Origin: Corallococcus macrosporus
GTDB taxonomy: Bacteria; Myxococcota; Myxococcia; Myxococcales; Myxococcaceae
Assembly (NCBI RefSeq): GCF_017302985.1
Contig: NZ_JAFIMU010000007.1
Span: forward strand, 1,488,001-1,552,000
DNA length: 64,000 nucleotides
Reading direction: 5' to 3'
This document shows, piece after piece, positions 1 through 64,000 of the stretch. Numbering within the stretch: position 1 is the first letter of the stretch; every line of letters begins with the position of its first letter. A model generated the notes under the pieces. The model saw only the letters and a program-made list of their open reading frames with translations, was not told the origin of the DNA and searched no databases. The translations under genes and the position numbers were made by a program.

Positions 1-2
1 CC

Positions 3-1604
3 CGGCTGCGCGCCATCCAGGAGCGCGGCGGCAAGGTGGTGGTCATCGACCCGCGCCGCACGGAGACGGCGGGCATCGCGGACCAGCACGTCTTCATCCG
101 TCCTGGCACGGACGCGCTCGCGCTGTTCTCCCTGCTGCACGTCGTCTTGGAAGGCAACGCGCACCGCATGGGCCGGCTCGCGGCGTTCGTGGACGGCTTG
201 GACACCGTGGTGCCGCTCGTCCGGGACTTCGCTCCGGAGCGCACGGCCCTGCACACCGGCATCGCGCCGGAGGTGCTTCGCGGCATCGCGCGGGGCTTCC
301 TCGCCGCGGATGGGGCCGTCTGCTACGGGCGCGTCGGCGTGTCCACGCAGCCGTTCGGCTCGCTCTGCCAGTGGCTCATCAACGTCCTCAACATCGTCAC
401 CGGCAACCTGGACCGGGAGGGCGGCGCGCTCTTCACCCTGCCCGCCTTCGACCTCATCGGCGGGCCTCGCGCGTTCGGCGTGGGCCCTGGCAGCCATGGC
501 CGCTGGAAGAGCCGGGTCCGCGGCCTGCCGGAATCCTCCGGGGAGCTGCCCGTCGCGGCGCTCGCGGAGGAGATCCTCACTCCAGGCGAGGGACGCATCC
601 GCGCGCTCATCACCGTGGCCGGCAACCCCGTGCTGTCCACGCCCAATGGCACGCAGCTGGACGCCGCGCTGGGGCAGCTCGACTTCATGGTGAGCGTGGA
701 TCCGTACCTCAACGAGACCACGCGCCACGCGCACTACATCCTGCCGCCCGCGTCGCTGCTGGAGCGCGGGCACTACGACCTCGTGTTCCACGTGCTCGCG
801 GTGCGCAACACGGCGAAGTACTCGCCGCCGGTGTTCCAAGCGGGTCCGGACTCCTTGCAGGACTGGGAGATTGCCCTGGAGCTCCAGCACCGGCTGGAAA
901 CCCTGCGCAAGGGGCGGAGCGTTCGTGCCCGGCTCCAGCACCAGGCCCTCAAGCGGCTGGGGCCGGAGCGCATCCTCGACCTGGGCCTTCGCATGGGGCC
1001 GTATGGCACTCGCTTCCATCCGCTCAAGAAGCACGGCCTGTCGCTCGCGAAGCTTCGCGCCGCGCCGCATGGCATCGACCTGGGGCCGTTGAAGCCCAGC
1101 CTGCCCGGCCGGCTCCGCAACCGCTCCAAGCGCATCCAGTTGGCGCCGGAGCTGTTCGTCGCGGACGTGGCCCGGCTTCGCGCCGCGTTCCCGGACGACG
1201 CGGCCCCCCGCGAGGGCGAGCTGCTGCTCATCGGCCGGCGGCACCTGCGCGACAACAACTCCTGGATGCACAACGTGGCGGGACTGGTGAAGGGCCGCCC
1301 GCGCTGCACGCTGATGATCCACCCGGACGACGCCTCACGCATCGGGCTCACCGATGGCGTGAACGCCACCATCCGCTCGCGCGTGGGTGAAGTGACCGTG
1401 CCCGTCGCCGTCACCGCCGACGTGATGCCCGGCGTCGTCAGCCTGCCGCACGGCTACGGCCACCAGCGTCCGGGCATCCGCCAGCAGGTCGCCAGCGCGC
1501 ATGCGGGCGCCAGCATCAACGACCTCACGGATGATCAAGCGCTGGACGTCGTCAGTGGCAACGCGGCCTTCAGCGGGACGCCCGTGCAGGTGCGTCCGGC
1601 CTGA
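3..1604 (+). CDS. Molybdopterin oxidoreductase (DMSO reductase family), C-terminal part
   Basis: The reading frame is open at the window edge, so the N-terminal iron-sulfur and first molybdopterin-binding parts lie upstream; 533 residues are visible. The piece has the usual DMSO-reductase-family layout: a Rossmann-like stretch (VVIDPRRTET) near its start, a central catalytic part (AGNPVLSTPNG about residues 200-210), and a C-terminal dinucleotide-binding beta-barrel from about residue 410 to the end, with GRRHLRDNNSW and the LPHGYGH motif. Enzymes of this family hold a bis-MGD molybdenum cofactor and carry out two-electron oxidation or reduction of substrates such as formate or nitrate. The substrate cannot be told from this half. 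It ends six bases before a convergent gene. Confidence 0.85.
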   Translation, partial: RLRAIQERGGKVVVIDPRRTETAGIADQHVFIRPGTDALALFSLLHVVLEGNAHRMGRLAAFVDGLDTVVPLVRDFAPERTALHTGIAPEVLRGIARGFLAADGAVCYGRVGVSTQPFGSLCQWLINVLNIVTGNLDREGGALFTLPAFDLIGGPRAFGVGPGSHGRWKSRVRGLPESSGELPVAALAEEILTPGEGRIRALITVAGNPVLSTPNGTQLDAALGQLDFMVSVDPYLNETTRHAHYILPPASLLERGHYDLVFHVLAVRNTAKYSPPVFQAGPDSLQDWEIALELQHRLETLRKGRSVRARLQHQALKRLGPERILDLGLRMGPYGTRFHPLKKHGLSLAKLRAAPHGIDLGPLKPSLPGRLRNRSKRIQLAPELFVADVARLRAAFPDDAAPREGELLLIGRRHLRDNNSWMHNVAGLVKGRPRCTLMIHPDDASRIGLTDGVNATIRSRVGEVTVPVAVTADVMPGVVSLPHGYGHQRPGIRQQVASAHAGASINDLTDDQALDVVSGNAAFSGTPVQVRPA

Positions 1605-1610
1605 GGCTCT

Positions 1611-2687
1611 TCAGCGGTACACGGGCGCGGGCAGCACGGGCGGCACCACCGGCGCGGCGGCCGCCACCTTCGCCTTCGCGCGCCACACCAGCGGCGTGAG
1701 CGCCCCCACCAGCACGAACACCGCCTGCACCGTGTGCGCGAGCAGCGCGATGGACATGGCCTTCGCGGCCGTGGTCCCCATCGCTCCCGCCGCCAGCGAG
1801 AACATGCCGTCCGTCACGCCCACCTGCCCGGGCACCAGCGAGCCCATCGCCAGCGCCACCAGGTAGAGCCCCTGCGTGAACAGCGCCTGCACCACCGTCG
1901 CGTCGATGCCCACCGCGTGCGCCAGCACCGCGTACTGCATCACCTGCAACACCCGGCTGCCCAGGAACGCCAGCATTGGCCGCCACGGACACAGCCCTCC
2001 GGCGCACACCGACGTCTGGAATGCCTCCGCGTGCGTGCCCCACTTCCCGCACCGCCTGCGCATCCACGCGCCCAGCCGCTTCGCCCGGAGCGCCGCGCGC
2101 ACGCCCAGCGACGCGAGCAGCAACACGAAGCCGTGCACCAGCATCGCCACCGTGAACGCGCTCCAGCCCGTCATCACGTAGGCCGCCAGCGCGCACGGGA
2201 AGGAGATGAGCCCTCCGGCCCCCAGCGACGCCGACTGCGACGTGGCCGCCGCCGCCGCCGCCGCCGCGCCGCCAGTGTAGGGCGTCAACATCGTCGCCTT
2301 CGTCGCCTCCGCCGCCGTCCGGCCCGCGGGCGCCATGCTCGACACCGCGGTGCCAATCAATTGCGCCCTCACCAACACCGACAGGGGAACCTGCCCCGAG
2401 CGGGCGCCATAGGACAGGCGCGTCGCCGTGGCGTCGCAGGCCTGCCGTCCCATTTCGAGGAACACCACCCAGGGGAGCAGCGGCAGCGCGTCCGCGAGCG
2501 TCGCCTTCAGTTCCCCCGCGCCGGCCTTGTGCACCAGGGTGCCCAGCATGCCCAGGCCCCCCATCGCGAACAGGGGCTTGAGCACCGTGAGCAGCCTGCG
2601 TCTCCAGACGCACGGTGTGGTGGAAAGCCCCTCCCTGACGACGGCCCCCGGCCCGGCCAGGGCCCCTTCGTGGTGCACGTTGCTCAC
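1611..2687 (-). CDS. Lysylphosphatidylglycerol synthase TM-region (flippase-like) membrane protein
   Basis: This 358-residue protein is dominated by hydrophobic helices and resembles the LPG_synthase_TM / YbhN family of multi-pass inner-membrane proteins, which move or modify lipids. It lacks the C-terminal lysyltransferase domain of MprF, so only a flippase-like role is plausible. The start is GTG at 2687, chosen because GAGGAGG lies about five bases upstream. An eight-alanine run near residue 138 comes from a (GCC)n tract at 2245-2266. It is convergent with the molybdopterin gene and divergent from the MDR gene. The family call rests on overall pattern (LVPGQVGVTDG motif near residue 285), not on a catalytic signature. 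Confidence 0.65.
   Translation of the reverse strand: MSNVHHEGALAGPGAVVREGLSTTPCVWRRRLLTVLKPLFAMGGLGMLGTLVHKAGAGELKATLADALPLLPWVVFLEMGRQACDATATRLSYGARSGQVPLSVLVRAQLIGTAVSSMAPAGRTAAEATKATMLTPYTGGAAAAAAAATSQSASLGAGGLISFPCALAAYVMTGWSAFTVAMLVHGFVLLLASLGVRAALRAKRLGAWMRRRCGKWGTHAEAFQTSVCAGGLCPWRPMLAFLGSRVLQVMQYAVLAHAVGIDATVVQALFTQGLYLVALAMGSLVPGQVGVTDGMFSLAAGAMGTTAAKAMSIALLAHTVQAVFVLVGALTPLVWRAKAKVAAAAPVVPPVLPAPVYR
2245..2266. repeat. (GCC)n trinucleotide tract, about seven units
   Basis: A near-perfect GCC run inside the flippase-like gene encodes most of an eight-alanine stretch. Slippage here would change the length of the Ala run without a frameshift, since the unit is three bases. Confidence 0.7.
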
Positions 2688-2967
2688 TCGCCCTCCTCGC
2701 CCGTCCCCACCCGCCCCACCGAGGGGTCCATTTCGGAACCTGTGCAGCCCCCACCTTCATGGCGAGGCCCGATCGTCGACGGCCGGTAGCCTCCTTCCTC
2801 TCGCGTCCTCGGGTGGACAGAGCACCGCGCCCCGCGGGCGACGAATGCAGGCCGGGCGGATCCATCCACTCGCGGATGCACACCGCGCGTGGAGTCACAG
2901 CGCACGCTCGGCAGCAGCGCGGAAGGCGGTTAGGGTGGCGCCGCCTTCACAGCGCGGGAGCAATGCC

Positions 2968-3954
2968 ATGAAAGCAGTGCGCTTCTCGGCCTTCGGGCCG
3001 CCCCCCGATGTCGTCCAGGTGGTGGAGGAGCCGCCTGTGCCGCTGAAGCCCGGCGAGGCGCGGCTGGCCGTGCTGGCCACGCCCATCAACCCCTCGGACC
3101 TGCTCACCCTCTCCGGTGAGTACGGCGTGCTGCCCAAGCTGCCCGCCACGCCCGGCAACGAGGGCGTGGGCCGCGTGGTGGAGGTGGCCGGCACGGACGC
3201 CGTGAACGTGGGCGACCTCGTGTTCCTGCCGCTGGGCGCGGGCACCTGGCGTACCCACCTCACCGCGCCCGCCGCGCAGCTGTTGCCCGTGCCGCCGGGC
3301 CTGGACCTGCTCCAGGCGAGCATGCTGCTCATCAACCCGCCCACCGCCTACCTGATGCTGCGCCAGTTCGTGACGCTCCAGCCCGGCGAGTGGGTGGTGC
3401 AGAACGCCGCCAACTCCGCGGTGGGCCGCTACCTCATCACGCTGGCGCAGGTGATGGGCCTGAAGACCGCCAACGTCGTGCGCCGCCAGGAGCTGGCGGA
3501 CGAGCTCAAGGCCCAGGGCGCGGACGCGGTGCTGCTGGACACGGATGAGCTGCCCAAGCAGCTGCGCGCGGCCACGGGCGGCGCGAAGGTGCGGCTGGGC
3601 ATCGACGCGGTGGGCGGCGACTCCGCCCGCAGGGTGGGCGACTGTCTGGCCACGGGCGGCGTGCTGGTGAACTACGGCGCCATGAGCGGCAAGGGGCCCC
3701 AGCTGTCCGCGGCGGCCTCCATCTTCAAGGACGTCACCCTGCGCGGCTTCTGGCTGACGCGCTGGCTGCGCGACGCCCCGCGCGAGGAGCAGAACGCCAC
3801 GCTCGCGCGGCTGGCGGAGCTGATGGGCGTGGGCACGCTCCAGGCGCCCGTGGACGGCACCTATCCGCTGGAGCGCATCCACGACGCGGTGAAGCGCGCG
3901 CTGGAGCCGGGCCGCAACGGGAAGATTCTCCTCACCCCCAACCCCGCGGCGTGA
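2968..3954 (+). CDS. Zinc-independent MDR, 2-enoyl thioester reductase (MECR/ETR)-like
   Basis: A 328-residue medium-chain reductase. The N-terminal catalytic fold carries NPSDL and a GEYG tyrosine motif followed by PGNEGVGRV, which match mitochondrial-type trans-2-enoyl-thioester reductases. The nucleotide-binding fold has QNAANSAVGRYLI and NVVRR (about residues 140-175), again ETR-like and NADPH-type. No zinc-ligand pattern is present. The expected reaction is NADPH reduction of trans-2-enoyl-CoA or -ACP to the saturated form. ATG at 2968 is preceded by GGGAG seven bases upstream. A short-chain dehydrogenase follows 33 bases downstream on the same strand, so the two may be co-transcribed. 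A generic quinone-oxidoreductase role is the alternative. Confidence 0.8.
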   Translation: MKAVRFSAFGPPPDVVQVVEEPPVPLKPGEARLAVLATPINPSDLLTLSGEYGVLPKLPATPGNEGVGRVVEVAGTDAVNVGDLVFLPLGAGTWRTHLTAPAAQLLPVPPGLDLLQASMLLINPPTAYLMLRQFVTLQPGEWVVQNAANSAVGRYLITLAQVMGLKTANVVRRQELADELKAQGADAVLLDTDELPKQLRAATGGAKVRLGIDAVGGDSARRVGDCLATGGVLVNYGAMSGKGPQLSAAASIFKDVTLRGFWLTRWLRDAPREEQNATLARLAELMGVGTLQAPVDGTYPLERIHDAVKRALEPGRNGKILLTPNPAA

Positions 3955-3987
3955 AGCACCCGCCGCTCACATGAAGGAACGACGACC

Positions 3988-4755
3988 ATGAAGCGAGTCG
4001 AAGGCAAGGTGGCCCTGGTGACGGGCGGCGCGGGGGGCCTGGGTGCCGCGTCCGCGCGGCTGCTCGCGCGCGAGGGCGCGAAGGTGGTGGTGACCGACCG
4101 GCGCGAGGCGGAAGCTCGCGCGGTGGCGGAGGAACTGGGCGACGCGGGCCTGTTCGTCGCGCTGGACGTCACGCGCGAGGACCAGTGGGTGAGCGCGCTG
4201 GCGCGCACGGTGGAGAAGTTCGGACGGCTGGACGTGCTGGTGAACAACGCGGGCATGGGCATCGTGAAGGACATCGAGGAGATGTCCCTGGACGAGTGGA
4301 AGCTCGTGCACTCGGTCAACCTGGACGGCGTGTTCCTGGGCTGCAAGCACGGCATCCGCGTGATGCGGGAGACGAAGTCGCAGGGCGGCTCCATCATCAA
4401 CATCTCCTCCATCGCGGGGCTCGTGGGCGTGCCGCAGTTCCCCGCGTACTGCTCCAGCAAGGCCGGCGTGCGCATGCTGTCCAAGTCCGTGGCGCTGCAC
4501 TGCGCGTACAAGGGCTATGGCATCCGCTGCAACTCCATCCACCCGGGCTACGTGGAGACGGCCATGGTGGAGGCGCTGGCCCAGGCCGGCGGCCAGGCGG
4601 ACAAGACGCGCGCGCGCATGCTCAAGGGCATCCCCGCGGGCCGCTTCGGTGAGCCGGACGACGTGGCCAACGCCGTGGTGTACCTGGCGTCGGACGAGTC
4701 CAAGCTGATGACCGGCGCGGAGATGGTCCTCGACGGCGGCGCCACCGCGCAGTAG
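3988..4755 (+). CDS. Short-chain dehydrogenase/reductase (classical SDR)
   Basis: The 255-residue protein has the full classical SDR set: TGGAGGLG cofactor loop at residues 12-19, NNAG near 90, catalytic Ser in NISSIAG near 142, and YCSSK near 155. The C-terminus (LASDESKLMTGAEMVLDGG) is typical of FabG / 3-hydroxy-dehydrogenase-like members. An Asp (VVTDRR) after the second strand suggests NAD rather than NADP. It follows the ETR-like MDR by 33 bases with an AAGGA ribosome site, so both may act on acyl or hydroxy substrates. The substrate is unknown. Confidence 0.85.
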   Translation: MKRVEGKVALVTGGAGGLGAASARLLAREGAKVVVTDRREAEARAVAEELGDAGLFVALDVTREDQWVSALARTVEKFGRLDVLVNNAGMGIVKDIEEMSLDEWKLVHSVNLDGVFLGCKHGIRVMRETKSQGGSIINISSIAGLVGVPQFPAYCSSKAGVRMLSKSVALHCAYKGYGIRCNSIHPGYVETAMVEALAQAGGQADKTRARMLKGIPAGRFGEPDDVANAVVYLASDESKLMTGAEMVLDGGATAQ

Positions 4756-4757
4756 CG

Positions 4758-4785
4758 CCCCGGGCCTTCACGGCGGCGCCCGGGG
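4758..4785. terminator. Hairpin between convergent genes
   Basis: CCCCGGGC at 4758-4765 pairs perfectly with GCCCGGGG at 4778-4785 across a 12-base loop, directly after the SDR stop and before the stop of the convergent zinc-ribbon gene. No clear T tract follows, so it may be a transcript-end stabiliser rather than a strict intrinsic terminator. Confidence 0.45.
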
Positions 4786-4788
4786 ACG

Positions 4789-7338
4789 TCACTCCCAGGG
4801 CGCCGTCAGCAGCTCCCCGAAGCGCAGGGCCAGCTCCATGCGGCCCACCATCCGCTGGCCCCAGGCGTTCGCCTGCGCGGCCCAGGTGACGGGCGTGAGC
4901 CCCAGCGTGTCGAAGAGCTTCATCACGTCCGCGCCCCGCTGCATCGCGATGATCATCCGCGCGTAGTCCACGAGCGTGGGGAAGGCCGTCTCCGGGAAGA
5001 CCACCTCCTGGTCCACGGGCTTGGGCGGCACGCGCGGCTGGAGCGTGGACAGCATCAACTGGGCCTGCACGCGGGCCTTCGTCTCCTGCTGCTCGCGTTC
5101 GATGGCCTGCTGGGCCTCGCGCGCCTCGGCGTCGCGGCGGGCAACCTCGGCGCGGCGCTCCTGGTCGCGGCGGCGGGACTCGGCCACCTGGCGGTCGATT
5201 TCGCGCCGGCGCTCGCGCTCCTCGTTCTCGCGTCTGCGCTCGCGGCGCTCCCGCATCATCCGCAGCGCGTCGTGCGTGTCGTCCAGGAAGTCGCGCTGGA
5301 TGTCCGACTCCTCCGCCGGGGACGGCGTGGTGCGCACGCGCCGCTCGAAGGCGGGCAGCCACGCCTCGAAGTGGTCCAGCTCCGCGTCCAGCGCCGGGAG
5401 GACGGCCGCGTCGCGGGACTCCAGCCCGTTGCGCAGCGCCATGGCGCCCCTCGACACGGACAGGGACGCGGTGCGCGGGCGCATGACCACCAGTTCCTCC
5501 GCCGCGTCCCAGAGGGCGCGCAGCCGCCGGGGCAGCGCGTCCACCGGCGCGTCGTCCAGCAGCCATCGCGTCTGCTGGTAGAGCCCTTCGGGATCCACGC
5601 GCCACCAGGACTGGAAGCGCGCCAGCGGATCCGGCTCCACCTCGCACTGGTATTCCCAGAGGTGGTTGCGCCAGCCGGCGAAGGCGGTGAGCAGGGCACC
5701 GCGCTCCGCGGGATGGGATTGGAAGCGCCGCCAGACGGCCTCGACGAGCAGCTCCCGGCCGGAGAGGGCGCTCCAGGAGCGCACCACGCGCGACAGCGGC
5801 GTCACCAGGAGGTGCTGGCCCGGCCCCTCCCAGACGGCCATGAGCAGCCGGCCCGCGTGTCCCGGGTCGGGGTGCTTCTCTTCAATCCGGGTGTCCGGGA
5901 CCAGGCCCATGCTCCGGGCCCGCGAGGGGAAGGTGATCAACGCTTCCAGCAGGGTGTTGCCGCTGTACGCATCGCGGGCCCAGTCGTTCAGCCGCCGCTG
6001 TTCGTCCACGCCCGAGTGGTGCAGGAAGCGCGCGAACGCGGTGTCCCCGAAGCACGCGATGCGCTCCTTCGTCGTGCCCCGGTCGATGGCGTGCACGGTC
6101 TCCTCCAGGAAGGCCCACATCGCCTCGGACTCCTCCTCTTCGGGAGCCTCGTCGTCGTCGCGGGGAGGCGTGGCGGCCCACTCGAAGAAGTCCAGCGCGG
6201 TCTCCGCGGGCAGGTCGCGCAGCACCGAGCGCGCCCAGCGGGCCCACTGCTGCTGACCCTCCACGCCCCAGGCGCGGAAGGAGAGCCGCTTCGCGAAGGA
6301 GAGCAGCTCACTCGCGAGCGACCCGACCGTGCGCAGCGACACGGTGAGCAGCGCCTCCAGCGCGCCCTCGGGCGGAGGCGAGGGCAGTTCGCGGAGGACC
6401 TCCTTCGCGAAGGCCGCGTCGCCGTCCTGCCGCAACCGCGCGAGCAGCCGGCGCGAGCCCCACTGGCTCAGGATGCGCCGCGCGAAGCGGGCGACGTCCG
6501 CGTCAGTGGAGTCCAGCGCCTGGGAGACCTCCATCTCGTCGTGGAGGCACAGGGCGCATTCGAAGCGGACGTCGGCGTCCTGGCCATACAGCCCCCGGTG
6601 CAGCGCGGCGGAGACGCTCTCCGGCGTCGCCTCCCGCGATACGCGCGACCACGCGACGGCGGCGCGCGAGGACAGCTCCGGTACGTCGAGCACGCCCAGG
6701 GCGAGGAGGCGGATCCGCTCGCGTTCCTCGGGACTCAGGCGCGGGGAGAGGCCGTTGCGCCAGCGCGTCAGGGCGAGCATGGCCTCCACCGCCATGCGCC
6801 CCTCGCCGTGCAGCAACTGGTTGCTCACGGAGAAGCGGGCCTCCCGCGACCCGTCGCCCTGGTGCACGCACGCGAGCGCGGCCAGCAGGCGCAGGGTCGG
6901 ATCCGGAGACTTGTCCGCCAGCCACATCAGCGAGTCCGGCATGGGGCTGAAGGGCGCGAGCATCTCCTCCAGGGCCGTCTCTTCGATGGGCAGTATCAGC
7001 GCCCAGGCGTCCTCCAGCTCCCGCGTGAAGCCGCGCTGCACGAGGTGGGTCTCGATGCGCCGCGCGTCCTCGGCGAGTCGCAGCACCGCGCCCCACTGCC
7101 GTGCGTAGCGAGCCTCCAGCACCGCCACCTGTGAGGGCTCCAGCGCGGCGGTGCGGGCCGCCAGGGCGAAGCGATCCACTCCGGACTTCAGCAACGCCCG
7201 CGCGGAGCCATAGCGCTCCGGAGGGATGGCACCACACAGGCAATGCGGGCACGCGGCGTCAGCAGGGATGAAGCGGATGCATCCAGGGCAGCGCACCTCG
7301 GCGCCCGGGCGCACGCCGCTGTCGAGCAGGGCGGACAT
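4789..7338 (-). CDS. Large zinc-ribbon / helical-repeat / coiled-coil orphan protein
   Basis: I do not recognise a named family. The 849-residue protein begins with a small zinc-ribbon-like knuckle (CPGC at 18-21 and CPHC near 31-34), then about 350 residues rich in amphipathic helices that look like HEAT/armadillo-type repeats. A middle alpha-rich part includes an acidic DDDEAPEEEESE linker. A strongly charged R/E-rich coiled coil (about residues 680-750) follows, and then an alpha-helical C-terminus. There is no signal peptide, so it is likely cytoplasmic and structural or scaffold-like. It is transcribed alone, divergent from the next SDR. Confidence 0.75.
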   Translation of the reverse strand: MSALLDSGVRPGAEVRCPGCIRFIPADAACPHCLCGAIPPERYGSARALLKSGVDRFALAARTAALEPSQVAVLEARYARQWGAVLRLAEDARRIETHLVQRGFTRELEDAWALILPIEETALEEMLAPFSPMPDSLMWLADKSPDPTLRLLAALACVHQGDGSREARFSVSNQLLHGEGRMAVEAMLALTRWRNGLSPRLSPEERERIRLLALGVLDVPELSSRAAVAWSRVSREATPESVSAALHRGLYGQDADVRFECALCLHDEMEVSQALDSTDADVARFARRILSQWGSRRLLARLRQDGDAAFAKEVLRELPSPPPEGALEALLTVSLRTVGSLASELLSFAKRLSFRAWGVEGQQQWARWARSVLRDLPAETALDFFEWAATPPRDDDEAPEEEESEAMWAFLEETVHAIDRGTTKERIACFGDTAFARFLHHSGVDEQRRLNDWARDAYSGNTLLEALITFPSRARSMGLVPDTRIEEKHPDPGHAGRLLMAVWEGPGQHLLVTPLSRVVRSWSALSGRELLVEAVWRRFQSHPAERGALLTAFAGWRNHLWEYQCEVEPDPLARFQSWWRVDPEGLYQQTRWLLDDAPVDALPRRLRALWDAAEELVVMRPRTASLSVSRGAMALRNGLESRDAAVLPALDAELDHFEAWLPAFERRVRTTPSPAEESDIQRDFLDDTHDALRMMRERRERRRENEERERRREIDRQVAESRRRDQERRAEVARRDAEAREAQQAIEREQQETKARVQAQLMLSTLQPRVPPKPVDQEVVFPETAFPTLVDYARMIIAMQRGADVMKLFDTLGLTPVTWAAQANAWGQRMVGRMELALRFGELLTAPWE

Positions 7339-7450
7339 GCCGTGTGTCTACCCCGGTCCGGGGGCGTCGCGCACCGTCTGCTCCAGGCCCCTGGGAGAAA
7401 GAGCCAGACTGGTCCGCTCTCTTCGTATGTCTTTCCAAGGAGACACACAC

Positions 7451-8179
7451 ATGGGCGCATTGGACGGGAAGATCGCGGTCGTCACGGGCGGAAGCACGGG
7501 CATTGGCTTCGCCATCGCGGAGCGCTTCGCCAGGGAGGGCGCGGAGGTGGTCATCGCCGGACGCCGCCAGCAGCGCCTGGACGACGCGGCGGCGAAGATT
7601 GGCCGGGGCGCCCGGAGCGTCGTCACCGACGTAGGCGACGACGCGCAGGTGAAGCGGCTCATCGACTCCGTGCCTCGCGTGGACCTGCTGGTGACGTGCG
7701 CGGGCGGCGCCGTGTTCGGCGCGGTGGAGTCCGTGCCCTCGCAGTCGTGGCGGGCCCTCTTCAACGACCGCTTCTTCGGCCAGCTCTCCGCCTGCCATTA
7801 CGCCGTCCCGAAGATGGCCCCGGGCAGCGCCATCCTTCTGTGCTCCGGCATCGCGGGCCACACGGCGCTGGTGAACTACGCGGGCGGCGCGGGCCTGTGC
7901 GGCGCGGTCAACGCCATGGGCCGCTCGCTGTCCGTGGAGCTCGCGCCCAAGGGCATCCGCGTCAACGTCCTCTCCCCCGGGCTCACCCGCGACACGGACA
8001 TCGACTGGGGCGTCCCGCCCGACCAGGTCGGCGCGTTCCTGGACGCGCTCGTGAGCAACGTCCCGCTCAAGCGGCCAGGCACCGTGCACGACATGGCGGA
8101 CGCGGCCTTCTTCCTCGCGACGTGCGCCTACGCCACGGGGCAGGTGCTCGACATCGACGGCGGCTGGACCGCGGGCTGA
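7451..8179 (+). CDS. SDR-family protein lacking the catalytic lysine
   Basis: A 242-residue SDR fold with a good cofactor loop (TGGSTGIG) and the SDR C-terminal pattern (ELAPKGIRVNVLSPG, then TGQVLDIDGGW). The NNAG motif is changed to TCAGG. The active-site region reads NYAGGAG, so the canonical YxxxK has Ala where Lys should be. Ser of the catalytic set is present (LLCSGIAG). It probably still binds NAD(P) but may use another proton relay or be non-catalytic; this change also occurs in a subset of family members. ATG at 7451 is set by AAGGAG 9 to 14 bases upstream. Confidence 0.8.
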   Translation: MGALDGKIAVVTGGSTGIGFAIAERFAREGAEVVIAGRRQQRLDDAAAKIGRGARSVVTDVGDDAQVKRLIDSVPRVDLLVTCAGGAVFGAVESVPSQSWRALFNDRFFGQLSACHYAVPKMAPGSAILLCSGIAGHTALVNYAGGAGLCGAVNAMGRSLSVELAPKGIRVNVLSPGLTRDTDIDWGVPPDQVGAFLDALVSNVPLKRPGTVHDMADAAFFLATCAYATGQVLDIDGGWTAG

Positions 8180-8332
8180 GCCGGAGCGCGACGCCGGGAC
8201 CTCCGCACGCGGAGTGGGCGAGCATCCAACCTGGACCCTCGTCCCACTCCACCGCCAAGGGCAAGCCCGCCGGCAAGGCCCGAGCGAAGACCAGCGGACG
8301 CGCCGCGTCCAAGCGCGTCCACTGAGGCGCCG

Positions 8333-10459
8333 CTACTGCACCGTGAAGGTCGCGGCGCAGCCGTTCCACACGTACCAACTGGACCAGTCCCCGGTGGAGA
8401 CACCGGTCGCCAGGCAGTAGCCGCCAGGGGCCAGCGTCGTCGGGACCGCGTAGTCCACCTGGAACGTGCGCGTCTGGCCCTGCGTGAACGCCTGGTTGGC
8501 CAGGGGGTTGCTGGCGACCGTGGTCGTGCCCGCCAGATTGCGCACGTCCAGCTTCACGTTCACGCCGCTCGCCGCGCCCGCCGCCTGGAAGGTGCTGGTG
8601 AGCCGCACCGTGCCGCCCCGCGCTACCGTCGTGGGTGACGTGGACGCGGACACGAGCGTGAAGCCCACCTGCGGCACTGGCGCGTTGGACACCGTGAACG
8701 ACGCCGCGCAGTTGTCCCAGTAGAGCCAGGTCGCCCAGGTGGCATCCGCCACGCCCGACGTCAGGCAGTACGTCCCGTTGGCCAGGGTGGACGGAACCGC
8801 GTAGGCCATCGTGTAGGTCTTCAGCTCGCCCTGCGCGAACGCCTGGTTCGCGAACGGCACACCGGCCAGGTAGGTGCCCGCCGCATCCCGCACGTTGAGC
8901 TTCACGTTGCGGCCCGACGCCGCGCCCGCCGCATGGATGGACACCGACAGGTTCACCGTCTGCCCCGGCGCCACGGTGGAGGGCGACGCCGACGCGGACT
9001 GCGTGGCGTAGGCCTCGTTCACCGGCGGCGGCGTGCCGCCCGGCAGCGGGAAGTTGCGCGTGGTGTCGTCCAGCACCAGCACCCAGTCATTCCCTGCCCC
9101 GCTGCCAGGTGGCGTGAACTGCCGCGTGCCCGTGTTGGCGAAGGTGCCCGACACGCTCGCCGCGCCCGTGCGCGGGTTGTACCAGGTGGCGCGCACCGTC
9201 CCGCCGGTGAGCCGGCCCATGTTCACCGTGAAGGCCAGCCCGGACGCGCTGTAGACGAAGGCGTAGGCGCCGCTCGAGGAGCGCGTGGCCTGGATGCGCT
9301 GCGTGCCCGTCCCCGCGCTGGAGGCCAGCAGGGCCTGGTCCGGCGTGCGCTCCAGCATGGGCCGCGACTCGATGAGCCGGCGCAGGTGGCGCATCTGCCC
9401 CGCGCCCGCGTGGTTGAGCGCGTCGTACCAGTAGCTCAGCGGGCTGAACTGCGGCGAGCGGCCCGGCGCGTACATCTGCCAGACGGCGTTGTGCCCATAG
9501 GTGTGACCGAGCGCGCCCGCGAACACGCTCCAGTACGCGTACTTGCGCACCTCGTAGTCGTTGGAGAAACCGTTGGCGGCGTTGAAGCAGATAGGGAACT
9601 GTTCGTAGAGCGGCTCGCCATCCAGCGACGGCTTCGCGGGCGACAGGGCGTAATCGCTGGCCATGCGGTTGTAGACGTCCGTGTCCGTGCAGTGGCCGTT
9701 CTGCTGCATGTTGAAGTCCAGCCACGCCTCGTTGTGGAACCAGGTGGAGGACCTGGCGCCGCCCTTCGGGTGGAAGGTCATCAGCACCTGGCTGTAGTCC
9801 TCCGAACCCGACGCGCCGATGGCGATGCCCTTGGCCAGCGCGCGCCAGACGGACTCGTAGCCCGCGGGGCTCACGTCACCGCCGAGCACCCAGATGATGG
9901 AGCGGCCCGCGTACCGGCTGCCCAGGAACTGGCCATACGCCTGCGCGTTGGACAGCGTGAGATAGCCGTCCTGCACGAGCGTGCCCCACAGGGGCAGCAG
10001 CGCCACGTAGAGGCCGCGCGCCTCCGCCTGGTCGACGACGGAGTCGACGTGGTCCCAGAAGTCGTACTGGGTGGCATTGGCCGGGTCGCTGCCCGGCGTC
10101 ACCGCGGGCGTCGTGAAGTTGTTGTTGAGGAAGGGCACGTCGCCCTGCGCGTTGGAGTACAGGCCGGTGAGCGGCCCCAGCACCACGGCCTGCACGACGG
10201 TGAAGCCCTGGTCCGCGCGGTTCTGGAGGTACGTCGCCGCCTGGTCGCGGTTGAGGTACGGGATGAGCTGCCAGGCCGTGTCCGCCATCCAGAAGAACGG
10301 CGTGCCGTCCGCCTTCACCAGGAAGCGGCCGTTGCTGCTCACGCGCAGCTTCGACAGGGTCAGGGGCGAGGACACGGTGACGGGAGCGGCCACCACGGGC
10401 TCCGGCCCGCACGCCGACAGGAGGGACAGGCACAGCAAGGACATCCAGGCGCGTCTCAC
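8333..10459 (-). CDS. Secreted DUF4038 glycoside-hydrolase-like lipoprotein with two C-terminal modules
   Basis: Starting from GTG at 10459 (AAGGA eight bases upstream), the 708-residue product opens with a short lipoprotein signal ending in LLSAC. Next comes a DUF4038-type (beta/alpha)8 hydrolase domain (about residues 35-360; FFWMADTAWQL, WVLGGDVSP, DGEPLYE). A putative collagen-binding-2 type domain follows to about residue 480. The last 200 residues are two related roughly 100-residue beta modules, each with Cys near its end (YCLTSGV, YCLATGV) and an N-terminal TVAPG/TVARG phrase. It is likely anchored or released at the cell surface to cut plant or bacterial polysaccharide; the substrate is unknown. 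Confidence 0.8.
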   Translation of the reverse strand: MRRAWMSLLCLSLLSACGPEPVVAAPVTVSSPLTLSKLRVSSNGRFLVKADGTPFFWMADTAWQLIPYLNRDQAATYLQNRADQGFTVVQAVVLGPLTGLYSNAQGDVPFLNNNFTTPAVTPGSDPANATQYDFWDHVDSVVDQAEARGLYVALLPLWGTLVQDGYLTLSNAQAYGQFLGSRYAGRSIIWVLGGDVSPAGYESVWRALAKGIAIGASGSEDYSQVLMTFHPKGGARSSTWFHNEAWLDFNMQQNGHCTDTDVYNRMASDYALSPAKPSLDGEPLYEQFPICFNAANGFSNDYEVRKYAYWSVFAGALGHTYGHNAVWQMYAPGRSPQFSPLSYWYDALNHAGAGQMRHLRRLIESRPMLERTPDQALLASSAGTGTQRIQATRSSSGAYAFVYSASGLAFTVNMGRLTGGTVRATWYNPRTGAASVSGTFANTGTRQFTPPGSGAGNDWVLVLDDTTRNFPLPGGTPPPVNEAYATQSASASPSTVAPGQTVNLSVSIHAAGAASGRNVKLNVRDAAGTYLAGVPFANQAFAQGELKTYTMAYAVPSTLANGTYCLTSGVADATWATWLYWDNCAASFTVSNAPVPQVGFTLVSASTSPTTVARGGTVRLTSTFQAAGAASGVNVKLDVRNLAGTTTVASNPLANQAFTQGQTRTFQVDYAVPTTLAPGGYCLATGVSTGDWSSWYVWNGCAATFTVQ

Positions 10460-10524
10460 GATGAGGTTCCTTGGAAGAAGGGGGAGCCGCGCGCCATAAC
10501 ACAGGCAGCAAGAAGGGAACTCCG

Positions 10525-10879
10525 ATGAGCACGCCAGACGAAGCGCGTCGCGCGCTGGAGGCGCGAGCGGCCGACATCTCCGGCAGCCATGATTGGTGGC
10601 CCTGCCGCCGTGGCTGTGATCACTTCCCGAGTCGAAGCGCTGGCCCGGCAGGAGGCCTGCCGCGTCTATGCGCACCGGCCGCTGGCGTGCCGTTCGTATG
10701 GCTTCGCCGCCGCGCGCGATGGCGGCCTCTTCTGCCACTTCATCCTGGAGCTGGTGGGCCAGCACGGCGACGCGGACATCGTCTGGGCCAACCAGGACGC
10801 GCTGGAGGATGCGGTGGCGCGGCTGAGCGGCCCCACGCGCCCATTGCCCGAGTGGTTCACGCTCCCGGACTACACCTGA
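10525..10879 (+). pseudogene. YkgJ-type cysteine-cluster protein, internally deleted and frameshifted
   Basis: The first frame starts at ATG 10525 (AAGGG upstream) and encodes an N-terminus ending in WWPCRRGCDH, the first cysteine cluster of YkgJ-like proteins. From about 10615 the homologous reading moves to the next frame: SRVEALARQ, then CRVYAHRPLACRSYGF, the second cluster. It runs to 10879. The intervening part, which in this family carries the CC pair and a helical segment, is missing. The gene therefore seems to have lost an internal segment plus the frame. An alternative is a shortened 96-residue product from 10589, but that start has no ribosome site. Confidence 0.6.
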
Positions 10880-10976
10880 AAGCCTGGAAATCGTCAGCGC
10901 CCTGGCATATCCTCTCACGCGCCTGGAAACGCCTGGAGCGCCCAGGACAACCATTCATCCCGCAGGGGGAATCCAC

Positions 10977-11357
10977 ATGAAGAAGATGGGAATGATGTTC
11001 GGTCTGTGCCTCGCCATGGGTCTGTCCACCGCCAGCTTCGCCGGCAGCAAGGGCGGCTTTCCCGTCACCGTTGATACCGTGGGCCGCTTCTTCAGCGGGA
11101 GCATGGGGACGGCCCGCAACAGCACGGACAGCAATCAGAACCTGTATTGCTATACCAACTCGTCTGGCTACGGCGTGTGCTTCGCGACGGACTCGATTGG
11201 CACCAACGCGAGCTGTTACACCACCAATGCCAACCTGGTCTCGGTGATCCGCTCACTGAACTCGGATTCGTACCTGCAGGTCGCCTACGACAACACGGGC
11301 GCCTGCACCAGCATCATGGTGGGCACCGGTTCCCACCACGACCCCAAGCAGCCCTGA
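10977..11357 (+). CDS. Small secreted protein of unknown function
   Basis: A 126-residue protein with a clear Sec signal peptide (MKKMGMMFGLCLAMGLSTASFA, 22 residues, likely cut after SFA). The mature part of about 104 residues is rich in Ser, Thr and Asn and contains four cysteines that could form two disulfides. A GGGGG ribosome site lies seven bases before ATG. Base composition is visibly less GC-rich than neighbours. I do not recognise the family; export to periplasm or medium is the only supported statement. Confidence 0.7.
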   Translation: MKKMGMMFGLCLAMGLSTASFAGSKGGFPVTVDTVGRFFSGSMGTARNSTDSNQNLYCYTNSSGYGVCFATDSIGTNASCYTTNANLVSVIRSLNSDSYLQVAYDNTGACTSIMVGTGSHHDPKQP

Positions 11358-11386
11358 GCGTCGTTCGTTAGAGGCAGCCCCGCGCC

Positions 11387-11944
11387 ATGTCTTCCTTCAG
11401 CCGCACGCTCGTCGTGCTCAACCTGATGTTCTTCGGCGCGGGGCTCGCCCTGTTCGTGCAGGGCCAGCGCGCCTCCGCCAGCTCCCAGGACCTGGAGGCC
11501 CGGCTGGAGCGGATGGAGGAGCGCCTCGACCAGTTGCTCGCGCAGCGCCAGGGCCCCGTGGCCGCGCTGCCCGGCGCACCGGCCCGGGCGCCCGAGCTGC
11601 CGGCGGACCTGGACGCGCGCCTGGAGCAGGCCGTGACCCGCGCGTTGCAGGCGCAGGCGGCGCAGGTGGCCCCGCAGGGGCCCGGGCCCCAGGACGACGG
11701 CCGGCCGCCCCAGGAGCCGCCGGTGCCGGAGGCGCAGAACGCCGCGGCGTGGGCGCACACCACCGACGTGGTGGACCGGGCCCTCTCCGCCCGCCGGTGG
11801 GGTGAGGCCCAGGCGCGCGAGCTGTCCGCGTCCGCGCCCTCCCTCACGATGCAGCAGCGCGAGGACCTGCTGCGCCGGCTCATCATGGCCATCAACCAGG
11901 GCCAGCTGAAGGTGGAGACGCGCGGGCCGCTCTTCGCGTTCTAG
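11387..11944 (+). CDS. Membrane-anchored coiled-coil protein of unknown function
   Basis: The 185-residue product has one N-terminal hydrophobic helix (residues 8-24) and then a heptad-like helix (DLEARLERMEERLDQLL). A Pro/Ala-rich linker follows, and then an alpha-helical C-terminal part from about residue 125 to the end. The single helix probably anchors it in the inner membrane with the rest outside. It follows the small secreted protein by 29 bases, and the nearest GAGG is 13 bases from ATG, so translation may be weak or coupled. No family is recognised. Confidence 0.65.
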   Translation: MSSFSRTLVVLNLMFFGAGLALFVQGQRASASSQDLEARLERMEERLDQLLAQRQGPVAALPGAPARAPELPADLDARLEQAVTRALQAQAAQVAPQGPGPQDDGRPPQEPPVPEAQNAAAWAHTTDVVDRALSARRWGEAQARELSASAPSLTMQQREDLLRRLIMAINQGQLKVETRGPLFAF

Positions 11945-11957
11945 GCGGTCGCGGCGG

Positions 11958-12443
11958 CTACCGCGCCTCCGCCGCCCGCTTCAGCTCCGCGATGTCCAGC
12001 TTCACCATCTTCAGCATCGCGCGCATGACGCGGTCCCGCTTCGCCTCGTCCGGGTCCTGCATCACCTGCTGCATGTAGGTGGGGACGATCTGCCAGGACA
12101 ACCCGAAGCGGTCCTTGAGCCAGCCGCACTGCACGGGCTTGCCTCCGCCCGCGAGGAGCTTGTCCCAGTACGCATCCAGCTCCTCCTGCGTGTCGCAGTC
12201 CACGCTCAGTGACACGGCGTCCGTGAAGGGAAGGCCGGGTCCGCCATTGAGCGCGATGAAGCGCTGTCCCGCGAGCTCGAAGTCGATGGTCAGCACCGTG
12301 CCCTTGGGCGCGGGGCCCGCGTCCGTGTACCGGCTGACGCTCAGGATCCTCGAGTCCTTGAAGACAGACGTGTAGAGGGCGACGGCCTCCTCCGCGTTGA
12401 AGTTGCACCACAGGCAGGTGACGATCTTCTGGGGACCGGACAT
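11958..12443 (-). CDS. VOC-superfamily protein (PhnB / 3-demethylubiquinone methyltransferase-like fold)
   Basis: A 161-residue glyoxalase/bleomycin-resistance-fold protein. IVTCLWCNFNAEEAVALY at the start and DFELAGQRFIALNGGP near residue 60 match the PhnB-like branch of the VOC superfamily. The start is ATG at 12443, chosen because AGGAGG sits seven bases upstream; a longer frame exists but has no such site. Members are often annotated as methyltransferases but usually have no proven activity, so only the fold is asserted. Confidence 0.85.
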   Translation of the reverse strand: MSGPQKIVTCLWCNFNAEEAVALYTSVFKDSRILSVSRYTDAGPAPKGTVLTIDFELAGQRFIALNGGPGLPFTDAVSLSVDCDTQEELDAYWDKLLAGGGKPVQCGWLKDRFGLSWQIVPTYMQQVMQDPDEAKRDRVMRAMLKMVKLDIAELKRAAEAR

Positions 12444-12514
12444 GGGGACTCCTCCTGGGGCTACGGTGTACGCCGTGCCGGCCCCGGGCAGTAGCACGAA
12501 GCCAGGCCGCCCGT

Positions 12515-13641
12515 TCAGGGAGCGGGCTGCGTGGGGACCTTCAGCTCCCCGGAGACGATGCGCGCCCGGAGCGCGTCCACGGTGCGCAGCGCGTCCTGCT
12601 TGCCGGGGAAGTCCAGCCGCACGGGCGCCAGCCCCATGCCCCCTCCTTCAAACCCAGCGAGACGTTGCCGCCCTGGAGGCGCCCCTGGCGCTGCTCGCGG
12701 ATGGCCTCGTAGACGACCAGGTCCACGTGCTTCACCACGGCGGACAGCACCGCCTTGGGCGCCAGGTGGGACGGGTCGGTGTCCACGCCAATGACATACA
12801 CGGCCTTGCCCGCGTCGCTCGCCTCCTTCACCGCCTGGATGGCGCCCAAGCCGTCCACGCCGGCCGCCGCGAAGAGGACGTCCGTGTTCTTGAGCAGCAG
12901 GTCCTGCCCCACCTGCTTGCCCAGGGCGAAGTCCGTGAAGCTGCCGGTGTAGTTGACCAGCACCGTGGCGTTCGGGTTCGTCGCGGCCACGCCCGCCCGG
13001 AAGCCCGCCTCGTAGCGCTGCACCAGGGGAATCTTCATCCCGCCGACCATGCCCACCCGGCCCGTCCGGGTGGCCAGTCCGGCCAGGGCGCCCGCGAGGA
13101 AGCAGCCCTCCTCCTCGCGGAACACCACCGTGCGCACGTTGGGCAGCGTGATGACCTTGCCCTGCGCGTCCAGCAGCGGGCTGTCCACCAGCAGGAAGGG
13201 CAGCGACGGGTTGCGCCGCGCCACCGTCTCCACGGCGTTCTCCAGCATGAAGCCCACGCCCATGGCCATGGACACGTGCTGGTCCGCGAGCAATTGGAGG
13301 TTCGGCTCGTAGTCCTCCGCCACGCGGCTCTGGAGGACCACCGGCGTGATGCCCAGCGGGGCCAGCTCCTGCGCGCGCGAGGCGATGTCCGGGGCCATCG
13401 AGGCCTGCCGCTCCTGCGCGGAGGCCTCCTGGTAGCCGGCCTTCTCGTACTTCATCCCCGCGGACCACAGCTCCAGCCCGCGCAGGGCGGAGTCGTTGAA
13501 CGCGTGGTCGCCCCGGCCTCCCAATCCCAGCACCAGGCCGATGGTGGGCCTGGGAGGCGCGGCCGGCGCCTCCTTCTTGCAGCCGGTGGCGGCGGCCAGC
13601 AGACACAGCGCGAAGGAGACGATTCGACGGTGTGGGCTCAT
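12515..13641 (-). pseudogene. BMP-family (Med/PnrA-like) substrate-binding lipoprotein, frameshifted near its end
   Basis: The first roughly 335 residues form a lipoprotein (signal ending AAATGC) with the BMP/PnrA periplasmic-binding fold: GLVLGLGGRGDHAFNDSA, then GFMLENA, REEEGCFLAGALAG, GMVGGMKIPLVQRYEAGF and VDTDPSHLAPK. This family binds nucleosides or purines for an ABC importer. Near 12639-12643 the homologous reading passes to another frame, which continues GMGLAPVRLDFPGK to a stop at 12515. A C5 run (G5 on the coding strand) lies exactly at the switch; one more base would restore the frame. This is either a real mutation or a sequence error. No importer genes are adjacent. Confidence 0.8.
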
Positions 13642-13683
13642 CACACCGCCCTGTGTATCACGCCCGGCGAAGGCTCCCGCCGC

Positions 13684-13916
13684 TCACAGCCGCGTCAGCG
13701 TCGCGGGCCCGTGGCCCTGGTCGCGCAGGAACTCCAGGTTCTCCAGCAGCGCGTCGAACAGGTCACGGCCGGTGCTGGTGACGAAGTAGTTCGCCAACGA
13801 GGTGATGTCGGGCGAGAGGTTGTCGCCCCAGGACGGCCGGGCGTCGCGGTCCCGATGTCCCAGACCACCTGTCCCGGCTCCGTGGCGACATTGTCGATCA
13901 TCAGCGCGATGCCCAT
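13684..13916 (-). pseudogene. SMI1/KNR4 (SUKH)-like C-terminal remnant, frameshifted
   Basis: On the minus strand MGIALMIDNV and GQVVWDIG are followed, in the other frame, by a stretch reading SWGDNLSPDITSLANYF and ending in a TGA at 13684. The two parts join smoothly if one base is added in the CCC run at 13851-13853. The pattern (GQV-W-D-G, then LANYF and a helix DLFDALLENL) resembles the end of SUKH-superfamily proteins, which often act as immunity proteins. The N-terminal half is absent because the divergent amidase begins here. The family call is tentative; that the segment is a decayed gene is better supported. This fills the only gap longer than 300 bases. Confidence 0.4.
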
Positions 13917-13951
13917 GGAATCAACGCCAGCCCTTATCACAGGCGGCACGC

Positions 13952-13957
13952 TAGGCT
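13952..13957 (+). promoter_or_regulatory. Candidate -10 (TAGGCT) for a leaderless amidase transcript
   Basis: TAGGCT fits TANNNT and ends eight bases before ATG 13966, where no Shine-Dalgarno is seen. A convincing -35 is missing, so this rests on spacing and on its likeness to the sites at 28966 and 63160. Confidence 0.3.
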
Positions 13958-13965
13958 TGCGTCCC

Positions 13966-15642
13966 ATGACCTACCGACGCGCTCCGGTGAAGGCTCCGCG
14001 ACTCTCTGGCATGCCCCTCAAGGCCATGGTGAACACGCTGGAGCGGGGCGGCGTGGGCCCGGCGCTGCTGGAGAAGTTGATGCGCGACAGCGGCATCGAG
14101 CAGTGGCGCGAGCTGTCCGCGGGCGATGCCCCGCCCATCCAGTACCCGCTGCCCCACGGAGCGCCTCCCGCCGAATCACAGACACCGGTGGAACAGGCCG
14201 CGCGCGCCGTCGCGGCGTCGCCCGTGGAGCCGAAGCGGGAGACGGTCGCGGCGTTCGCTCGGGCCTACCGCGACGGGAGCGCGGATCCGGTGGCCGTGGC
14301 CCGCCGGGCCCACGAAGCCATCGAGCGGCTGGATGGCGGCGCGGACCGATTGGGCCTCTTCATCGCTCGCAAGCCGGAGGAGGTCCTTCAGGCGGCGGAG
14401 GCGTCCTCGGCGCGGCTGCGCGCGGGGGCGCCCTTGAGCGTGCTCGACGGCGTGCCCGTCGTCATCAAGGACGAGCTGGACCTGGCGGGCTTCCCCACGA
14501 CGCTGGGCACCACGTTCCGCACCGAGCCCGCGCGGACCGACTCCACCGTCGCGGCGCGCTTGAAGGCCGCGGGCGCCGTCATCCTGGGCAAGGCCAACAT
14601 GCATGAAATTGGCATCAACCCCATCGGGTTGAACCCGCACCACGGCGCCGCGCGCAACCCGTGGAACCGGGGCCACATCACCGGCGGCAGCTCCAGCGGC
14701 TCCGGCGCCGTGGTGGCGGCGGGCCTGTGTCCGGCGAGCATCGGCGCGGACGGCGGCGGCTCCATCCGCATCCCCGCCGCGCTGTGCGGCGTCGTCGGGC
14801 TCAAGGCCACCTGGGGCCGCATCCCGGAGACGGGCGTGCCGCCGCTGTGCTGGAACGTGGCGCACGTGGGCCCCCTGGGCCTCACCGTGGATGACGTCGC
14901 GGCGGTGTATGCGATTGTCGCGGGGACGGACGGACTCGACGTCGCCTCCCGGCAGCAGCCGCCACATCACCTGTCAGGCTACGAGGACGGCACGCTCCAG
15001 GGCGTCCGGCTGGGCCTCTGCACGCCGTACTTCGAGGACGCGGATCCGGACGTGGTGGCGCGCTGCCGCGAGGCCGTGCGCGCCCTCACCGACGCGGGCG
15101 CCACGGTGGTGGAGCTCCCCGCGCCGGACCTCAACACGATTCTCTGGACGCACAGCTGCATCATCCTGAGCGAGATGGCGGAGGCGATGCTACCGCAGGT
15201 GAAGGCCCGCGCGTCGGTGTTCGGGCTCGACTCGCGCACCAACCTGGCGCTGGGGCGTCACTTCCGCGCCACGGACCTCATCCATGCGCTGCGGCACCGG
15301 CACCGGCTGACGCGGGAGCTGCTGTCGCTCATGGCGGACGTGGACGTCATCGTCACGCCGACGACGGCCAGCACCGCTCCCGCCATCCCCGAAGCGGCGC
15401 TCCCGGCGGGCGAGTCCAACCTGCCGGTGGTGGACGCGCTCATGCGCTTCATCCGCCTGGCGAACCTCACCGGCTGCCCTGCCCTCTCCGTCCCCGCGGG
15501 CTTCGACCGCGCGGGCCTGCCCGTGGGCGTGCACCTCATGGGGCGGCCCTACGAGGAGCACCTGCTCTTTCGCCTGGGGCGCGTGGTGGAGCGGGCGGCG
15601 GAGCGCCGCACGCCGGGCCTCCACGTCAACCTTCTGCCCTGA
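13966..15642 (+). CDS. Amidase-signature enzyme
   Basis: A 558-residue amidase. The signature Ser-cisSer-Lys triad is visible: Lys in VVIKDELDL (about residue 168), the Gly/Ser-rich GGSSSGSGAVVAAG (about 242-255) with the cis-Ser, and the nucleophile in GADGGGSIRIPAA (about 262-274). It hydrolyses an amide bond; GatA, fatty-acid-amide hydrolase and acetamidase-like members share this core. About 85 residues precede the usual domain start. The C-terminal FxRAGLPVGVHLMG phrase is standard. No gatB or gatC is nearby, so a tRNA amidotransferase role is unlikely. Confidence 0.85.
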   Translation: MTYRRAPVKAPRLSGMPLKAMVNTLERGGVGPALLEKLMRDSGIEQWRELSAGDAPPIQYPLPHGAPPAESQTPVEQAARAVAASPVEPKRETVAAFARAYRDGSADPVAVARRAHEAIERLDGGADRLGLFIARKPEEVLQAAEASSARLRAGAPLSVLDGVPVVIKDELDLAGFPTTLGTTFRTEPARTDSTVAARLKAAGAVILGKANMHEIGINPIGLNPHHGAARNPWNRGHITGGSSSGSGAVVAAGLCPASIGADGGGSIRIPAALCGVVGLKATWGRIPETGVPPLCWNVAHVGPLGLTVDDVAAVYAIVAGTDGLDVASRQQPPHHLSGYEDGTLQGVRLGLCTPYFEDADPDVVARCREAVRALTDAGATVVELPAPDLNTILWTHSCIILSEMAEAMLPQVKARASVFGLDSRTNLALGRHFRATDLIHALRHRHRLTRELLSLMADVDVIVTPTTASTAPAIPEAALPAGESNLPVVDALMRFIRLANLTGCPALSVPAGFDRAGLPVGVHLMGRPYEEHLLFRLGRVVERAAERRTPGLHVNLLP

Positions 15643-15653
15643 GGGACGCGCCG

Positions 15654-16064
15654 TCAGCGCGCGTCGAACCACGTGATGCCGTAGTCCAGACACAGCTCCT
15701 CGCCGGGCTGGATGTCACGCAGCGCCACGGCGGCGCCGGTGTCCGGCACCGGCCCGTCGATGAGCTCCACGTTCGGCGTCTTCGAGTGGTTGTAGAGCGC
15801 CAGCATGCCCCACGCGTACGCCTTCCCCCGCCCGGGCTCCGTGCCCCAGGTGAAGACGTGGTGGTGCGCCTGGCAGTCGCGGTGGTCCACCGGCTTCAGG
15901 TCGCTCGCGGGGAAGCGGCTGATGGGCGCCCACTCCACGAGCGTCCCCTTCGGCAGGAACCGGCGCGCGAAGACGCCTCGTCCCTTTCCGGCAACGAGGC
16001 GCCATTCAACATTGGGATGGAACTGGTTCTCGGAGATCAGGCGATCGAGTTCGGGATTGTTCAT
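15654..16064 (-). CDS. SET-domain protein (protein-lysine methyltransferase-like)
   Basis: The 136-residue protein is almost only a SET domain. It has GKGRGVFARRFLPKGTLVEW at the start, the hallmark YNHSKTPNVEL near residue 92, and GEELCLDYG near 127, which supply the SAM pocket and the active-site Tyr. Such domains transfer methyl groups from SAM to lysine side chains. No post-SET cysteines are present. ATG at 16064 has GGAGG eight bases upstream. Bacterial stand-alone SET genes are uncommon and usually thought to come from eukaryotes; the target is unknown. Confidence 0.8.
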   Translation of the reverse strand: MNNPELDRLISENQFHPNVEWRLVAGKGRGVFARRFLPKGTLVEWAPISRFPASDLKPVDHRDCQAHHHVFTWGTEPGRGKAYAWGMLALYNHSKTPNVELIDGPVPDTGAAVALRDIQPGEELCLDYGITWFDAR

Positions 16065-16118
16065 GATGAGCCCCTCCCGTGGGGAGGGGGCCTGCCCGAA
16101 CTTAAGCACGCCCCGGAT

Positions 16119-16520
16119 TTACGGGGAGGCGGGCGCCTGCTCCACGTCCCGCACGCGGTTGGGACGGCGCTCGGGGACGGGCGCGACGCCGCCCAGCCAG
16201 CTCCAGTCCTCACCGTTCCACAGCTGCTCGCACCAGCGCAGGTCCGTGGCCAGCTCCCGCGCCTTGGCGCCGTGAGGGACGAGCGCCCAGCCCATGCGGG
16301 ACTGCTTGCACTCCCCGCTCTTGAACCGCAACAACCGGCGGTGCGTCTGGGCCTCGGCCCGCTCCGCGTCCCACAGCGCCTGGTTCTTCAGGCCGTCGCC
16401 CTGGGCGTCCACGCCGTTCCAATCACACCAGGCCAGCACGTCCTTCAGTCGGACCAGCTTCGATCCCCGAGAGAGTTCCGTCACGGCCGCGACGAGAAGG
16501 TCGGGGGTGATGACACGCAT
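16119..16520 (-). CDS. Hypothetical protein, 133 residues
   Basis: A small soluble protein with no signal or membrane helix and several Trp and Cys residues (WCDW near 31-34, WCEQLWNGEDWSWLG near 97-111). Good ribosome site GGAGG eight bases upstream of ATG 16520. No family recognised. It sits between the SET gene and the NTF2-like gene on the same strand with gaps of 54 and 135 bases. Confidence 0.6.
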   Translation of the reverse strand: MRVITPDLLVAAVTELSRGSKLVRLKDVLAWCDWNGVDAQGDGLKNQALWDAERAEAQTHRRLLRFKSGECKQSRMGWALVPHGAKARELATDLRWCEQLWNGEDWSWLGGVAPVPERRPNRVRDVEQAPASP

Positions 16521-16554
16521 GGGTGGGGCCTCCGGTGCAGAGCGGCGAAGGACA

Positions 16555-16597
16555 CCAACCTACAGCGTAGGAATTGGCGGAGGGCCTTATCTCCGCC
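16555..16597 (-). terminator. Two adjacent hairpins after the NTF2-like gene
   Basis: GGCGGAG at 16576-16582 pairs with CTCCGCC at 16591-16597 (8-base loop). Just beyond it, CCTAC-AGC-GTAGG forms a second small hairpin flanked by CCAA and TTGG. They lie downstream of the NTF2-like gene and upstream of the 133-residue orphan on the minus strand, so they could end the former or regulate the latter. Confidence 0.4.
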
Positions 16598-16655
16598 ATG
16601 CGTTTGTCATGGTTCTGTCATGAAGCGCGGCCATGACGCGTGCTGGCAATCGTGC

Positions 16656-17189
16656 TCAAGGCTTCTTGGCAGGCGGCTGCGCCGGGGCGGGCGGTGTGGC
16701 TGGCTTTGCCTTCGAGTACGTGGCGATGCGGTTCGTCACCTCGCCCATCAAGTCGTTGGGGATGGGGACGGAGAGGTTGTACTGGGCGATCTTCCAGCCG
16801 GCCGCGTCCTTCACCAGCACGCCGCTGCCGCGCGCGGGGCCCAGGTTGGGCGTGTCCAGCGCCTCGTCGAACCAGGCCACCTGTCCGTCCCTGGAGAAGA
16901 AGACGTTGCGGGACACGGACTTGAAGGACCACGCCTTGCCCTTGGAGAAGTAGGGCTTCGCCCACGCGCGGAACTGGTCCACCGTCCAGCGCTCCGTGCC
17001 GTCCGTGCCCATGAAGACCGCGTCCGGCGTGAAGAAGGAGAAGTAGCGCGGCTCGTTCGCGACGGCCGCCGCGCGGTGCCAGTCATCCAGCACCGTGGCC
17101 ACCGCGACCTTCGGGTCCGCCGGAGCCGGGGCCGGGGCCGCGACGGGGTTTGCAGCAAGCGCCAGCAACAACCAGGAGACGGATGCCAT
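16656..17189 (-). CDS. Secreted SnoaL/NTF2-like domain protein
   Basis: A 177-residue protein with an N-terminal signal (residues 1-17, AAA/PVA-like cut). A cone-shaped NTF2-like domain covers residues 28-150: VLDDWHRAAAVANEPRYFSFF, FMGTDGTERWTVDQFRAWAKPYF and VAWFDEALDTPNLGPARGSG are typical of the SnoaL-3 type. A Pro/Ala/Lys tail closes it. These folds bind small ligands or act as isomerases or dimerisation modules; no catalytic set can be assigned. ATG at 17189 has GAGGT seven bases upstream. Confidence 0.75.
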   Translation of the reverse strand: MASVSWLLLALAANPVAAPAPAPADPKVAVATVLDDWHRAAAVANEPRYFSFFTPDAVFMGTDGTERWTVDQFRAWAKPYFSKGKAWSFKSVSRNVFFSRDGQVAWFDEALDTPNLGPARGSGVLVKDAAGWKIAQYNLSVPIPNDLMGEVTNRIATYSKAKPATPPAPAQPPAKKP

Positions 17190-17277
17190 CGGGTTCACCT
17201 CGACGCCAAGGGGGTTCGCGGTATGAAGCGGCAGGCGTGCCTCCAGGTCAAGGCATGCGACACAAGGCGGTGGTGGC

Positions 17278-18057
17278 GTGGTGCTCGAAAGTTTCCAGGT
17301 GGGCACGGGCGACGTGCCCACGGTGATGCTGCACGGCTTCCTCGGGACGGGGCGCAACCTGCGCTCACTGGCCGTCGCGTGGACGCAGGCGGATCCGCGC
17401 CGCCGCATCCTCCTGCCGGACCTCACCGGCCACGGCACCTCCCCGGCCCTGTCCCCGGACGCGGACCTGACCACGCTCGCGCGCGACGTGGTGGACACGC
17501 TCGAGGCGAAGGGCTTCACCGGCGCGGTGGACTGGGTGGGCCACTCGCTGGGCGGCCGCGTGTCCCTGGCCGCGAGCCTGGAGGCCTCCGAGCGTGTGGG
17601 CAGCGTGGCGCTGCTCGACATCGCGCCCGGCCCCGTGCCGTTGGATTTGTCGGAGAGCGGCTACGTGCTGGACATCCTCTTGAGGGCCCCGCCGCGCGCC
17701 GACAGCCGCAAGGACCTGCGCGCGAACCTCGTGGGCAACGGCCTGTCGGAGGGGCTGTCGGACTGGCTGCTGATGAACCTCACGCCCGACGGTGACGGCG
17801 TGCGCTGGCGCTTCGACCGCGACGCGCTCCAGCGGCTGCACCGGCGCGTCAACGGCGAGGACCTGTGGCCCGCGGTGGAGCGCCCCGTCCACCCGCCCCT
17901 GCGCTGCATCCGCGGCGGGCGCAGCCGGTACGTGTCGGAAGAGAGCGCGCGGCGGCTGGAGGCCGGCGGCTGCCCCGTGGCCCTGCTCCCCGATGCCGGC
18001 CACTTCGTGCACGTGGATGGTCCCCAGGCCGTGCTCGCGTGGCTGATGGCCCCCTGA
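17278..18057 (+). CDS. Alpha/beta hydrolase (MhpC/YbfF-like)
   Basis: A 259-residue alpha/beta hydrolase starting at GTG 17278. It shows the oxyanion strand MLHGFLGTGRN, the nucleophile elbow GHSLGG (Ser about residue 89), an acid in the C-terminal half and the His in DAGHFVHVD near the end. The substrate is likely an ester or thioester; the YbfF-like pattern (LPDLTGHGTS) is the closest. Its stop TGA shares a base with the ATG of the ZIP transporter, so translation of the two is coupled. Confidence 0.85.
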   Translation: MVLESFQVGTGDVPTVMLHGFLGTGRNLRSLAVAWTQADPRRRILLPDLTGHGTSPALSPDADLTTLARDVVDTLEAKGFTGAVDWVGHSLGGRVSLAASLEASERVGSVALLDIAPGPVPLDLSESGYVLDILLRAPPRADSRKDLRANLVGNGLSEGLSDWLLMNLTPDGDGVRWRFDRDALQRLHRRVNGEDLWPAVERPVHPPLRCIRGGRSRYVSEESARRLEAGGCPVALLPDAGHFVHVDGPQAVLAWLMAP

Positions 18058-18845
18058 TGGATACACGGACCGTCCTGCTCGTCTTCATCGCGGTGGGGCT
18101 GGACGGCCTGGCCGGACTCGCGGGCGGCGTGCTGTCCGAGCGCTGGCTGCAGCGGCGGCTGCCCGCGCTGGTGGCCTTCGCCGCCGGCACGCTCTTGAGC
18201 ACGGTGTTCCTGGAGGTGCTCCCGGAGGCGGTGGAGGCGCGGGGCGAGGCCGCCTTCGCGTGGGCCTTCGCCAGCTTCGTCGCGCTGGCGCTGATGGAGT
18301 GGGCGCTGGGCCATCACCACCATGACGCGGAGGCCGCCGCGGGACACGCGCACGGCCATCACCCGCATCATCATGGGCACCCCGGCGCGCCCACGCTCCC
18401 CGGCGCGCTGCTGGCGTCGGATGCGCTGCACAACGTGGGCGACGGCGCGGCGGTCGCGGCGGCCTTCCTCGTGTCGCCGCACGCGGGCTTCGCCACCGCG
18501 TTCGCGGTCATCGTCCACGAGCTGCCGCAGGAGGTGGGCGACTACGCGCTCCTGCGCGCCGCGGGCTGGTCGCGAGCGAAGGCGCTCGTCGCGCTGGGCG
18601 CGGTGCAGCTCACGGCCTTGGCGGGCGCGGTGGGCGTGCTCCTGGGCACGCGGTACCTGCCCTCGCTCCAGGGCACGGTGCTGGCCATCGCCGGCGGCTC
18701 GTTCCTCTACATCGGCGCGGTGGACCTGCTGCCGGAGCTGCGCCGGGGCCCGGACTCACGCCAGCGCGTGGTGGGCTTCCTCTGCGGGCTGCTGCTCATT
18801 GGCGGACTGCACTTCGCGGAGCGCTTCGCGGGAGGCCATGGCTGA
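18057..18845 (+). CDS. ZIP-family metal transporter
   Basis: A 262-residue inner-membrane protein with about eight hydrophobic helices. The ZIP helix-IV signature is DALHNVGDGAA and helix V carries VIVHELPQEVGDY, which together form the metal site. A long His-rich cytoplasmic loop (HHHHDAEAAAGHAHGHH) between helices III and IV is typical of ZIP proteins and may sense or buffer zinc. Likely role: uptake of Zn or another divalent metal. It starts in the TGATG overlap with the hydrolase gene. Confidence 0.85.
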   Translation: MDTRTVLLVFIAVGLDGLAGLAGGVLSERWLQRRLPALVAFAAGTLLSTVFLEVLPEAVEARGEAAFAWAFASFVALALMEWALGHHHHDAEAAAGHAHGHHPHHHGHPGAPTLPGALLASDALHNVGDGAAVAAAFLVSPHAGFATAFAVIVHELPQEVGDYALLRAAGWSRAKALVALGAVQLTALAGAVGVLLGTRYLPSLQGTVLAIAGGSFLYIGAVDLLPELRRGPDSRQRVVGFLCGLLLIGGLHFAERFAGGHG

Positions 18846-18873
18846 CGGGCCGCGCCCCTGAGAGGATGGGGCC

Positions 18874-19674
18874 ATGCAAGGAAAGACCGTGATTGTCACC
18901 GGTGCCTCCGCGGGCATCGGCGAGGCGCTGGCGGTGGCCCTGGCCGGCCGGGGCGCGACCGTGGCGCTGGCGGCGCGGGATGCCCAGGCGCTGGAGCGCG
19001 TGAAGGCGCGCTGCGAGGCCGCGGGCGGCAAGGCGCTGGCGGTGCCCACCGACGTGGGCGACCCGGACGCGTGCCGCCGGCTGGTGGAGCGCACGGTGGA
19101 GGCGTTCGGCGGCGTGGACGTGCTCGTCAACAACGCGGGCATCACCATGCACTCGCGCTTCGAGGACGTGAAGGACCTGGGCCTCTACGAGCGCCTCATG
19201 CGCATCAACTACCTGGGCGCGGTGCACTGCACCTTCCACGCGCTGCCGTACATCAAGGCGCGCAAGGGGCTGCTCGTCGCCGTGTCGTCGCTGACGGGCA
19301 AGACAGGCGTGCCCATGCGCACCGGCTACGCGGCCAGCAAGCACGCCATGCAGGGCTTCTTCGATTCGCTGCGCATCGAACTGTTGGGCACCGGCACCGA
19401 CGTGCTCGTGGTGTCGCCGGGCTTCGTGGCCACGGACATCCGCGCGCACGCGCTGGGCCCGGAGGGCCAGCCCCTGGGCAAGAGCCTCCGCGACGAGTCC
19501 GCCCCCACCATGGACGTGGACACCTGCGTGGCCCTCATCCTGCGCGGCATGGAGCGCCGCGAGCGGGAGGTCGTGATGACGCTCACCGGCCGCGTGGGAC
19601 AGGTGCTCAAGCTGGTGGCGCCGGCGCTGGTGGACCGGCTGGCCGCGCGCGCCATCCGCGGCAAGCAGCCCTGA
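18874..19674 (+). CDS. Short-chain dehydrogenase (DHRS7-like SDR)
   Basis: A 266-residue classical SDR: TGASAGIG at 8-15, NNAG near 89, VSSLTGKTG with the catalytic Ser, and YAASK near 155. The ASKHAMQGFFDSLRIEL run and VSPGFVATDIR resemble DHRS7/retinol-dehydrogenase-like members that act on lipids or steroids, and the C-terminus is short and basic. AARD after strand two hints at NADP. GAGG precedes ATG by eight bases. Its stop lies two bases from the end of the convergent membrane-protein gene. Confidence 0.85.
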   Translation: MQGKTVIVTGASAGIGEALAVALAGRGATVALAARDAQALERVKARCEAAGGKALAVPTDVGDPDACRRLVERTVEAFGGVDVLVNNAGITMHSRFEDVKDLGLYERLMRINYLGAVHCTFHALPYIKARKGLLVAVSSLTGKTGVPMRTGYAASKHAMQGFFDSLRIELLGTGTDVLVVSPGFVATDIRAHALGPEGQPLGKSLRDESAPTMDVDTCVALILRGMERREREVVMTLTGRVGQVLKLVAPALVDRLAARAIRGKQP

Positions 19675-19676
19675 CG

Positions 19677-22034
19677 CTACTTCTCCATCCGCGACACCAT
19701 GCCCCACAGGCCGTCGAAGGTGGCGTTGCCCACCTGGTGCAGGCCGAAGCCCCAGAGGAAGGCGGTCATCCACGCGCCGGAGCCGCCCCACGTAGGCGCG
19801 AAGACGTCCAGCACCTGGAGCCCCAGCAGCACGGCGATGATGGACATCATCCCCAGCACCGCGAGCTCCACCTTCCACAGGTCGCGCGAGCGCGGCAGGG
19901 GGATCCAGTCCAGGCTCACCAGCACGTCGGTGCTCGCCTTCGTGGACGACGGCGGCAGCGGGGAGAGGTTCCCGCTGGCGGGCCCACCGGGCAGCGGCGA
20001 CGGTGGCGCGGGTGACTGCGGCGCGGGCTGCGAGAACGGATCCAACGTCACGGCGGAGGGGACGTGCTCCAGGTCCATCCGGCCGCCCATGGCGACTGGG
20101 GGCGGCGGAGGCGTGACGTGGCGCGCGAAGTCGTCGCGGGCGGCGCGGTACTCCGGCGCCGCGAGGTTCGCCTCGCCCTTGTCCAGGTGCGCCCGGGCCG
20201 CGGCCAGCCGCGTGTCCACCTCCGTCTGCCAGTCCGCGCGGGCGTGCAGGTCACCGCCGGCCTGGGCCTGGAGCTGCGTCAGCGCCTGCTCCAGGGTGTC
20301 CACCAGCTCGCGCAGGTACAGCGCGTGCGCGGACTGGTAGTAGAGGAACGCCTCGTCCACGCTGGCGTGCATGCGGGCCCTCGCCCGGGCCAGCTGTTCG
20401 CCCACGCGCAGGCGCAGCTCCGCCCACGCCTCCTGCGTGAAGCCGCCGGGCAGCTCCTTCGCGGTGAGGGCGTCCTCCAGGTCCGTCAGGAGGATTTCGA
20501 GGAACGCCTCGCGCGCGGTCTCCACCAGACGGCGGGACGCCTCCAGGTCGGGGCCGGGCAACTGCTGACGCGCTCGCAGCACGTAGAGGGGCAGCTCGCC
20601 CTGGAGCCGGCGGCTCACCGGATCATCCCCGCGCTGCGAGGCCAGCGTCCGCGACTGCTGCTCCAGCTCCGCCAGCCGCGACTCCAGCACCGCGCGGGCC
20701 ACCGCCTCCAGGTCGAGCGTGCGCATCATCTGCGCCTGTTCGGAGAAGTCCGCGGCCGTGGCCTGATCATTCTGGAGCAGCGTCTCCACCGCCTTGAGCT
20801 TGCGCTCCGCGTCCAGCAGCGCCACGCCCTTGAGTCCCTCCAGCTGCCGCAGCAGCACGGACCAGAGGGAGAAGAGCTGGAGGCGCGCCTCGAAGAGGGT
20901 GAGCACGGAGTCCTGCACCACGAGCCCGCTCAGCGGCCGTTGGATCTCCGCGAGGAGCGCGTCTATCTGACGTCGCAGCGACGCGACCACGGCGGCCTCG
21001 CGCTCCAGCGGACGGGCGGGCACCAGCGATTGCAGCTTCTGGCGCGCGGCCTCCGCCCGGCTGCGCAGGTTCACGCGCGGGCGCACGCGCTGCACGTAGA
21101 AGCGCACGGCCGCGGACGTCACCACGCCCAGGAAGATGAGGAACGCGCCGAACATCGCGGGCGTCTTCACCCAGACGGTGAAGGCCTGCTCCACCGCCCC
21201 GCCCTCCGGCACGAGCAGCCGCACGGTGCCGGTGTACTCGCCGGACTCCGGCAGGTCGCCCACGTCCAGGCTCAGCAGGCCGGTGCCATACGCGGGCACC
21301 TGGAGGACGCCTTCCCTGCCCGGTCCCAGCGGCTGGCCGTCCGGTCCCCGGAAGAACCACTTCGCGTCCTGCGCCTGCACGGGCGCCGCGCCATCCCCGG
21401 CGCCACCGGCCTTGCGGTCCAGCTGCACCACCGCCGGAGGCCCCACCGCGCCGCCCACGCCCGCCGTCTCCCGGAAGGTGAGCCGCACCGTGGCCTTGCC
21501 GGAGAACGGCCCCAGCGTCCAGCCGCGCGCGGGCGCCACCGGATAGAACTGCACCGTGGGCGCGGACGCCACGCGCTGCACGACGAGCGGAGTGACCTCC
21601 CGCGCGCCATCGCCCAGGAGCACCACGCGTCCCTGGTAGTCACCGGGTGCCGGCAGGTCCGCGGACAGCGTCACCGTCACGGGTTGCCGCACGGAGATGG
21701 GGACCTCCATCGCGCTCCGCTCCGTCCCCACGCTCACCGTCACGGGCACCTGCGTGCCGTCCGCCGCGAGCAGCGGATCCACCAGCACCGTCACCCGCGT
21801 GTCCTCCATGCCCGCGTCCGGGGACGTGGGCAGCAGGTCCACGCGCAGCACCGTCTCCAGGTGCGGGGTGGACGTGCGCAGGCGCACCTCGTTGTTCGAG
21901 GACAGGCCCGCGAGTCCGAAGCGCGGCGCGGCGCTCGCGAGCACGGGCAGCAGGCAGAGCATGGCGCAGGTCAGTGGCATGCCCGTGTGGACCCAGACCT
22001 TCGCGGCCATGAAGCTTCGAGCGGGAAGGCTCAT
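19677..22034 (-). CDS. Membrane protein with extracytoplasmic beta domain and long helical region
   Basis: I do not recognise a named family. The 785-residue product has a signal peptide (LCLLPVLASAAP). About 290 residues of beta-sandwich-like segments follow (LPAPGDYQGRVVL and LPESGEYTGTVRLLV look like two Ig-type repeats), then a transmembrane helix (AFLIFLGVVTSAAVRFYV). Next are about 300 residues of helices with coiled-coil character, a Pro-rich linker and two hydrophobic helices near the end. A sensor or scaffold linking the periplasm to the cytoplasm is plausible. The start is uncertain: ATG 22034 is used, ATG 22010 would also keep the signal; neither has a strong ribosome site. Confidence 0.7.
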   Translation of the reverse strand: MSLPARSFMAAKVWVHTGMPLTCAMLCLLPVLASAAPRFGLAGLSSNNEVRLRTSTPHLETVLRVDLLPTSPDAGMEDTRVTVLVDPLLAADGTQVPVTVSVGTERSAMEVPISVRQPVTVTLSADLPAPGDYQGRVVLLGDGAREVTPLVVQRVASAPTVQFYPVAPARGWTLGPFSGKATVRLTFRETAGVGGAVGPPAVVQLDRKAGGAGDGAAPVQAQDAKWFFRGPDGQPLGPGREGVLQVPAYGTGLLSLDVGDLPESGEYTGTVRLLVPEGGAVEQAFTVWVKTPAMFGAFLIFLGVVTSAAVRFYVQRVRPRVNLRSRAEAARQKLQSLVPARPLEREAAVVASLRRQIDALLAEIQRPLSGLVVQDSVLTLFEARLQLFSLWSVLLRQLEGLKGVALLDAERKLKAVETLLQNDQATAADFSEQAQMMRTLDLEAVARAVLESRLAELEQQSRTLASQRGDDPVSRRLQGELPLYVLRARQQLPGPDLEASRRLVETAREAFLEILLTDLEDALTAKELPGGFTQEAWAELRLRVGEQLARARARMHASVDEAFLYYQSAHALYLRELVDTLEQALTQLQAQAGGDLHARADWQTEVDTRLAAARAHLDKGEANLAAPEYRAARDDFARHVTPPPPPVAMGGRMDLEHVPSAVTLDPFSQPAPQSPAPPSPLPGGPASGNLSPLPPSSTKASTDVLVSLDWIPLPRSRDLWKVELAVLGMMSIIAVLLGLQVLDVFAPTWGGSGAWMTAFLWGFGLHQVGNATFDGLWGMVSRMEK

Positions 22035-22157
22035 GCGCGAGGACGATAGCAGCCCCCTCCCCTGCGCTCGCATGCGCGTCCACTCGCGCGGATCCGAAGC
22101 CCGGTCACAGGGGTGTAGCACTCGCGCTTCGGCGCTCAGGCCGAGCCCCTGATGCGC

Positions 22158-23195
22158 TCAGCCCCAGCCGAGGCGGCGCAGCACGCTGGTGGACAGGCTG
22201 GCGCGGATGGTGTCCAGGGGGATGCCTTCGTCGTCCTCGGCGGACTCGTGGCCCGGGCGTGGGTCTCCGCTGTGGTGCAGCGCGACCAGGTCCAGGTCCG
22301 GCGTGAAGCACGGTGAGCCCGATGAACCCGGATGCGTGTTCGTGCAGTACGTGACGCGCGTCTGCGACCGGTTGACCGCCTGGAACGTGTCCAGCGCCAC
22401 CGTCATGGGCCGGCCCTTGGGGTGCTGCACCACCAGCGCCAGCGCGCCTGGCGTGAACGCCGTGGGCACGGACGGCGCCAGCGGGATGAAGCCTCGCGGC
22501 CGGTTCCCCAACTGGTCCTCTCCCGGGGCGTCCTGGATCTGCAGGAAGGCGTAGTCCAGCTCGTCGCGCGTGGCCTCGCGCGGACGCGGGTGCATCAGGT
22601 CCGCCGGGCTGTGCGGACTCTGCGCCAGGCATGCCGTCACCGCGTACACCCGGCCCGGGTGCACCGCGATGCGGTCCGGCAGCACCTTCAAATCAAAGCG
22701 CACGCGCAGCGCCTCCAGCAGCCGGTTCTCGATGACGTGCGAGTTCGTCAGCACCACGTCCGGCGCCACCAGGAAGCCCGTGCCCAGCGCGCGCCCCCCT
22801 TCCAGCTCCACGCGGCACACGCGCCGCGACAGCGTGGTCAGCCGGTCGCGCCAGGCCTCCGGCGTCAGCGCCAACCGGGACTGCTGGACGATGCGCGCCA
22901 GCGCGCTGCCAGACACACTGCGTTGCACGGAGGACAGGTAGCTCTGGAGGAAGCGGCGGATGCGCGGATGGCCCGGCGCCGCCGCGTGCGCGCCGCGCAC
23001 CAGCACGTCCGTCCACCCTTCCGCCTCCGCGGTGCGCACGAGCGCCCGAGCCCGCGCCGCCCCCTCCCGCTCGACGGGGGGCACCAGGCTGCGGCCGCAT
23101 TTCGCCTCCACCATCCGGTGGAGGTCCTCCACCGAGGCGAACGCGCCCAGGAGGGCGTGGGTCAGTTCCTCCTGTTCGGAGCCTTCAAGCTCCAT
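22158..23195 (-). CDS. EAD1-like domain fused to trypsin-like serine peptidase
   Basis: A 345-residue protein in two parts. Residues 8-85 look like the effector-associated domain EAD1 (LTHALLGAFASVEDLHRMV, then ALVRTAEAEGWTDVLV and AAAPGHPRI), a helical adaptor that recruits effectors in bacterial NTPase conflict systems. Residues 115-345 form a chymotrypsin-like peptidase: His153 in TNSHV, Asp214 in ELDYAFL, Ser292 in GSSGSP. There is no signal peptide, so it acts in the cytoplasm. GAGG precedes ATG by about six bases. No partner NTPase or second EAD gene lies in the window; the split A2M genes are just upstream. Confidence 0.8.
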   Translation of the reverse strand: MELEGSEQEELTHALLGAFASVEDLHRMVEAKCGRSLVPPVEREGAARARALVRTAEAEGWTDVLVRGAHAAAPGHPRIRRFLQSYLSSVQRSVSGSALARIVQQSRLALTPEAWRDRLTTLSRRVCRVELEGGRALGTGFLVAPDVVLTNSHVIENRLLEALRVRFDLKVLPDRIAVHPGRVYAVTACLAQSPHSPADLMHPRPREATRDELDYAFLQIQDAPGEDQLGNRPRGFIPLAPSVPTAFTPGALALVVQHPKGRPMTVALDTFQAVNRSQTRVTYCTNTHPGSSGSPCFTPDLDLVALHHSGDPRPGHESAEDDEGIPLDTIRASLSTSVLRRLGWG

Positions 23196-23222
23196 CCGTT
23201 TCCTCTCGCAGCCGCGCGATGT

Positions 23223-23239
23223 TCACACCCGTCGTGTGA
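23223..23239. promoter_or_regulatory. Inverted repeat upstream of the EAD-peptidase gene
   Basis: TCACAC-CCGTC-GTGTGA: two perfect six-base arms around five bases, 28 bases before the ATG at 23195. It could be a repressor operator or lie over a promoter. It has the opposite arm order to a CRP site. Confidence 0.35.
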
Positions 23240-23363
23240 CTTGCAGTGTACGCATGCGGGCAGCGATTGCACCGGGCGTGGAGCGCCTGGCGGGCCGGGC
23301 CCCTGCCGCGCTTCCGGCGCGCATTCCACTCGCACCGGCGGCCAGACGGAAGGGGCCTGCACC

Positions 23364-23396
23364 GGCGCCGTGAGTGGAGAATGACCCCACGGCGCC
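23364..23396 (-). terminator. Hairpin after the split A2M operon
   Basis: GGCGCCGTG at 23364-23372 pairs perfectly with CACGGCGCC at 23388-23396 across 15 bases, eight bases past the stop of the A2M C-half gene. No T tract follows on the minus strand. Confidence 0.45.
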
Positions 23397-23404
23397 AGCG
23401 TGCG

Positions 23405-25768
23405 TCAGCGCACCGCCCAGGTGGACGGCGGCAGTGACGCGGTGATGTCCGGACGGCCGGGCACGCCCAGCCGCGCCGCGCCCGCCTGCAACGTCCCGCC
23501 GAGCGTGGGGAGCACGCGGAACTCCACCTGCACCGGCGCGCCCTGCTCGCGGGGGGCGAGGCTCAGGCTCAGCGCGCCGTCCTGCACGTCCCACTCCGTC
23601 ACCTGGCCGGAGGACACCAGCGCGTCCAGGCTGGCGGGATCCACCTGCACGCCCGCGGGCAGGTCCTGCTGGAAGCGCAGCGGCAGCGAGGACGGCGCGC
23701 CCACCTGGACGCGCACGCTCGTCAGCTGCCCCACGCGCGCCTCCTTGGGCCCCGTCACCGCCAGTTGCAGGCCGCCCTTCGCCTCGCCCTTCCACGGCAC
23801 CGCCGCGGACAGCGCCAGCGAGAAGCCCAGCCCCGGCACCGCGGGCTCCGCGCGCACGGTCCACGCGTGCGTCCCCGCCGAGCCCGGCGCGGCGGCCTCC
23901 AGCGACAGCACCTCGCGCAGCGCCTTGGTGTCGTAGGTGCCCTCGGTGACGACCTGTCCGTCGCGCGCCACCGTCACGCGCACCTGCGCGGGCAGCGGGG
24001 CCTTGAAGAGGGCCAGCGCCGCGCGAAGGCCCACGCGGTTCGCCTGCCCATCCCCCCAGCCCAGGCCCGGCGTGTAGTGCGCGAGCAGCCAGGCGCCCAG
24101 GTCCGGAAGCGGCGCCTTCGCATCACCCTGAAGGGCGAGCACCGCCATCGCCGTGGCCTCCGCCTCCGAGGGCCTCTGGCCGTCCGCGCGCACCGTGTCC
24201 GGCTCCACCGGCAGCCACGCGGTGCCGTCCGCGCCGGACTTCAGCGCTTCACGCACGCGAGCGCGCAGGGTTTCCGCCACGCTGCCCTCCGCGCCGCCCT
24301 CCGCCAGCAGCACCGCCGCCGTGTAGCCGTCCTTCACCTGCGGCAGGTAGCGCTCGACGACGCCCGACGCGCGCACGGTGAAGGCCGCCGCGCGCTGCTT
24401 GCCTTCGGAAGTGCCCTGCGCCGCTCGCACCACGCGGGTGCAGTCCGCCGTCGCCACCAGCAGGCGCTGGAGCGTCCAGCCCTCACCGCCCTGGCAGGTG
24501 CCGTCCGGCCGCTGCGCCTGGGCCACCTGCGCCACCAGCCGCTCGCCCAGCCGCGCGAGCACCGGGTTGTCCGGGTGGGCCAGCGCGCCCTCCGCAAGCC
24601 GCGTCGCCACGTCCACCGTCGGCGCCCGCGCCGCGCGCAGCACCCGCTGCGTGGACACCAGCGCCAGCGCCTTGAACGTCGCGGGGTCGGCCGTCTCGCC
24701 CAGCGCCTTCAGCAGCTCCGGCGCCTGGCCCGCGAGCAGCAGCGCGTACGCGTCCCCGGCCACGTCCACCGGCCGGCGCTCCACCGCCGCCAGCTCCGCG
24801 CGCACCACGCCCAGCGCGCCCGGGTAGACCTGCAGGCGCAGCCGCTCGCTGCCTGCCTGCGCATCCACTGGGCCCGTCAGGGACAGCGTGCGCGGTGCCG
24901 CCAGCGAACCGCCGCGCGTCTGGACCACGGGCTGCCCGGTGGCCCACACGTCGAAGTCGCGCACCACCGCGTCCGTGTCCCCCAGCGAGGCGCGCACCGT
25001 CACCGGCCCCGCGCCTCCGGCCTTGACCGTCACCAGCCCCACCACGCTGCCGCGCGCGGGCACGCGCACCGTGCGCGTGCCGGCCTCCACCTGCGCGCCC
25101 TTCACGTCCACCTTCAGCGCCGCTTCCACGGCCTTGTCGGTGGTGTTCACCACCTGCACCGGCAGGCGCACGGTGTCGCCCGCGCGCAGGAAGGGCGGCA
25201 GCACCGGATCCACGTACGTGGGCAGCGTGCCCGCGAAGGACGTCACCGCTCCCGCCTGCGCGCCGGAGCGCGAGTGCGCCAGCGCCAGCACCCGCCACTG
25301 CGTCAGCCGGTCCGGCACGCGCACCGGCACCGTCGCCTGGCCGTTCGCGTCCGTCACCACCAGGGGCTCGAAGAGGAACGTCTCCGGGAACCACGCGCGG
25401 GTGGGCGCGGCCGCCGCGCCGTCCTTGCCACCGACGGCGTCCCCCGGCGCCTCCTCCATCTCCGGCTCCGGAGGCGCCGCCATCTCGGCCACGGGCGCCG
25501 CGGCGGGCATCGGTGGAGGCTCGGCCCGGCCACCGCCTCCGCGCGACGCGCCCTCGTCGTCGTACGCGTTCGCGGAGCCGAAGTTCGCCATCTTCTTGCG
25601 CGCCAGGGAGTTCGACGCCATGCCGTCCGAGTCCCCCGCGAGCGCGGCGGCGGAGCTCCCCGAAAGGCGGCGGATCATGTCCCCCGCCACCAGCGCGAGC
25701 GTCATCCCGCCCAGCACGAATCCCACCCCGAGGCCCACGGCCCCGGACATCCACGAGCGCTGCTTCAT
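23405..25768 (-). CDS. Bacterial alpha-2-macroglobulin, C-terminal half (separate gene)
   Basis: A 787-residue protein with an N-terminal membrane helix (residues 8-28) and a low-complexity linker. An A2M core segment follows (AWFPETFLFEPLVVTDANG, then TVPVRVPDRLTQWRVLALAHS, about residues 125-165), then MG-type domains and an alpha/alpha thioester-type domain near residues 340-600. The thioester motif CxEQ is not found; the nearest is TCQGGEG. This is the protease-trap and host-mimic class that in bacteria sits in the periplasm. It starts in an ATGA overlap with the preceding gene, so both halves are made together. Confidence 0.75.
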   Translation of the reverse strand: MKQRSWMSGAVGLGVGFVLGGMTLALVAGDMIRRLSGSSAAALAGDSDGMASNSLARKKMANFGSANAYDDEGASRGGGGRAEPPPMPAAAPVAEMAAPPEPEMEEAPGDAVGGKDGAAAAPTRAWFPETFLFEPLVVTDANGQATVPVRVPDRLTQWRVLALAHSRSGAQAGAVTSFAGTLPTYVDPVLPPFLRAGDTVRLPVQVVNTTDKAVEAALKVDVKGAQVEAGTRTVRVPARGSVVGLVTVKAGGAGPVTVRASLGDTDAVVRDFDVWATGQPVVQTRGGSLAAPRTLSLTGPVDAQAGSERLRLQVYPGALGVVRAELAAVERRPVDVAGDAYALLLAGQAPELLKALGETADPATFKALALVSTQRVLRAARAPTVDVATRLAEGALAHPDNPVLARLGERLVAQVAQAQRPDGTCQGGEGWTLQRLLVATADCTRVVRAAQGTSEGKQRAAAFTVRASGVVERYLPQVKDGYTAAVLLAEGGAEGSVAETLRARVREALKSGADGTAWLPVEPDTVRADGQRPSEAEATAMAVLALQGDAKAPLPDLGAWLLAHYTPGLGWGDGQANRVGLRAALALFKAPLPAQVRVTVARDGQVVTEGTYDTKALREVLSLEAAAPGSAGTHAWTVRAEPAVPGLGFSLALSAAVPWKGEAKGGLQLAVTGPKEARVGQLTSVRVQVGAPSSLPLRFQQDLPAGVQVDPASLDALVSSGQVTEWDVQDGALSLSLAPREQGAPVQVEFRVLPTLGGTLQAGAARLGVPGRPDITASLPPSTWAVR

Positions 25769-28700
25769 GGCGCCTCCTGGGCGACCCACGCGCCCCAGTT
25801 CACGACGTCCTCCGGCAACCGCGTTCCATTCACCACCACCGCGCGCGGATCCGTCAGGGCCAGCAGGTCCTCCGGCAGCCGCGACAGCCGCAGCTTGCGG
25901 CCGAACGCATCCGTCACCTTCTGCCCGCGCTGCTCACAGGCGGCCAGCGACTCCGCCCACAGCCGCGCCAGCCCCGCCGGGTCCAACGTCTCACCCGCGG
26001 GCGCGGTCTCCTCCCACTTGCGCGTGCGCGCGTGCAGCTCCGTCAGCACCGCGTAGAACGGCTCCGTCAGCTCCGCGTCCGGCGAGAAGGGGCTCGTGGC
26101 GCTCGCCATCAGCGGCGTCTCCAGCGCCTCCCGCGCGGGCACCTCCGTCACGCGCAAGAGCGCCGCCGCCGCCGCGTTCGCGCCCCGGATGCGGCCCATG
26201 GCCAGGGCCTGTCCATCCAGCACGCCAAATGCCGGCGTGGCCACCGACGGAGCGGGCCGCAGCCCGTCCAGCGCATCCGCGCCCGGCAGCGGCGCCAGCT
26301 GGGCGAGCGTCTCATCCACGCCGAAGAGGCCCACCGCCGCCTCCCCTTCCTTCCCGTCCACGCGCGTGTGGATCTGGAGGTGCGCCAGCTCCCCGGGTGC
26401 GTACGCGGGCTTGTCCGGCGACACCTCCACCGACAGCGCCGCGCGCGGTGCCACGTACACGCGCGCGGACGCGTCCACGCCCTCCACCTCCGCCCAGCCC
26501 TCGAAGTCCGGGGGCAGCGTGAAGCGCGCGGAGCGCGTGGCCGGATCCACCGTTTCCTTGAGCCGCGCCTGTCCCGCCACCAGCACCAGCGTCTTGGGCA
26601 GCTCGCCCTGGAAGCCGGGGCCGCGCAGCAGGTCCACCTTCACGGACTCGCCCGCCTTCGCCAGCACCGGCGTCGCGCGCAGGCGCAGCGGCGGCAGGCT
26701 CGCGGGGCGCAGCACGAACTTCGTCTCGCCCATGTCCTGGCCGTCCCACTTCGCCCGGACCTTCAGCTCGTAGCCCAGGAACACGGTGGGCTGCGGCGGA
26801 CGCGGCACGCCGTTGCCGCCATACGTGGGCTGCGCGGTGAAGCGCACCACGCCCATGGCCTCCGCCGGCCGCCGTCCCGCCAGCAGCTCCGCCTGCGTCG
26901 CGGCCGGCACGCGGATGCGCGCGATGCGCTCCTGCACGCACGCCAGCGCCGTCGCGGGGAGCGCGTCGTCCCCCGCGGCCTCCCGCACCCAGGACAGCGC
27001 CAGCTCCGGCCGGTCCGCCCACCGCCGCCACGTCAGCACGGCGGGCACCGTCGCGACGCGGTCCAGCGCGGGAGGCAGGCACGCCCGCGCATCCAGCGCG
27101 GCGACCGTCAGCCCTTCGTCCACGCCGCGCTCCTCACCCGAGGCGGCCTGGGTGCTCCACCTCAGCGAGGGCAGGCCCGCATCCATCACCTGGAAGCGCA
27201 GCTGGAGCATCCGCTCCCGGCCCGCGGGCAGTCCCTTCGCGCGCACCGCGGACGCCATGCACGCGTCCAGCCCGTCCTCCGCGCCGGCCACGTCCTGCAC
27301 CTGCCCGGACGCGCCCACCCGCACCGCGAACTCCGCCATGGAGGCGCTGGAGTTCGGCGCGACGAAGCGCGCGCACGGATGCAGGGCGGGCAGCAGCCGC
27401 TCCAGCGCGACCTGGTCCTCGAGCGACGCCTGCCCCCCCTGCGCGCCCAGCAGGTCGCGGGACGACACCAGCGACACGGACGGCGGACGCGGCTGCACGC
27501 GCACCGGCAGGGGCGGCACCACCACGTTCACCGCGGGGCCGGGGTCCAGTTGGAAGGCGGCCACGCCATCCTCGTCCGCCACCGCGCTCACGCCCTTGTC
27601 GCGAGGGTCCCACGCGCGCGTCACCGTCACCTCCGCGCCCGGCAGCACCTGGCCGGAAGCGGTGGTGGCGCGCAGGTAGACGCGGTTGCTGAAGCCCGCC
27701 ACCAGCCCGTCCTCCAGCTCCGTCACGGAGGACACGGCCAGCGCGTCCTCGGACAGGAGGAGCGACACGGCGCCGCGCACCGGCTCGCCCGTGGGGTCCT
27801 TCGCCTCCACGCTCGCGCTCAACGTGGCCTGGCCGCGCAGGTCCTGGGGCACGCGCGGCAGCGTCACGCGGAAGCGGCCGGATGCATCCGTGCGCGCCTT
27901 CGTCGGCAGCTCACCGCGCAGCCACTCCGTCGGCGGTGGCCATGCGCCCGCGTGGCTCCACGCCAGCGTCACGTCCGTGTCCGCCACCGGCGCGCCGGAC
28001 GCGTACGACACCTGCCCCGTCACCTCCGGCGTGTCGTTGGCGCGCCAGAAGGGCCGGGGGCTCCTCGCCTCCAGCCGCAGGCGCGGCAGCGTGAAGGGCT
28101 CCACGGTGAAGGACTCGGAGCCGGACGCGCCGCCGCTCGTCCACGCCACCGTCCACGTGCCCGTGGGCGCGCCCCGGTCCAGCGGGAACTCCCCGGCCAC
28201 CACGCCCCAGTTGCCCGCGGGCGCGCGCTCCTCCAGCACCACCTCGCCGTCGGGGTCGGTCACCTTCCACGTCCCCGGCCGTCCGTCGAGCGGCGACAGG
28301 TCCTTCGCGCGCAGGGCCACCGCGCGGAAGCGCACCCGGTGCCCGGGCTCGTAGAGGGGCCGGTCCGTCAGCACGCGCACCCGCGCGGGCGCATAGAGGG
28401 GCAGCGCCGCGTCCACCACGTCGGTGCCCAGCGGGGTGGTGACGCGCGCGCGCAGCCGGTAGTCGCCGTCCGGCACCTGGGGCAGCGTCACCGGCGCGGT
28501 CATGGGGCCGTAGCCGTCACGCTCCCAGCGGCCCTTGGCGTCCAGCGGCAGCGGCGTCTCCTTGCCGTCCGCATCCACCAGGAACAGCGCCGCGGTGCCC
28601 CGTCCCACGACGGACTGGAACACATTGCCCTTCGCGTCGACGCCGTGCGCCTGGGCCCAGACATGCACCTGGCTGGAGGCATTTCGCGCCAGGCCCTGGG

Positions 28701-28875
28701 CGGACACGCCCACCGTCTGGCGGAACTCGCCGTCCGGACACATGGACACGTCCACGCCCTGGAACATCCAGGCGGACAGACACCGCCCGGAAGCCACGAA
28801 GGCCAGGCCTCCCCCCAGAAGCAACAGCCCGAGCCCCCCGGCCACCCATCGCCGGCGCTGGATGCCACCTGTCAT
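25765..28875 (-). CDS. Bacterial alpha-2-macroglobulin, N-terminal half (MG domains)
   Basis: A 1036-residue protein with an N-terminal membrane helix (GGLGLLLLGGGLAFV). A long series of macroglobulin-type beta domains follows, starting with an MG2-like unit: VRVLTDRPLYEPGHRVRFR at about residues 165-185, VTDPDGEVVLEERAP and GTWTVAW. A second MG-like part (KPAYAPGELAHLQIHT) is near residue 860. Together with the next gene this is an A2M split in two. A start with GGGAG eight bases upstream supports ATG 28875. Its stop TGA overlaps the ATG of the C-half gene by four bases. Confidence 0.75.
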   Translation of the reverse strand: MTGGIQRRRWVAGGLGLLLLGGGLAFVASGRCLSAWMFQGVDVSMCPDGEFRQTVGVSAQGLARNASSQVHVWAQAHGVDAKGNVFQSVVGRGTAALFLVDADGKETPLPLDAKGRWERDGYGPMTAPVTLPQVPDGDYRLRARVTTPLGTDVVDAALPLYAPARVRVLTDRPLYEPGHRVRFRAVALRAKDLSPLDGRPGTWKVTDPDGEVVLEERAPAGNWGVVAGEFPLDRGAPTGTWTVAWTSGGASGSESFTVEPFTLPRLRLEARSPRPFWRANDTPEVTGQVSYASGAPVADTDVTLAWSHAGAWPPPTEWLRGELPTKARTDASGRFRVTLPRVPQDLRGQATLSASVEAKDPTGEPVRGAVSLLLSEDALAVSSVTELEDGLVAGFSNRVYLRATTASGQVLPGAEVTVTRAWDPRDKGVSAVADEDGVAAFQLDPGPAVNVVVPPLPVRVQPRPPSVSLVSSRDLLGAQGGQASLEDQVALERLLPALHPCARFVAPNSSASMAEFAVRVGASGQVQDVAGAEDGLDACMASAVRAKGLPAGRERMLQLRFQVMDAGLPSLRWSTQAASGEERGVDEGLTVAALDARACLPPALDRVATVPAVLTWRRWADRPELALSWVREAAGDDALPATALACVQERIARIRVPAATQAELLAGRRPAEAMGVVRFTAQPTYGGNGVPRPPQPTVFLGYELKVRAKWDGQDMGETKFVLRPASLPPLRLRATPVLAKAGESVKVDLLRGPGFQGELPKTLVLVAGQARLKETVDPATRSARFTLPPDFEGWAEVEGVDASARVYVAPRAALSVEVSPDKPAYAPGELAHLQIHTRVDGKEGEAAVGLFGVDETLAQLAPLPGADALDGLRPAPSVATPAFGVLDGQALAMGRIRGANAAAAALLRVTEVPAREALETPLMASATSPFSPDAELTEPFYAVLTELHARTRKWEETAPAGETLDPAGLARLWAESLAACEQRGQKVTDAFGRKLRLSRLPEDLLALTDPRAVVVNGTRLPEDVVNWGAWVAQEAP

Positions 28876-28939
28876 GCGTTTTCTCCCCGTCTGTCCACTG
28901 TACGCCGGAAAGCCGGGAGCCGGTCCCCACCTCCCCCCG

Positions 28940-28971
28940 TTGACGTATCCGTGGGGTGGCTGGGCTAGGGT
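28940..28971 (+). promoter_or_regulatory. Candidate promoter: TTGACG and TAGGGT, leaderless type
   Basis: TTGACG lies at 28940-28945 and TAGGGT at 28966-28971; the 20-base spacing is long, and GCTAGG at 28964 gives 18. The TANNNT hexamer ends eight bases before ATG 28980, with no Shine-Dalgarno. The divergent A2M operon begins 105 bases away. Confidence 0.45.
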
Positions 28972-28979
28972 GGCGCGCC

Positions 28980-30170
28980 ATGGCCGTGCCGCCGAAGAAC
29001 CGCCCTCCGCAGGATGCCCTGCCGCCCCGCCTCGATGCCCTGCTCGAGGCCCTGATGGACCGCGACTTCGCGGCGCGGCTGCGCAAGGTCTACCAGGCGG
29101 CCGCCGTCGCCATCGACCGGCTGGGGCACCTGAGCATCGTGAAGTACGAGCCCACCACCGCCGAGCCCGACGACGCCGCGGACCTGTCGCTGTGGGAGAC
29201 GATGGCGCCCGCCATCGGCGAGACGCTGGTGGACGTGAACCGGCTGGTGGTCGCCATCCGCGACGCCTTCCCCCCGCCCGCGCGCCCCGCCACGTCGAAC
29301 GACGGCGGCTGGGCCCCGCCCCCCGCGAGCTCCGACGAGCGCCTGTCGCAAGAAGCGGAGGCCGTGCTGCACGCCAGCGCGGAGCGCCTGTCCAGGCGCG
29401 TGCAGGAGCTGGGCGTGCAGATGCGCCGGCCGGAGGTGGTGAGCGACCGCTGGACGCTGATGTCGGAATTGGCCGCGTCGCGCGCGGACTTCCGCAACCG
29501 CATCGGCGACCTCGTGTACCTCACCGCCGCGGCCTTCGCGGACGTGCGCCGCGAGGACGTGGTGCCCGGCTACGCGAACCAGGTGGGCGCGCGCGTCGCC
29601 CTGCGTGGCGCGGCGGCGGACCTGCGCCGCTCACTGACGGGCCGGCTGGAGCGCGCCGCGAAGGCGACGGACGCGCAGCGCCCCGCGCTGGCGAGGCAGG
29701 CCGAGGAGAGCCTGGCCGCGTTCGTGTCCCTGCCGGCGTCACTCGCGCTGAAGACGCCCACCAAGCGCGAAATCGTCGCGGCGCGGGGCCGGCTGCGCGA
29801 AGCGGGCACGCAGGCCGCGCTGGGGCCGGAGGTGCTGCCGGGGCTCGTGGAGCCCTTCCTCGCGCTGCTGGAAGAGGCGATGGAGGAGCTGACGCGCACG
29901 TGGCTCACCGTGCATGACCGCGCCGTGTGGGCCGCGAGCGGCGTCCGGCTGGAGCAGGTGGACATGCACCTGGAGCTGGGCTCCCCGGGCGCGGCGCGTG
30001 TGTTGGAGGAGGCGGTGGCGGCCGCGGGCGCGCTCTCGGGCCGCTCGGCGCCCTTCGACGTGTTCCTGCGCAAGGGCCGTCAGGAGGCCGCGGAAGGGCT
30101 CAACGAGGCGGGCGCACGCGACCTGCTCGCCCGCTTCCGCGAGCGCCTGGCCAGCCTGCCGTTCAGCTGA
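28980..30170 (+). CDS. Hypothetical helical protein, 396 residues
   Basis: A predominantly alpha-helical soluble protein with no signal or membrane helix. It has a Pro/Ala-rich linker near residues 95-115 and two helical halves (residues 1-95 and 120-396). No family recognised. The start at 28980 lacks a ribosome site and is placed eight bases after a TAGGGT hexamer, so the mRNA is probably leaderless. It is divergent from the A2M pair and may share control with it, but nothing else links them. Confidence 0.65.
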   Translation: MAVPPKNRPPQDALPPRLDALLEALMDRDFAARLRKVYQAAAVAIDRLGHLSIVKYEPTTAEPDDAADLSLWETMAPAIGETLVDVNRLVVAIRDAFPPPARPATSNDGGWAPPPASSDERLSQEAEAVLHASAERLSRRVQELGVQMRRPEVVSDRWTLMSELAASRADFRNRIGDLVYLTAAAFADVRREDVVPGYANQVGARVALRGAAADLRRSLTGRLERAAKATDAQRPALARQAEESLAAFVSLPASLALKTPTKREIVAARGRLREAGTQAALGPEVLPGLVEPFLALLEEAMEELTRTWLTVHDRAVWAASGVRLEQVDMHLELGSPGAARVLEEAVAAAGALSGRSAPFDVFLRKGRQEAAEGLNEAGARDLLARFRERLASLPFS

Positions 30171-30209
30171 CGGGCCAGGGCTTCACCGCCGGAGCTCAAC
30201 GCCGCGGCT

Positions 30210-30506
30210 TCAGGGCTTCGTGGGCGACGCCGGCGTCGGCGCGGGCAGCACGGGGACTTCCTTCTTCGGAGGCAGCACGCGCAGCTCCTCGAAGCGCGCC
30301 GCCAGCGTGTCCGGAGTCATCTCCTCCTGCCACTGCTTGGGGTTGGTGTTCCACCCGAAGTCGGCCGGCACCTTGCCGCCGCCCTGGCTGCTGTACCCGA
30401 TGGTGTCCGGGAACTGCGCGGACCAGCGGCCACCGGGATCCGGCTCCTTGGTCACGTGCTGCCGGTTGGGGAGGATGAAGGGCTTCGTCTTGGGAGCATC
30501 ACTCAT
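30210..30506 (-). CDS. Hypothetical protein, 98 residues
   Basis: A small soluble protein with a Pro-rich C-terminus (VLPPKKEVPVLPAPTPASP). It begins MSDAPKTKPFILPN and has Trp-rich patches (WNTNPKQWQEE). Its ATG lies inside the end of the upstream 80-residue gene (eight bases shared), so translation is coupled. No family recognised. Confidence 0.55.
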   Translation of the reverse strand: MSDAPKTKPFILPNRQHVTKEPDPGGRWSAQFPDTIGYSSQGGGKVPADFGWNTNPKQWQEEMTPDTLAARFEELRVLPPKKEVPVLPAPTPASPTKP

Positions 30507-30741
30507 GCAACCAAGCCTCTCCGAAAGAGACCTCGTTGTGTAGGGGCAAGCTGGGCTGCCGCCGCCTTCGCGCATGGTTCTTGGGAGGCAGCACGCTCGG
30601 CCCCAGCTCGAACACCGCGGCGAAGTAGCGCGCCTGGGATTCGCTGCGGTACCGGAAGCGCCGGACGAAGCCCTCATGGGCCACCTCCACCCGCCAGCCC
30701 TTCGAGTCGCACATCACCGTCACTGTGTCCCCTGAACCCAT
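30499..30741 (-). CDS. Small basic hypothetical protein, 80 residues
   Basis: The product has a mixed N-terminal part (VTVMCDSKGWRVEVAHEG) that looks like a small beta unit, and a basic patch HARRRRQP near residue 55. ATG at 30741 has GGAGGGG directly upstream. A longer frame upstream has no ribosome site. It overlaps the next gene by eight bases and is probably co-translated with it. No family is recognised. Confidence 0.5.
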   Translation of the reverse strand: MGSGDTVTVMCDSKGWRVEVAHEGFVRRFRYRSESQARYFAAVFELGPSVLPPKNHARRRRQPSLPLHNEVSFGEAWLHE

Positions 30742-30981
30742 CCACCCCTCCCCCGTCCCGTTGTCGTCCGGGGGAGTGCGATCTCCGTGCCATTGCCTGC
30801 ACGCCTGCCCAACGGGTTGCGGTGTCAGCGGGTGAGCAGTCGGAGGGGGACCGGTAACGTTTGCAGCCTGCCCTGGGGGGCCGGCTTCTGTCCCGGAAAG
30901 GCGGGGCGGGGTGCCCGACGGGTCCTCGCGGGGCGATGCCGGTCTGCTTGTGTCGCGCGGATCCTGCGTTAACTCAATGGC

Positions 30982-31191
30982 ATGACCCAATTCGAGACCC
31001 AGAACGGAGAGCGGTTCGCGGACTTCGATCTTCCCGAGGGCTGCATGATGTGTGGCGGCGCGGTCTCCATCCGGGCCACGCCAGCGGGCGCGCACGGCTA
31101 CTGCGCCCACTGCCACGTGCTGTCCCGCCCGCAGATGCGGGTGAAGCCCAACGGCGTCGAGCTCTCTTTCGAGACCACCGCGCTCGCCTGA
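30982..31191 (+). CDS. Small zinc-ribbon protein, 69 residues
   Basis: Two CxxC knuckles, CMMC at 21-24 and CAHC at 41-44, 16 residues apart, make a single zinc ribbon; the rest is short beta strands. Zinc ribbons of this size usually bind nucleic acid or protein. No ribosome site is seen before ATG; a TTAACT hexamer ends seven bases upstream, so a leaderless start is possible. The neighbours give no functional hint. Confidence 0.55.
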   Translation: MTQFETQNGERFADFDLPEGCMMCGGAVSIRATPAGAHGYCAHCHVLSRPQMRVKPNGVELSFETTALA

Positions 31192-31224
31192 AACGCGAGC
31201 GCTTCACCCCTGGTGCGCTGAGCG

Positions 31225-32130
31225 TCAGTGCACCAGGGACAGCAGCAGCGGCGCGCTGAAGAACGACAGCGGAATGCCCACGCCCACCATCAGCACCGCC
31301 AGCTCTGGATCCAGGTCGTGCTCGGCGGCGAGGATGGCCGCCGTCACCATGGGCGCCATCGCGATTTGCAGCACCGTGGCCTGCCTCACCACCAGCGCCA
31401 GCCCCGGCATGAACGTCAGCAGGCCCAGCACCGCCAGCGGCGCGAGCACCAGCTTGTAGGACAGCCCCAGCGCGAGCGCAGGGACGCGCGGACGCAGGCC
31501 CTGCAGCCGCAGCTGGAACCCCACGATGAACAGCGCCAGCGGCGTGAGCAGGTCCCCCAGCCGCTGCAGCACCGACTCCAGCCAGTCCGGGAAGCCAAAG
31601 GGGCGCAGCACCAGCGCCACCACCAGCGCCTGGAACGGCGGGAACACCAGCACCTTGCGCACGAGCGTCCGCACGGACACCGCGGATTGGGCGCTGGCCC
31701 TCGCCGCCGTCAGCGTGCCGAGCGTGGCCATCACCAGGAACGACCCCAGCTGATCCGCCACCACCGCCACCGGCACGCTGGAGGGGCCCAGGAGCGCGGT
31801 GGCCATGGGCAGGCCCACGAAGGCCGTGTTGCCCAGCCCCGCGGTGAGGATGAGCGCCGTCACGGACGGGCGCGACAGGCCCAGCCGCGGCCCGAGCAGG
31901 CGCAGGTACAGCACCGCCCCCACGAACAGCAGCCACGGCGCCACGGCGGCCACCAGCAGGCCGGGCTGGAACTCCAGCCGGTGCATGGAGCGCAGCACCA
32001 GCGCGGGCAGGGACACGTTGAGGAGGAAGGCGTTGAACGCGGGCGCCGTCCCTTCGGGGAACCGGCCGCTCCTGCGCGCCAGCACGCCCAGCACCAGGCA
32101 CACCCCCAGGAGTCCGATGACCTGCCCCAT
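31225..32130 (-). CDS. AEC-family (auxin efflux carrier) transporter
   Basis: A 301-residue inner-membrane protein with about ten hydrophobic helices in two five-helix halves. LRRSGRFPEG-like and FNAFLLNVSLPALVLRSM at the first half, GLGNTAFVGLPMATALLG near residue 105, and VGVGIPLSFFSAPLLL at the end are AEC features. The family exports or exchanges carboxylates and amino acids. The start used is ATG 32130 (GAGG upstream); a longer frame exists but adds only hydrophilic residues. Length matches the family. Confidence 0.8.
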   Translation of the reverse strand: MGQVIGLLGVCLVLGVLARRSGRFPEGTAPAFNAFLLNVSLPALVLRSMHRLEFQPGLLVAAVAPWLLFVGAVLYLRLLGPRLGLSRPSVTALILTAGLGNTAFVGLPMATALLGPSSVPVAVVADQLGSFLVMATLGTLTAARASAQSAVSVRTLVRKVLVFPPFQALVVALVLRPFGFPDWLESVLQRLGDLLTPLALFIVGFQLRLQGLRPRVPALALGLSYKLVLAPLAVLGLLTFMPGLALVVRQATVLQIAMAPMVTAAILAAEHDLDPELAVLMVGVGIPLSFFSAPLLLSLVH

Positions 32131-32370
32131 GCCCGCCTCGCGCCCGCCTTCCCAGGTGTGGATTGGCGCGGCAACCTGGAGGAGCCCGTCAGCGATGTCC
32201 AGCGCCATCAGGGCACGCGCGGGGAAGTCGCGTTTCGCGCGCGGCTGGAATGCGTGAGGCTCCAACCAGCACGCCGTGACGGGGCGGCCATGGAAACGCG
32301 CGGGGCGTGGGCGCATGCTCGCGGGTGCCCGCGGTCAGACCTTCCTCCCCACGTCCGTCGGGCATCCGCC

Positions 32371-33624
32371 ATGAATCCCGTTGCCACGGTGTTGAGAGCG
32401 CTGGGCGGGGGTGGCCTGCCACGGACGTACTGGGTCCTGTGGGTGGGCACCTTCGTGAACCGGCTGGGGTCGTTCGTCGCGCCCTTCCTGGCGCTCTACC
32501 TCACGCGTGAGCGCGGCTTCAGCATCGAGCAGACGGGCTTCATCGTGTCCCTCAACGGCCTGGGCGCGGTGCTGGCGGCGCCGCTGGGCGGGATGCTCGC
32601 GGACCGGGTGGGGCGCAGGCTGACGCTCGCGGGAGGCCTGTGGCTGGGGGCCGGGGCCATGCTGTTCATCGGCTTCTCGGAGACGCCGGGGCGCATCGCG
32701 GCGGCGGCCTTCCTCCTGGGCATCCTGGGGGACCTGTACCGGCCGGCGGTGTCCGCGGCGGTGGCGGACGTGGTGCCACCCCGGGACCGGGCGCGCGCGT
32801 ACGGGCTGCTCTACTGGGTCATCAACCTGGGCTTCGCCATCGCGCTGCCCCTCGCGGGCCTCCTGGCGGGGCTGGGCTACCGGCTGCTCTTCATCGCGGA
32901 CGCGGTGACCACGTTCCTCTACGGCTGCTGCGTCTGGGCGTTCGTGCCGGAGACGCGGCCCCCGGAAGCGCGAGCGGCCCACGCGTCCCACTCCCCGCTG
33001 GGCGCGGTGCTGTCCCCCTTCCGCGACAGCGTGTACCTGGCCTTCTGCCTGCCGGTGTTCGCGCTGGCCCTGCTCTTCCACCAGAGCTTCATGAGCCTGC
33101 CGGTGACGCTGACCCAGCAGGGACTGACGCCCGCCGAGTACGGCCTGGTGATGTCCGTCAACGGCGTGCTCATCGTCGCGCTCCAGCCGTTCGTCGTGCG
33201 CGGGGTGGGCCGGGTGCGGCGCTCCACCGCGCTGGCGGTGGCGGGCGTGCTCACCGGCGTGGGCTTCGGGCTGCACGCGCTGCCGGCGAGCGTGCCGCTG
33301 GCGATGGCCGCCGTGACGGTGTGGACGCTGGGAGAAATCGTCCACTCGCCCGTGGCGCCGTCGGTGGTGGCGGACCTGGCGCCCGCGGAGCTGCGCGGCA
33401 GTTACCAGGGCGCGTACCACATGATGTGGGGGCTCGCGTCCAGCATCGCCCCGGCGCTGGGCGGCGCGATGCTGGGCCACGCGGGCGCCACCGCGCTGTG
33501 GGCGGGCTGCTTCTGCGTGGGCCTGGCCGCGGCCCTGTGGCACCTCACCATCGCCGGAGCGCGCCGGCGCCGCGTGGAGACGCTGCGCCTGGAGCGCCCG
33601 GAGATGAGCGCCAGCCTGGACTGA
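32371..33624 (+). CDS. Major facilitator superfamily transporter (DHA1-like)
   Basis: A 417-residue protein with 12 hydrophobic helices. The MFS loop motif is GGMLADRVGRRLTLAGG after helix II, and a second version lies between helices VIII and IX. YWVLWVGTFVNRLGSFVAPF is the first helix. The pattern matches drug-efflux or sugar-efflux members, but the substrate cannot be told. The start is ATG 32371. It is divergent from the AEC transporter, and its stop lies ten bases from the convergent TPR lipoprotein gene. Confidence 0.8.
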   Translation: MNPVATVLRALGGGGLPRTYWVLWVGTFVNRLGSFVAPFLALYLTRERGFSIEQTGFIVSLNGLGAVLAAPLGGMLADRVGRRLTLAGGLWLGAGAMLFIGFSETPGRIAAAAFLLGILGDLYRPAVSAAVADVVPPRDRARAYGLLYWVINLGFAIALPLAGLLAGLGYRLLFIADAVTTFLYGCCVWAFVPETRPPEARAAHASHSPLGAVLSPFRDSVYLAFCLPVFALALLFHQSFMSLPVTLTQQGLTPAEYGLVMSVNGVLIVALQPFVVRGVGRVRRSTALAVAGVLTGVGFGLHALPASVPLAMAAVTVWTLGEIVHSPVAPSVVADLAPAELRGSYQGAYHMMWGLASSIAPALGGAMLGHAGATALWAGCFCVGLAAALWHLTIAGARRRRVETLRLERPEMSASLD

Positions 33625-33634
33625 AAGCAGCGGC

Positions 33635-35449
33635 CTACTTCCCGAGTCCCAGCAGGGCCTCGGGCTTCGTGAGGCCGCGCGCGCGGGCGACGGGCTGGAG
33701 GATGTCCTGCGGGGGCGCGTCCGCGGTGAGCAGCAGCGCGCGCACGGCGGTCTCCACCACGTCCTCGGCGCCGGGGCGCACCATGCCGCGCCGGGCGTCC
33801 TCCACGCGCTTGCCGCGGTACAGGTCGAAGCGCTCCTTCACGTGCTTCGCCACGTCCGCCACGGCCTTGTCGCCCGCGTCCACGCGCAGCTCCAGCTCGT
33901 TGCGCAGCTGCACGGGGTCCGCGAGCACGCCGTAGCGGTCATAGCCCTTGTGCGCCAGGTCCTCGTGCAGCACCGCGTAGTCCTGCGTGTTGGGCGCGGC
34001 CACCTGCTGCGGCGCCAGGAGGTCGCGCATCACCGCCGTCACGGTGGCCGTCACGGTGAGCCGGTGCAGCTGCACGTCGTAGACAAAGTCCGAGTACATG
34101 GGCTCCTCCACGGTGATGGGCTCGCGGAAGACGGCGTCGCGGTTGCGCTGCACCTCGGCGCGCTGCAGCTCCGCCTTGTCCAGCGCCGCCTGCACCGCCA
34201 GCTCCAGCACGCGCGCCGCCTTGGCCTTCTGCACCATCAGGCCTTCATCCTGCGTGCACTGCCCCGAGCACCGCTCCGGGTCGCACTCGCTGGGCATCTT
34301 GCCGGGGCTCTTCGCGTCGCGGGCCTCTTCACCACACTCCTGGATGGCCTCGCGGCACTCGCGCTTCTCCCGCTCGCGGCAGCGCTCGGCGGCGTCGCGC
34401 AGCGTGCCCAGCTCCACCTGGGCGCGCAGGTACTCGCGCAGCACGGCGGCCTGCTTGCGCTCCACCGATTCCAGGGTGCGCTCCGTCTCCAGGAGCTTCT
34501 TCTCGAAGTCGCCGCGCTTGGGGTTGGGCACGGAGCGGTTGCCCGCGAGGTAGCGCTGGCTCTTCTGCGAGTCCTCCACCGCCTTGAGCGGCAGCACGCG
34601 CTCCAGCGCCAGGTCCAGCTTCACGCCCACGCGGCCCGGGGGGGCCTCCGTCACGACCTTCAGGGGCAGCTTCGTGGGGAGCGCCGCGGCCAGCCGTCCC
34701 GCGCTCAGCCGCTGGGCCACGTCGGGGGCCTGGGCGTTGTCCTCCACGGGCGTGGCCACCACCAGGAAGGCCACCTCGTCGCGCAGCCGCTGCCGCACGG
34801 CCTCCGCGCGCTCCCGGGCGGCGGTGGCGCCCACGCGCTCCTGGTCCGCGCGCACGTACGCCACCAGCGCGTTGCCCAGCTTGCCGGCCTTCTCCAGCGT
34901 GTCCGCGCTGGCGAAGAAGCGCTTCGCCCATGCCACCTGCACCGCGTCCACGCCCTTGCGGGCGTTCACGTGGTCCGGCGACACGGCCAGCACCGCGTCC
35001 AGCTCCGCGCGGGCGTCCTGGAGCTTCTCCTCCTTGAGCAGCCCCAGGGCCACGCCCACGCGCGCCTCCAGCGTCTGGGCGAGCAGCGCGCGAGCCCCCT
35101 CGTGGTCGGGGTCCAGCTCCAGCACGCGCACCAGCAGCTTGGTGGCGGACGGCAGGTCCCCGGACGAATGGGCGGCGCCGGCCTCCTGGTACACCTCCGC
35201 GCCCCACTCCTTGCGCACCGCGCGCAGCTTCACGGTGATTTCGGAGGCCTCCGGGTCCGCGGCCAGGGCGCGCAGGTAGGCCGCTTCGGCCTCCGCCCAG
35301 TGGCGCTCCTTCACGGCGCCGTCGCCCTCGCGCACCGCGCGGGAGAAGGCGGAACAGCCGCTGAGCAGCACCAGGGACAGCAGGGCCAGGGCGCTCAGCC
35401 AGCGGGAGGGGGCGGGGGGGATTCGGGCGGGGGAGCTCACGCGCCGCAT
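33635..35449 (-). CDS. TPR-containing lipoprotein of unknown function
   Basis: A 604-residue protein with a lipoprotein signal (LLSLVLLSGC, Cys about 32). Residues 35-200 contain at least three TPR-like helix pairs (ERHWAEAEAAYLRALAADP, then KLLVRVLELDPDHEGARALL and ARAELDAVLAVSPDHVNARK). A beta-containing middle part and a Cys-rich stretch (CREREKRECREAIQECGEEA, then CDPERCSGQC) follow, then a helical C-terminus. It is probably an outer-membrane-attached assembly or scaffold protein. ATG at 35449 is chosen to place the signal at the start; the ribosome site is weak. Confidence 0.7.
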   Translation of the reverse strand: MRRVSSPARIPPAPSRWLSALALLSLVLLSGCSAFSRAVREGDGAVKERHWAEAEAAYLRALAADPEASEITVKLRAVRKEWGAEVYQEAGAAHSSGDLPSATKLLVRVLELDPDHEGARALLAQTLEARVGVALGLLKEEKLQDARAELDAVLAVSPDHVNARKGVDAVQVAWAKRFFASADTLEKAGKLGNALVAYVRADQERVGATAARERAEAVRQRLRDEVAFLVVATPVEDNAQAPDVAQRLSAGRLAAALPTKLPLKVVTEAPPGRVGVKLDLALERVLPLKAVEDSQKSQRYLAGNRSVPNPKRGDFEKKLLETERTLESVERKQAAVLREYLRAQVELGTLRDAAERCREREKRECREAIQECGEEARDAKSPGKMPSECDPERCSGQCTQDEGLMVQKAKAARVLELAVQAALDKAELQRAEVQRNRDAVFREPITVEEPMYSDFVYDVQLHRLTVTATVTAVMRDLLAPQQVAAPNTQDYAVLHEDLAHKGYDRYGVLADPVQLRNELELRVDAGDKAVADVAKHVKERFDLYRGKRVEDARRGMVRPGAEDVVETAVRALLLTADAPPQDILQPVARARGLTKPEALLGLGK

Positions 35450-35723
35450 TCTCGCGGGAAAGCACGCCGGGCGTGAAGATTCCGACGGCCCGCCCGGCCG
35501 GTTGCTCCGCGTGAAGGCAGACATCCTGGTGGGTCGGGCCAGGGGCGCCCGTCGTCATTAGGCTGTTGTGCCTTTTGGATGTTTCACACCCACACAGTCT
35601 TCTGCTGGCAGCGATGAGACGGGGTGCAGGCGTTCAGTGTCCGGGCAGCGGCACTCCGGGAATGACGCGACGCACCAGTCAGTAGAGGGAATCAGCACCC
35701 ACGAGGGGGGCTAGAGGAATCCA

Positions 35724-35960
35724 ATGCCTTGTCCACAGCCGCGTCCCACCAAGTTCCACCTCCCGCTGCGGGCCGACTCGTTCTCCATCGAGGAGTACCG
35801 CAACGTCCACTGCCGCTTCTACGGCGGCTGCATCGACGTGGCGGTCCGTCAGGACTGGGAGAGCTTCACCTGCGCCAAGTGCCCCCTGTTCCAGCAGGAC
35901 AAGGCGCCGGGCGCCAGCTCGTATGCCTTCACGCAGCCCGCGAACTTCGGGCAGCCTTGA
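35724..35960 (+). CDS. Small cysteine-containing protein, 78 residues
   Basis: The product has four Cys in the middle (CRFYGGC and CAKCP), which suggests a small zinc-binding fold. GAGGA lies six bases before ATG 35724. There is no signal or membrane helix. It looks like many myxobacterial short Cys-rich orphans; no function is assigned. It is preceded by a 274-base intergenic region shared with the TPR lipoprotein gene, in which no promoter was convincing. Confidence 0.6.
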   Translation: MPCPQPRPTKFHLPLRADSFSIEEYRNVHCRFYGGCIDVAVRQDWESFTCAKCPLFQQDKAPGASSYAFTQPANFGQP

Positions 35961-36142
35961 GGCGTCTCCTGTTTCAAGTCTGTGATTGAGACGGCCGGGC
36001 GTCCTGCCCGCTTCCGCGCCTCTTTGCTGGCAGGGGGAGCAGGCTGGAGGGGCGCCCGTCGTCCGGTCCCGCGTCTTGTACCTCCGGACACTGCGTCCCT
36101 GAAGGACAGGGGACACCTTGTCAGGCCGTGGGGGAACAGCGG

Positions 36143-36934
36143 ATGCAGGAGCGGCGTGTCACATCCTGGCTGGAGCTGCAGGACCTGCTCTTCGCGGGCT
36201 CATGGAATGAGCCGCTGGGCCGGTTCCGCACGAGCTTCGTGTTCCGGGGCGTCCCGGACGCGAAGCTGGATTTGACGGCGACGCTCAACCGCCAGGGTGC
36301 CTTCGTGCGGCACGAGCGCGACCTGCTGCGGGCCTTCCGCAAGTACGCCAGGGGCGTGCCGGGCACGGAGCGGCTGACGTCCATCTGGGACTGGCTGGCG
36401 CTGGCGCAGCACCACGGGATGCCCACGCGGCTGCTGGACTGGACGTTCAGCCCGTACGTGGCGCTGCACTTCATGACGGAGCGCATGGACCTGCTGGAGC
36501 AGGACGGCGCGGTCTGGTGCGTGGACTACCACCAGACGAACCAGCAGTTGCCCAGGCCGCTGCGTGAGCAACTGCGGCTGGAGGGCGCGGACGTGTTCAC
36601 GGCGGAGATGCTGGCGTCGGTGGCGGGGGACCTGGCGACGTTCGACGGGCTGGGGGCGGAGCCCTTCGTGTTGTTCTTCGAGCCGCCGTCGCTGGATGCG
36701 CGCATCGTGAACCAGTTCGCGCTGTTCTCGGTGATGAACGGGCCGGACCTGAGCCTCAACGACTTCCTGGGGCACCAGCACCAAGGGGTGCGAAGGCTGG
36801 TGGTGCCGGCGAAGCTCAAGTGGGAGGTCCGGGACAAGCTCGACCAGGCGAACATCACCGAGCGGGTCCTCTTCCCCGGCCTGGACGGCCTCAGCCGCTG
36901 GCTCCGCCGCTACTACGCCCCGCGTCCCCGGTAG
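36143..36934 (+). CDS. FRG-domain protein
   Basis: A 263-residue protein. FVFRGVPDAKLDLTATLNR at the start and WLALAQHHGMPTRLLDWTFSP near residue 95 are the FRG-domain core, named for its FRG triad. The domain occurs in bacterial and phage proteins, often near toxins or defence genes, and its activity is not established here. The start ATG 36143 is used because GGGGGA lies about eight bases upstream; GTG 36128 is the other option. The last 44 bases overlap the convergent lipoprotein gene. Confidence 0.8.
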   Translation: MQERRVTSWLELQDLLFAGSWNEPLGRFRTSFVFRGVPDAKLDLTATLNRQGAFVRHERDLLRAFRKYARGVPGTERLTSIWDWLALAQHHGMPTRLLDWTFSPYVALHFMTERMDLLEQDGAVWCVDYHQTNQQLPRPLREQLRLEGADVFTAEMLASVAGDLATFDGLGAEPFVLFFEPPSLDARIVNQFALFSVMNGPDLSLNDFLGHQHQGVRRLVVPAKLKWEVRDKLDQANITERVLFPGLDGLSRWLRRYYAPRPR

Positions 36935-37436
36935 GTACAGGTCCGTTCGCGGGCGCTTCGGGAGCAGGCGGTGGGGCATCCTGTGGTGGGGGCGGCGTCA
37001 CAGGAGGCTGGGGGTCCGGAGCCGGTGATGGAGCTTCTCCTGGCCCCAGCGGATCCTTGGCGACGACCTGTCCTTGAGGGGTGACGGCATAGACGTCCCA
37101 CCCATCCAGGATGCGAAAGCGTGGCCCGCGACATCGGACGAAGTCGTGGATCACCCTCACGTAGTAGAGCCCTTCCGTCGGTCCCGTGAAGACCACGGCT
37201 ACCAGCCCCTGCTCCGGGCTCGAGCAGCCGTCGAACAGGCGTGGATAGGGGTTGGTGCGGATCAACTCGCGGATGGCACCCGCGGCCGCGAGAACGGCCC
37301 CAGCCTCCATGGGCTGTCCCACCAGTTTCGCGGACTGCTCATCGGGCCATTCAACGGTTCCCTTCCAGGCAGGAGCCCGGGCGGCGCATCCCGTCACCAT
37401 CGCCACGACACCGAACAGCGCGCAGACGTTCCTCAT
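36891..37436 (-). CDS. Lipoprotein of unknown function with Pro-rich tail
   Basis: A 181-residue protein with a lipoprotein signal (FGVVAMVTGC). A globular part of about 110 residues follows (VVFTGPTEGLYYVRVIHDF, RILDGWDVYAV), and then a Pro/Ala-rich tail of about 45 residues. It starts with AGGAA five bases before ATG and lies eight bases downstream of the JAMM-type lipoprotein gene, so both are one operon. The 3' end overlaps the FRG gene antisense by 44 bases. No family is recognised. Confidence 0.6.
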   Translation of the reverse strand: MRNVCALFGVVAMVTGCAARAPAWKGTVEWPDEQSAKLVGQPMEAGAVLAAAGAIRELIRTNPYPRLFDGCSSPEQGLVAVVFTGPTEGLYYVRVIHDFVRCRGPRFRILDGWDVYAVTPQGQVVAKDPLGPGEAPSPAPDPQPPVTPPPPQDAPPPAPEAPANGPVPTGDAGRSSGGASG

Positions 37437-37444
37437 CCCAGTTC

Positions 37445-38200
37445 CTATTCGGGAAGCAGTTGGATTGCTCCGTCCCGGCACAGCGGGGCGGAGCTGTAAC
37501 GGGTGTTCGTCGGGACGCAGGTGCCCAGGAGCCGCCAGCGCCGCTCCCGCTGGCTCCACTGTTCAATCTCGCCCGTGGGAAAGTAGCGCAGGAAGACGCG
37601 TGAACCGTCCTTCTGCACCGCGACGAGGGCGGAGGCCATCAACAGAGCCTGTCCCTTGAATGTCGCTGGCGCGGGGTTGCCCGGAATCATCCGGAACTCC
37701 GCCATCGCGGGCCTCCCAGCGAATGCATCCGTCGGCCACACGGTGAGATCGAGAGTGGAGGGTGGAGTTCCGCATGGATGATTGTGGATGTAGCCGACGA
37801 TCCAAACGTGGTCCGAGGGATGGTCGCTGTCCGTCACATCCGAGGACGGCTGGCATCCGTTATAGGACCCGCGTAGCGGCTTCGTGACCCTCCAGGACAG
37901 GGCTTCATCCGTCCCGGCGACGTACACCGTCGAGCAGTACTCCATCGACATGCCCACGATGGGCCGCTGACTGACGGGATCGCAAGCCTTCGCGCCAGGC
38001 AGCTTGAGCAATGCGTCGGCGACGTCCTTGAGCAAATCAATGGGGAGGGTGACATCGCCTGTGGGCATTTCGAACGAGGCGACTTCCGACCAAGGCCCTC
38101 GAACGGGTTCGCCCCTCCCGGGTTCGGTGTAACGCTCATTCGAAGCGGGCGCGCTCGCACAAGCAGTCACGAGCAGGAGCCATGGCCAGAGGCGTGTCAT
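37445..38200 (-). CDS. Lipoprotein with JAB/MPN (JAMM)-like motif
   Basis: A 251-residue lipoprotein (LLLVTACAS). Around residue 130 it reads YIHNHPCGTPPSTLD, which matches the JAMM metal motif HxH-P...S-x-x-D seen in RadC and JAB/MPN proteases, with six rather than seven residues between the second His and the Ser. An upstream catalytic Glu could not be placed with confidence. If folded as JAB it would bind zinc and cut isopeptide or related bonds outside the cytoplasm. It pairs with the Pro-rich lipoprotein gene eight bases downstream. Confidence 0.6.
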   Translation of the reverse strand: MTRLWPWLLLVTACASAPASNERYTEPGRGEPVRGPWSEVASFEMPTGDVTLPIDLLKDVADALLKLPGAKACDPVSQRPIVGMSMEYCSTVYVAGTDEALSWRVTKPLRGSYNGCQPSSDVTDSDHPSDHVWIVGYIHNHPCGTPPSTLDLTVWPTDAFAGRPAMAEFRMIPGNPAPATFKGQALLMASALVAVQKDGSRVFLRYFPTGEIEQWSQRERRWRLLGTCVPTNTRYSSAPLCRDGAIQLLPE

Positions 38201-38287
38201 TGGGGCTCCGCTCCACCGTCGCGGCTCATTCCATCGTCCGCCAGCGGAGCACCCTAGCCGCACGCCTCTTCGGCTCCAATACCGTGT

Positions 38288-38485
38288 TCACGCGTGCACG
38301 GGCTCTCCACCCATGGGCCCGGACCTGTCCCGGTCTCGCCGCGTTGCGCGCTCGGCGTCTTCCCTGGCCCAGCGTGCGACATCGTCGCGCGCGTTCTTGT
38401 GCGCGAGCGCACCTCCGACGATGACCCCGCCAATCACCAACATCATCACCAGGATTCCCACCACGAGCGCGCCGACGATGAGCAT
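38288..38485 (-). CDS. Small single-pass membrane protein, 65 residues
   Basis: The product is one long hydrophobic helix ([20 protein letters not shown], residues 2-22), followed by a charged tail. The ribosome site GGAGG is seven bases before ATG 38485, and this supports the short start over the longer frame. It looks like a small membrane regulator or anchor of unknown role. Confidence 0.6.
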
Positions 38486-38656
38486 GTGAGCTCCTCCACT
38501 GCCAACGGTGCATCGCGCCCGCCCCTCCCGCAGGCCCGGGGCGGCGTGCGCTGCGGGACCCTGCCTCCCCGTCCGTTCCCCCCGCCTGGCAATGGACAGC
38601 CATGGGACACACCTTCGTCTCAGCGCCACCGGAACGCCCCACATGGAGGTGCGCCA

Positions 38657-38833
38657 ATGCAAGACGCTGGCACCGGGCGACACGACACCCCACCCCCTTC
38701 CTGGAAACCCAGGCCCTCGCTGCCCCCGCCTGCTCCCCGCCCCCCCTCCTCCCACCCGGACTCCGCCCCTCCCCCGTCCGGCGGTGGATGCCCGCCGCAC
38801 GACGACTTCGACGGCCCCATCGCGTCCTGGTAG
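38657..38833 (+). CDS. Pro-rich mini-protein, 58 residues
   Basis: A short ORF preceded by GGAGG seven bases upstream. About a third of the residues are Pro, with one Cys near the end and the C-terminal sequence [10 protein letters not shown]. It ends 11 bases before the acyl-CoA dehydrogenase ATG, so it may be a leader peptide, a peptide product or chance. The good ribosome site is the only hard support. Confidence 0.4.
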
Positions 38834-38844
38834 GGAACCAGGGC

Positions 38845-40656
<1,812 letters not shown>

Positions 40657-40659
40657 GAG

Positions 40660-41469
40660 ATGTCCGTCTCCTTCCACCTGTGCCAGCCCGGCAGGGGCGC
40701 CTCGTGCGGCGCCTGCTGCGGCCTCTACAACTTCCGCGACCACTCCCGCGCGGCGCTGACCCGGCGGCTCACGGCGCAGACGGAGCGGCTGTCCCGCACG
40801 CCGCACACGCCCGAGGCCTACGGCGAGGCCGCGCGAGAGCTCACCGCGAACCGGGACGCGCCCGCGCTCTTCCCCATCGTGCGGGTGTGTCCCCTGCTGG
40901 GCTTCCTGGACGCGGAGCACCAGCGCGTGGGCTGCCTGGGCCATCCCCTGGTGACGGGCGGCACGGACCTGCGCGACTGCGGCGTCTACCGCGCCGAAGT
41001 CTGCGAGACGTTCACCTGTCCGTCCTTCGGCTGGCTCACCGACGCGCAGGCCCGGCTGGTCCAGGCCGCGTGCGCGGACTGGTACCTCTACGGGCTGGTC
41101 ATCACCGACGTGGAGTTCGTGCGCGGCTGCCTGAAGCTCCTGGAGTGGGAGCTGGGCGGCCCCGCGTCCCCGGACGTCCTGCGCGAGCGCCCCGAGTCGC
41201 TCGCCGCCATGCGCCGCCTCTTCGCCCTCAAGGAGACGGCCCCTGGCCGCGACGGACAGGCGACGGTGTTCGGCCGCTTCGCCCATGACACGGAAGGCGA
41301 ACCCACTCCGCGCTCGCTCGACTACGCGGTGCTGGGCACGCGCGCCGCCCCCGAGGACGACGTGGTGCTGTGCCTGGGCTACACGCCCGCCGACGCACCG
41401 GCGCTGCTGGCCGCGCGCGCCCTGGTGCGCGAGCACGTGCACGCCGTGGCCGTCACCTTCCCCGCGTAG
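40660..41469 (+). CDS. Cysteine-cluster (YkgJ-like) protein
   Basis: A 269-residue protein with the first cluster CGACCG (residues 16-21), then VCPLLGFL and VGCLGHP, and DCGVYRAEVCETFTCPSF near residue 115. The cluster pattern fits the YkgJ family, which holds zinc or iron-sulfur. It starts three bases after the acyl-CoA dehydrogenase stop; AGGAG abuts the ATG, so re-initiation by the same ribosome is likely. A possible partner of the dehydrogenase. Confidence 0.7.
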   Translation: MSVSFHLCQPGRGASCGACCGLYNFRDHSRAALTRRLTAQTERLSRTPHTPEAYGEAARELTANRDAPALFPIVRVCPLLGFLDAEHQRVGCLGHPLVTGGTDLRDCGVYRAEVCETFTCPSFGWLTDAQARLVQAACADWYLYGLVITDVEFVRGCLKLLEWELGGPASPDVLRERPESLAAMRRLFALKETAPGRDGQATVFGRFAHDTEGEPTPRSLDYAVLGTRAAPEDDVVLCLGYTPADAPALLAARALVREHVHAVAVTFPA

Positions 41470-41561
41470 CCCTCGCATCCAGAAGCCAACACCCTTCCGG
41501 ATGCATGACGCTTGCAACGGCAGGGGGTCGTCCGCAGGTTCGCCTGCGGGAGGGTTGGCGG

Positions 41562-42386
41562 ATGGGTGGACGGTGGATGTGGTTGGGGATGGTGGGGCTG
41601 TGCTCGCTTGCTTCCGGCTGTCAGGAGCACGACACCGCGGACACGGTGATGACGGAGACGCCGACGGCCATGCAGGCCCGGGACTCCGCGACCGGTGGGC
41701 TGATGGTGCCCGCCACGCCGGCGCTGGCGCGGAGCACAGTGGACGGCGACCGTTCCCTGAGCGGTGACGCGCTGCCGGCGGCGAACGCGCAGGTGCCCGC
41801 GGACACGGCACCGCCTCCACCCGGCGCCCGGCCCCTTCCCGGCCCCCGGGTGAACGAGCCCGCGCAAGGCACCACGGCGCAGGCTCCCGCGACCACGCCG
41901 GCCCGTCAGCGCACGGCGGCACCGAACACGAATGCCCAGCGGCAGGCCCAGGCGAACCCGAACGCGAACGCCCAGCAGGCCCCGGCGAACGCGAACGGCG
42001 CTCCCGCGACACAGGCGCCCGCCGAGGGCCGGGTGATGATTGGCGCACAGGCCGTGCAGGCCAGCGACGACGAGGCCTGGTACGAGGGCGCGGCCAAGGC
42101 GGCTCAAGCGGCGGTCACGGACAACTCCTCCAACCGCCCGCTGGAGCAGGTCATCATCGCGTCCAGCACGGTGAACGGCCGCGTGACGCGCGTGGGCAAG
42201 GACACCCTGCACGTGCGCGACGGCGAGGGCACCGTCTACGAGCTCCAGCTCGACCAGCGCAGCCGGGGCCTGCGCCAGGGCCAGCGCGTGCCGCTCAAGG
42301 AGCTCCAGGAGGGCACCCCGGTGCGCGCGCAGTTCGTCCTCATGGGAGGCCGCACCGTCGCGCGCGACGTGCAGGTGCGCAAGTAG
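41562..42386 (+). CDS. Lipoprotein with Ala/Pro/Asn-rich linker and C-terminal beta domain
   Basis: A 274-residue lipoprotein (LCSLASGC). A long low-complexity stretch of Ala, Pro, Gln and Asn follows (about residues 40-165). The C-terminal 75 residues form a compact beta unit (VNGRVTRVGKDTLHVRDGEG, TVYELQLDQ) that resembles a small RNA- or metal-independent OB-like barrel. The function is unknown. The start at ATG 41562 is supported by GGGAGGG upstream. Confidence 0.6.
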   Translation: MGGRWMWLGMVGLCSLASGCQEHDTADTVMTETPTAMQARDSATGGLMVPATPALARSTVDGDRSLSGDALPAANAQVPADTAPPPPGARPLPGPRVNEPAQGTTAQAPATTPARQRTAAPNTNAQRQAQANPNANAQQAPANANGAPATQAPAEGRVMIGAQAVQASDDEAWYEGAAKAAQAAVTDNSSNRPLEQVIIASSTVNGRVTRVGKDTLHVRDGEGTVYELQLDQRSRGLRQGQRVPLKELQEGTPVRAQFVLMGGRTVARDVQVRK

Positions 42387-42414
42387 CCTGGCCCCAACGC
42401 AGTCCTGAAACGAC

Positions 42415-42487
42415 GACACCCGGGAAGCCATGGCGGCTCCCCGGGTGCCTGTCTTCATCCCGGACTCCCCTCACGCGAGAGGAGCCG
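42415..42487. terminator. Two tandem hairpins between convergent genes
   Basis: First: 42415-42427 pairs with 42433-42445 as a 13-bp stem with one mismatch and a 5-base loop. Second: CCCGG(A)CTCC at 42457-42466 pairs with GGAGCCGGG at 42479-42487. They lie between the convergent lipoprotein and M4 genes, so they are likely a bidirectional transcript end. Confidence 0.55.
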
Positions 42488-42505
42488 GGCTGGAAGCGGG
42501 TGCGA

Positions 42506-44725
42506 CTAGTAGACGGCCTTGAGCGTCACGCCCGAGTAGGCCGTGTAGCCGCGGACCTTCACGTAGTACTTGCCCGCGGTCGTCTTGGTGAGGGTGCAGG
42601 TCTCCGTGTTGCCGGACAGGTACGGACGGCAGTCGTACGCGGTCGTCGTCGGCGAGGAGCCGAAGCGCACGTACAGGTCCGCGTCACCCGTGCCACCGGA
42701 GGTGGTGATGGTGACCGTCTTGTTCGCCGGCACGTCCAGGGTGATCCACTCGTTGGTGAAGGAGCCGGAGGCACCGGAGACGCCCGTCACCGGCACGTTG
42801 CTCTGCAGCACGTTGCCGCCACCGCCACCGCCGGGGGTGTAGGAGCCCTTCAGCGACACGTTCGAGTACGAGGCGTAGGCGTTCAGCATCACGTAGTACG
42901 TGCCCGCCTGGATGTTCGTGATGGTGCACGTCTCCGCGTTGCCACCGACGTACGGACGGCAGTCGTAGGTGGACAGGTCCGGCGCGGCGCCGAAGCGCAC
43001 GTACAGGTCCGCGTCACCCGTGCCACCGGAGATGGTGAACGTCAGCGCCGTGGCGCCCGAGGGGACGACCAGCGAGTAGTACTTGCTGTTGCCCGTGCTG
43101 TCGGACACCGTCACCGCGGTGCCGTTGGTCAGCGGGGTGGAGGTCGGAGGAGGCGTCACGACGCCCACGCCCACCGCTTCCCAGGCCGCCTTCACCGCGT
43201 CCTGCGTGGCCTGGTCGTAGCCCAGGTCCGCCGCCGCCTGGATGGTCAGCGTCTTCGCCTGCGCGAAGTTCGTGCTCGCGCCGTACAGGTCGGTGTTGGC
43301 CTTGTACCAGATGCGGCCGGCCTTCTCGACGCCGATGGCCGGCACGTTGATGGTGCTGCGGCCGCGCGGGTGCACGCCACCCTTGGAGAGCAGCGCGAAC
43401 GCCAGGTTCGGCACGCCGGAGCTGTAGTGCACGTCCGTGCCGGACGTCACGTTGGCCGCCCAGTCCTTGGACACGCCGTCCTTCGCCGGGTCGTCCATGT
43501 AGCGGAGCGCGTCGTTCGCCGTGCCCGGCGTCCAGACGTCCTCGCCCACCATCCAGATGGCCGCCGCGGTGCTCCACGTGCCGGACTGCCAGCTCTCGCA
43601 GATGGCGCCGAACGTGTCGGACATGGCCTCGTTGAGGCCGCCGGACTGGCCGGAGTACGTGAGGTTGGACTCGTTCTCCGTCACCGCGTGGGTCAGCTCG
43701 TGGACCGTGACGTCCGCGTCCTTGCCCAGCTCGATGGAGTTCACGCCGTCGCCATCGCCGTACACCATCTGGGTGCCGTCCCAGTAGGCGTTCACGTAGT
43801 TGGTGCTGTAGTGCACCGTGCTGATGAGCGCCGTGCCCGCGTTGTTCAGCGAGTCGCGGTTGAACAGCGTCTTGTAGCAGTTGTAGGTGTAGCCCAGCAT
43901 GTCGTAGTTCATGTCGACATGCGAGTCACCGGTGGCCGCCTGGCCCTCGCTGCGCTTGAGCGTGCCCGGGGTGCTGGTGCCGTTGTTCGCGCTGTAGACC
44001 TTGCGGTTGAGCGCGGTGTGGATTTCCGGCGCGCGCAGCACGATGGAGCCGTCCACCGCGCTCACGTAGACGCGGTCGCGCAGGGGCATCAGGTCGTTCT
44101 CGCCCGTGACCTTCACCTCGTACGCCAGGCGCAGCGCGCCGTCCTCGGTGCGCACGTACACCAGGCGGGGAGCACCCTGGGCCTGCAGGCCCGTGCCCAC
44201 CGTCGCGCTCAGCGCCGCGTCACGCGCGGAGGCCGCCGCGATGCGGGGCAGCGCGGAGACGTTCACGCCGTCACGCGCGGAGCCGTTGGCGCGGAACACC
44301 GTGCCGTCCGGGCGCACGTGCACCACCAGCTCACCGCCGACGACCTCCAGGCCGTTCTTCGTCTGCGTGAAGCGCAGGTGCTGGTTGCCCTGCTCGTCGA
44401 TGTTCGACTTGCGCAGCACCAGGTCGTCCGGGTTCAGCCGGAACGCCTTCGCCACGCCCGAGACCGCCTGGCGGCTCGCGGCCAGCGTGTTCAGCGTCCG
44501 CTCCATCCGGCCCAGCTCGCCCTGGATGTTGTCCGGGATGCCGTCCGCGTGCAGGCCCACCACCTGGGCGCTGGCCAGCGCGTTCAGCGAAGTCTGGATG
44601 TCCTCGCCCGACTTCTCCTGCTCAGGCGCCTGCGTCTCCTCCCCCGTGGAACCCTGCGTACCGCACGCCGTCAGAGCCACGCCGAGCCAGGCCGCGCCAA
44701 TCGTCTTCAACAGTCGATGAGCCAA
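42506..44725 (-). CDS. Thermolysin-type metalloprotease (peptidase M4) with two PPC domains
   Basis: A 739-residue lipoprotein (ALTAC). An FTP/PepSY-type propeptide covers about residues 35-215 (HLRFTQTKNGLEVVGGELVVHVRPDG-like). The M4 catalytic domain follows: VTVHELTHAVTE carries the zinc HExxH, and GGLNEAMSDTF supplies the third ligand Glu. Two pre-peptidase C-terminal domains end it (each with DADLYVRFG and a Cys pair). It is secreted and self-processed, and degrades prey or environmental protein. The start is TTG at 44725, with GGAGGT six bases upstream; the ATG used by automatic calls is 18 codons further and has no site. Confidence 0.85.
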   Translation of the reverse strand: MAHRLLKTIGAAWLGVALTACGTQGSTGEETQAPEQEKSGEDIQTSLNALASAQVVGLHADGIPDNIQGELGRMERTLNTLAASRQAVSGVAKAFRLNPDDLVLRKSNIDEQGNQHLRFTQTKNGLEVVGGELVVHVRPDGTVFRANGSARDGVNVSALPRIAAASARDAALSATVGTGLQAQGAPRLVYVRTEDGALRLAYEVKVTGENDLMPLRDRVYVSAVDGSIVLRAPEIHTALNRKVYSANNGTSTPGTLKRSEGQAATGDSHVDMNYDMLGYTYNCYKTLFNRDSLNNAGTALISTVHYSTNYVNAYWDGTQMVYGDGDGVNSIELGKDADVTVHELTHAVTENESNLTYSGQSGGLNEAMSDTFGAICESWQSGTWSTAAAIWMVGEDVWTPGTANDALRYMDDPAKDGVSKDWAANVTSGTDVHYSSGVPNLAFALLSKGGVHPRGRSTINVPAIGVEKAGRIWYKANTDLYGASTNFAQAKTLTIQAAADLGYDQATQDAVKAAWEAVGVGVVTPPPTSTPLTNGTAVTVSDSTGNSKYYSLVVPSGATALTFTISGGTGDADLYVRFGAAPDLSTYDCRPYVGGNAETCTITNIQAGTYYVMLNAYASYSNVSLKGSYTPGGGGGGNVLQSNVPVTGVSGASGSFTNEWITLDVPANKTVTITTSGGTGDADLYVRFGSSPTTTAYDCRPYLSGNTETCTLTKTTAGKYYVKVRGYTAYSGVTLKAVY

Positions 44726-44731
44726 CGCGAT

Positions 44732-44737
44732 ACCTCC
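44732..44737 (-). promoter_or_regulatory. Shine-Dalgarno GGAGGT fixing a TTG start
   Basis: GGAGGT lies six bases before TTG 44725 of the M4 protease. The next upstream candidate start in that frame, ATG 44779, has no such site, so TTG is preferred. Confidence 0.7.
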
Positions 44738-44799
44738 ATGAAGAAACAGCGGGATGATACGTGACACACTCGAATTCATCAGGGCAACTACTTTTTGGA

Positions 44800-44821
44800 G
44801 AAAGTGCGTTTAGTCACTTTC
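44800..44821. promoter_or_regulatory. Inverted repeat in the M4 / DUF1615 divergent region
   Basis: GAAAGTG-N8-CACTTTC, perfect seven-base arms, flanked by GG and CC after one mismatch. It lies 75 bases upstream of the M4 start and 160 before the DUF1615 gene, so it could be an operator or a 5' UTR hairpin. Confidence 0.4.
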
Positions 44822-44983
44822 CCCCACCCTGCGGACCAAGCCAGGAGAACCTGATTTACCGCTTAAGCAAGCATCCTCCTGCTTCCGCTTCTTCAGCGGG
44901 TCTGTGGAGGGAACGGACGTGTGCCGGGGATGTCTCAAAAAATGTTTCATGAGACGGGGGGCAGCATGCACGGGGAGGCTGAC

Positions 44984-46180
44984 ATGACGCCAGGGCCCGG
45001 CCGCCGGTGGACGGGGGCGCTGTGCGTGGGGGTACTGCTGACGCTCACGGCATGCGCGTCGCGGGCGCCGGTGGCGGCGCAGGTGCCGGCGGTGCCCACG
45101 CTGTCGGTGGCGCAGGTGGCGCGCCTGCTGCCAGCGAAGGTGAAGGGCACGGAGCGCGAGGGCTGGGCGCGCGACGTGCTGGCGGCGCTGGACGCGGAGG
45201 AGGTTCCTCCTTCAGCGCCGGTGGTCTGTCAGGTGCTGGCCATCATCGAGCAGGAGTCCGGCTTCCAGGCGGATCCCGCGGTGCCGGGCCTGTCCAAGAT
45301 GGTGCGTCAGAAGCTCGACAGCACCGCCGGACGGCTGGGCCCCCTGGGGCGGCGTTTGCTGGAGGACGTCCTCGCGGCGAAGGCGAAGGGGGCGAAGCGC
45401 AGCTTCGGCGCGCGGCTGGACGCCCTGCGCACGGAGCGGGACCTGGACCGGCTCTTCCGGGACATGCTGGCGTACTACGAGGAGGAGCACCCGGCGGCGT
45501 ACGCGGCCGCGGACCTGGCCAGCTCGCTGTTCGGTCCGTCCTCGTTCGCGGGGCAGAACCCCGTCACCACCGCGGGCTCCATGCAGGTCAGCGTGCGCTA
45601 CGCGGAGGAGAAGGCGGGGCCGGACGCGGATCCGGTGGCGGTGCGCGAGTCGCTCTACACGCGCGCGGGCGGCGTGCGCTACGGCACCGCGCGGCTTTTG
45701 GGCTTCGAGGCCGCGTACGACGCCCCGCTCTACCGCTTCGCGGACTACAACGCCGGCGTCTACAGCTCCCGCAACGCGGCCCTGCAGGCCCAGGTCAGCC
45801 GGCTCACCGGCGTGGCGCTCGCGACGGACGGCGACCTGCAACTGTATGACAAGGACGGCGAGCCGCGTGGCGAGGACAGTCAGACCCTCAAGGCGCTGCT
45901 CCTCTTCCGTCAGCGCTACGCGCCGGACCTGAGCGAGCGCCGGGTGCGCCGGGACGTGGAGGAGGAGAAGACGGCGGACTTCGAGAAGACGGACACGTAT
46001 CTCGCCGTGAAGCGCGTCTACGCGAACCAGACGGGAGAGGCGCCCGCCTACGCCCAGCTCCCGCAGGTGACGCTCAAGAGCGTGAAGCTGAGCGGGGAGC
46101 GCTCCACCGCATGGTTCGCGAAGTCGGTGGACGCCCGCTACCAGCACTGCATGGCCCGCCACCGCCAGGCTGCGCGGTAG
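44984..46180 (+). CDS. DUF1615-like lipoprotein
   Basis: A 398-residue lipoprotein (LLTLTACAS). ILEQESGF-like (IIEQESGFQADP, about residue 90) is a lysozyme/lytic-transglycosylase-like Glu motif, and TTAGSMQVSVRYAEE and YRFADYNAGVYSSRNAA are typical of DUF1615 proteins. The fold suggests action on cell-wall peptidoglycan, though this has not been shown for the family. ATG 44984 has GGAGG five bases upstream; a longer frame upstream is possible. A small inverted repeat GTCTCA/TGAGAC lies at 44932-44955. Confidence 0.75.
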   Translation: MTPGPGRRWTGALCVGVLLTLTACASRAPVAAQVPAVPTLSVAQVARLLPAKVKGTEREGWARDVLAALDAEEVPPSAPVVCQVLAIIEQESGFQADPAVPGLSKMVRQKLDSTAGRLGPLGRRLLEDVLAAKAKGAKRSFGARLDALRTERDLDRLFRDMLAYYEEEHPAAYAAADLASSLFGPSSFAGQNPVTTAGSMQVSVRYAEEKAGPDADPVAVRESLYTRAGGVRYGTARLLGFEAAYDAPLYRFADYNAGVYSSRNAALQAQVSRLTGVALATDGDLQLYDKDGEPRGEDSQTLKALLLFRQRYAPDLSERRVRRDVEEEKTADFEKTDTYLAVKRVYANQTGEAPAYAQLPQVTLKSVKLSGERSTAWFAKSVDARYQHCMARHRQAAR

Positions 46181-46202
46181 CGGGCCGGACCCACGACGGG
46201 GA

Positions 46203-47825
46203 CTACGGCGTGGTGAAGACGGCGCTGAACGTGTCCGCGCTGACCGCGGGCAGCAGCTCCGCGGTGACGTACGGCGCGCGCGAGGGCTCGTAGTACGGCG
46301 AGTCATCCGCCGTCACGCGCACGTAGTAGCTCGTCCCGGGCAGCAGCAGGCCCGGCGGCAGGCGGACCTGCGTCCGGTCACCGGGCACGTAGAAGCGCAG
46401 CGTCGGCGTGGCGGTGAAGGTGCTGATCAACTGGAGGACGGACACCACGTAGTTGCGGGGCGCGCGCAGCGCGGGAGCCCGCCAGCTGATGACCGGCTGG
46501 TTGGTGCCCACCACGCGCGGCACGTAGGCGTCCACGCCGTCGATGCGCAGCTCCCGCGGCGGCGAGATGCCCGGCTGGATGGGGCTGGCGATGAGGTGGT
46601 CCATCCGGTCGGTGATGAAGATGTTGCCGCTGGGGTAGTGGGCGCGGGTCCCCACGATGACGGGCGTCGGAGACCGGAACGAGTAGCTGATGGTGCCCAC
46701 CACGCCCCAGCTCGACGGATAGGGATTGCCGTAGGCGAACCGGTTCGTGATGACGCCGTCCTCACCGCGCGGCAGCCACAGGTTGAACAGCTCGCCCTGG
46801 TAGCCCACCCAGCCGTGCTGGTAGCCGAACGGAATGGGCAGCAGCGACATCGAGGCCAGGTTGATGGTGCCGGTGGGGTTCGAGTCCGTGCGCCAGCGGG
46901 AGAACTCGTTCAGGCGCCACTCCAGCGAGAAGGGCGTCTGGCGCACGGGGGTCATCGTGGCCGCCAGCGGCAGCGCCGTGGTGCCGTCCGGCGTGAACGA
47001 GAACGACGGCAGGTGCGCGCTGCTCACCAGCGTCTGGTACGCCAGGGTCCCGCCGCTCGGCAGCGTTCCCACCGCCACGGAGTTGAGCTGGTTCACGTAG
47101 AGGCGGTCGCCCTTCGCCTGGTCCAGGGCGGCCAACCCGTAGCCGTTGCTGGAGAACGCATAGGCGTACGGGTCGACGATGGACGTCGCACCGACCGCCA
47201 GTTCCTCGCTGGAGGAGAACGAGCTGTACGCGTCCACGTCCGCGCTGATGAGCTGCACGGCGCTGCCCGGCTCGGCGCTGGAGGACCACTGCTGCCAGGG
47301 CTCCAGGTTGAAGAGCTCCGCCGACACGGGGGTCTCGTTGAGGGACGTGTAGACCGCGTCCGGACGGCCGATGCGGTTGACGCCCAGGTCGAAGTGGCGC
47401 TCCCGCGTCAGGTAGTAGAACCGGTTCGAGCGCAGGAAGTACTCGCCGTCCGGCACGTTGTCGAAGCGCAGGCCCCCCGCCACCGGCGTGCCCGTGCGCC
47501 GGTCGAAGTCGATGCCGTTGGGGATGAGGATTTCGACGTCGCGGCCGGACAGGTCCTGCGGCACCACCGTCACCCCGGCGTTGGAGTGGAAGCGCGTGTC
47601 CGCCGTCACCAGCACGGAGGTGCCCGCGTCCACCGGCCCGGTGCCGGCGTCCATCTCTCCGCAGCCCGGCAGCACGTCCTCGTTGGAGATGACCGCCGTG
47701 CCCTCACGGGGGTCCATCACGATGGGGGAAGGGGTCTGCTCCTCGGAGGGGAGGGGCGCTTCTCCGCAGCCCAGCCAGGCCGCGCAGGCGGGAACGAGCA
47801 ACAAAGACAGACGACGCAAGGACAT
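46203..47825 (-). CDS. Lipoprotein of unknown function, 540 residues
   Basis: A lipoprotein (signal ending AAWLGC) with a mature part of about 520 residues rich in Tyr, Ser and Phe. The middle has several beta-sheet segments (YFLRSNRFYYLTRERHFDLG, SSFSSSEELAVGAT). The end has a fibronectin-III-like unit (PGTSYYVRVTADDSPYYEP, then VTAELLPAVSADTF). It looks like a large surface-exposed beta protein; no family was recognised. It is convergent with the DUF1615 gene. Confidence 0.65.
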   Translation of the reverse strand: MSLRRLSLLLVPACAAWLGCGEAPLPSEEQTPSPIVMDPREGTAVISNEDVLPGCGEMDAGTGPVDAGTSVLVTADTRFHSNAGVTVVPQDLSGRDVEILIPNGIDFDRRTGTPVAGGLRFDNVPDGEYFLRSNRFYYLTRERHFDLGVNRIGRPDAVYTSLNETPVSAELFNLEPWQQWSSSAEPGSAVQLISADVDAYSSFSSSEELAVGATSIVDPYAYAFSSNGYGLAALDQAKGDRLYVNQLNSVAVGTLPSGGTLAYQTLVSSAHLPSFSFTPDGTTALPLAATMTPVRQTPFSLEWRLNEFSRWRTDSNPTGTINLASMSLLPIPFGYQHGWVGYQGELFNLWLPRGEDGVITNRFAYGNPYPSSWGVVGTISYSFRSPTPVIVGTRAHYPSGNIFITDRMDHLIASPIQPGISPPRELRIDGVDAYVPRVVGTNQPVISWRAPALRAPRNYVVSVLQLISTFTATPTLRFYVPGDRTQVRLPPGLLLPGTSYYVRVTADDSPYYEPSRAPYVTAELLPAVSADTFSAVFTTP

Positions 47826-47986
47826 GATGGGCCCAGGTGACAAGCGATGAATGGCTGTCCGGTCCCGGCCCAAACCCGACGCCGCCTCTATACGCGAAGC
47901 GCGCCAGGGGTTTGCTGGATATTTGCGTTTTGATGGGTACTTCAGGTGGGCGCGGATGGAGGCTTGCGCCCACCTGGGTCTGTCTT

Positions 47987-49522
47987 TCAGCGGGCGGGCG
48001 CCGCCGGCGGGGCAAAGCGCTTGTCGGAGATCTTCATCTCCGTGACGGGGCCGTACTTGCGGGCCACGTCGCGCAGGGCCTCCGCCTTGCCGATGAGGAC
48101 GAACGTCAGGTCCTCCGGGGCGGGCAGGACGCGCTGGAGCACGGTGCGCACGCTGTCGCGGGTGGCGGCGGACACGGCGCCCGCGAACCCGTTCACGTCC
48201 TGGGCGTCCAGTTCGTAGAAGGCCAGCTCCGACAGCTTCATGGCCAGCTGGTCCCCCGTCTCCAGTGTCGGGGGGAACTGCCCCAGCACGTAGGCCTGGG
48301 CGGAGGCGAGCGTGGCGTCGTCCATGCCGTCCTGGCGGTAGCGCGCGAGCACGTCCAGCGCCAGGTCGATGGCGCGGCCCGTGGTGGCCGTCTGCGTATA
48401 GGAGGTGAGGACGACGGTGTAGGGCTGACGGGCCTGCTGCATGGCGGAGCGCGCGCCGTAGGTGAGGCCCGTCTTCACGCGCAGCTCGGTGTTGAGCAGC
48501 GAGGTGAAGCGGCCGCCGAGCACGGTGTTCCCCAGCTCCGCCACGACGCGGTCCGGGTCCGTGCGGCGGATGCCGGTGTTGCCGATGGCGAAGTACGTCT
48601 GGGTGGCGTCCGGCTTGTCCACCAGCAGCACGTGCCGGCCCTTCGTGGGCGCGGTTGCGGGCACGGCGGGGAGCTTCTGTCCCGCGGGGGCCCAAGCGCC
48701 CAGGGCGGCCTCCAGCTTCGCGGCCAGCTGCTTCGCGTCGAAGTCCCCCACCACGGAGAGGATGAGCCGGTCCCCGCCCAGGTTCGCCTTCGCCCAGCCG
48801 AGCACGTCGGCCCGGCCAATCATGGGCAGCGACGCCTCACTGCCCACCGAGGACAAGCCGTACGGGTGCGAGGGGAAGTGGAAGGCATTGAAGTACACGC
48901 CGATGAGCGCGCGCGGATCGCCGTCCTTGGCGGAGGCGATCTCCGACACGCGCAGCGCGCGGGCCTTCTCCAGCTCCTGCGCGTCGAAGCGCGGGCGCAC
49001 GAGCATGTCCGACAGCAGCTCCACCATCAGCGCGGTGTCGCGGGCCTGGAAGCTGCCGTTGAGGATGAGGGCCTCGCGGGCCGGCACGACCTCCAGCTCG
49101 CCGCCCACGCCGTCCACGGCCTCCGCGAACTGCTGGGCGTTGCGGGAGCCGGCGCCCTTCTGGAGCAGCTCGGCGGTGAGCGCGGCCAGGCCCTCCTTGC
49201 CAGCGGGGTCGGTGACGGAGCCGCCCTTGAGCCACGCGCTGAAGGACACCAGCGGCAGCTCGTGCTTCTCCACCAGCAGCAGCCGCACGCCGTTCTTCAG
49301 CGTGACGGTGGTCGCCTCCGGCAGCGTCACGCCCTTCGTGGACAGCGGCGCGGTGGGGGCCGGGGTGGCCGGAGCCTTCGCCGGGGCCTCCGGTGCCGGC
49401 GGCGGCTGCACGGGCGCGGCGTCGGGAGCGGGCGCCTGCGTGGTCGCGCACGCGGAGACGAACAGCAGCGCGGCGAGGGTGGAGCGCAGCGGACGGGGGG
49501 TCAGCATCGGGTGGGCACTCAT
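47987..49522 (-). CDS. M16 family peptidase, non-catalytic partner
   Basis: A 511-residue lipoprotein (FVSACA) with a Pro/Ala linker, then two M16-type halves ([20 protein letters not shown]; later [20 protein letters not shown]). Where the active subunit has HxxEH it reads [11 protein letters not shown], so the zinc site is absent. It is the structural partner of the active M16 gene just upstream, as in mitochondrial and bacterial two-subunit processing peptidases. ATG 49522 overlaps the preceding stop as ATGA with an AAGGAGG seven bases before it. Confidence 0.85.
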
Positions 49523-50886
49523 CGCGCGGCCTCCTTGCGGGCCGGGGTGGCGGACTCAGTGGTGGGGACGAGCCAGCCCACCGTGCGGTGGTCGGGGTTG
49601 AAGATGCGGGCGGCCAGCGCCTTCACGCCGTCGCGGGTGACCTTCTCGTAGCGCGAGGGCGCGTCGAGCAGGGCCTTCCAGTCGCCGCGGAAGGTGGCGG
49701 CGCTGCCCAGCTCGCGGGCGCGGCCGTCGTTGGTCTCCAGCTTGCGCCAGAAGGTGGCCAGGGCGACGTTGCGCGCCTTCTGCAGCTCCGCGTCGGTGAC
49801 GCCGTCCTTCACCACGCGGTGGAGCTCCGCGGTGAGCAGCGCTTCCGTCTTCGCCAGGTCGCCGCCCGGCGGCAGGTCCACGTAGAACCAGGAGAGCGTC
49901 GGGTCGAAGCCGCCGGCGGTGGTGCCGCGCACGCGGATGGCCACGCGGGCCTCGTCCACCAGCTTGCGGTGCAGGCGCGACGAGTCTCCGTGCGTGAGGA
50001 TGAGGCCCAGCAGCTCCAGCGTCTCCGCGTCCGGGTCGTTGGCGGCGAGGCCGTGGTAGGCGACCTGGAGCAGCGGGGACTGGGCCAGCCGCTTCACGAC
50101 GATGCGCCGCTCGCCCTGCTGCTCGGGCTCCTTCGTGCGCACGGGCTCCGGCGCGGGCTGCGAGGGGATGGTGCCGAGCGTGGCCTCCACCTGCTCGAAG
50201 ACGCGGGCCGGCTCCACGTCGCCCGCGATGACGAGCGTGGCGTTGTTGGGGGCGTAGTACGTCTTGAAGTAGCGCTGGAGGTCCTCCATGCGCCAGGACT
50301 CGATGTCGGACGGCCAGCCGATGACGGGGATCTGATACGGGTGCGCGACGAAGGCGGTGGACTGCATCTGCTCCTGCAGCGCGCCGCCGTTGTCGTTGTC
50401 CACGCCGGAGCGGCGCTCGGAGTAGACGACGCCGCGCTCGGACTCGATGACCTTGGGGTCGAAGGCGAGCGACTGGAGCCGGTCCTGCTCCAGGTCCAGG
50501 ATGAGGGGCAGCGCGGAGGACGGGAACCAGTCCAGGTAGACGGTGACGTCCTCGGAGGTGAAGGCGTTGTTGGCGCCGCCGTTGGCCTCCATGACGCGGT
50601 CGAACTCACCGGGGCCGTACTTCTTCGCGCCGTTGAACATCATGTGCTCGAAGAAGTGGGACAGGCCGGTGATGCCGGGGCGCTCGTTGCGGCTGCCCAC
50701 GCGGAACCAGTTGGCGAGCGCCACGTTGGGGATGTCGTGGTCCGGCCAGACGATGACGGTGAGCCCGTTCTTCAGCGTGCGGGCCTGGATGTCGGAGCCC
50801 AGCTTCGCGGCGGGGGTGGAGGCCCCGGCCTGGGGCGCACCCAGGAGGGCCAGACAGGCGAACCACGACAACGGCGGACGGAACAT
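49519..50886 (-). CDS. M16 family zinc metalloprotease, catalytic subunit
   Basis: A 455-residue protein with an N-terminal signal ([14 protein letters not shown]). It has the M16 inverted zinc motif HFFEH at residues 77-81 and the second ligand Glu about 76 residues later ([12 protein letters not shown], Glu157). [21 protein letters not shown] leads the first half. It works with the inactive partner encoded by the next gene to degrade or process peptides in the periplasm. AGGAG lies five bases before ATG 50886. Confidence 0.9.
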
Positions 50887-50990
50887 CCTTGCTCCTGGGG
50901 AGGGACCACGGCGGCGCCCGGGAACGGGCGGCAGCGCACCCTATTCCAGAAACGCCGCCAGGGTGCCCCCCGAGGAGCGTCCGGCGAGCC

Positions 50991-51533
50991 TCAGGCGCCC
51001 AGCACCTGCCGCAGCACGGACTGGAAGTAGTTCGTGCTGCCGATGTGGCCCGCGTGCAGCTTGGCGGACTGGTGGAGCCGCTGGGCGACGGCCTCGAACT
51101 CCGCCTGGCTGACGTCGCGCAGGGACAGGTACAGGCGGGCGGCGGCGCGCAGGTAGGAGAAGAGGGGGTTCTTGTGGTGGCCGTCGGGCCGGCGCGCGAG
51201 GTGCCGGTAGAGCTGGGAGAACTCCTGGTCCACTTCCGCGTGGCGGGTGTCGCGGCAGAAGCCGGCGGCGGTGGCCTCGACGAGGAAGAAGAACGGCTCG
51301 TACTCGGGGAAGGGGGGCCGGGTGAAGTCCGGGGGCTGCTTGTTCCCGGTCCACAGCGCGGCGATGGGCTGCAGGCGCACGTGGGCGGTGACGTCGCCGA
51401 AGCGCACGGGGACCTCGTCGCCCACGGGCTTCACCTGGCCCTGTTCGTCCCGTTCCACGGGGATGAACAGGCGCATGGGGTCCTCCACCTTCACGCCCGC
51501 CTTCTCCAGCTCCGCCACCACGTTCGCGTCCAT
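50991..51533 (-). CDS. Hypothetical protein, 180 residues
   Basis: A soluble protein with a mixed alpha/beta pattern: EVPVRFGDVTAHVRLQPIAALW, then YEPFFFLVEATAAGF and YLRAAARLYLSLRDVSQAEFEAV. No signal or membrane helix, no family recognised. ATG 51533 is used; GGAGG is 12 bases upstream, a little far. It is transcribed away from the winged-helix module. Confidence 0.6.
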   Translation of the reverse strand: MDANVVAELEKAGVKVEDPMRLFIPVERDEQGQVKPVGDEVPVRFGDVTAHVRLQPIAALWTGNKQPPDFTRPPFPEYEPFFFLVEATAAGFCRDTRHAEVDQEFSQLYRHLARRPDGHHKNPLFSYLRAAARLYLSLRDVSQAEFEAVAQRLHQSAKLHAGHIGSTNYFQSVLRQVLGA

Positions 51534-51609
51534 TGCGTTGATGAACCTCCGGGTCCCCGATCTACCGCGTCGCGCCCGGATGTGCACCCGGTAGAATCAC
51601 CAAGGATAC

Positions 51610-51633
51610 TGGCGATATCGCCAATAAAATTGG
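51610..51633. promoter_or_regulatory. Two overlapping palindromes upstream of the winged-helix gene
   Basis: TGGCGATATCGCCA (51610-51623) is a perfect 14-base palindrome. CCAAT-AAA-ATTGG (51621-51633) is a second, overlapping by three bases. They sit 13-36 bases before GTG 51646; TAAAAT at 51625-51630 is a plausible -10. They fit an autoregulatory operator of the winged-helix protein. Confidence 0.5.
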
Positions 51634-51645
51634 TAAATCATCTTC

Positions 51646-51987
51646 GTGCTCGACGAGGGTTCTCAGCTCTTTGGTACCTCAACTCGGACCGTGGTGCTCG
51701 TGGCCATCCGTCTGCTCGAAGGAACCTATCCCAGTGAGTTGGCGGCGCTGATTGGCGTACGCCTCTACACCGTCCAATCCATTCTGGTGTCGCTCGAACG
51801 GGAAGCAGTCATTGTCAGTCGGCTGCTGGGACGAACACGGATGGTTTCACTGAACCCCCGATACTTCGCGCATACCGAACTCAGTGCCCTGCTCTGGAAA
51901 CTCGGGGAGCGCGACATGGACCTGCAGGCCAGGCTTGCCGCGCGGCGGCGCCGTCCCCGTCGTGCTGGCAAGCCGGGACTCTTGTGA
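51646..51987 (+). CDS. Winged-helix transcriptional regulator
   Basis: A 113-residue protein. Residues 12-75 form a winged helix-turn-helix: VVLVAIRLLEGTYPSELAALIG, then VQSILVSLEREAVIV as the recognition helix and RTRMVSLNP as the wing. The rest is a basic tail (ARRRRPRRAG). The start is GTG with no ribosome site, so it may be leaderless. Base composition is lower in GC than the surroundings, hinting at transfer. The next gene starts in a GTGA overlap. Confidence 0.75.
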   Translation: MLDEGSQLFGTSTRTVVLVAIRLLEGTYPSELAALIGVRLYTVQSILVSLEREAVIVSRLLGRTRMVSLNPRYFAHTELSALLWKLGERDMDLQARLAARRRRPRRAGKPGLL

Positions 51988-52313
51988 TCGGGCCCACTTC
52001 ATCGCTGACGGATATTGTTTTCGCCGTGTGCACAGCACTGGACCGCAATGGATTCAATGCAGTGATCAAGAGCTGGAGCACTGTCCGTCGTGACGACGAG
52101 GTGCTGTACGTCTTGTCACCGACTGACTCATGCCGTGACCGGCTCGCTTCCTTCCTCTTCTGGAACGACTTCAGCGGCTTGGAGCAGGCCCTCGCTGTCT
52201 TCCATGCTCGAAGCAAGGAAGTGGACCTGAACCTCATCGAGGACTGGTGCCGACGAGAGCGTCACAGCCAGAAGTTCGGCCTGTTCGCATCACGCATTGG
52301 CGCCGCGAAGTAA
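51984..52313 (+). CDS. Orphan protein coupled to the winged-helix gene, 109 residues
   Basis: The product is alpha/beta and soluble: DIVFAVCTALDRNGFNAVIKSW, then FLFWNDFSGLEQALAVFHAR and LIEDWCRRERHSQKFGL. No family recognised; the layout (regulator plus partner, overlapping, palindromic operator) fits a toxin-antitoxin or nucleotidyltransferase-type pair, but no active-site motif is visible. It starts at GTG in the GTGA stop/start overlap. Confidence 0.6.
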   Translation: MIGPTSSLTDIVFAVCTALDRNGFNAVIKSWSTVRRDDEVLYVLSPTDSCRDRLASFLFWNDFSGLEQALAVFHARSKEVDLNLIEDWCRRERHSQKFGLFASRIGAAK

Positions 52314-52317
52314 GCGC

Positions 52318-52358
52318 GCAAAAAGCAGAAGGGCGCCGGACCGGAGTCCGACGCCCTT
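52318..52358 (-). terminator. Intrinsic terminator of tRNA-Phe
   Basis: AAGGGCG-C-CGGAC pairs with GTCCG-A-CGCCCTT (52329-52358) with a short loop, followed on the minus strand by CTG and TTTTT (52320-52324). It ends the tRNA transcript and may also stop the convergent module, whose last stop is at 52313. Confidence 0.75.
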
Positions 52359-52377
52359 CAGGTTCTTCGTACTGGTG

Positions 52378-52450
52378 TGCCCAAGGGCGGAATCGAACCA
52401 CCGACACGGGGATTTTCAGTCCCCTGCTCTACCGACTGAGCTACTTGGGC
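52378..52450 (-). tRNA. tRNA-Phe (GAA)
   Basis: A complete cloverleaf of 73 bases: acceptor GCCCAAG/CTTGGGC, D arm with AGCTCAGTCGGTAGAGC, anticodon stem GGGGA/TCCCC with loop CTGAAAA (anticodon GAA) and T loop GGTTCGATTCC. The discriminator is A. The CCA end is not directly encoded after it. A low-GC gene pair lies just 3' of it, a common place for integrated elements. Confidence 0.95.
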
Positions 52451-52541
52451 GAACCGCGCACCGCGAGCGGCAGCGCCGATTTACGGTCACTTGCCCGCGC
52501 CGTCAACCTCTTTCCGCCAACCCCTCCCCCTCGCCCGACAC

Positions 52542-53342
52542 TCAGGCCGCCAGCCGGGGCGATTCGCTGTCCCAGGCCGTGCACCCCGCCGTCAGCCGCT
52601 GGCGCAGCTTCTGGCGCAGCCCCTGCTCGATCTGCCGGATGCGCACCGCCGTCACCCCGAAGCGCTTCGCCAGGAACTCCGCGCTCACCCCGTCCTCCGC
52701 CAGCATCCGCTCCTTCACCAGCGCCCGCTCCCTCGCGTCCAGCTCCGGCCACGCCTCCGCCACGCTCTGGTGCAGCTTCTCCGCCCAGGCCCCCCGGTCC
52801 GCCAGCTCCTCCGCCGAGTCGTCCTCCGACTCGAGCATGTCCAGCCGCGTCACATCCCCCTCCCACCCCAGCGGCGCGTTCAGCGACACGTCCTTCGCCA
52901 GGGCGTCCGTCCCCCGCGCCACCTCCTCCTCCCGCTTGCCCAGCGCCTCGGCCAGCCGCTTCGTCACTTCCGGGTGGCCCTCGCCCCACCGGGCCTCCAG
53001 CCGCGCACGCTCGCGCCGCAGCTGGAAGACGATCCACGGCGCGCGGCCCCCCGCCACACTCCAGGTGCGGGACACGTACGCCCGGATGCGCGCGCGGATC
53101 CACTGCTGCGCGTAGGCGCCGAACGGCACACCCCGCTCCTCGAACCGGCGCGCCGCCTCCACCAGGCCGACGTTGCCCTCCGCCATCAGCTCCTCCAGCG
53201 ACAGGCCCGTCCAGCGGTACTTCCAGGCCAGCCGGCGGACCAGCTCCAGGTGCCCCCGCACCCGCATCTCCACTTCCGCGGAGTCCACCTCGGACTCGAC
53301 AAACTCGACCGTGGACTCGCGCTCCTCGTAGATGGCTTCCAT
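52542..53342 (-). CDS. RNA polymerase sigma factor, RpoH/sigma-32-like
   Basis: A 266-residue sigma-70-family protein. Region 2 reads RGHLELVRRLAWKYRWTGLSLEELMAEGN with the RpoD-type core, then GLVEAARRFEERGVPFGAYAQQWIRARI with the -10-contacting helix. Region 4 is ERALVKERMLAEDGVSAEFLAKRFGVTAVRIRQIEQ, a helix-turn-helix. No region 1.1 and a weak RpoH box match the heat-shock and developmental sigma factors SigB/SigC/SigE of Myxococcus. ATG 53342 has GGAGG seven bases upstream. It is divergent from the LysR gene. Confidence 0.85.
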   Translation of the reverse strand: MEAIYEERESTVEFVESEVDSAEVEMRVRGHLELVRRLAWKYRWTGLSLEELMAEGNVGLVEAARRFEERGVPFGAYAQQWIRARIRAYVSRTWSVAGGRAPWIVFQLRRERARLEARWGEGHPEVTKRLAEALGKREEEVARGTDALAKDVSLNAPLGWEGDVTRLDMLESEDDSAEELADRGAWAEKLHQSVAEAWPELDARERALVKERMLAEDGVSAEFLAKRFGVTAVRIRQIEQGLRQKLRQRLTAGCTAWDSESPRLAA

Positions 53343-53465
53343 GACGCAACCTCCCCAATCAGTCCCCCGCGCATCCATCGCGCGGTGACGGGGGTAGAGA
53401 TAAGCGGGAGCGACTCTTAAAAAAATGAGCTAGTTTGGATGAAACCCTTCGGTTAAACCTAAGTC

Positions 53466-54365
53466 ATGGCGTGGCTCAACTACCACCATCTCCTGTATTT
53501 CTGGACGGTTGCGCGGGCGGGCAGCATCGCCAAGGCGAGCGAGGAGCTACACCTCGCGCAGCCCACCATCAGCGCGCAGATCAAGCTGCTGGAGGAGTCG
53601 CTGGGCCACCAGCTGTTCGAGCGCAAGGGCCGCAAGCTCGTCCTGTCCGACGTGGGCCGCACCGTCATGCGCTACGCGGATGAGATCTTCCGCCTGGGCA
53701 ACGAGCTGAAGAACGTCGTCTCCGGCCTGCCCACCGGCCAGCAGCTGCGCCTCAACGTGGGCGTGCTCGACGTCATCCCCAAGCTCGTCGCCGAGCAGTT
53801 GCTCAAGCCCGCGCTGGACGCGGGCCCCTCGCTGCGCATCATCTGCCGCGAGAGCCCCCTGCCCCAATTGCTTGCACAGCTGGCGCTGCATGAGCTGGAC
53901 GTGGTGCTCGCGGACGCGCCCGGCTCCGAGCCCGTCAGCGTCCGGTCCTTCAACCACCTGCTGGGCAAGTGCGGCGTGACGTTCTTCGCGGCCCAGCCGC
54001 TGGCGCACCTGCGCAAGGACTTCCCGCGCTCACTGGACGGCGCGCCCATGCTGCTGCCGTCGGAGGAGTCCTCGGTGCGCCGCTCGCTGGACCTGTGGTT
54101 CGAGCGGCTGGGCATCCGGCCCCTCATCGCGGGCGACTTCGACGACAGCGCGCTGCTCCAGGCCTTCGGACAGAAGGGGCACGGCATCTTCGCCATGCCC
54201 TCCATCATCGACGCGGAGGTGCAACGGCAGTTCAACGTCACCGCCATCGGGCACACCGACGAAATCGAGCAGTGCTTCTACGCCATCACCGTGGAGCGCC
54301 GCCTGCGCCACCCCGCCGTCGTCGCCATCGCCGAGGCCGCGCGCTCGCACATCTTCGGCGGCTGA
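53466..54365 (+). CDS. LysR-family transcriptional regulator, NhaR-like
   Basis: A 299-residue regulator. The N-terminal winged helix-turn-helix is LNYHHLLYFWTVARAGSIAKA, with AQPTISAQIKLLEESLG as recognition helix; LNYHHLxYFW is the NhaR/AdmX-type signature. The C-terminal 200 residues are the effector-binding fold. NhaR activates the Na+/H+ antiporter gene in enterics; no nhaA lies nearby, so the target is unknown. No strong ribosome site is seen before ATG 53466. The neighbouring sigma-factor gene is divergent. Confidence 0.8.
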   Translation: MAWLNYHHLLYFWTVARAGSIAKASEELHLAQPTISAQIKLLEESLGHQLFERKGRKLVLSDVGRTVMRYADEIFRLGNELKNVVSGLPTGQQLRLNVGVLDVIPKLVAEQLLKPALDAGPSLRIICRESPLPQLLAQLALHELDVVLADAPGSEPVSVRSFNHLLGKCGVTFFAAQPLAHLRKDFPRSLDGAPMLLPSEESSVRRSLDLWFERLGIRPLIAGDFDDSALLQAFGQKGHGIFAMPSIIDAEVQRQFNVTAIGHTDEIEQCFYAITVERRLRHPAVVAIAEAARSHIFGG

Positions 54366-54368
54366 GCC

Positions 54369-55967
54369 TCACTCCGCCGCCCGGAACACCTCCGCGCCCG
54401 CCACCACCGTGGCCAGCACGCGCGCGTGCACCAGCGCGGCCGCGGGCCCCTCCAGCGGATCCTCCGACAGCGCGACGAAGTCCGCGTCCAGGCCGGGCTT
54501 CAGCCTGCCGCGCCGCGCCTCCTCGAAGGACGCCCACGCGGGCCCCACCGTGAAGCCCTCCAGCGCTTCCGCCGCGCTCAGGCGCTCTTCCGGATACCAG
54601 CCACCCTCCGGCCAGCCCTTCGCGTCCTGCCGCGTGCGCGCCGCGTAGAGCCCCGCGAGCACGTCCGGGTTCTCGATGGGGAAGTCACTGCCCAGCGCGA
54701 TGTGCGCGCCCGCGTCCTTCAGCGTGCGCCAGGCGTAGGCGCCCTTGAGCCGCTCGCGCCCCAGCCGCGTCTCCGCCCAGGGCATGTCGCTGGTCGCGTG
54801 CGTGGGCTGCACGCTGGCCACCAGCCCCGCCGCGCCCAGCCTCCGGATGTCCTCCAGCCGCAGAATCTGGGCGTGCTCCACGCGGTGGCGCAGGGCCTGC
54901 GTGCCCGTGCGCTCCGCGCCCTTGAGGAGCACGTCCACGACCAATGTATTGGCACGGTCTCCAATGGCGTGGATGCACACCTGGAAGCCCTTCGCCATGA
55001 AGGCCTGGGCGCGAGCCTCGAGTTCTTCCGGCGCCAGGAGCAGCAGGCCGCGCTGGCCGGGCTCGTCGCTGTAGTCCTCGTGGAGCGCCGCGCCCCGGCT
55101 TCCCAGCGCGCCGTCCGCGAGGAACTTCACCGAGCGCATCGCCAGGTGGCGCCCCTGCCACGGGCCCTGCTCCAGATAGGCGTGGCGCTGCTCACCCTGC
55201 CCCGCCGCCATCGCGTACACGCGCAGGGGCAGCGTCCCCGCCGCGTCCCACGCCTGCAACGTGCGGAAGGACTGCAGGTCCATGCCTGCGTCGTGCACGC
55301 CCGTGAGCCCGACCCGAGCGCACCGCTCCAGGGCGGCTCGCAGCCGCGTCTCCAGTTGCTCGCGCGTGGGCGCGGGGATGGCGGCCTCCACCACGTCCAT
55401 CGCGTTGTCCACGAGGACGCCGGTGGGCTCGCCCTTCGCGTCCCGGAGGATGCGGCCGCCTTGCGGATCCGGCGTATCCCGCGTGATGCCCGCGCGGCGC
55501 AGCGCCTCGCCGTTCACCCAGGCCGCGTGGTGATCCACGCGCGTGAGGAACACCGGCGTCTTGGGGAAGCGCGCATCCAGTTCCGCGCGGCCGGGGAACG
55601 CGGCGCCGGGCCACTCGTTCTGGTCCCAGCCCTTTCCGAGCAACCAGTCCCCCTGGAAGCTCGACGCGGGCGCCTTCGCCAGCCGCTGGACCACGTCCTC
55701 CACCGAGGGCGCCTTCTCCAGGCGCACCGTGGTCAGGCTCTTGCCCAGACCATGGATGTGCGCGTGCGCGTCCACCAGGCCGGGCACCACCGTGGCCCGG
55801 CCCAGGTCCACCTCGCGCGCGCCAGGTCCCGCGGCGGCGCGCACTTCCGCGAGCGTGCCCACCGCGAGCACGCGCCCGTCACGCACCGCCAATGCTTCCG
55901 CGCGCGGACGCTCCGCATCGAGCGTCCACACGCGCTGCGCCCTGTAGATCGAGGTCTCCGCCGTCAT
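54369..55967 (-). CDS. Amidohydrolase-family protein (YtcJ-like)
   Basis: A 532-residue protein of the metal-dependent hydrolase superfamily. The N-terminal strand ends GLVDAHAHIHGLG (metal His), then VDHHAAWVNGEAL, IHAIGDRANTLVVDVLL and HRVEHAQIL carry further ligands, and ALGSDFPIENPDVLAG supplies the Asp; this matches the YtcJ / amidohydrolase-3 branch. It hydrolyses an N-substituted amide or formamide; the substrate is unknown. The stop lies three bases from the convergent LysR gene. Confidence 0.85.
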   Translation of the reverse strand: MTAETSIYRAQRVWTLDAERPRAEALAVRDGRVLAVGTLAEVRAAAGPGAREVDLGRATVVPGLVDAHAHIHGLGKSLTTVRLEKAPSVEDVVQRLAKAPASSFQGDWLLGKGWDQNEWPGAAFPGRAELDARFPKTPVFLTRVDHHAAWVNGEALRRAGITRDTPDPQGGRILRDAKGEPTGVLVDNAMDVVEAAIPAPTREQLETRLRAALERCARVGLTGVHDAGMDLQSFRTLQAWDAAGTLPLRVYAMAAGQGEQRHAYLEQGPWQGRHLAMRSVKFLADGALGSRGAALHEDYSDEPGQRGLLLLAPEELEARAQAFMAKGFQVCIHAIGDRANTLVVDVLLKGAERTGTQALRHRVEHAQILRLEDIRRLGAAGLVASVQPTHATSDMPWAETRLGRERLKGAYAWRTLKDAGAHIALGSDFPIENPDVLAGLYAARTRQDAKGWPEGGWYPEERLSAAEALEGFTVGPAWASFEEARRGRLKPGLDADFVALSEDPLEGPAAALVHARVLATVVAGAEVFRAAE

Positions 55968-55978
55968 GGCGCGGAAGA

Positions 55979-56200
55979 CTACCCGCCACCTTCAGGGAAG
56001 CCACCGTCCACGCCGGGCGCCTGAATGGGGCCCGCGGGGCCGCCCTGCTCGTTGGGCACGTTCTGGATGGGCTCGCGGGCCGTGTCCGGACCCTGGATGG
56101 GCCGCTGGTCCTCCGCCCCAGGAGGCTGGGTGGTCTTGCAGGCCACCGCTCCAACAGCGGACAGGCCCAGAGCAGCGATGATCAGCACGGCACGGCGCAT
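55979..56200 (-). CDS. Small lipoprotein, 73 residues
   Basis: A lipoprotein signal (GLSAVGAVAC) with a Pro/Gly-rich mature chain of about 53 residues. ATG 56200 has AGGAGG four bases upstream, a strong site. Small and probably disordered; no family. Its stop lies 11 bases upstream of the amidohydrolase start, so both may be co-transcribed. Confidence 0.6.
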   Translation of the reverse strand: MRRAVLIIAALGLSAVGAVACKTTQPPGAEDQRPIQGPDTAREPIQNVPNEQGGPAGPIQAPGVDGGFPEGGG

Positions 56201-56424
56201 GAAACCTCCTGGGAGAAAATCGAGAGGCCGACACTAGGGAGGTGCGTCGTCCTCCAACAACGCGCATCCCCTGCAACGTCCAAGATTGGATGCACGCGCA
56301 GGACACCGGCCCCTTCCTGCCCGCATGCCCTCCAGCCCCCCGGCTTCACGCGCCGGTCATCCCGAGGCGCAGTGCACATCGTTGTCCGAGTGCGTGTGCG
56401 CGAGGGGCGCGCACCGGGGGCGAC

Positions 56425-57780
56425 ATGCGGGAACACGTCGACAGGAGGCGCTTGCGCCGTCACGTCCTGTGGGGCTGGCTCCTGGCGTTGCTCTTCACGG
56501 GCCTCGTCGCTCCGGCGGCTCCCGCGTCGCCTGCCTTCGTCGCGCGATGCGAACTGGAGGGCGTGGTGGATGCCGGGTCGGGTGCCTACCTCGCGGACTG
56601 CGTGAAGCGCGCGGAGGACGGTGGGGCCACGGCGCTGCTCGTGCGGTTGGACACGCCGGGCGGCTCGCTGGAGGCCACCCGCGCCGTGGTGCGAGCGTTC
56701 CTGGGCTCGCGCGTTCCCGTGCTCGTGTGGGTGGGGCCTTCCGGCGCGCGGGCAGGCAGCGCGGGCGTGTTCATCTCGCTGGCCTCGAACGTCAGCGCCA
56801 TGGCGCCGGGGACGAACATCGGCGCGGCGCACCCCGTGGGGCTGGGGGGCGAGGACGTGGAAGAGAGCGGCGGCGAGCAGCTTGCCCGGAAGGTGGAGAA
56901 CGACACCGTCGCCTTCGCGGAGGGCATCGCACGGCAGCGGGGCCGCAATCCGGAGTGGGCCGCGTCCGCCGTGCGCGACAGCGCCAGCGTCCCCGCGGAC
57001 CGCGCCGTGGAGCTTCGCGTGGTGGAGCTCGTCGCTCCCACCGAGACCGCGTTCCTCGATGCCGTGGATGGCCGCCGCGTGGAGGTGGCCGGGGGTGACA
57101 CCGTGACGCTCGCCACCCGCGATGCGCACGTGGTGTCCCTGGAGCCGGGGCTGTCACAGCAGGTGGTGCATGCGCTGGCGCAGCCCTCCCTCATCTACCT
57201 GCTGTTCCTCACCGCGGCGCTGGGCCTGGTGGTGGAGCTGTCCCATCCGGGCGCGGTGGCGCCGGGGCTCATCGGCTGTGTGGCGCTGGTGCTGGCGTTG
57301 ATGGCGTCCGCGACGCTGCCGGTGCGCACGGGCGCGCTGGTGTTGATGCTCGTGGGCGTGGGGCTCATCCTCGCGGAGCTGTTCGTCACCAGTGGCCTGC
57401 TGGGAGCCTCGGGCACGGGCCTGTTGATACTGGGTGGCGTGTTCCTGGTGGACCGCTTCGAGCCGGGCTGGTTCGTGGAGCCGTCCTTCCGCCTGTCGTG
57501 GGGCGTGCTGCTGCCGACGGCGCTCGTGTTCGCGGGGACCGCGGCCTTCATCGCGTACCGCAGCGCCCAGACGCGCAAGCTGCCACAGCGGGGCGGCGAC
57601 GCGGGGCTCGTCGGCGAGGCGGGCACGGCGCTGGGCCCCGTCACCCCTTCGGGCGGCGAGGTGTTCGTCCACGGCGAGCGCTGGCGCGCCGTCTCCTTCA
57701 CTCCCATCCGCGAAGGCGCGCAGGTCGTGGTGCGCGCCGTGGAAGGGCTCACCCTCACCGTCGCGGAGTCGATGCCATGA
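56425..57780 (+). CDS. NfeD-family membrane serine protease
   Basis: A 451-residue protein with a signal ([16 protein letters not shown]). A ClpP-like domain follows at residues 40-235: [16 protein letters not shown], then [14 protein letters not shown] with the catalytic Ser and [12 protein letters not shown] with the likely Lys. About four membrane helices cover residues 255-385 ([16 protein letters not shown] and others), and a C-terminal OB-like domain ends it ([25 protein letters not shown]). The family, with its slipin partner, trims stomatin-like proteins at the membrane. It starts at ATG 56425 and ends in an ATGA overlap with the slipin gene. Confidence 0.85.
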
Positions 57781-58598
57781 ACGAGCTGTTCGGAGCCCTG
57801 GGGCTGCTCATCCCCGTGGGGCTGCTGTTCCTCCTCTTCATCTCCGGCGTGCGCATCGTCACCGAGTACCAGAACGGCGTCGTGTTCCGGCTGGGCCGCT
57901 ACGTGGGCCTCAAGCGCGCGGGCTTCCGCTGGCTCATCCCCTTCATCGAGCGCATGGTGATCATCGACCTGCGCACCGTCGCGCGCGACGTGCCTCCGCA
58001 GGACGTCATCACCAAGGACAACGTCAGCGTGAAGGTCAACGCCGTCGTCTACTTCCGCGTCATCCAGGCGGACAAGGCCGTGCTCCAGGTGGAGGACTAC
58101 CTCTACGCCACCAGCCAGATTGCCCAGACCACGCTGCGCGCCATCCTGGGCCAGGTGGAGCTGGACGAGCTGCTGTCCCAGCGCGAGCGCATCAACCACG
58201 AGCTGCAACAGGTGCTCGACGCGCGCACCGACCCGTGGGGCGTGAAGGTGTCCAACGTGGAGGTGAAGCACATCGACCTGCCGCTGGAGATGCAGCGGGC
58301 CATCGCGCGGCAGGCCGAGGCCGAGCGCGAGCGCCGCGCGAAGATCATCGCCGCGGAGGGCGAGCACCAGGCCGCGGAGAAGCTGTCCCAGGCCGCGGAC
58401 GTGCTCAGCCGCAACCCCGCCACGCTCCAGCTGCGCTACCTGCAGACGCTGGTGGAGATCACCGGCGGTGGCAACCACACCATCCTGCCCATCCCCCTGG
58501 AGCTGCTGCGCGCGTTCGGCGCCATCCCCGCGCGGCCCTCACGGCCGGAGGAGACGCGCGAGGAGGAGGACGAGGACGCGTCCCACGGCCTGTCCTGA
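57777..58598 (+). CDS. Slipin / SPFH (stomatin-like) protein
   Basis: A 273-residue protein: N-terminal membrane helix ([17 protein letters not shown]), SPFH domain ([21 protein letters not shown], then [20 protein letters not shown]), and a charged coiled coil ([23 protein letters not shown]). It forms membrane microdomain assemblies. The gene starts in an ATGA overlap with the NfeD gene, the classic pairing in which NfeD cuts the slipin C-terminus. Confidence 0.9.
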
Positions 58599-58603
58599 AA
58601 CGA

Positions 58604-58640
58604 CGAAGGCCCACCCGCGCGATGCACGGATGAGCCTTCG
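58604..58640. terminator. Hairpin between slipin and cyclophilin genes
   Basis: CGAAGGC at 58604-58610 pairs perfectly with GCCTTCG at 58634-58640 across 23 bases, just after the slipin stop. It separates two convergent genes. Confidence 0.45.
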
Positions 58641-58664
58641 GGGTGAGACGAAGCGACGGCGGGA

Positions 58665-59180
58665 TTACAGCTGGCCGCTGTCCTCGATCTTCACGGGCTG
58701 GCGCGTCGCGCCGGACTGGCTGCCCACGGCCTCGATCTTCTTCACCACGTCCATGCCCTCGACGACCTTGCCGAAGACGACGTGCTTGCCGTCCAGCCAC
58801 GGGGTGGAGACGGTGGTGAGGAAGAACTGCGAGCCGTTGGTGTTGGGGCCGGCGTTCGCCATGGAGAGGAAGCCCGGGGCGGTGTGCTTGTGCTTGAAGT
58901 TCTCGTCCGCGAACTTCTCACCGTAGATGGACTCGCCGCCGTAGCCGTTGCCGAGCGTGATGTCGCCGCCCTGGCACATGAACTGCGGGATGACGCGGTG
59001 GAACGGCGTGCCCTTGAAGTGCAGCGGCTTGCCACTCTTGCCGGTGCCCTTCTCACCCGTGCACAGGGCGCGGAAGTTCTCGGCGGTCTTGGGAACGTCG
59101 TCGGAGAACAGCTCCATCACGATGCGGCCGGCGGGCTGGCCACCAATCGACATGTCGAAGAAGACCTTGGCGTTTGCCAT
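58665..59180 (-). CDS. Cyclophilin-type peptidyl-prolyl isomerase
   Basis: A 171-residue cyclophilin. The active-site pattern is [16 protein letters not shown], with [19 protein letters not shown] and [19 protein letters not shown]. This matches the long, eukaryotic-type CypA rather than the shorter bacterial PpiA/B form. It has no signal, so it acts in the cytoplasm in folding of proline peptide bonds. ATG 59180 is used; a GGAG lies nine bases upstream. Confidence 0.9.
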
Positions 59181-59276
59181 GTTCACGTGCTCCACGGTGA
59201 GGGTTGGGCGGGACGTACCAGACCCGCGCGTCTCGGAGGCACCCGCTAGCACCTTCGCGTGCGCTGCGGAACAAAT

Positions 59277-59768
59277 TCAGGGCGCCGGTGGCTCGCCCGG
59301 CCGCCCGTCGCGGAAGAGCTCCGCGCCCTCCAGCGTGATGGCCCGGCGGCTCAGCCGCAGCGACGCCAGGGCCAGCACCGCCGTGGACCCCAGGAGCCCC
59401 ACGCCCAGGGAGAAGGACACCACCGGCAATCCCTCCGGCACCGCGACGCTGCGGCGCAGCAGGTACAAGAGCGACGTCACCACGAAGGACAACAGCGCCG
59501 CGTAGGTGAAGCCGATGGCCCGGGCGAGGATGGCGTGGCGGCGGTCCATGATGGCCACCTCCTCGCGAAGCAGCGAGCGGCGCGCGTGGCCCTCCGGCAG
59601 CGTGCGCCATTCCCGGACCATGTCCCGCATGCGCGCGGTGATGCGCGAGATCTGATTGTCCAGGCCGGTGGCCAGGATGCCGCACCCGGACACCATCACC
59701 GCGGGCGTCACCGCCGTGCCGATGAGCTGGATGGACGAGGGGTCCAGGCCTTCCACGCCGACGTTCAT
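59277..59768 (-). CDS. DUF2721-family membrane protein
   Basis: A 163-residue protein. The start GTAVTPAVMVSGCGIL, then ISRITARMRDMVREWR, and two hydrophobic helices near the end (IGFTYAALLSFVVTSLLYLL; LGVGLLGSTAVLALASL) match DUF2721. It is an inner-membrane protein of unknown role. ATG 59768 has AGAAGG upstream. It is divergent from the MerR gene, which starts 117 bases away. Confidence 0.75.
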   Translation of the reverse strand: MNVGVEGLDPSSIQLIGTAVTPAVMVSGCGILATGLDNQISRITARMRDMVREWRTLPEGHARRSLLREEVAIMDRRHAILARAIGFTYAALLSFVVTSLLYLLRRSVAVPEGLPVVSFSLGVGLLGSTAVLALASLRLSRRAITLEGAELFRDGRPGEPPAP

Positions 59769-59849
59769 GCCCCCTTCTGTCCCACCGCCCGCCCGGCCGC
59801 CACCTCCGGAGTATCCCGACACCCCCACTGACGAATTACCACCGACGTC

Positions 59850-59878
59850 TTGACACAACGACTGTCACAACCTACTGT
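59850..59878 (+). promoter_or_regulatory. Sigma-70 promoter with TGTCA operator, leaderless MerR start
   Basis: TTGACA (59850-59855) and TACTGT (59873-59878) are 17 bases apart. The -10 ends seven bases before GTG 59886, so transcription probably starts at or next to the start codon. TGACA-N7-TGTCA (59851-59867) is an inverted repeat, and a further TGTCA lies in the -10 region, so the MerR protein may bind here. Confidence 0.7.
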
Positions 59879-59885
59879 CAGGTTC

Positions 59886-60368
59886 GTGAGCACGCCCAAG
59901 ACACAGACGGAGTGGAAGCTGACCGCGCTGGCGGAGGAGGTGGGCGTCTCGCCTCGCACGGTCCGCTATTACGTCCAGCGGGGCCTCCTGCCCGCGCCGC
60001 CCTTCAAGGGGCCGGACACGGTCTACGGAGAGGAGCACCGGGTGCGGCTCAAGGCCATCCGGGTGCTCCAGGCGAGATTCCTGCCGCTGGACGCCATCCA
60101 GGCGGAGCTGTTGCGGCTGTCGCCGGAGGAGCTGCGCCGGCTGGCGGAGACGCCGGTGGGCCCGGGGACGCTGCCGGAGGAGCCGGTCCGGATGCCTCCG
60201 AAGCGGCCGGGAAAAGACCCGACGGTGGAGGTGGCGCGTTACCAGCGCTGGCTCCTGGCGCCGGGGTTGGAATTGCACGTGTCGGAGCAGGCGGAAGCGA
60301 AGGTCCGGGCGCTGGCGGAGCGGGTGCGCGCCCTCATCGAGGAGTCCCAGGAAGGAACGCCGTCATGA
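59886..60368 (+). CDS. MerR-family transcriptional regulator
   Basis: A 160-residue protein with a MerR helix-turn-helix: WKLTALAEEVGVSPRTVRYY and QRGLLPAPPFKGPDTVYGEEH, then the coiled coil (RLKAIRVLQARFLPLDAIQAEL). The C-terminal 80 residues differ from the metal-binding MerR proteins and contain no Cys cluster. It starts at GTG 59886 on a leaderless transcript and is followed by an ATGA overlap with the VIT/vWA gene, the regulatory and effector parts of one operon. Confidence 0.85.
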   Translation: MSTPKTQTEWKLTALAEEVGVSPRTVRYYVQRGLLPAPPFKGPDTVYGEEHRVRLKAIRVLQARFLPLDAIQAELLRLSPEELRRLAETPVGPGTLPEEPVRMPPKRPGKDPTVEVARYQRWLLAPGLELHVSEQAEAKVRALAERVRALIEESQEGTPS

Positions 60369-63073
60369 ACGAGCAGGCGAAGTGTGGGCTGTTCACGCGT
60401 GAGGGGGCCCAGGTGCCCCTGCAGGGAGTTGAGGTCTCCGGTGAGCTGCTCGGGGGGCACGCGCGGGTGCGCGTGGCGCAGCGCTACCGCAACGACGAGA
60501 AGACGCCGGTGGAGGCCGTCTACACCTTCCCCCTGCCCTCCGACGCGACGCTCAGCGCCTTCTCCATGACGTGCGCGGGCCGCCGCGTGGCCGGCGTGGT
60601 GAAGGAGCGCGAGGCCGCCTTCCGCGCCTACGACGACGCCATCACGGAAGGCCACGGCGCGGCGCTCCTGGACCAGGAGCGCGCCAACGTCTTCACCGCG
60701 CAGGTGGGCAACCTGCTGCCGGGTGAGGAGACGCTGGTGGAGGTGGAGTTCCTCCAGACGCTCACCTCCGAGGAGGGCAGCGTGCGCTGGATGCTGCCCA
60801 CGCTGGTGGCGCCCCGGTACATCCCCGGCCCGGTGCACGGCGACCGCACGGGCCACGGCAGCGCGGCCCCGACGACGCGGGTGCCGGACGCGGACCGCAT
60901 CTCTCCGCCGCAGGGCCCGGTGGACTACGGCCTGCGCATGGACCTGCTCATCGACGTGGGCCGTGACGTGGTGGTGGAGAGCCCGTCCCACCGGCTCACC
61001 GTCACGAAGGAGGGCGCGCGCACGCGGGTGAGCCTCCAGCGCGACTCGCTGTTCAAGAGCCTGGCGGGCGACGAGGTGGAGCTGAACCGGGACGTGGTGC
61101 TCACGCTGCGCAACGCCAACCCGGACGTGATGCTCACGCCCGTCGTCACCCACCGCAAGGCGGAAGGGCCGGGCACGTTCGCGCTCACGGTGGTGCCGGA
61201 CCTGCTGAACCTGGCGGCGGCGCCGCCCCGGCAGGAGGTGGTGTTCGTGGTGGACACGTCCGGCTCCATGGCCGGGGACAGCCTGCCCCAGGCCCAGGCC
61301 GCGCTCCGGCTGTGCCTGCGCCACCTGCGCGAGGGGGACCGCTTCAACGTCATCGCGTTCGAGAACTCCTTCCGTTCGTTCTCCGCGCAGACGGTGCCGT
61401 TCACCCAGCGCACGCTGGAGCAGGCGGACGCGTGGGTGGCGGGGCTGAAGGCCTACGGCGGCACGGAGCTCTTGGAGCCCATGGTCACCGCGATGAAGGC
61501 CGCGCCGGACGGCGTGGTGGTGCTGCTGACGGACGGCCAGGTGGGCAACGAGGAGGAGATCCTCAACGCGGTGCTCGCGGCGCGGGGGACGGGGCGGGTG
61601 TTCTCGTTCGGCATCGGAACCAACGTGAGCGATGCGCTGTTGCGCGACCTGGCGCGGCGCACGGACGGCGCGGTGGAGTTCATCCACCCCGGGGAGCGCA
61701 TCGACGAGAAGGTGGTGGCGCAGTTCTCGCGGGCGCTCGCGCCGCGCGTCACCGACCTGGAGGTGCGCTTCGACGGTGTGGAGGCCAGCGAGCTGGCTCC
61801 GGCCACGCTGCCGCCGCTGGTGGACGGCACGCCGTGGACGCTCTTCGGGCGCTATGCGCAGGCGGGCACGGGCAGCGTGACGCTGAAGGGGAAGTCGGGC
61901 CGGGAGCCCTTCTCCCTCACGGTGCGGCTGGACCTGCCCGCGCTGTCGGACCGGCCGGTGGTGGAGAAGTTGTGGGCCGCCGAGCGCATCCGGGGCTGGA
62001 TGGACGCGGGGCTGGTGGGCCGGCGCGCGGAGGCGATGAAGGAGCGCATCGTGCGGCTCGCCGTCGAGCACCAGCTGGCCACGCAGTACACGTCCTTCGT
62101 GGTGGTGGAGGAGCGCCAGGGCGACCGTCGCGCGTCGGGCACTCCGGAGACGCGCGTGGTGCCGGTGAACGCGCCCGCGGGCTGGAGCATGTTCAGCGAT
62201 GCCCCGGGGGACGCGGACGACGAGGCGGAGGGCATGCTCGTGCAGGCTCGCCCTGGAGCGCGGATGCCCATGGAGAAGATGAAGCGGATGGCCTCGAAGC
62301 CGGTGTCCGCGGGGGCGCCAGCCCGTTCCCGGGGCGGCGCGGTGCCTCCGCCTCCTCCCGCGAGCATGTCCGTGCCCGCGCCCGCCCCCGCGCTGGCGCC
62401 GGAGCCCCCCACCGGCTCTTCCTTCCAGGTGGGGTCCGCACAGGGTGCCGGGGCCATGGGGCCGGGTGCCGCATCCAAGGAGCGCAGGGAGCAGGAGCCC
62501 GCGAAGAAGGCGAAGGGCGGTCTCTTCGACCGGCTGATGTCCGCCTCGTCGAAGCTGCTCACGGCCCCCGAGCTGGAGGGGCGGCCCTCCTCCCAGGCCG
62601 TGCCGAGCCCGCGGAAGGACAAGGCGGAGGCGTTCTACGAGCAGGAGGAGGCCGTACTGCCGTTCGTCGCGGAGGCGCCCATCGCCGCCGAGGACGTGGG
62701 CGTCCTGCTGGGCCAGCAGCTCGCGAACGGGCTGTGGGCCGGCGCGGGTGAAGGGCCGGAGCCGGTGCGCCAGGCCCGCGCCACCGCGCGGGTGCTGCTG
62801 GTGCTCCTGCGCGAGGGCATCACCAGCAGCCATCCGCTGCACGGCGCGCAGGTGAAGAAGGCCGTGGACGCGCTGCTCGCGCTGGCCGCGCAGCTCACCC
62901 AGGCGCCGGACGTGGCGGAGCTGGCGCTGGGCGTCGCGTGGCTGGTGGCGGCGGGACCGCGCACCCGGGGCCGCATCGAGCAGGCCGCGAAGCCCCTCCC
63001 CGGCCTGGACGGGCGGCTGGGGGACTCGGCCGCGCTCCGGCAGCACATGGAGACGCTGCTGGCGACCCGGTAG
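60365..63073 (+). CDS. VIT- and vWA-domain protein
   Basis: A 902-residue protein. Residues 1-130 form a VIT domain (VRVAQRYRNDEKTPVEAVYTFPLP, then AYDDAITEGHGAALLDQ). A vWA domain at about 290-470 has the metal-ion site DTSGSMAGD, with LLTDGQVGNEEE. A Pro-rich linker and a C-terminal helical part with a KKAKGGLFDRLMSASSKLL helix follow. The family resembles inter-alpha-trypsin inhibitor heavy chains. It is cytoplasmic by lack of signal, and its role is unknown. It is coupled by ATGA to a MerR gene. Confidence 0.85.
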   Translation: MNEQAKCGLFTREGAQVPLQGVEVSGELLGGHARVRVAQRYRNDEKTPVEAVYTFPLPSDATLSAFSMTCAGRRVAGVVKEREAAFRAYDDAITEGHGAALLDQERANVFTAQVGNLLPGEETLVEVEFLQTLTSEEGSVRWMLPTLVAPRYIPGPVHGDRTGHGSAAPTTRVPDADRISPPQGPVDYGLRMDLLIDVGRDVVVESPSHRLTVTKEGARTRVSLQRDSLFKSLAGDEVELNRDVVLTLRNANPDVMLTPVVTHRKAEGPGTFALTVVPDLLNLAAAPPRQEVVFVVDTSGSMAGDSLPQAQAALRLCLRHLREGDRFNVIAFENSFRSFSAQTVPFTQRTLEQADAWVAGLKAYGGTELLEPMVTAMKAAPDGVVVLLTDGQVGNEEEILNAVLAARGTGRVFSFGIGTNVSDALLRDLARRTDGAVEFIHPGERIDEKVVAQFSRALAPRVTDLEVRFDGVEASELAPATLPPLVDGTPWTLFGRYAQAGTGSVTLKGKSGREPFSLTVRLDLPALSDRPVVEKLWAAERIRGWMDAGLVGRRAEAMKERIVRLAVEHQLATQYTSFVVVEERQGDRRASGTPETRVVPVNAPAGWSMFSDAPGDADDEAEGMLVQARPGARMPMEKMKRMASKPVSAGAPARSRGGAVPPPPPASMSVPAPAPALAPEPPTGSSFQVGSAQGAGAMGPGAASKERREQEPAKKAKGGLFDRLMSASSKLLTAPELEGRPSSQAVPSPRKDKAEAFYEQEEAVLPFVAEAPIAAEDVGVLLGQQLANGLWAGAGEGPEPVRQARATARVLLVLLREGITSSHPLHGAQVKKAVDALLALAAQLTQAPDVAELALGVAWLVAAGPRTRGRIEQAAKPLPGLDGRLGDSAALRQHMETLLATR

Positions 63074-63096
63074 GCCGCCGCATGGCGTCACCCGGG

Positions 63097-63126
63097 CCCC
63101 GTGCCTCCTTTCGGGGAGGACCGGGG
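63097..63126. terminator. Hairpin after the VIT/vWA gene
   Basis: CCCCG-tg-CCTCC pairs with GGAGG-ac-CGGGG around a six-base loop, with a two-base mismatch on each side. It lies 23 bases after the VIT/vWA stop and before the next gene. Confidence 0.4.
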
Positions 63127-63159
63127 TCCCGGGTCTCCCGTCTTTTCACGGGGGTCGAC

Positions 63160-63165
63160 TAGGGT
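63160..63165 (+). promoter_or_regulatory. Candidate -10 (TAGGGT) for a leaderless start
   Basis: TAGGGT ends nine bases before ATG 63175, with no Shine-Dalgarno and no clear -35. It is the same hexamer as at 28966. Confidence 0.3.
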
Positions 63166-63174
63166 TGCGCCCGC

Positions 63175-64000
63175 ATGCTCCTCGCGCCCTTCGTCCTGGC
63201 TGTTCTCATTGCCGCACAGCCCGGTCCCGCCCCTGGCTCCGCTCCCCCCACGCCTCCGGATGTCGTATCCGCGCCGCCGCTGGTGGCGAGTGACGAGGCC
63301 TGCGCCGCCGAGTCCGACTACGCGGCGGGCTTCGACGCGCTGGTGCGTGGCGAGGACGCGCGGGCGCTGGAGTCGCTGGAGCGGGTGCTGCTGGTGTGTC
63401 CCCGCCATCCGTACGCGCCGGAGCTGGCGCGGCTGGCGCGGACGCGGCTGGAGCCCGGCGCTCGGCTGGCGCAGGACACGCTGGCGCGGCCGGTGGAGTC
63501 TTCCGTGGAGGTCCCGTCGAAGGGAGCTCGGGCGTCGCTGACCATCGTGCAGACGCTGCACGGCATCACGCAGGGCATCCTGCTGTGTGAAATCTCCAAC
63601 TGCCAGGACACGCGCGCGTACGTGGCGGTGTCGCTGCTGGGCGGCGGCGCGGGGGCGGCCCTCTCCCTGCTCGCCACGCGGAGCGGGCTGACGCAGGGGC
63701 AGGCGGCGGCCATCAACTCCGGCACGGTGTGGGGCTTCGGGTATGGCCTCGCGTCCATTGGCTCGCTCGACCTGGACGGCGATGCGTCCACCGGGGCGGT
63801 GATGGCGGGGGCGCTGGGCTTCACGGGGCTGGGCATCCTGGTGGCGGAGCTGGCGCGGCCCACCGCCGGTCAGGTGTCGCTGGCGAACTCCGGCGGCCTG
63901 TGGTCGGGCGTGGTGGCGGGGCTCATCCTGGGCACGCAGGACAACGGCGACACGCGCGCGTTCTTCGGCATCGAGCAGGGCGTGGTGGGCGCGGGGCTGA
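63175..64000 (+). CDS. Secreted/membrane protein of unknown function (3' truncated by window)
   Basis: The first 275 residues of a protein that runs off the window. A signal peptide (LLAPFVLAVLIAAQPG) is followed by a Pro-rich stretch. A TPR-like helical part comes next (YAAGFDALVRGEDARALESLERVLLVCP, about residues 48-75), and then Gly/Ala-rich hydrophobic segments that look like membrane helices or a beta barrel (VAVSLLGGGAGAALSLLA; AGALGFTGLGILVAELA). The likely place is the envelope. No family is recognised. Confidence 0.65.
   Translation, partial: MLLAPFVLAVLIAAQPGPAPGSAPPTPPDVVSAPPLVASDEACAAESDYAAGFDALVRGEDARALESLERVLLVCPRHPYAPELARLARTRLEPGARLAQDTLARPVESSVEVPSKGARASLTIVQTLHGITQGILLCEISNCQDTRAYVAVSLLGGGAGAALSLLATRSGLTQGQAAAINSGTVWGFGYGLASIGSLDLDGDASTGAVMAGALGFTGLGILVAELARPTAGQVSLANSGGLWSGVVAGLILGTQDNGDTRAFFGIEQGVVGAGL

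Follow-up and report, generated by a model that had tools for sequence, protein, structure and literature searches.

A probable detoxified copy of a mobile winged-helix–nucleotidyltransferase module at a Corallococcus tRNA-Phe gene

A low-GC gene pair beside tRNA-Phe

Next to a tRNA-Phe gene of Corallococcus macrosporus, the DNA analysed here (64,000 nucleotides within a 3.46-Mb contig, hereafter the window) contains two short genes, one encoding a small winged-helix (WH) protein and the other a partner of 109 residues (Table 1). As the first-pass annotation of the sequence had it, they overlap as GTGA at 51984-51987, are less GC-rich than their surroundings and are located just 3' of tRNA-Phe. 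Indeed, the GC content of the module (51646-52313) is 60.0% vs 71.7% across the window, of which it is the lowest stretch (none of 6171 overlapping 668-bp segments of the 64 kb is as low, the minimum elsewhere being 62.9%), and its end lies 63 bp off the 3' end of the tRNA gene (52377..52450). Chance open reading frames are ruled out by the conservation of both proteins, with dN/dS well below 1. Between 50900 and 53500, the tRNA alone passes the Rfam cut-offs for structured RNA.

Table 1. Features of the locus, in window coordinates
Feature	Position	Strand	Remarks
Left-bounding 198-aa gene	50991..51587	-	found in 16/16 congeneric genomes
Tandem operator (predicted)	51600..51633	+	15/16 fixed bases; same array before 15/15 Myxococcota pairs
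WH gene	51646..51987	+	113 aa, GTG start; open reading frame
Stop/start overlap GTGA	51984..51987	+	read from the sequence
Partner gene	51984..52313	+	109 aa, GTG start; remnant of a predicted nucleotidyltransferase (NTase)
Deletion junction, in-frame 207 bp	52062..52065	.	single-gap comparison with G011
Segment 3' of tRNA-Phe	52314..52376	-	terminator-like hairpin at 52328-52359
tRNA-Phe (GAA), putative integration site	52377..52450	-	Rfam 70.6 bits
Right-bounding sigma-factor-like gene, beyond the tRNA	52542..53378	-	found in 16/16 congeneric genomes

Regarding the bounding genes, the name sigma-factor-like given to 52542..53378 is a reading of the sequence and of weaker relatives, and the 198-aa gene (50991..51587) matches no family at its cut-off in family searches. 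The latter shows high dN/dS values, 0.74-1.13, between clades for several pairs, contains an internal stop in G005 and is split into two separate pieces in G006 (genomes are numbered, G000 being that of the window and the congeneric set comprising 16 genomes).

Two palindromes had been reported upstream of the WH gene, TGGCGATATCGCCA at 51610-51623 and CCAATAAAATTGG at 51621-51633. Both are present; they are, however, not separate elements but parts of one tandem array, made of two copies of a 13-bp element, CCAA-N5-TTGG, at a spacing of 21 bp (an exact one at 51621-51633 and one with a single mismatch at 51600-51612), TGGCGATATCGCCA being the join between them. The stretch 51600-51633 matches 15 of the 16 fixed bases of CCAA-N5-TTGG-N8-CCAA-N5-TTGG, a score that 1000 dinucleotide shuffles of the 100 bp upstream never reached, and it is the sole site of the window scoring at least 13/16 for this tandem pattern (which, being palindromic, gives the same place on both strands). 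Among the 15 Myxococcota pairs described below, 14 carry 14-16 of the 16 fixed bases (0/1000 dinucleotide shuffles each), while the fifteenth, L107, scores 16/16 with its full upstream stretch, the shuffle test bearing there on a shorter stretch only (10/16, reached by 84 of 1000 shuffles). Outside the phylum, seven pairs were scored (L114 left out), and the array was found before one of them, L115 from Eremiobacterota (13/16, 0/1000 shuffles), and was absent from the other six. The array is retained where the surrounding sequence differs between pairs, an indication of autorepression by the WH protein. A sigma-70 consensus scan of 51500-52460 gave no promoter-like site. A genome-wide regulon was also considered and rejected: with at most one mismatch, TTGGCNATATNNCCAA occurs at three places of the genome, one of them being the module, and a reversed control pattern occurs at one.

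The 113-aa WH protein itself gives weak matches to helix-turn-helix (HTH) profiles. In all pairs, the WH proteins are 109-119 aa long and combine a single HTH region with a basic tail, their C-terminal end forming the family motif RRRPRR-GKP in a 17-sequence alignment; their reading frame is open in 15/15 Myxococcota pairs. A match to the PADLOC model PDC-M05A (E 5e-4) looks like generic HTH similarity and was discarded, and comparison of the WH and NTase family profiles revealed no similarity. The WH protein is a probable, if putative, autorepressor or antitoxin.

The partner gene and its intact relatives

Of 59 genomes searched, nine (the window genome included) contain the WH and partner genes together. 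In seven of the eight others the partner is 178-181 aa long, which explains why it is matched there in two pieces or within a longer frame; in the eighth, G028, it has 137 aa. Six further pairs from the Myxococcota encode partners of 178-186 aa, and over this whole range of 178-186 aa the intact relatives have a predicted NTase fold. Aligned with an intact 178-aa protein, the window copy corresponds to residues 1-27 and 97-178, residues 28-96 being gone; in comparison with G011, the deletion is one in-frame 207-bp gap with 2 bp of microhomology, 300 of the 330 bases being matched. The removed part holds the GGS and SxDxD motifs and, with them, invariant columns of the family (the GG of LTGGSAAT, and S44, D48 and F49 of YQSxDxDF). 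Because these residues are missing and in view of the fold of the intact relatives, the window protein is, by its alignment, an NTase without its active site, and this copy is probably dead, its catalytic part having been deleted. The "unrecognised" partner described earlier is, on this reading, a deletion derivative from a predicted NTase family.

In a 16-sequence alignment, the intact relatives carry the NTase motifs GGSAAT and SxDxDF. Motifs I and II of AbiE/DUF1814, hG[G/S]x9-15DhD, are found in them as VLTGGSAAT and D46-x-D48, with 14 residues between. S44, the Ser of SxD, is conserved in 16/16 intact relatives and deleted from the window copy; judged by the motif, it would sit where MenT1 T39 and MenT3 S78 sit, which are described as phosphorylated residues (PMC11375011, PMC10435456). 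R122 and D131 are invariant in the same alignment and may take the places of the AbiE motif III lysine and motif IV aspartate. D46 is present in 14 of the 16 intact relatives and replaced by Asn in two. The full-length protein of C. sicarius (G004; L100 4001-4534) carries D46N, at the place which, by motif, is that of MenT1 D41, whose change to Ala is reported to abolish toxicity (PMC10435456), and the substitution looks inactivating. It was left uncounted as a lesion, since a distant, full-length family member from Fimbriimonadaceae (L113 4001-4558) also has Asn at the first catalytic Asp of SxDxD; these Asn-bearing enzymes may be either inactive or tolerant.

Modelled by AF2 from the 16-sequence alignment, the intact protein of Corallococcus sp. 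CA053C (G001) has a mean pLDDT of 92.6. Its nearest solved fold is that of MenT1 (8an5; Z 12.4, 168 aligned residues, rmsd 4.5, 10% identity), tied with a fungal NTase-like protein (Z 12.1) and followed by ANT(2'')-Ia (Z 11.2), MenT3 (Z 10.0) and LnuA (Z 9.8), in a fold library that omits some families and in which the absence of a family is uninformative. Foldseek returned the same families, none at E 0.001 or better (best 1.2e-3). At the sequence level, the intact protein has no match among Pfam NTase families up to E 5 or among NCBIfam families up to E 1, no Pfam or NCBIfam AbiEi model matches the pair, and the NTase family profile finds no solved NTase. The PADLOC AbiEii model touches the motif region over 50 residues (E 0.008-0.011), and the 109-aa remnant matches the phage protein family phrog_13263 (E 9.9e-10).

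With phrog_13263 as query, matches were obtained in 16 of 195 genomes of the phylum and in none of 14 control genomes. Fifteen of them are WH-NTase pairs; the sixteenth, in G025, is a lone relative near which no WH of the module's family was found and which was left out of the pairs. This NTase (L121 1825-2493, minus strand) displays the motifs GGGAA and SGDIDF. A scan of genome contigs yielded 17 loci, including eight from Eremiobacterota, WPS-2, a Fimbriimonadaceae genome and an unplaced bacterium, all eight at 44-55% identity and with the NTase immediately preceded by a WH frame. NTase relatives are moreover present in 17 of 72,556 plasmid records, from Leptospira (14), Bdellovibrio, Sulfurospirillum and Sulfurimonas (one each). 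Three of these records were inspected (Bdellovibrio, Sulfurospirillum and Leptospira): the Bdellovibrio and Sulfurospirillum plasmids carry 330-bp and 537-bp genes with a 4-bp overlap, and their WH proteins score 72 and 85 bits against the WH profile. On the Leptospira noguchii plasmid (L127), the NTase is annotated as hypothetical and preceded by an unannotated WH-like frame.

Two phage families of uncharacterised role match the pair, phrog_18520 the WH protein (E 2.8e-4) and phrog_13263 the intact NTase (E 9e-26), and these matches say that phage-borne members exist somewhere. A phage origin of the window module was nonetheless rejected: in tblastn searches of phage records, the 109-aa protein gave four weak matches and the WH protein none, and the best match, in Stenotrophomonas phage Sonora (E 4e-3), is surrounded by tail genes, immediately following that for the tape measure protein, and is not read here as a relative. 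Nothing was found for the intact NTase among phages, and two viral-contig scans confirmed no locus. A search of open-access papers by title and start of abstract found none describing the pair.

With ANT(2'')-Ia and LnuA among the nearest solved structures, the intact pair could be a repressor-controlled small-molecule or antibiotic NTase of the ANT/Lnu type, carried as accessory cargo and merely broken in the window. However, MenT1 ranks above the ANT entries, and size, coupling and operator match the logic of toxin-antitoxin (TA) systems. The insertion site is moreover common to HipBA and restriction genes (see below), and plasmids bear the family in bacteria of three more phyla (two pairs seen). 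An antibiotic-modifying function therefore appears unlikely.

In addition to the window copy, G028, from another genus, has undergone a separate in-frame loss of the same catalytic motifs. The structure of the 109-aa protein, whose prediction the first-pass annotation had advised, was modelled with a mean pLDDT of 74.7, poorly in residues 1-40 and at about 90 in the C-terminal helices. Lineage-unique changes in the C-terminal part of the window copy are seven synonymous and no non-synonymous (seven and four, respectively, in the WH gene), a bias absent from the intact copies compared (1 and 1 in G005, 2 and 6 in G014, 0 and 3 in G004). This 7:0 pattern is compatible with a recent deletion as well as with a retained function. 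Together with the well-modelled helices and the fact that both independent deletions stay in frame, it may be taken to mean that the remnant works, its C-terminal helical domain acting as a co-repressor of, or scaffold for, the WH protein in a locus turned pure regulator. Yet a recent deletion gives the same pattern, the first 40 residues model poorly, two in-frame events would by our reckoning arise by luck in 1 case in 9, and AbiEii is reported to have added nothing to repression by AbiEi (PMC3985639). We consider a working remnant to be quite doubtful.

The tRNA-Phe site and its occupants

A comparison with close relatives had been proposed at first pass, a pair universal at this place and of normal codon use being seen as an argument against acquisition. 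The module proved to be patchy: 7 of the 16 congeneric genomes carry it (G000, G001, G003, G004, G005, G011 and G014), always at the tRNA-Phe site. The bounding 198-aa and sigma-factor-like genes are on one contig, 0.9-11 kb apart, in 14 of the 16 genomes, contig breaks falling between them in G004 and G015. Empty sites are seen in G002, G010 and G013, where the same 169-aa gene runs directly into the terminator and the tRNA.

In G003 and G011, the operator is immediately preceded by an 81-bp copy of the tRNA end and of the region 3' of it. The copied stretch, to the left of the module, comprises the equivalent of 52314..52376 and the last 18 nt of the tRNA, and its identity is 87.7% in G003 and 92.6% in G011; the 22-nt tRNA end in the copy has one mismatch in the former and none in the latter. 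The copy of G005 is degenerate (four mismatches), in G001 the terminator part alone is recognisable, and G000 (the window genome), G004 and G014 showed no copy of the tRNA end on the left. Between the repeats, the unit of G005 measures less than 1 kb and holds the pair alone, to which those of G003 and G011 add a NERD-UvrD helicase gene. No recombinase or integrase was recognised between the repeats of these three genomes, the other open reading frames there overlapping the named genes. The 859-aa protein of G011 (L065 2615-5194), located between the module and tRNA-Phe, associates NERD-UvrD helicase-like parts with a C-terminal Peptidase_S24 domain, which is an unusual combination; its G003 copy is 98.5% identical.

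Synonymous divergence was compared between the module and its flanks, keeping in mind that dS is noisy for short genes of unusual composition. Between G000 and G011, dS reaches 0.65 in the WH gene and 0.38 in the part encoding NTase residues 97-178 vs 0.07-0.12 in the flanks; between G001 and G139 (Myxococcus RHSTA-1-4), it is 0.18 and 0.10 vs 0.32-0.34; and between G011 and G003, 0.07-0.09 vs 0.08-0.11. The module/flank ratio hence extends from about 0.3-fold (G001-G139) to about 5-fold (G000-G011). Moreover, an AU test on the module data rejects the tree of the flanks (p 1.3e-4), even if the latter has weak nodes within the genus and the module tree still groups the four nearest Corallococcus copies. 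As dS disagrees with the flanks in both directions and the flank topology is rejected, we conclude from these comparisons that the module underwent repeated transfer or replacement at the tRNA-Phe site. The presence of the module at tRNA-Phe in another genus (G139 and G151) and the grouping of those four copies would suit a merely tolerant gap, with vertical inheritance, many losses and chance tandem duplications of the tRNA end, but the spread of dS ratios, the rejected flank tree and the nearly or fully intact 22-nt tRNA end directly before the operator make this very improbable.

The site hosts other cargo, which was identified from eight proteins chosen among the open reading frames listed, one of them having no Pfam family and three having nothing in PADLOC. 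The interval contains a HipA kinase and a HipB-like HTH protein in G015 (L078 2157-3652; HipA_C E 1.2e-45), an Mrr-type restriction enzyme in G008 (PADLOC mREase_IV, E 1e-81), the NERD-UvrD helicase in G003 and G011, a PLD-family protein in G001 and an eCIS-core protein in G007. By our own reading of its open reading frames, G009 has transporter-like and other genes in this interval, so the cargo is not all defence. In G015, a short open reading frame between HipA and the tRNA resembles, by eye, the end of a transposase. No open-access paper on a Corallococcus tRNA-Phe hotspot was found by title or start of abstract.

A probable detoxified module and its likeness to known systems

The module had been proposed to be a small acquired regulatory or toxin-antitoxin-like unit. 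Its presence in 7/16 genomes, its synonymous divergence discordant with that of its neighbours, the tRNA-Phe 3' end duplicated in three relatives, the conserved operator and a partner family with an NTase-toxin-like predicted fold all fit this proposal. By analogy, the module would be a small TA-like unit, probably made of a toxin and its own repressor. We favour the view that the window holds a detoxified copy of a mobile TA-like WH-NTase module belonging to an unnamed AbiE/MenAT-like family, and regard it as reasonably probable.

For this module, we infer repression, toxicity, antitoxicity, the substrate and the action of an integrase in trans along the following lines. The 113-aa WH protein would bind the tandem CCAA-N5-TTGG sites, whose 21-bp spacing corresponds to two turns and would place them on one face of the DNA, and thereby repress the operon to which it belongs. 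The translationally coupled second gene would produce a 178-aa pol-beta-type NTase resembling MenT1, transferring nucleotides to an RNA essential to the cell (the tRNA 3' end, by analogy) and stopping growth, with the WH protein restraining it by repression, by contact or by both. The unit would have entered Corallococcus by site-specific integration at the tRNA-Phe 3' end, thanks to a recombinase from elsewhere. Finally, in this genome, a deletion across the 2-bp microhomology would have taken out the catalytic motifs in frame and spared the repressor, the operator and the C-terminal helical part.

One may go further and suppose that selection kept the repressor/antitoxin, the operator array and the C-terminal domain and dropped catalysis, making the window copy an antidote element that silences or tolerates incoming toxin-bearing copies, which would invade tRNA-Phe or ride plasmids. 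Such a role seems a long shot. If true, the recurrent in-frame excision of the active site in two genera would represent the adaptive taming of an unnamed NTase toxin family.

If the module is indeed a detoxified TA-like unit, a compact and unnamed WH-NTase family is to be added, ranging over Myxococcota, Eremiobacterota/WPS-2, a Fimbriimonadaceae genome and plasmids of Bdellovibrio and Sulfurospirillum, NTase relatives being also carried by plasmids of Leptospira and Sulfurimonas. As the antitoxin would then consist of nothing but a winged helix, whether repression alone can hold an NTase toxin becomes a directly testable question. The window copy and G028 also offer natural active-site deletion mutants. 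In addition, the Corallococcus tRNA-Phe hotspot provides empty and occupied sites for comparison.

Among known systems, MenAT1 of M. tuberculosis has the nearest fold, MenT1 being likewise a small single-chain NTase of similar length with an SxD/TxD motif. It differs by its 10% identity, by the missing active site of the window copy and by its partner, here a winged helix, whereas MenA1, of 68 aa, is described as having no DNA-binding domain (PMC10435456). The intact relatives share the MenT1 fold, which as such shows no function. The type IV TA system AbiE (AbiEi/AbiEii) has the same bicistronic order, a winged-HTH gene before an NTase gene, and AbiE-type antitoxins are reported to bind promoter repeats (PMC3985639, PMC7319586), to which the conserved tandem repeats found here can be likened. 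Unlike the two-domain AbiEi, however, whose C-terminal domain is reported to suffice for antitoxicity (PMC3985639), the 113-aa WH protein has no C-terminal antitoxic domain, and the NTase reaches AbiEii only in PADLOC, at the E-values given above, and no Pfam model. The COG4861-COG4849 pairs, described as regulator-NTase pairs (PMC3985639), also associate a predicted transcriptional regulator with a following NTase of the same superfamily, a likeness drawn from their description only. Regarding phages, phrog_18520 and phrog_13263 match the WH and NTase sequences, with no matching phage or viral contig beyond weak hits. With tRNA-targeted integrative elements and defence hotspots, the site shares the insertion at a tRNA 3' end, the duplicated end and a TA or restriction cargo; it differs from such elements in that no integrase of its own was recognised between the repeats, the G005 unit holding the pair alone. 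Matching no curated profile and having no AbiEi C-terminal domain, the intact pair falls outside AbiE and MenAT as defined, yet it most likely works as they do, with a minimal protein serving as both antitoxin and repressor.
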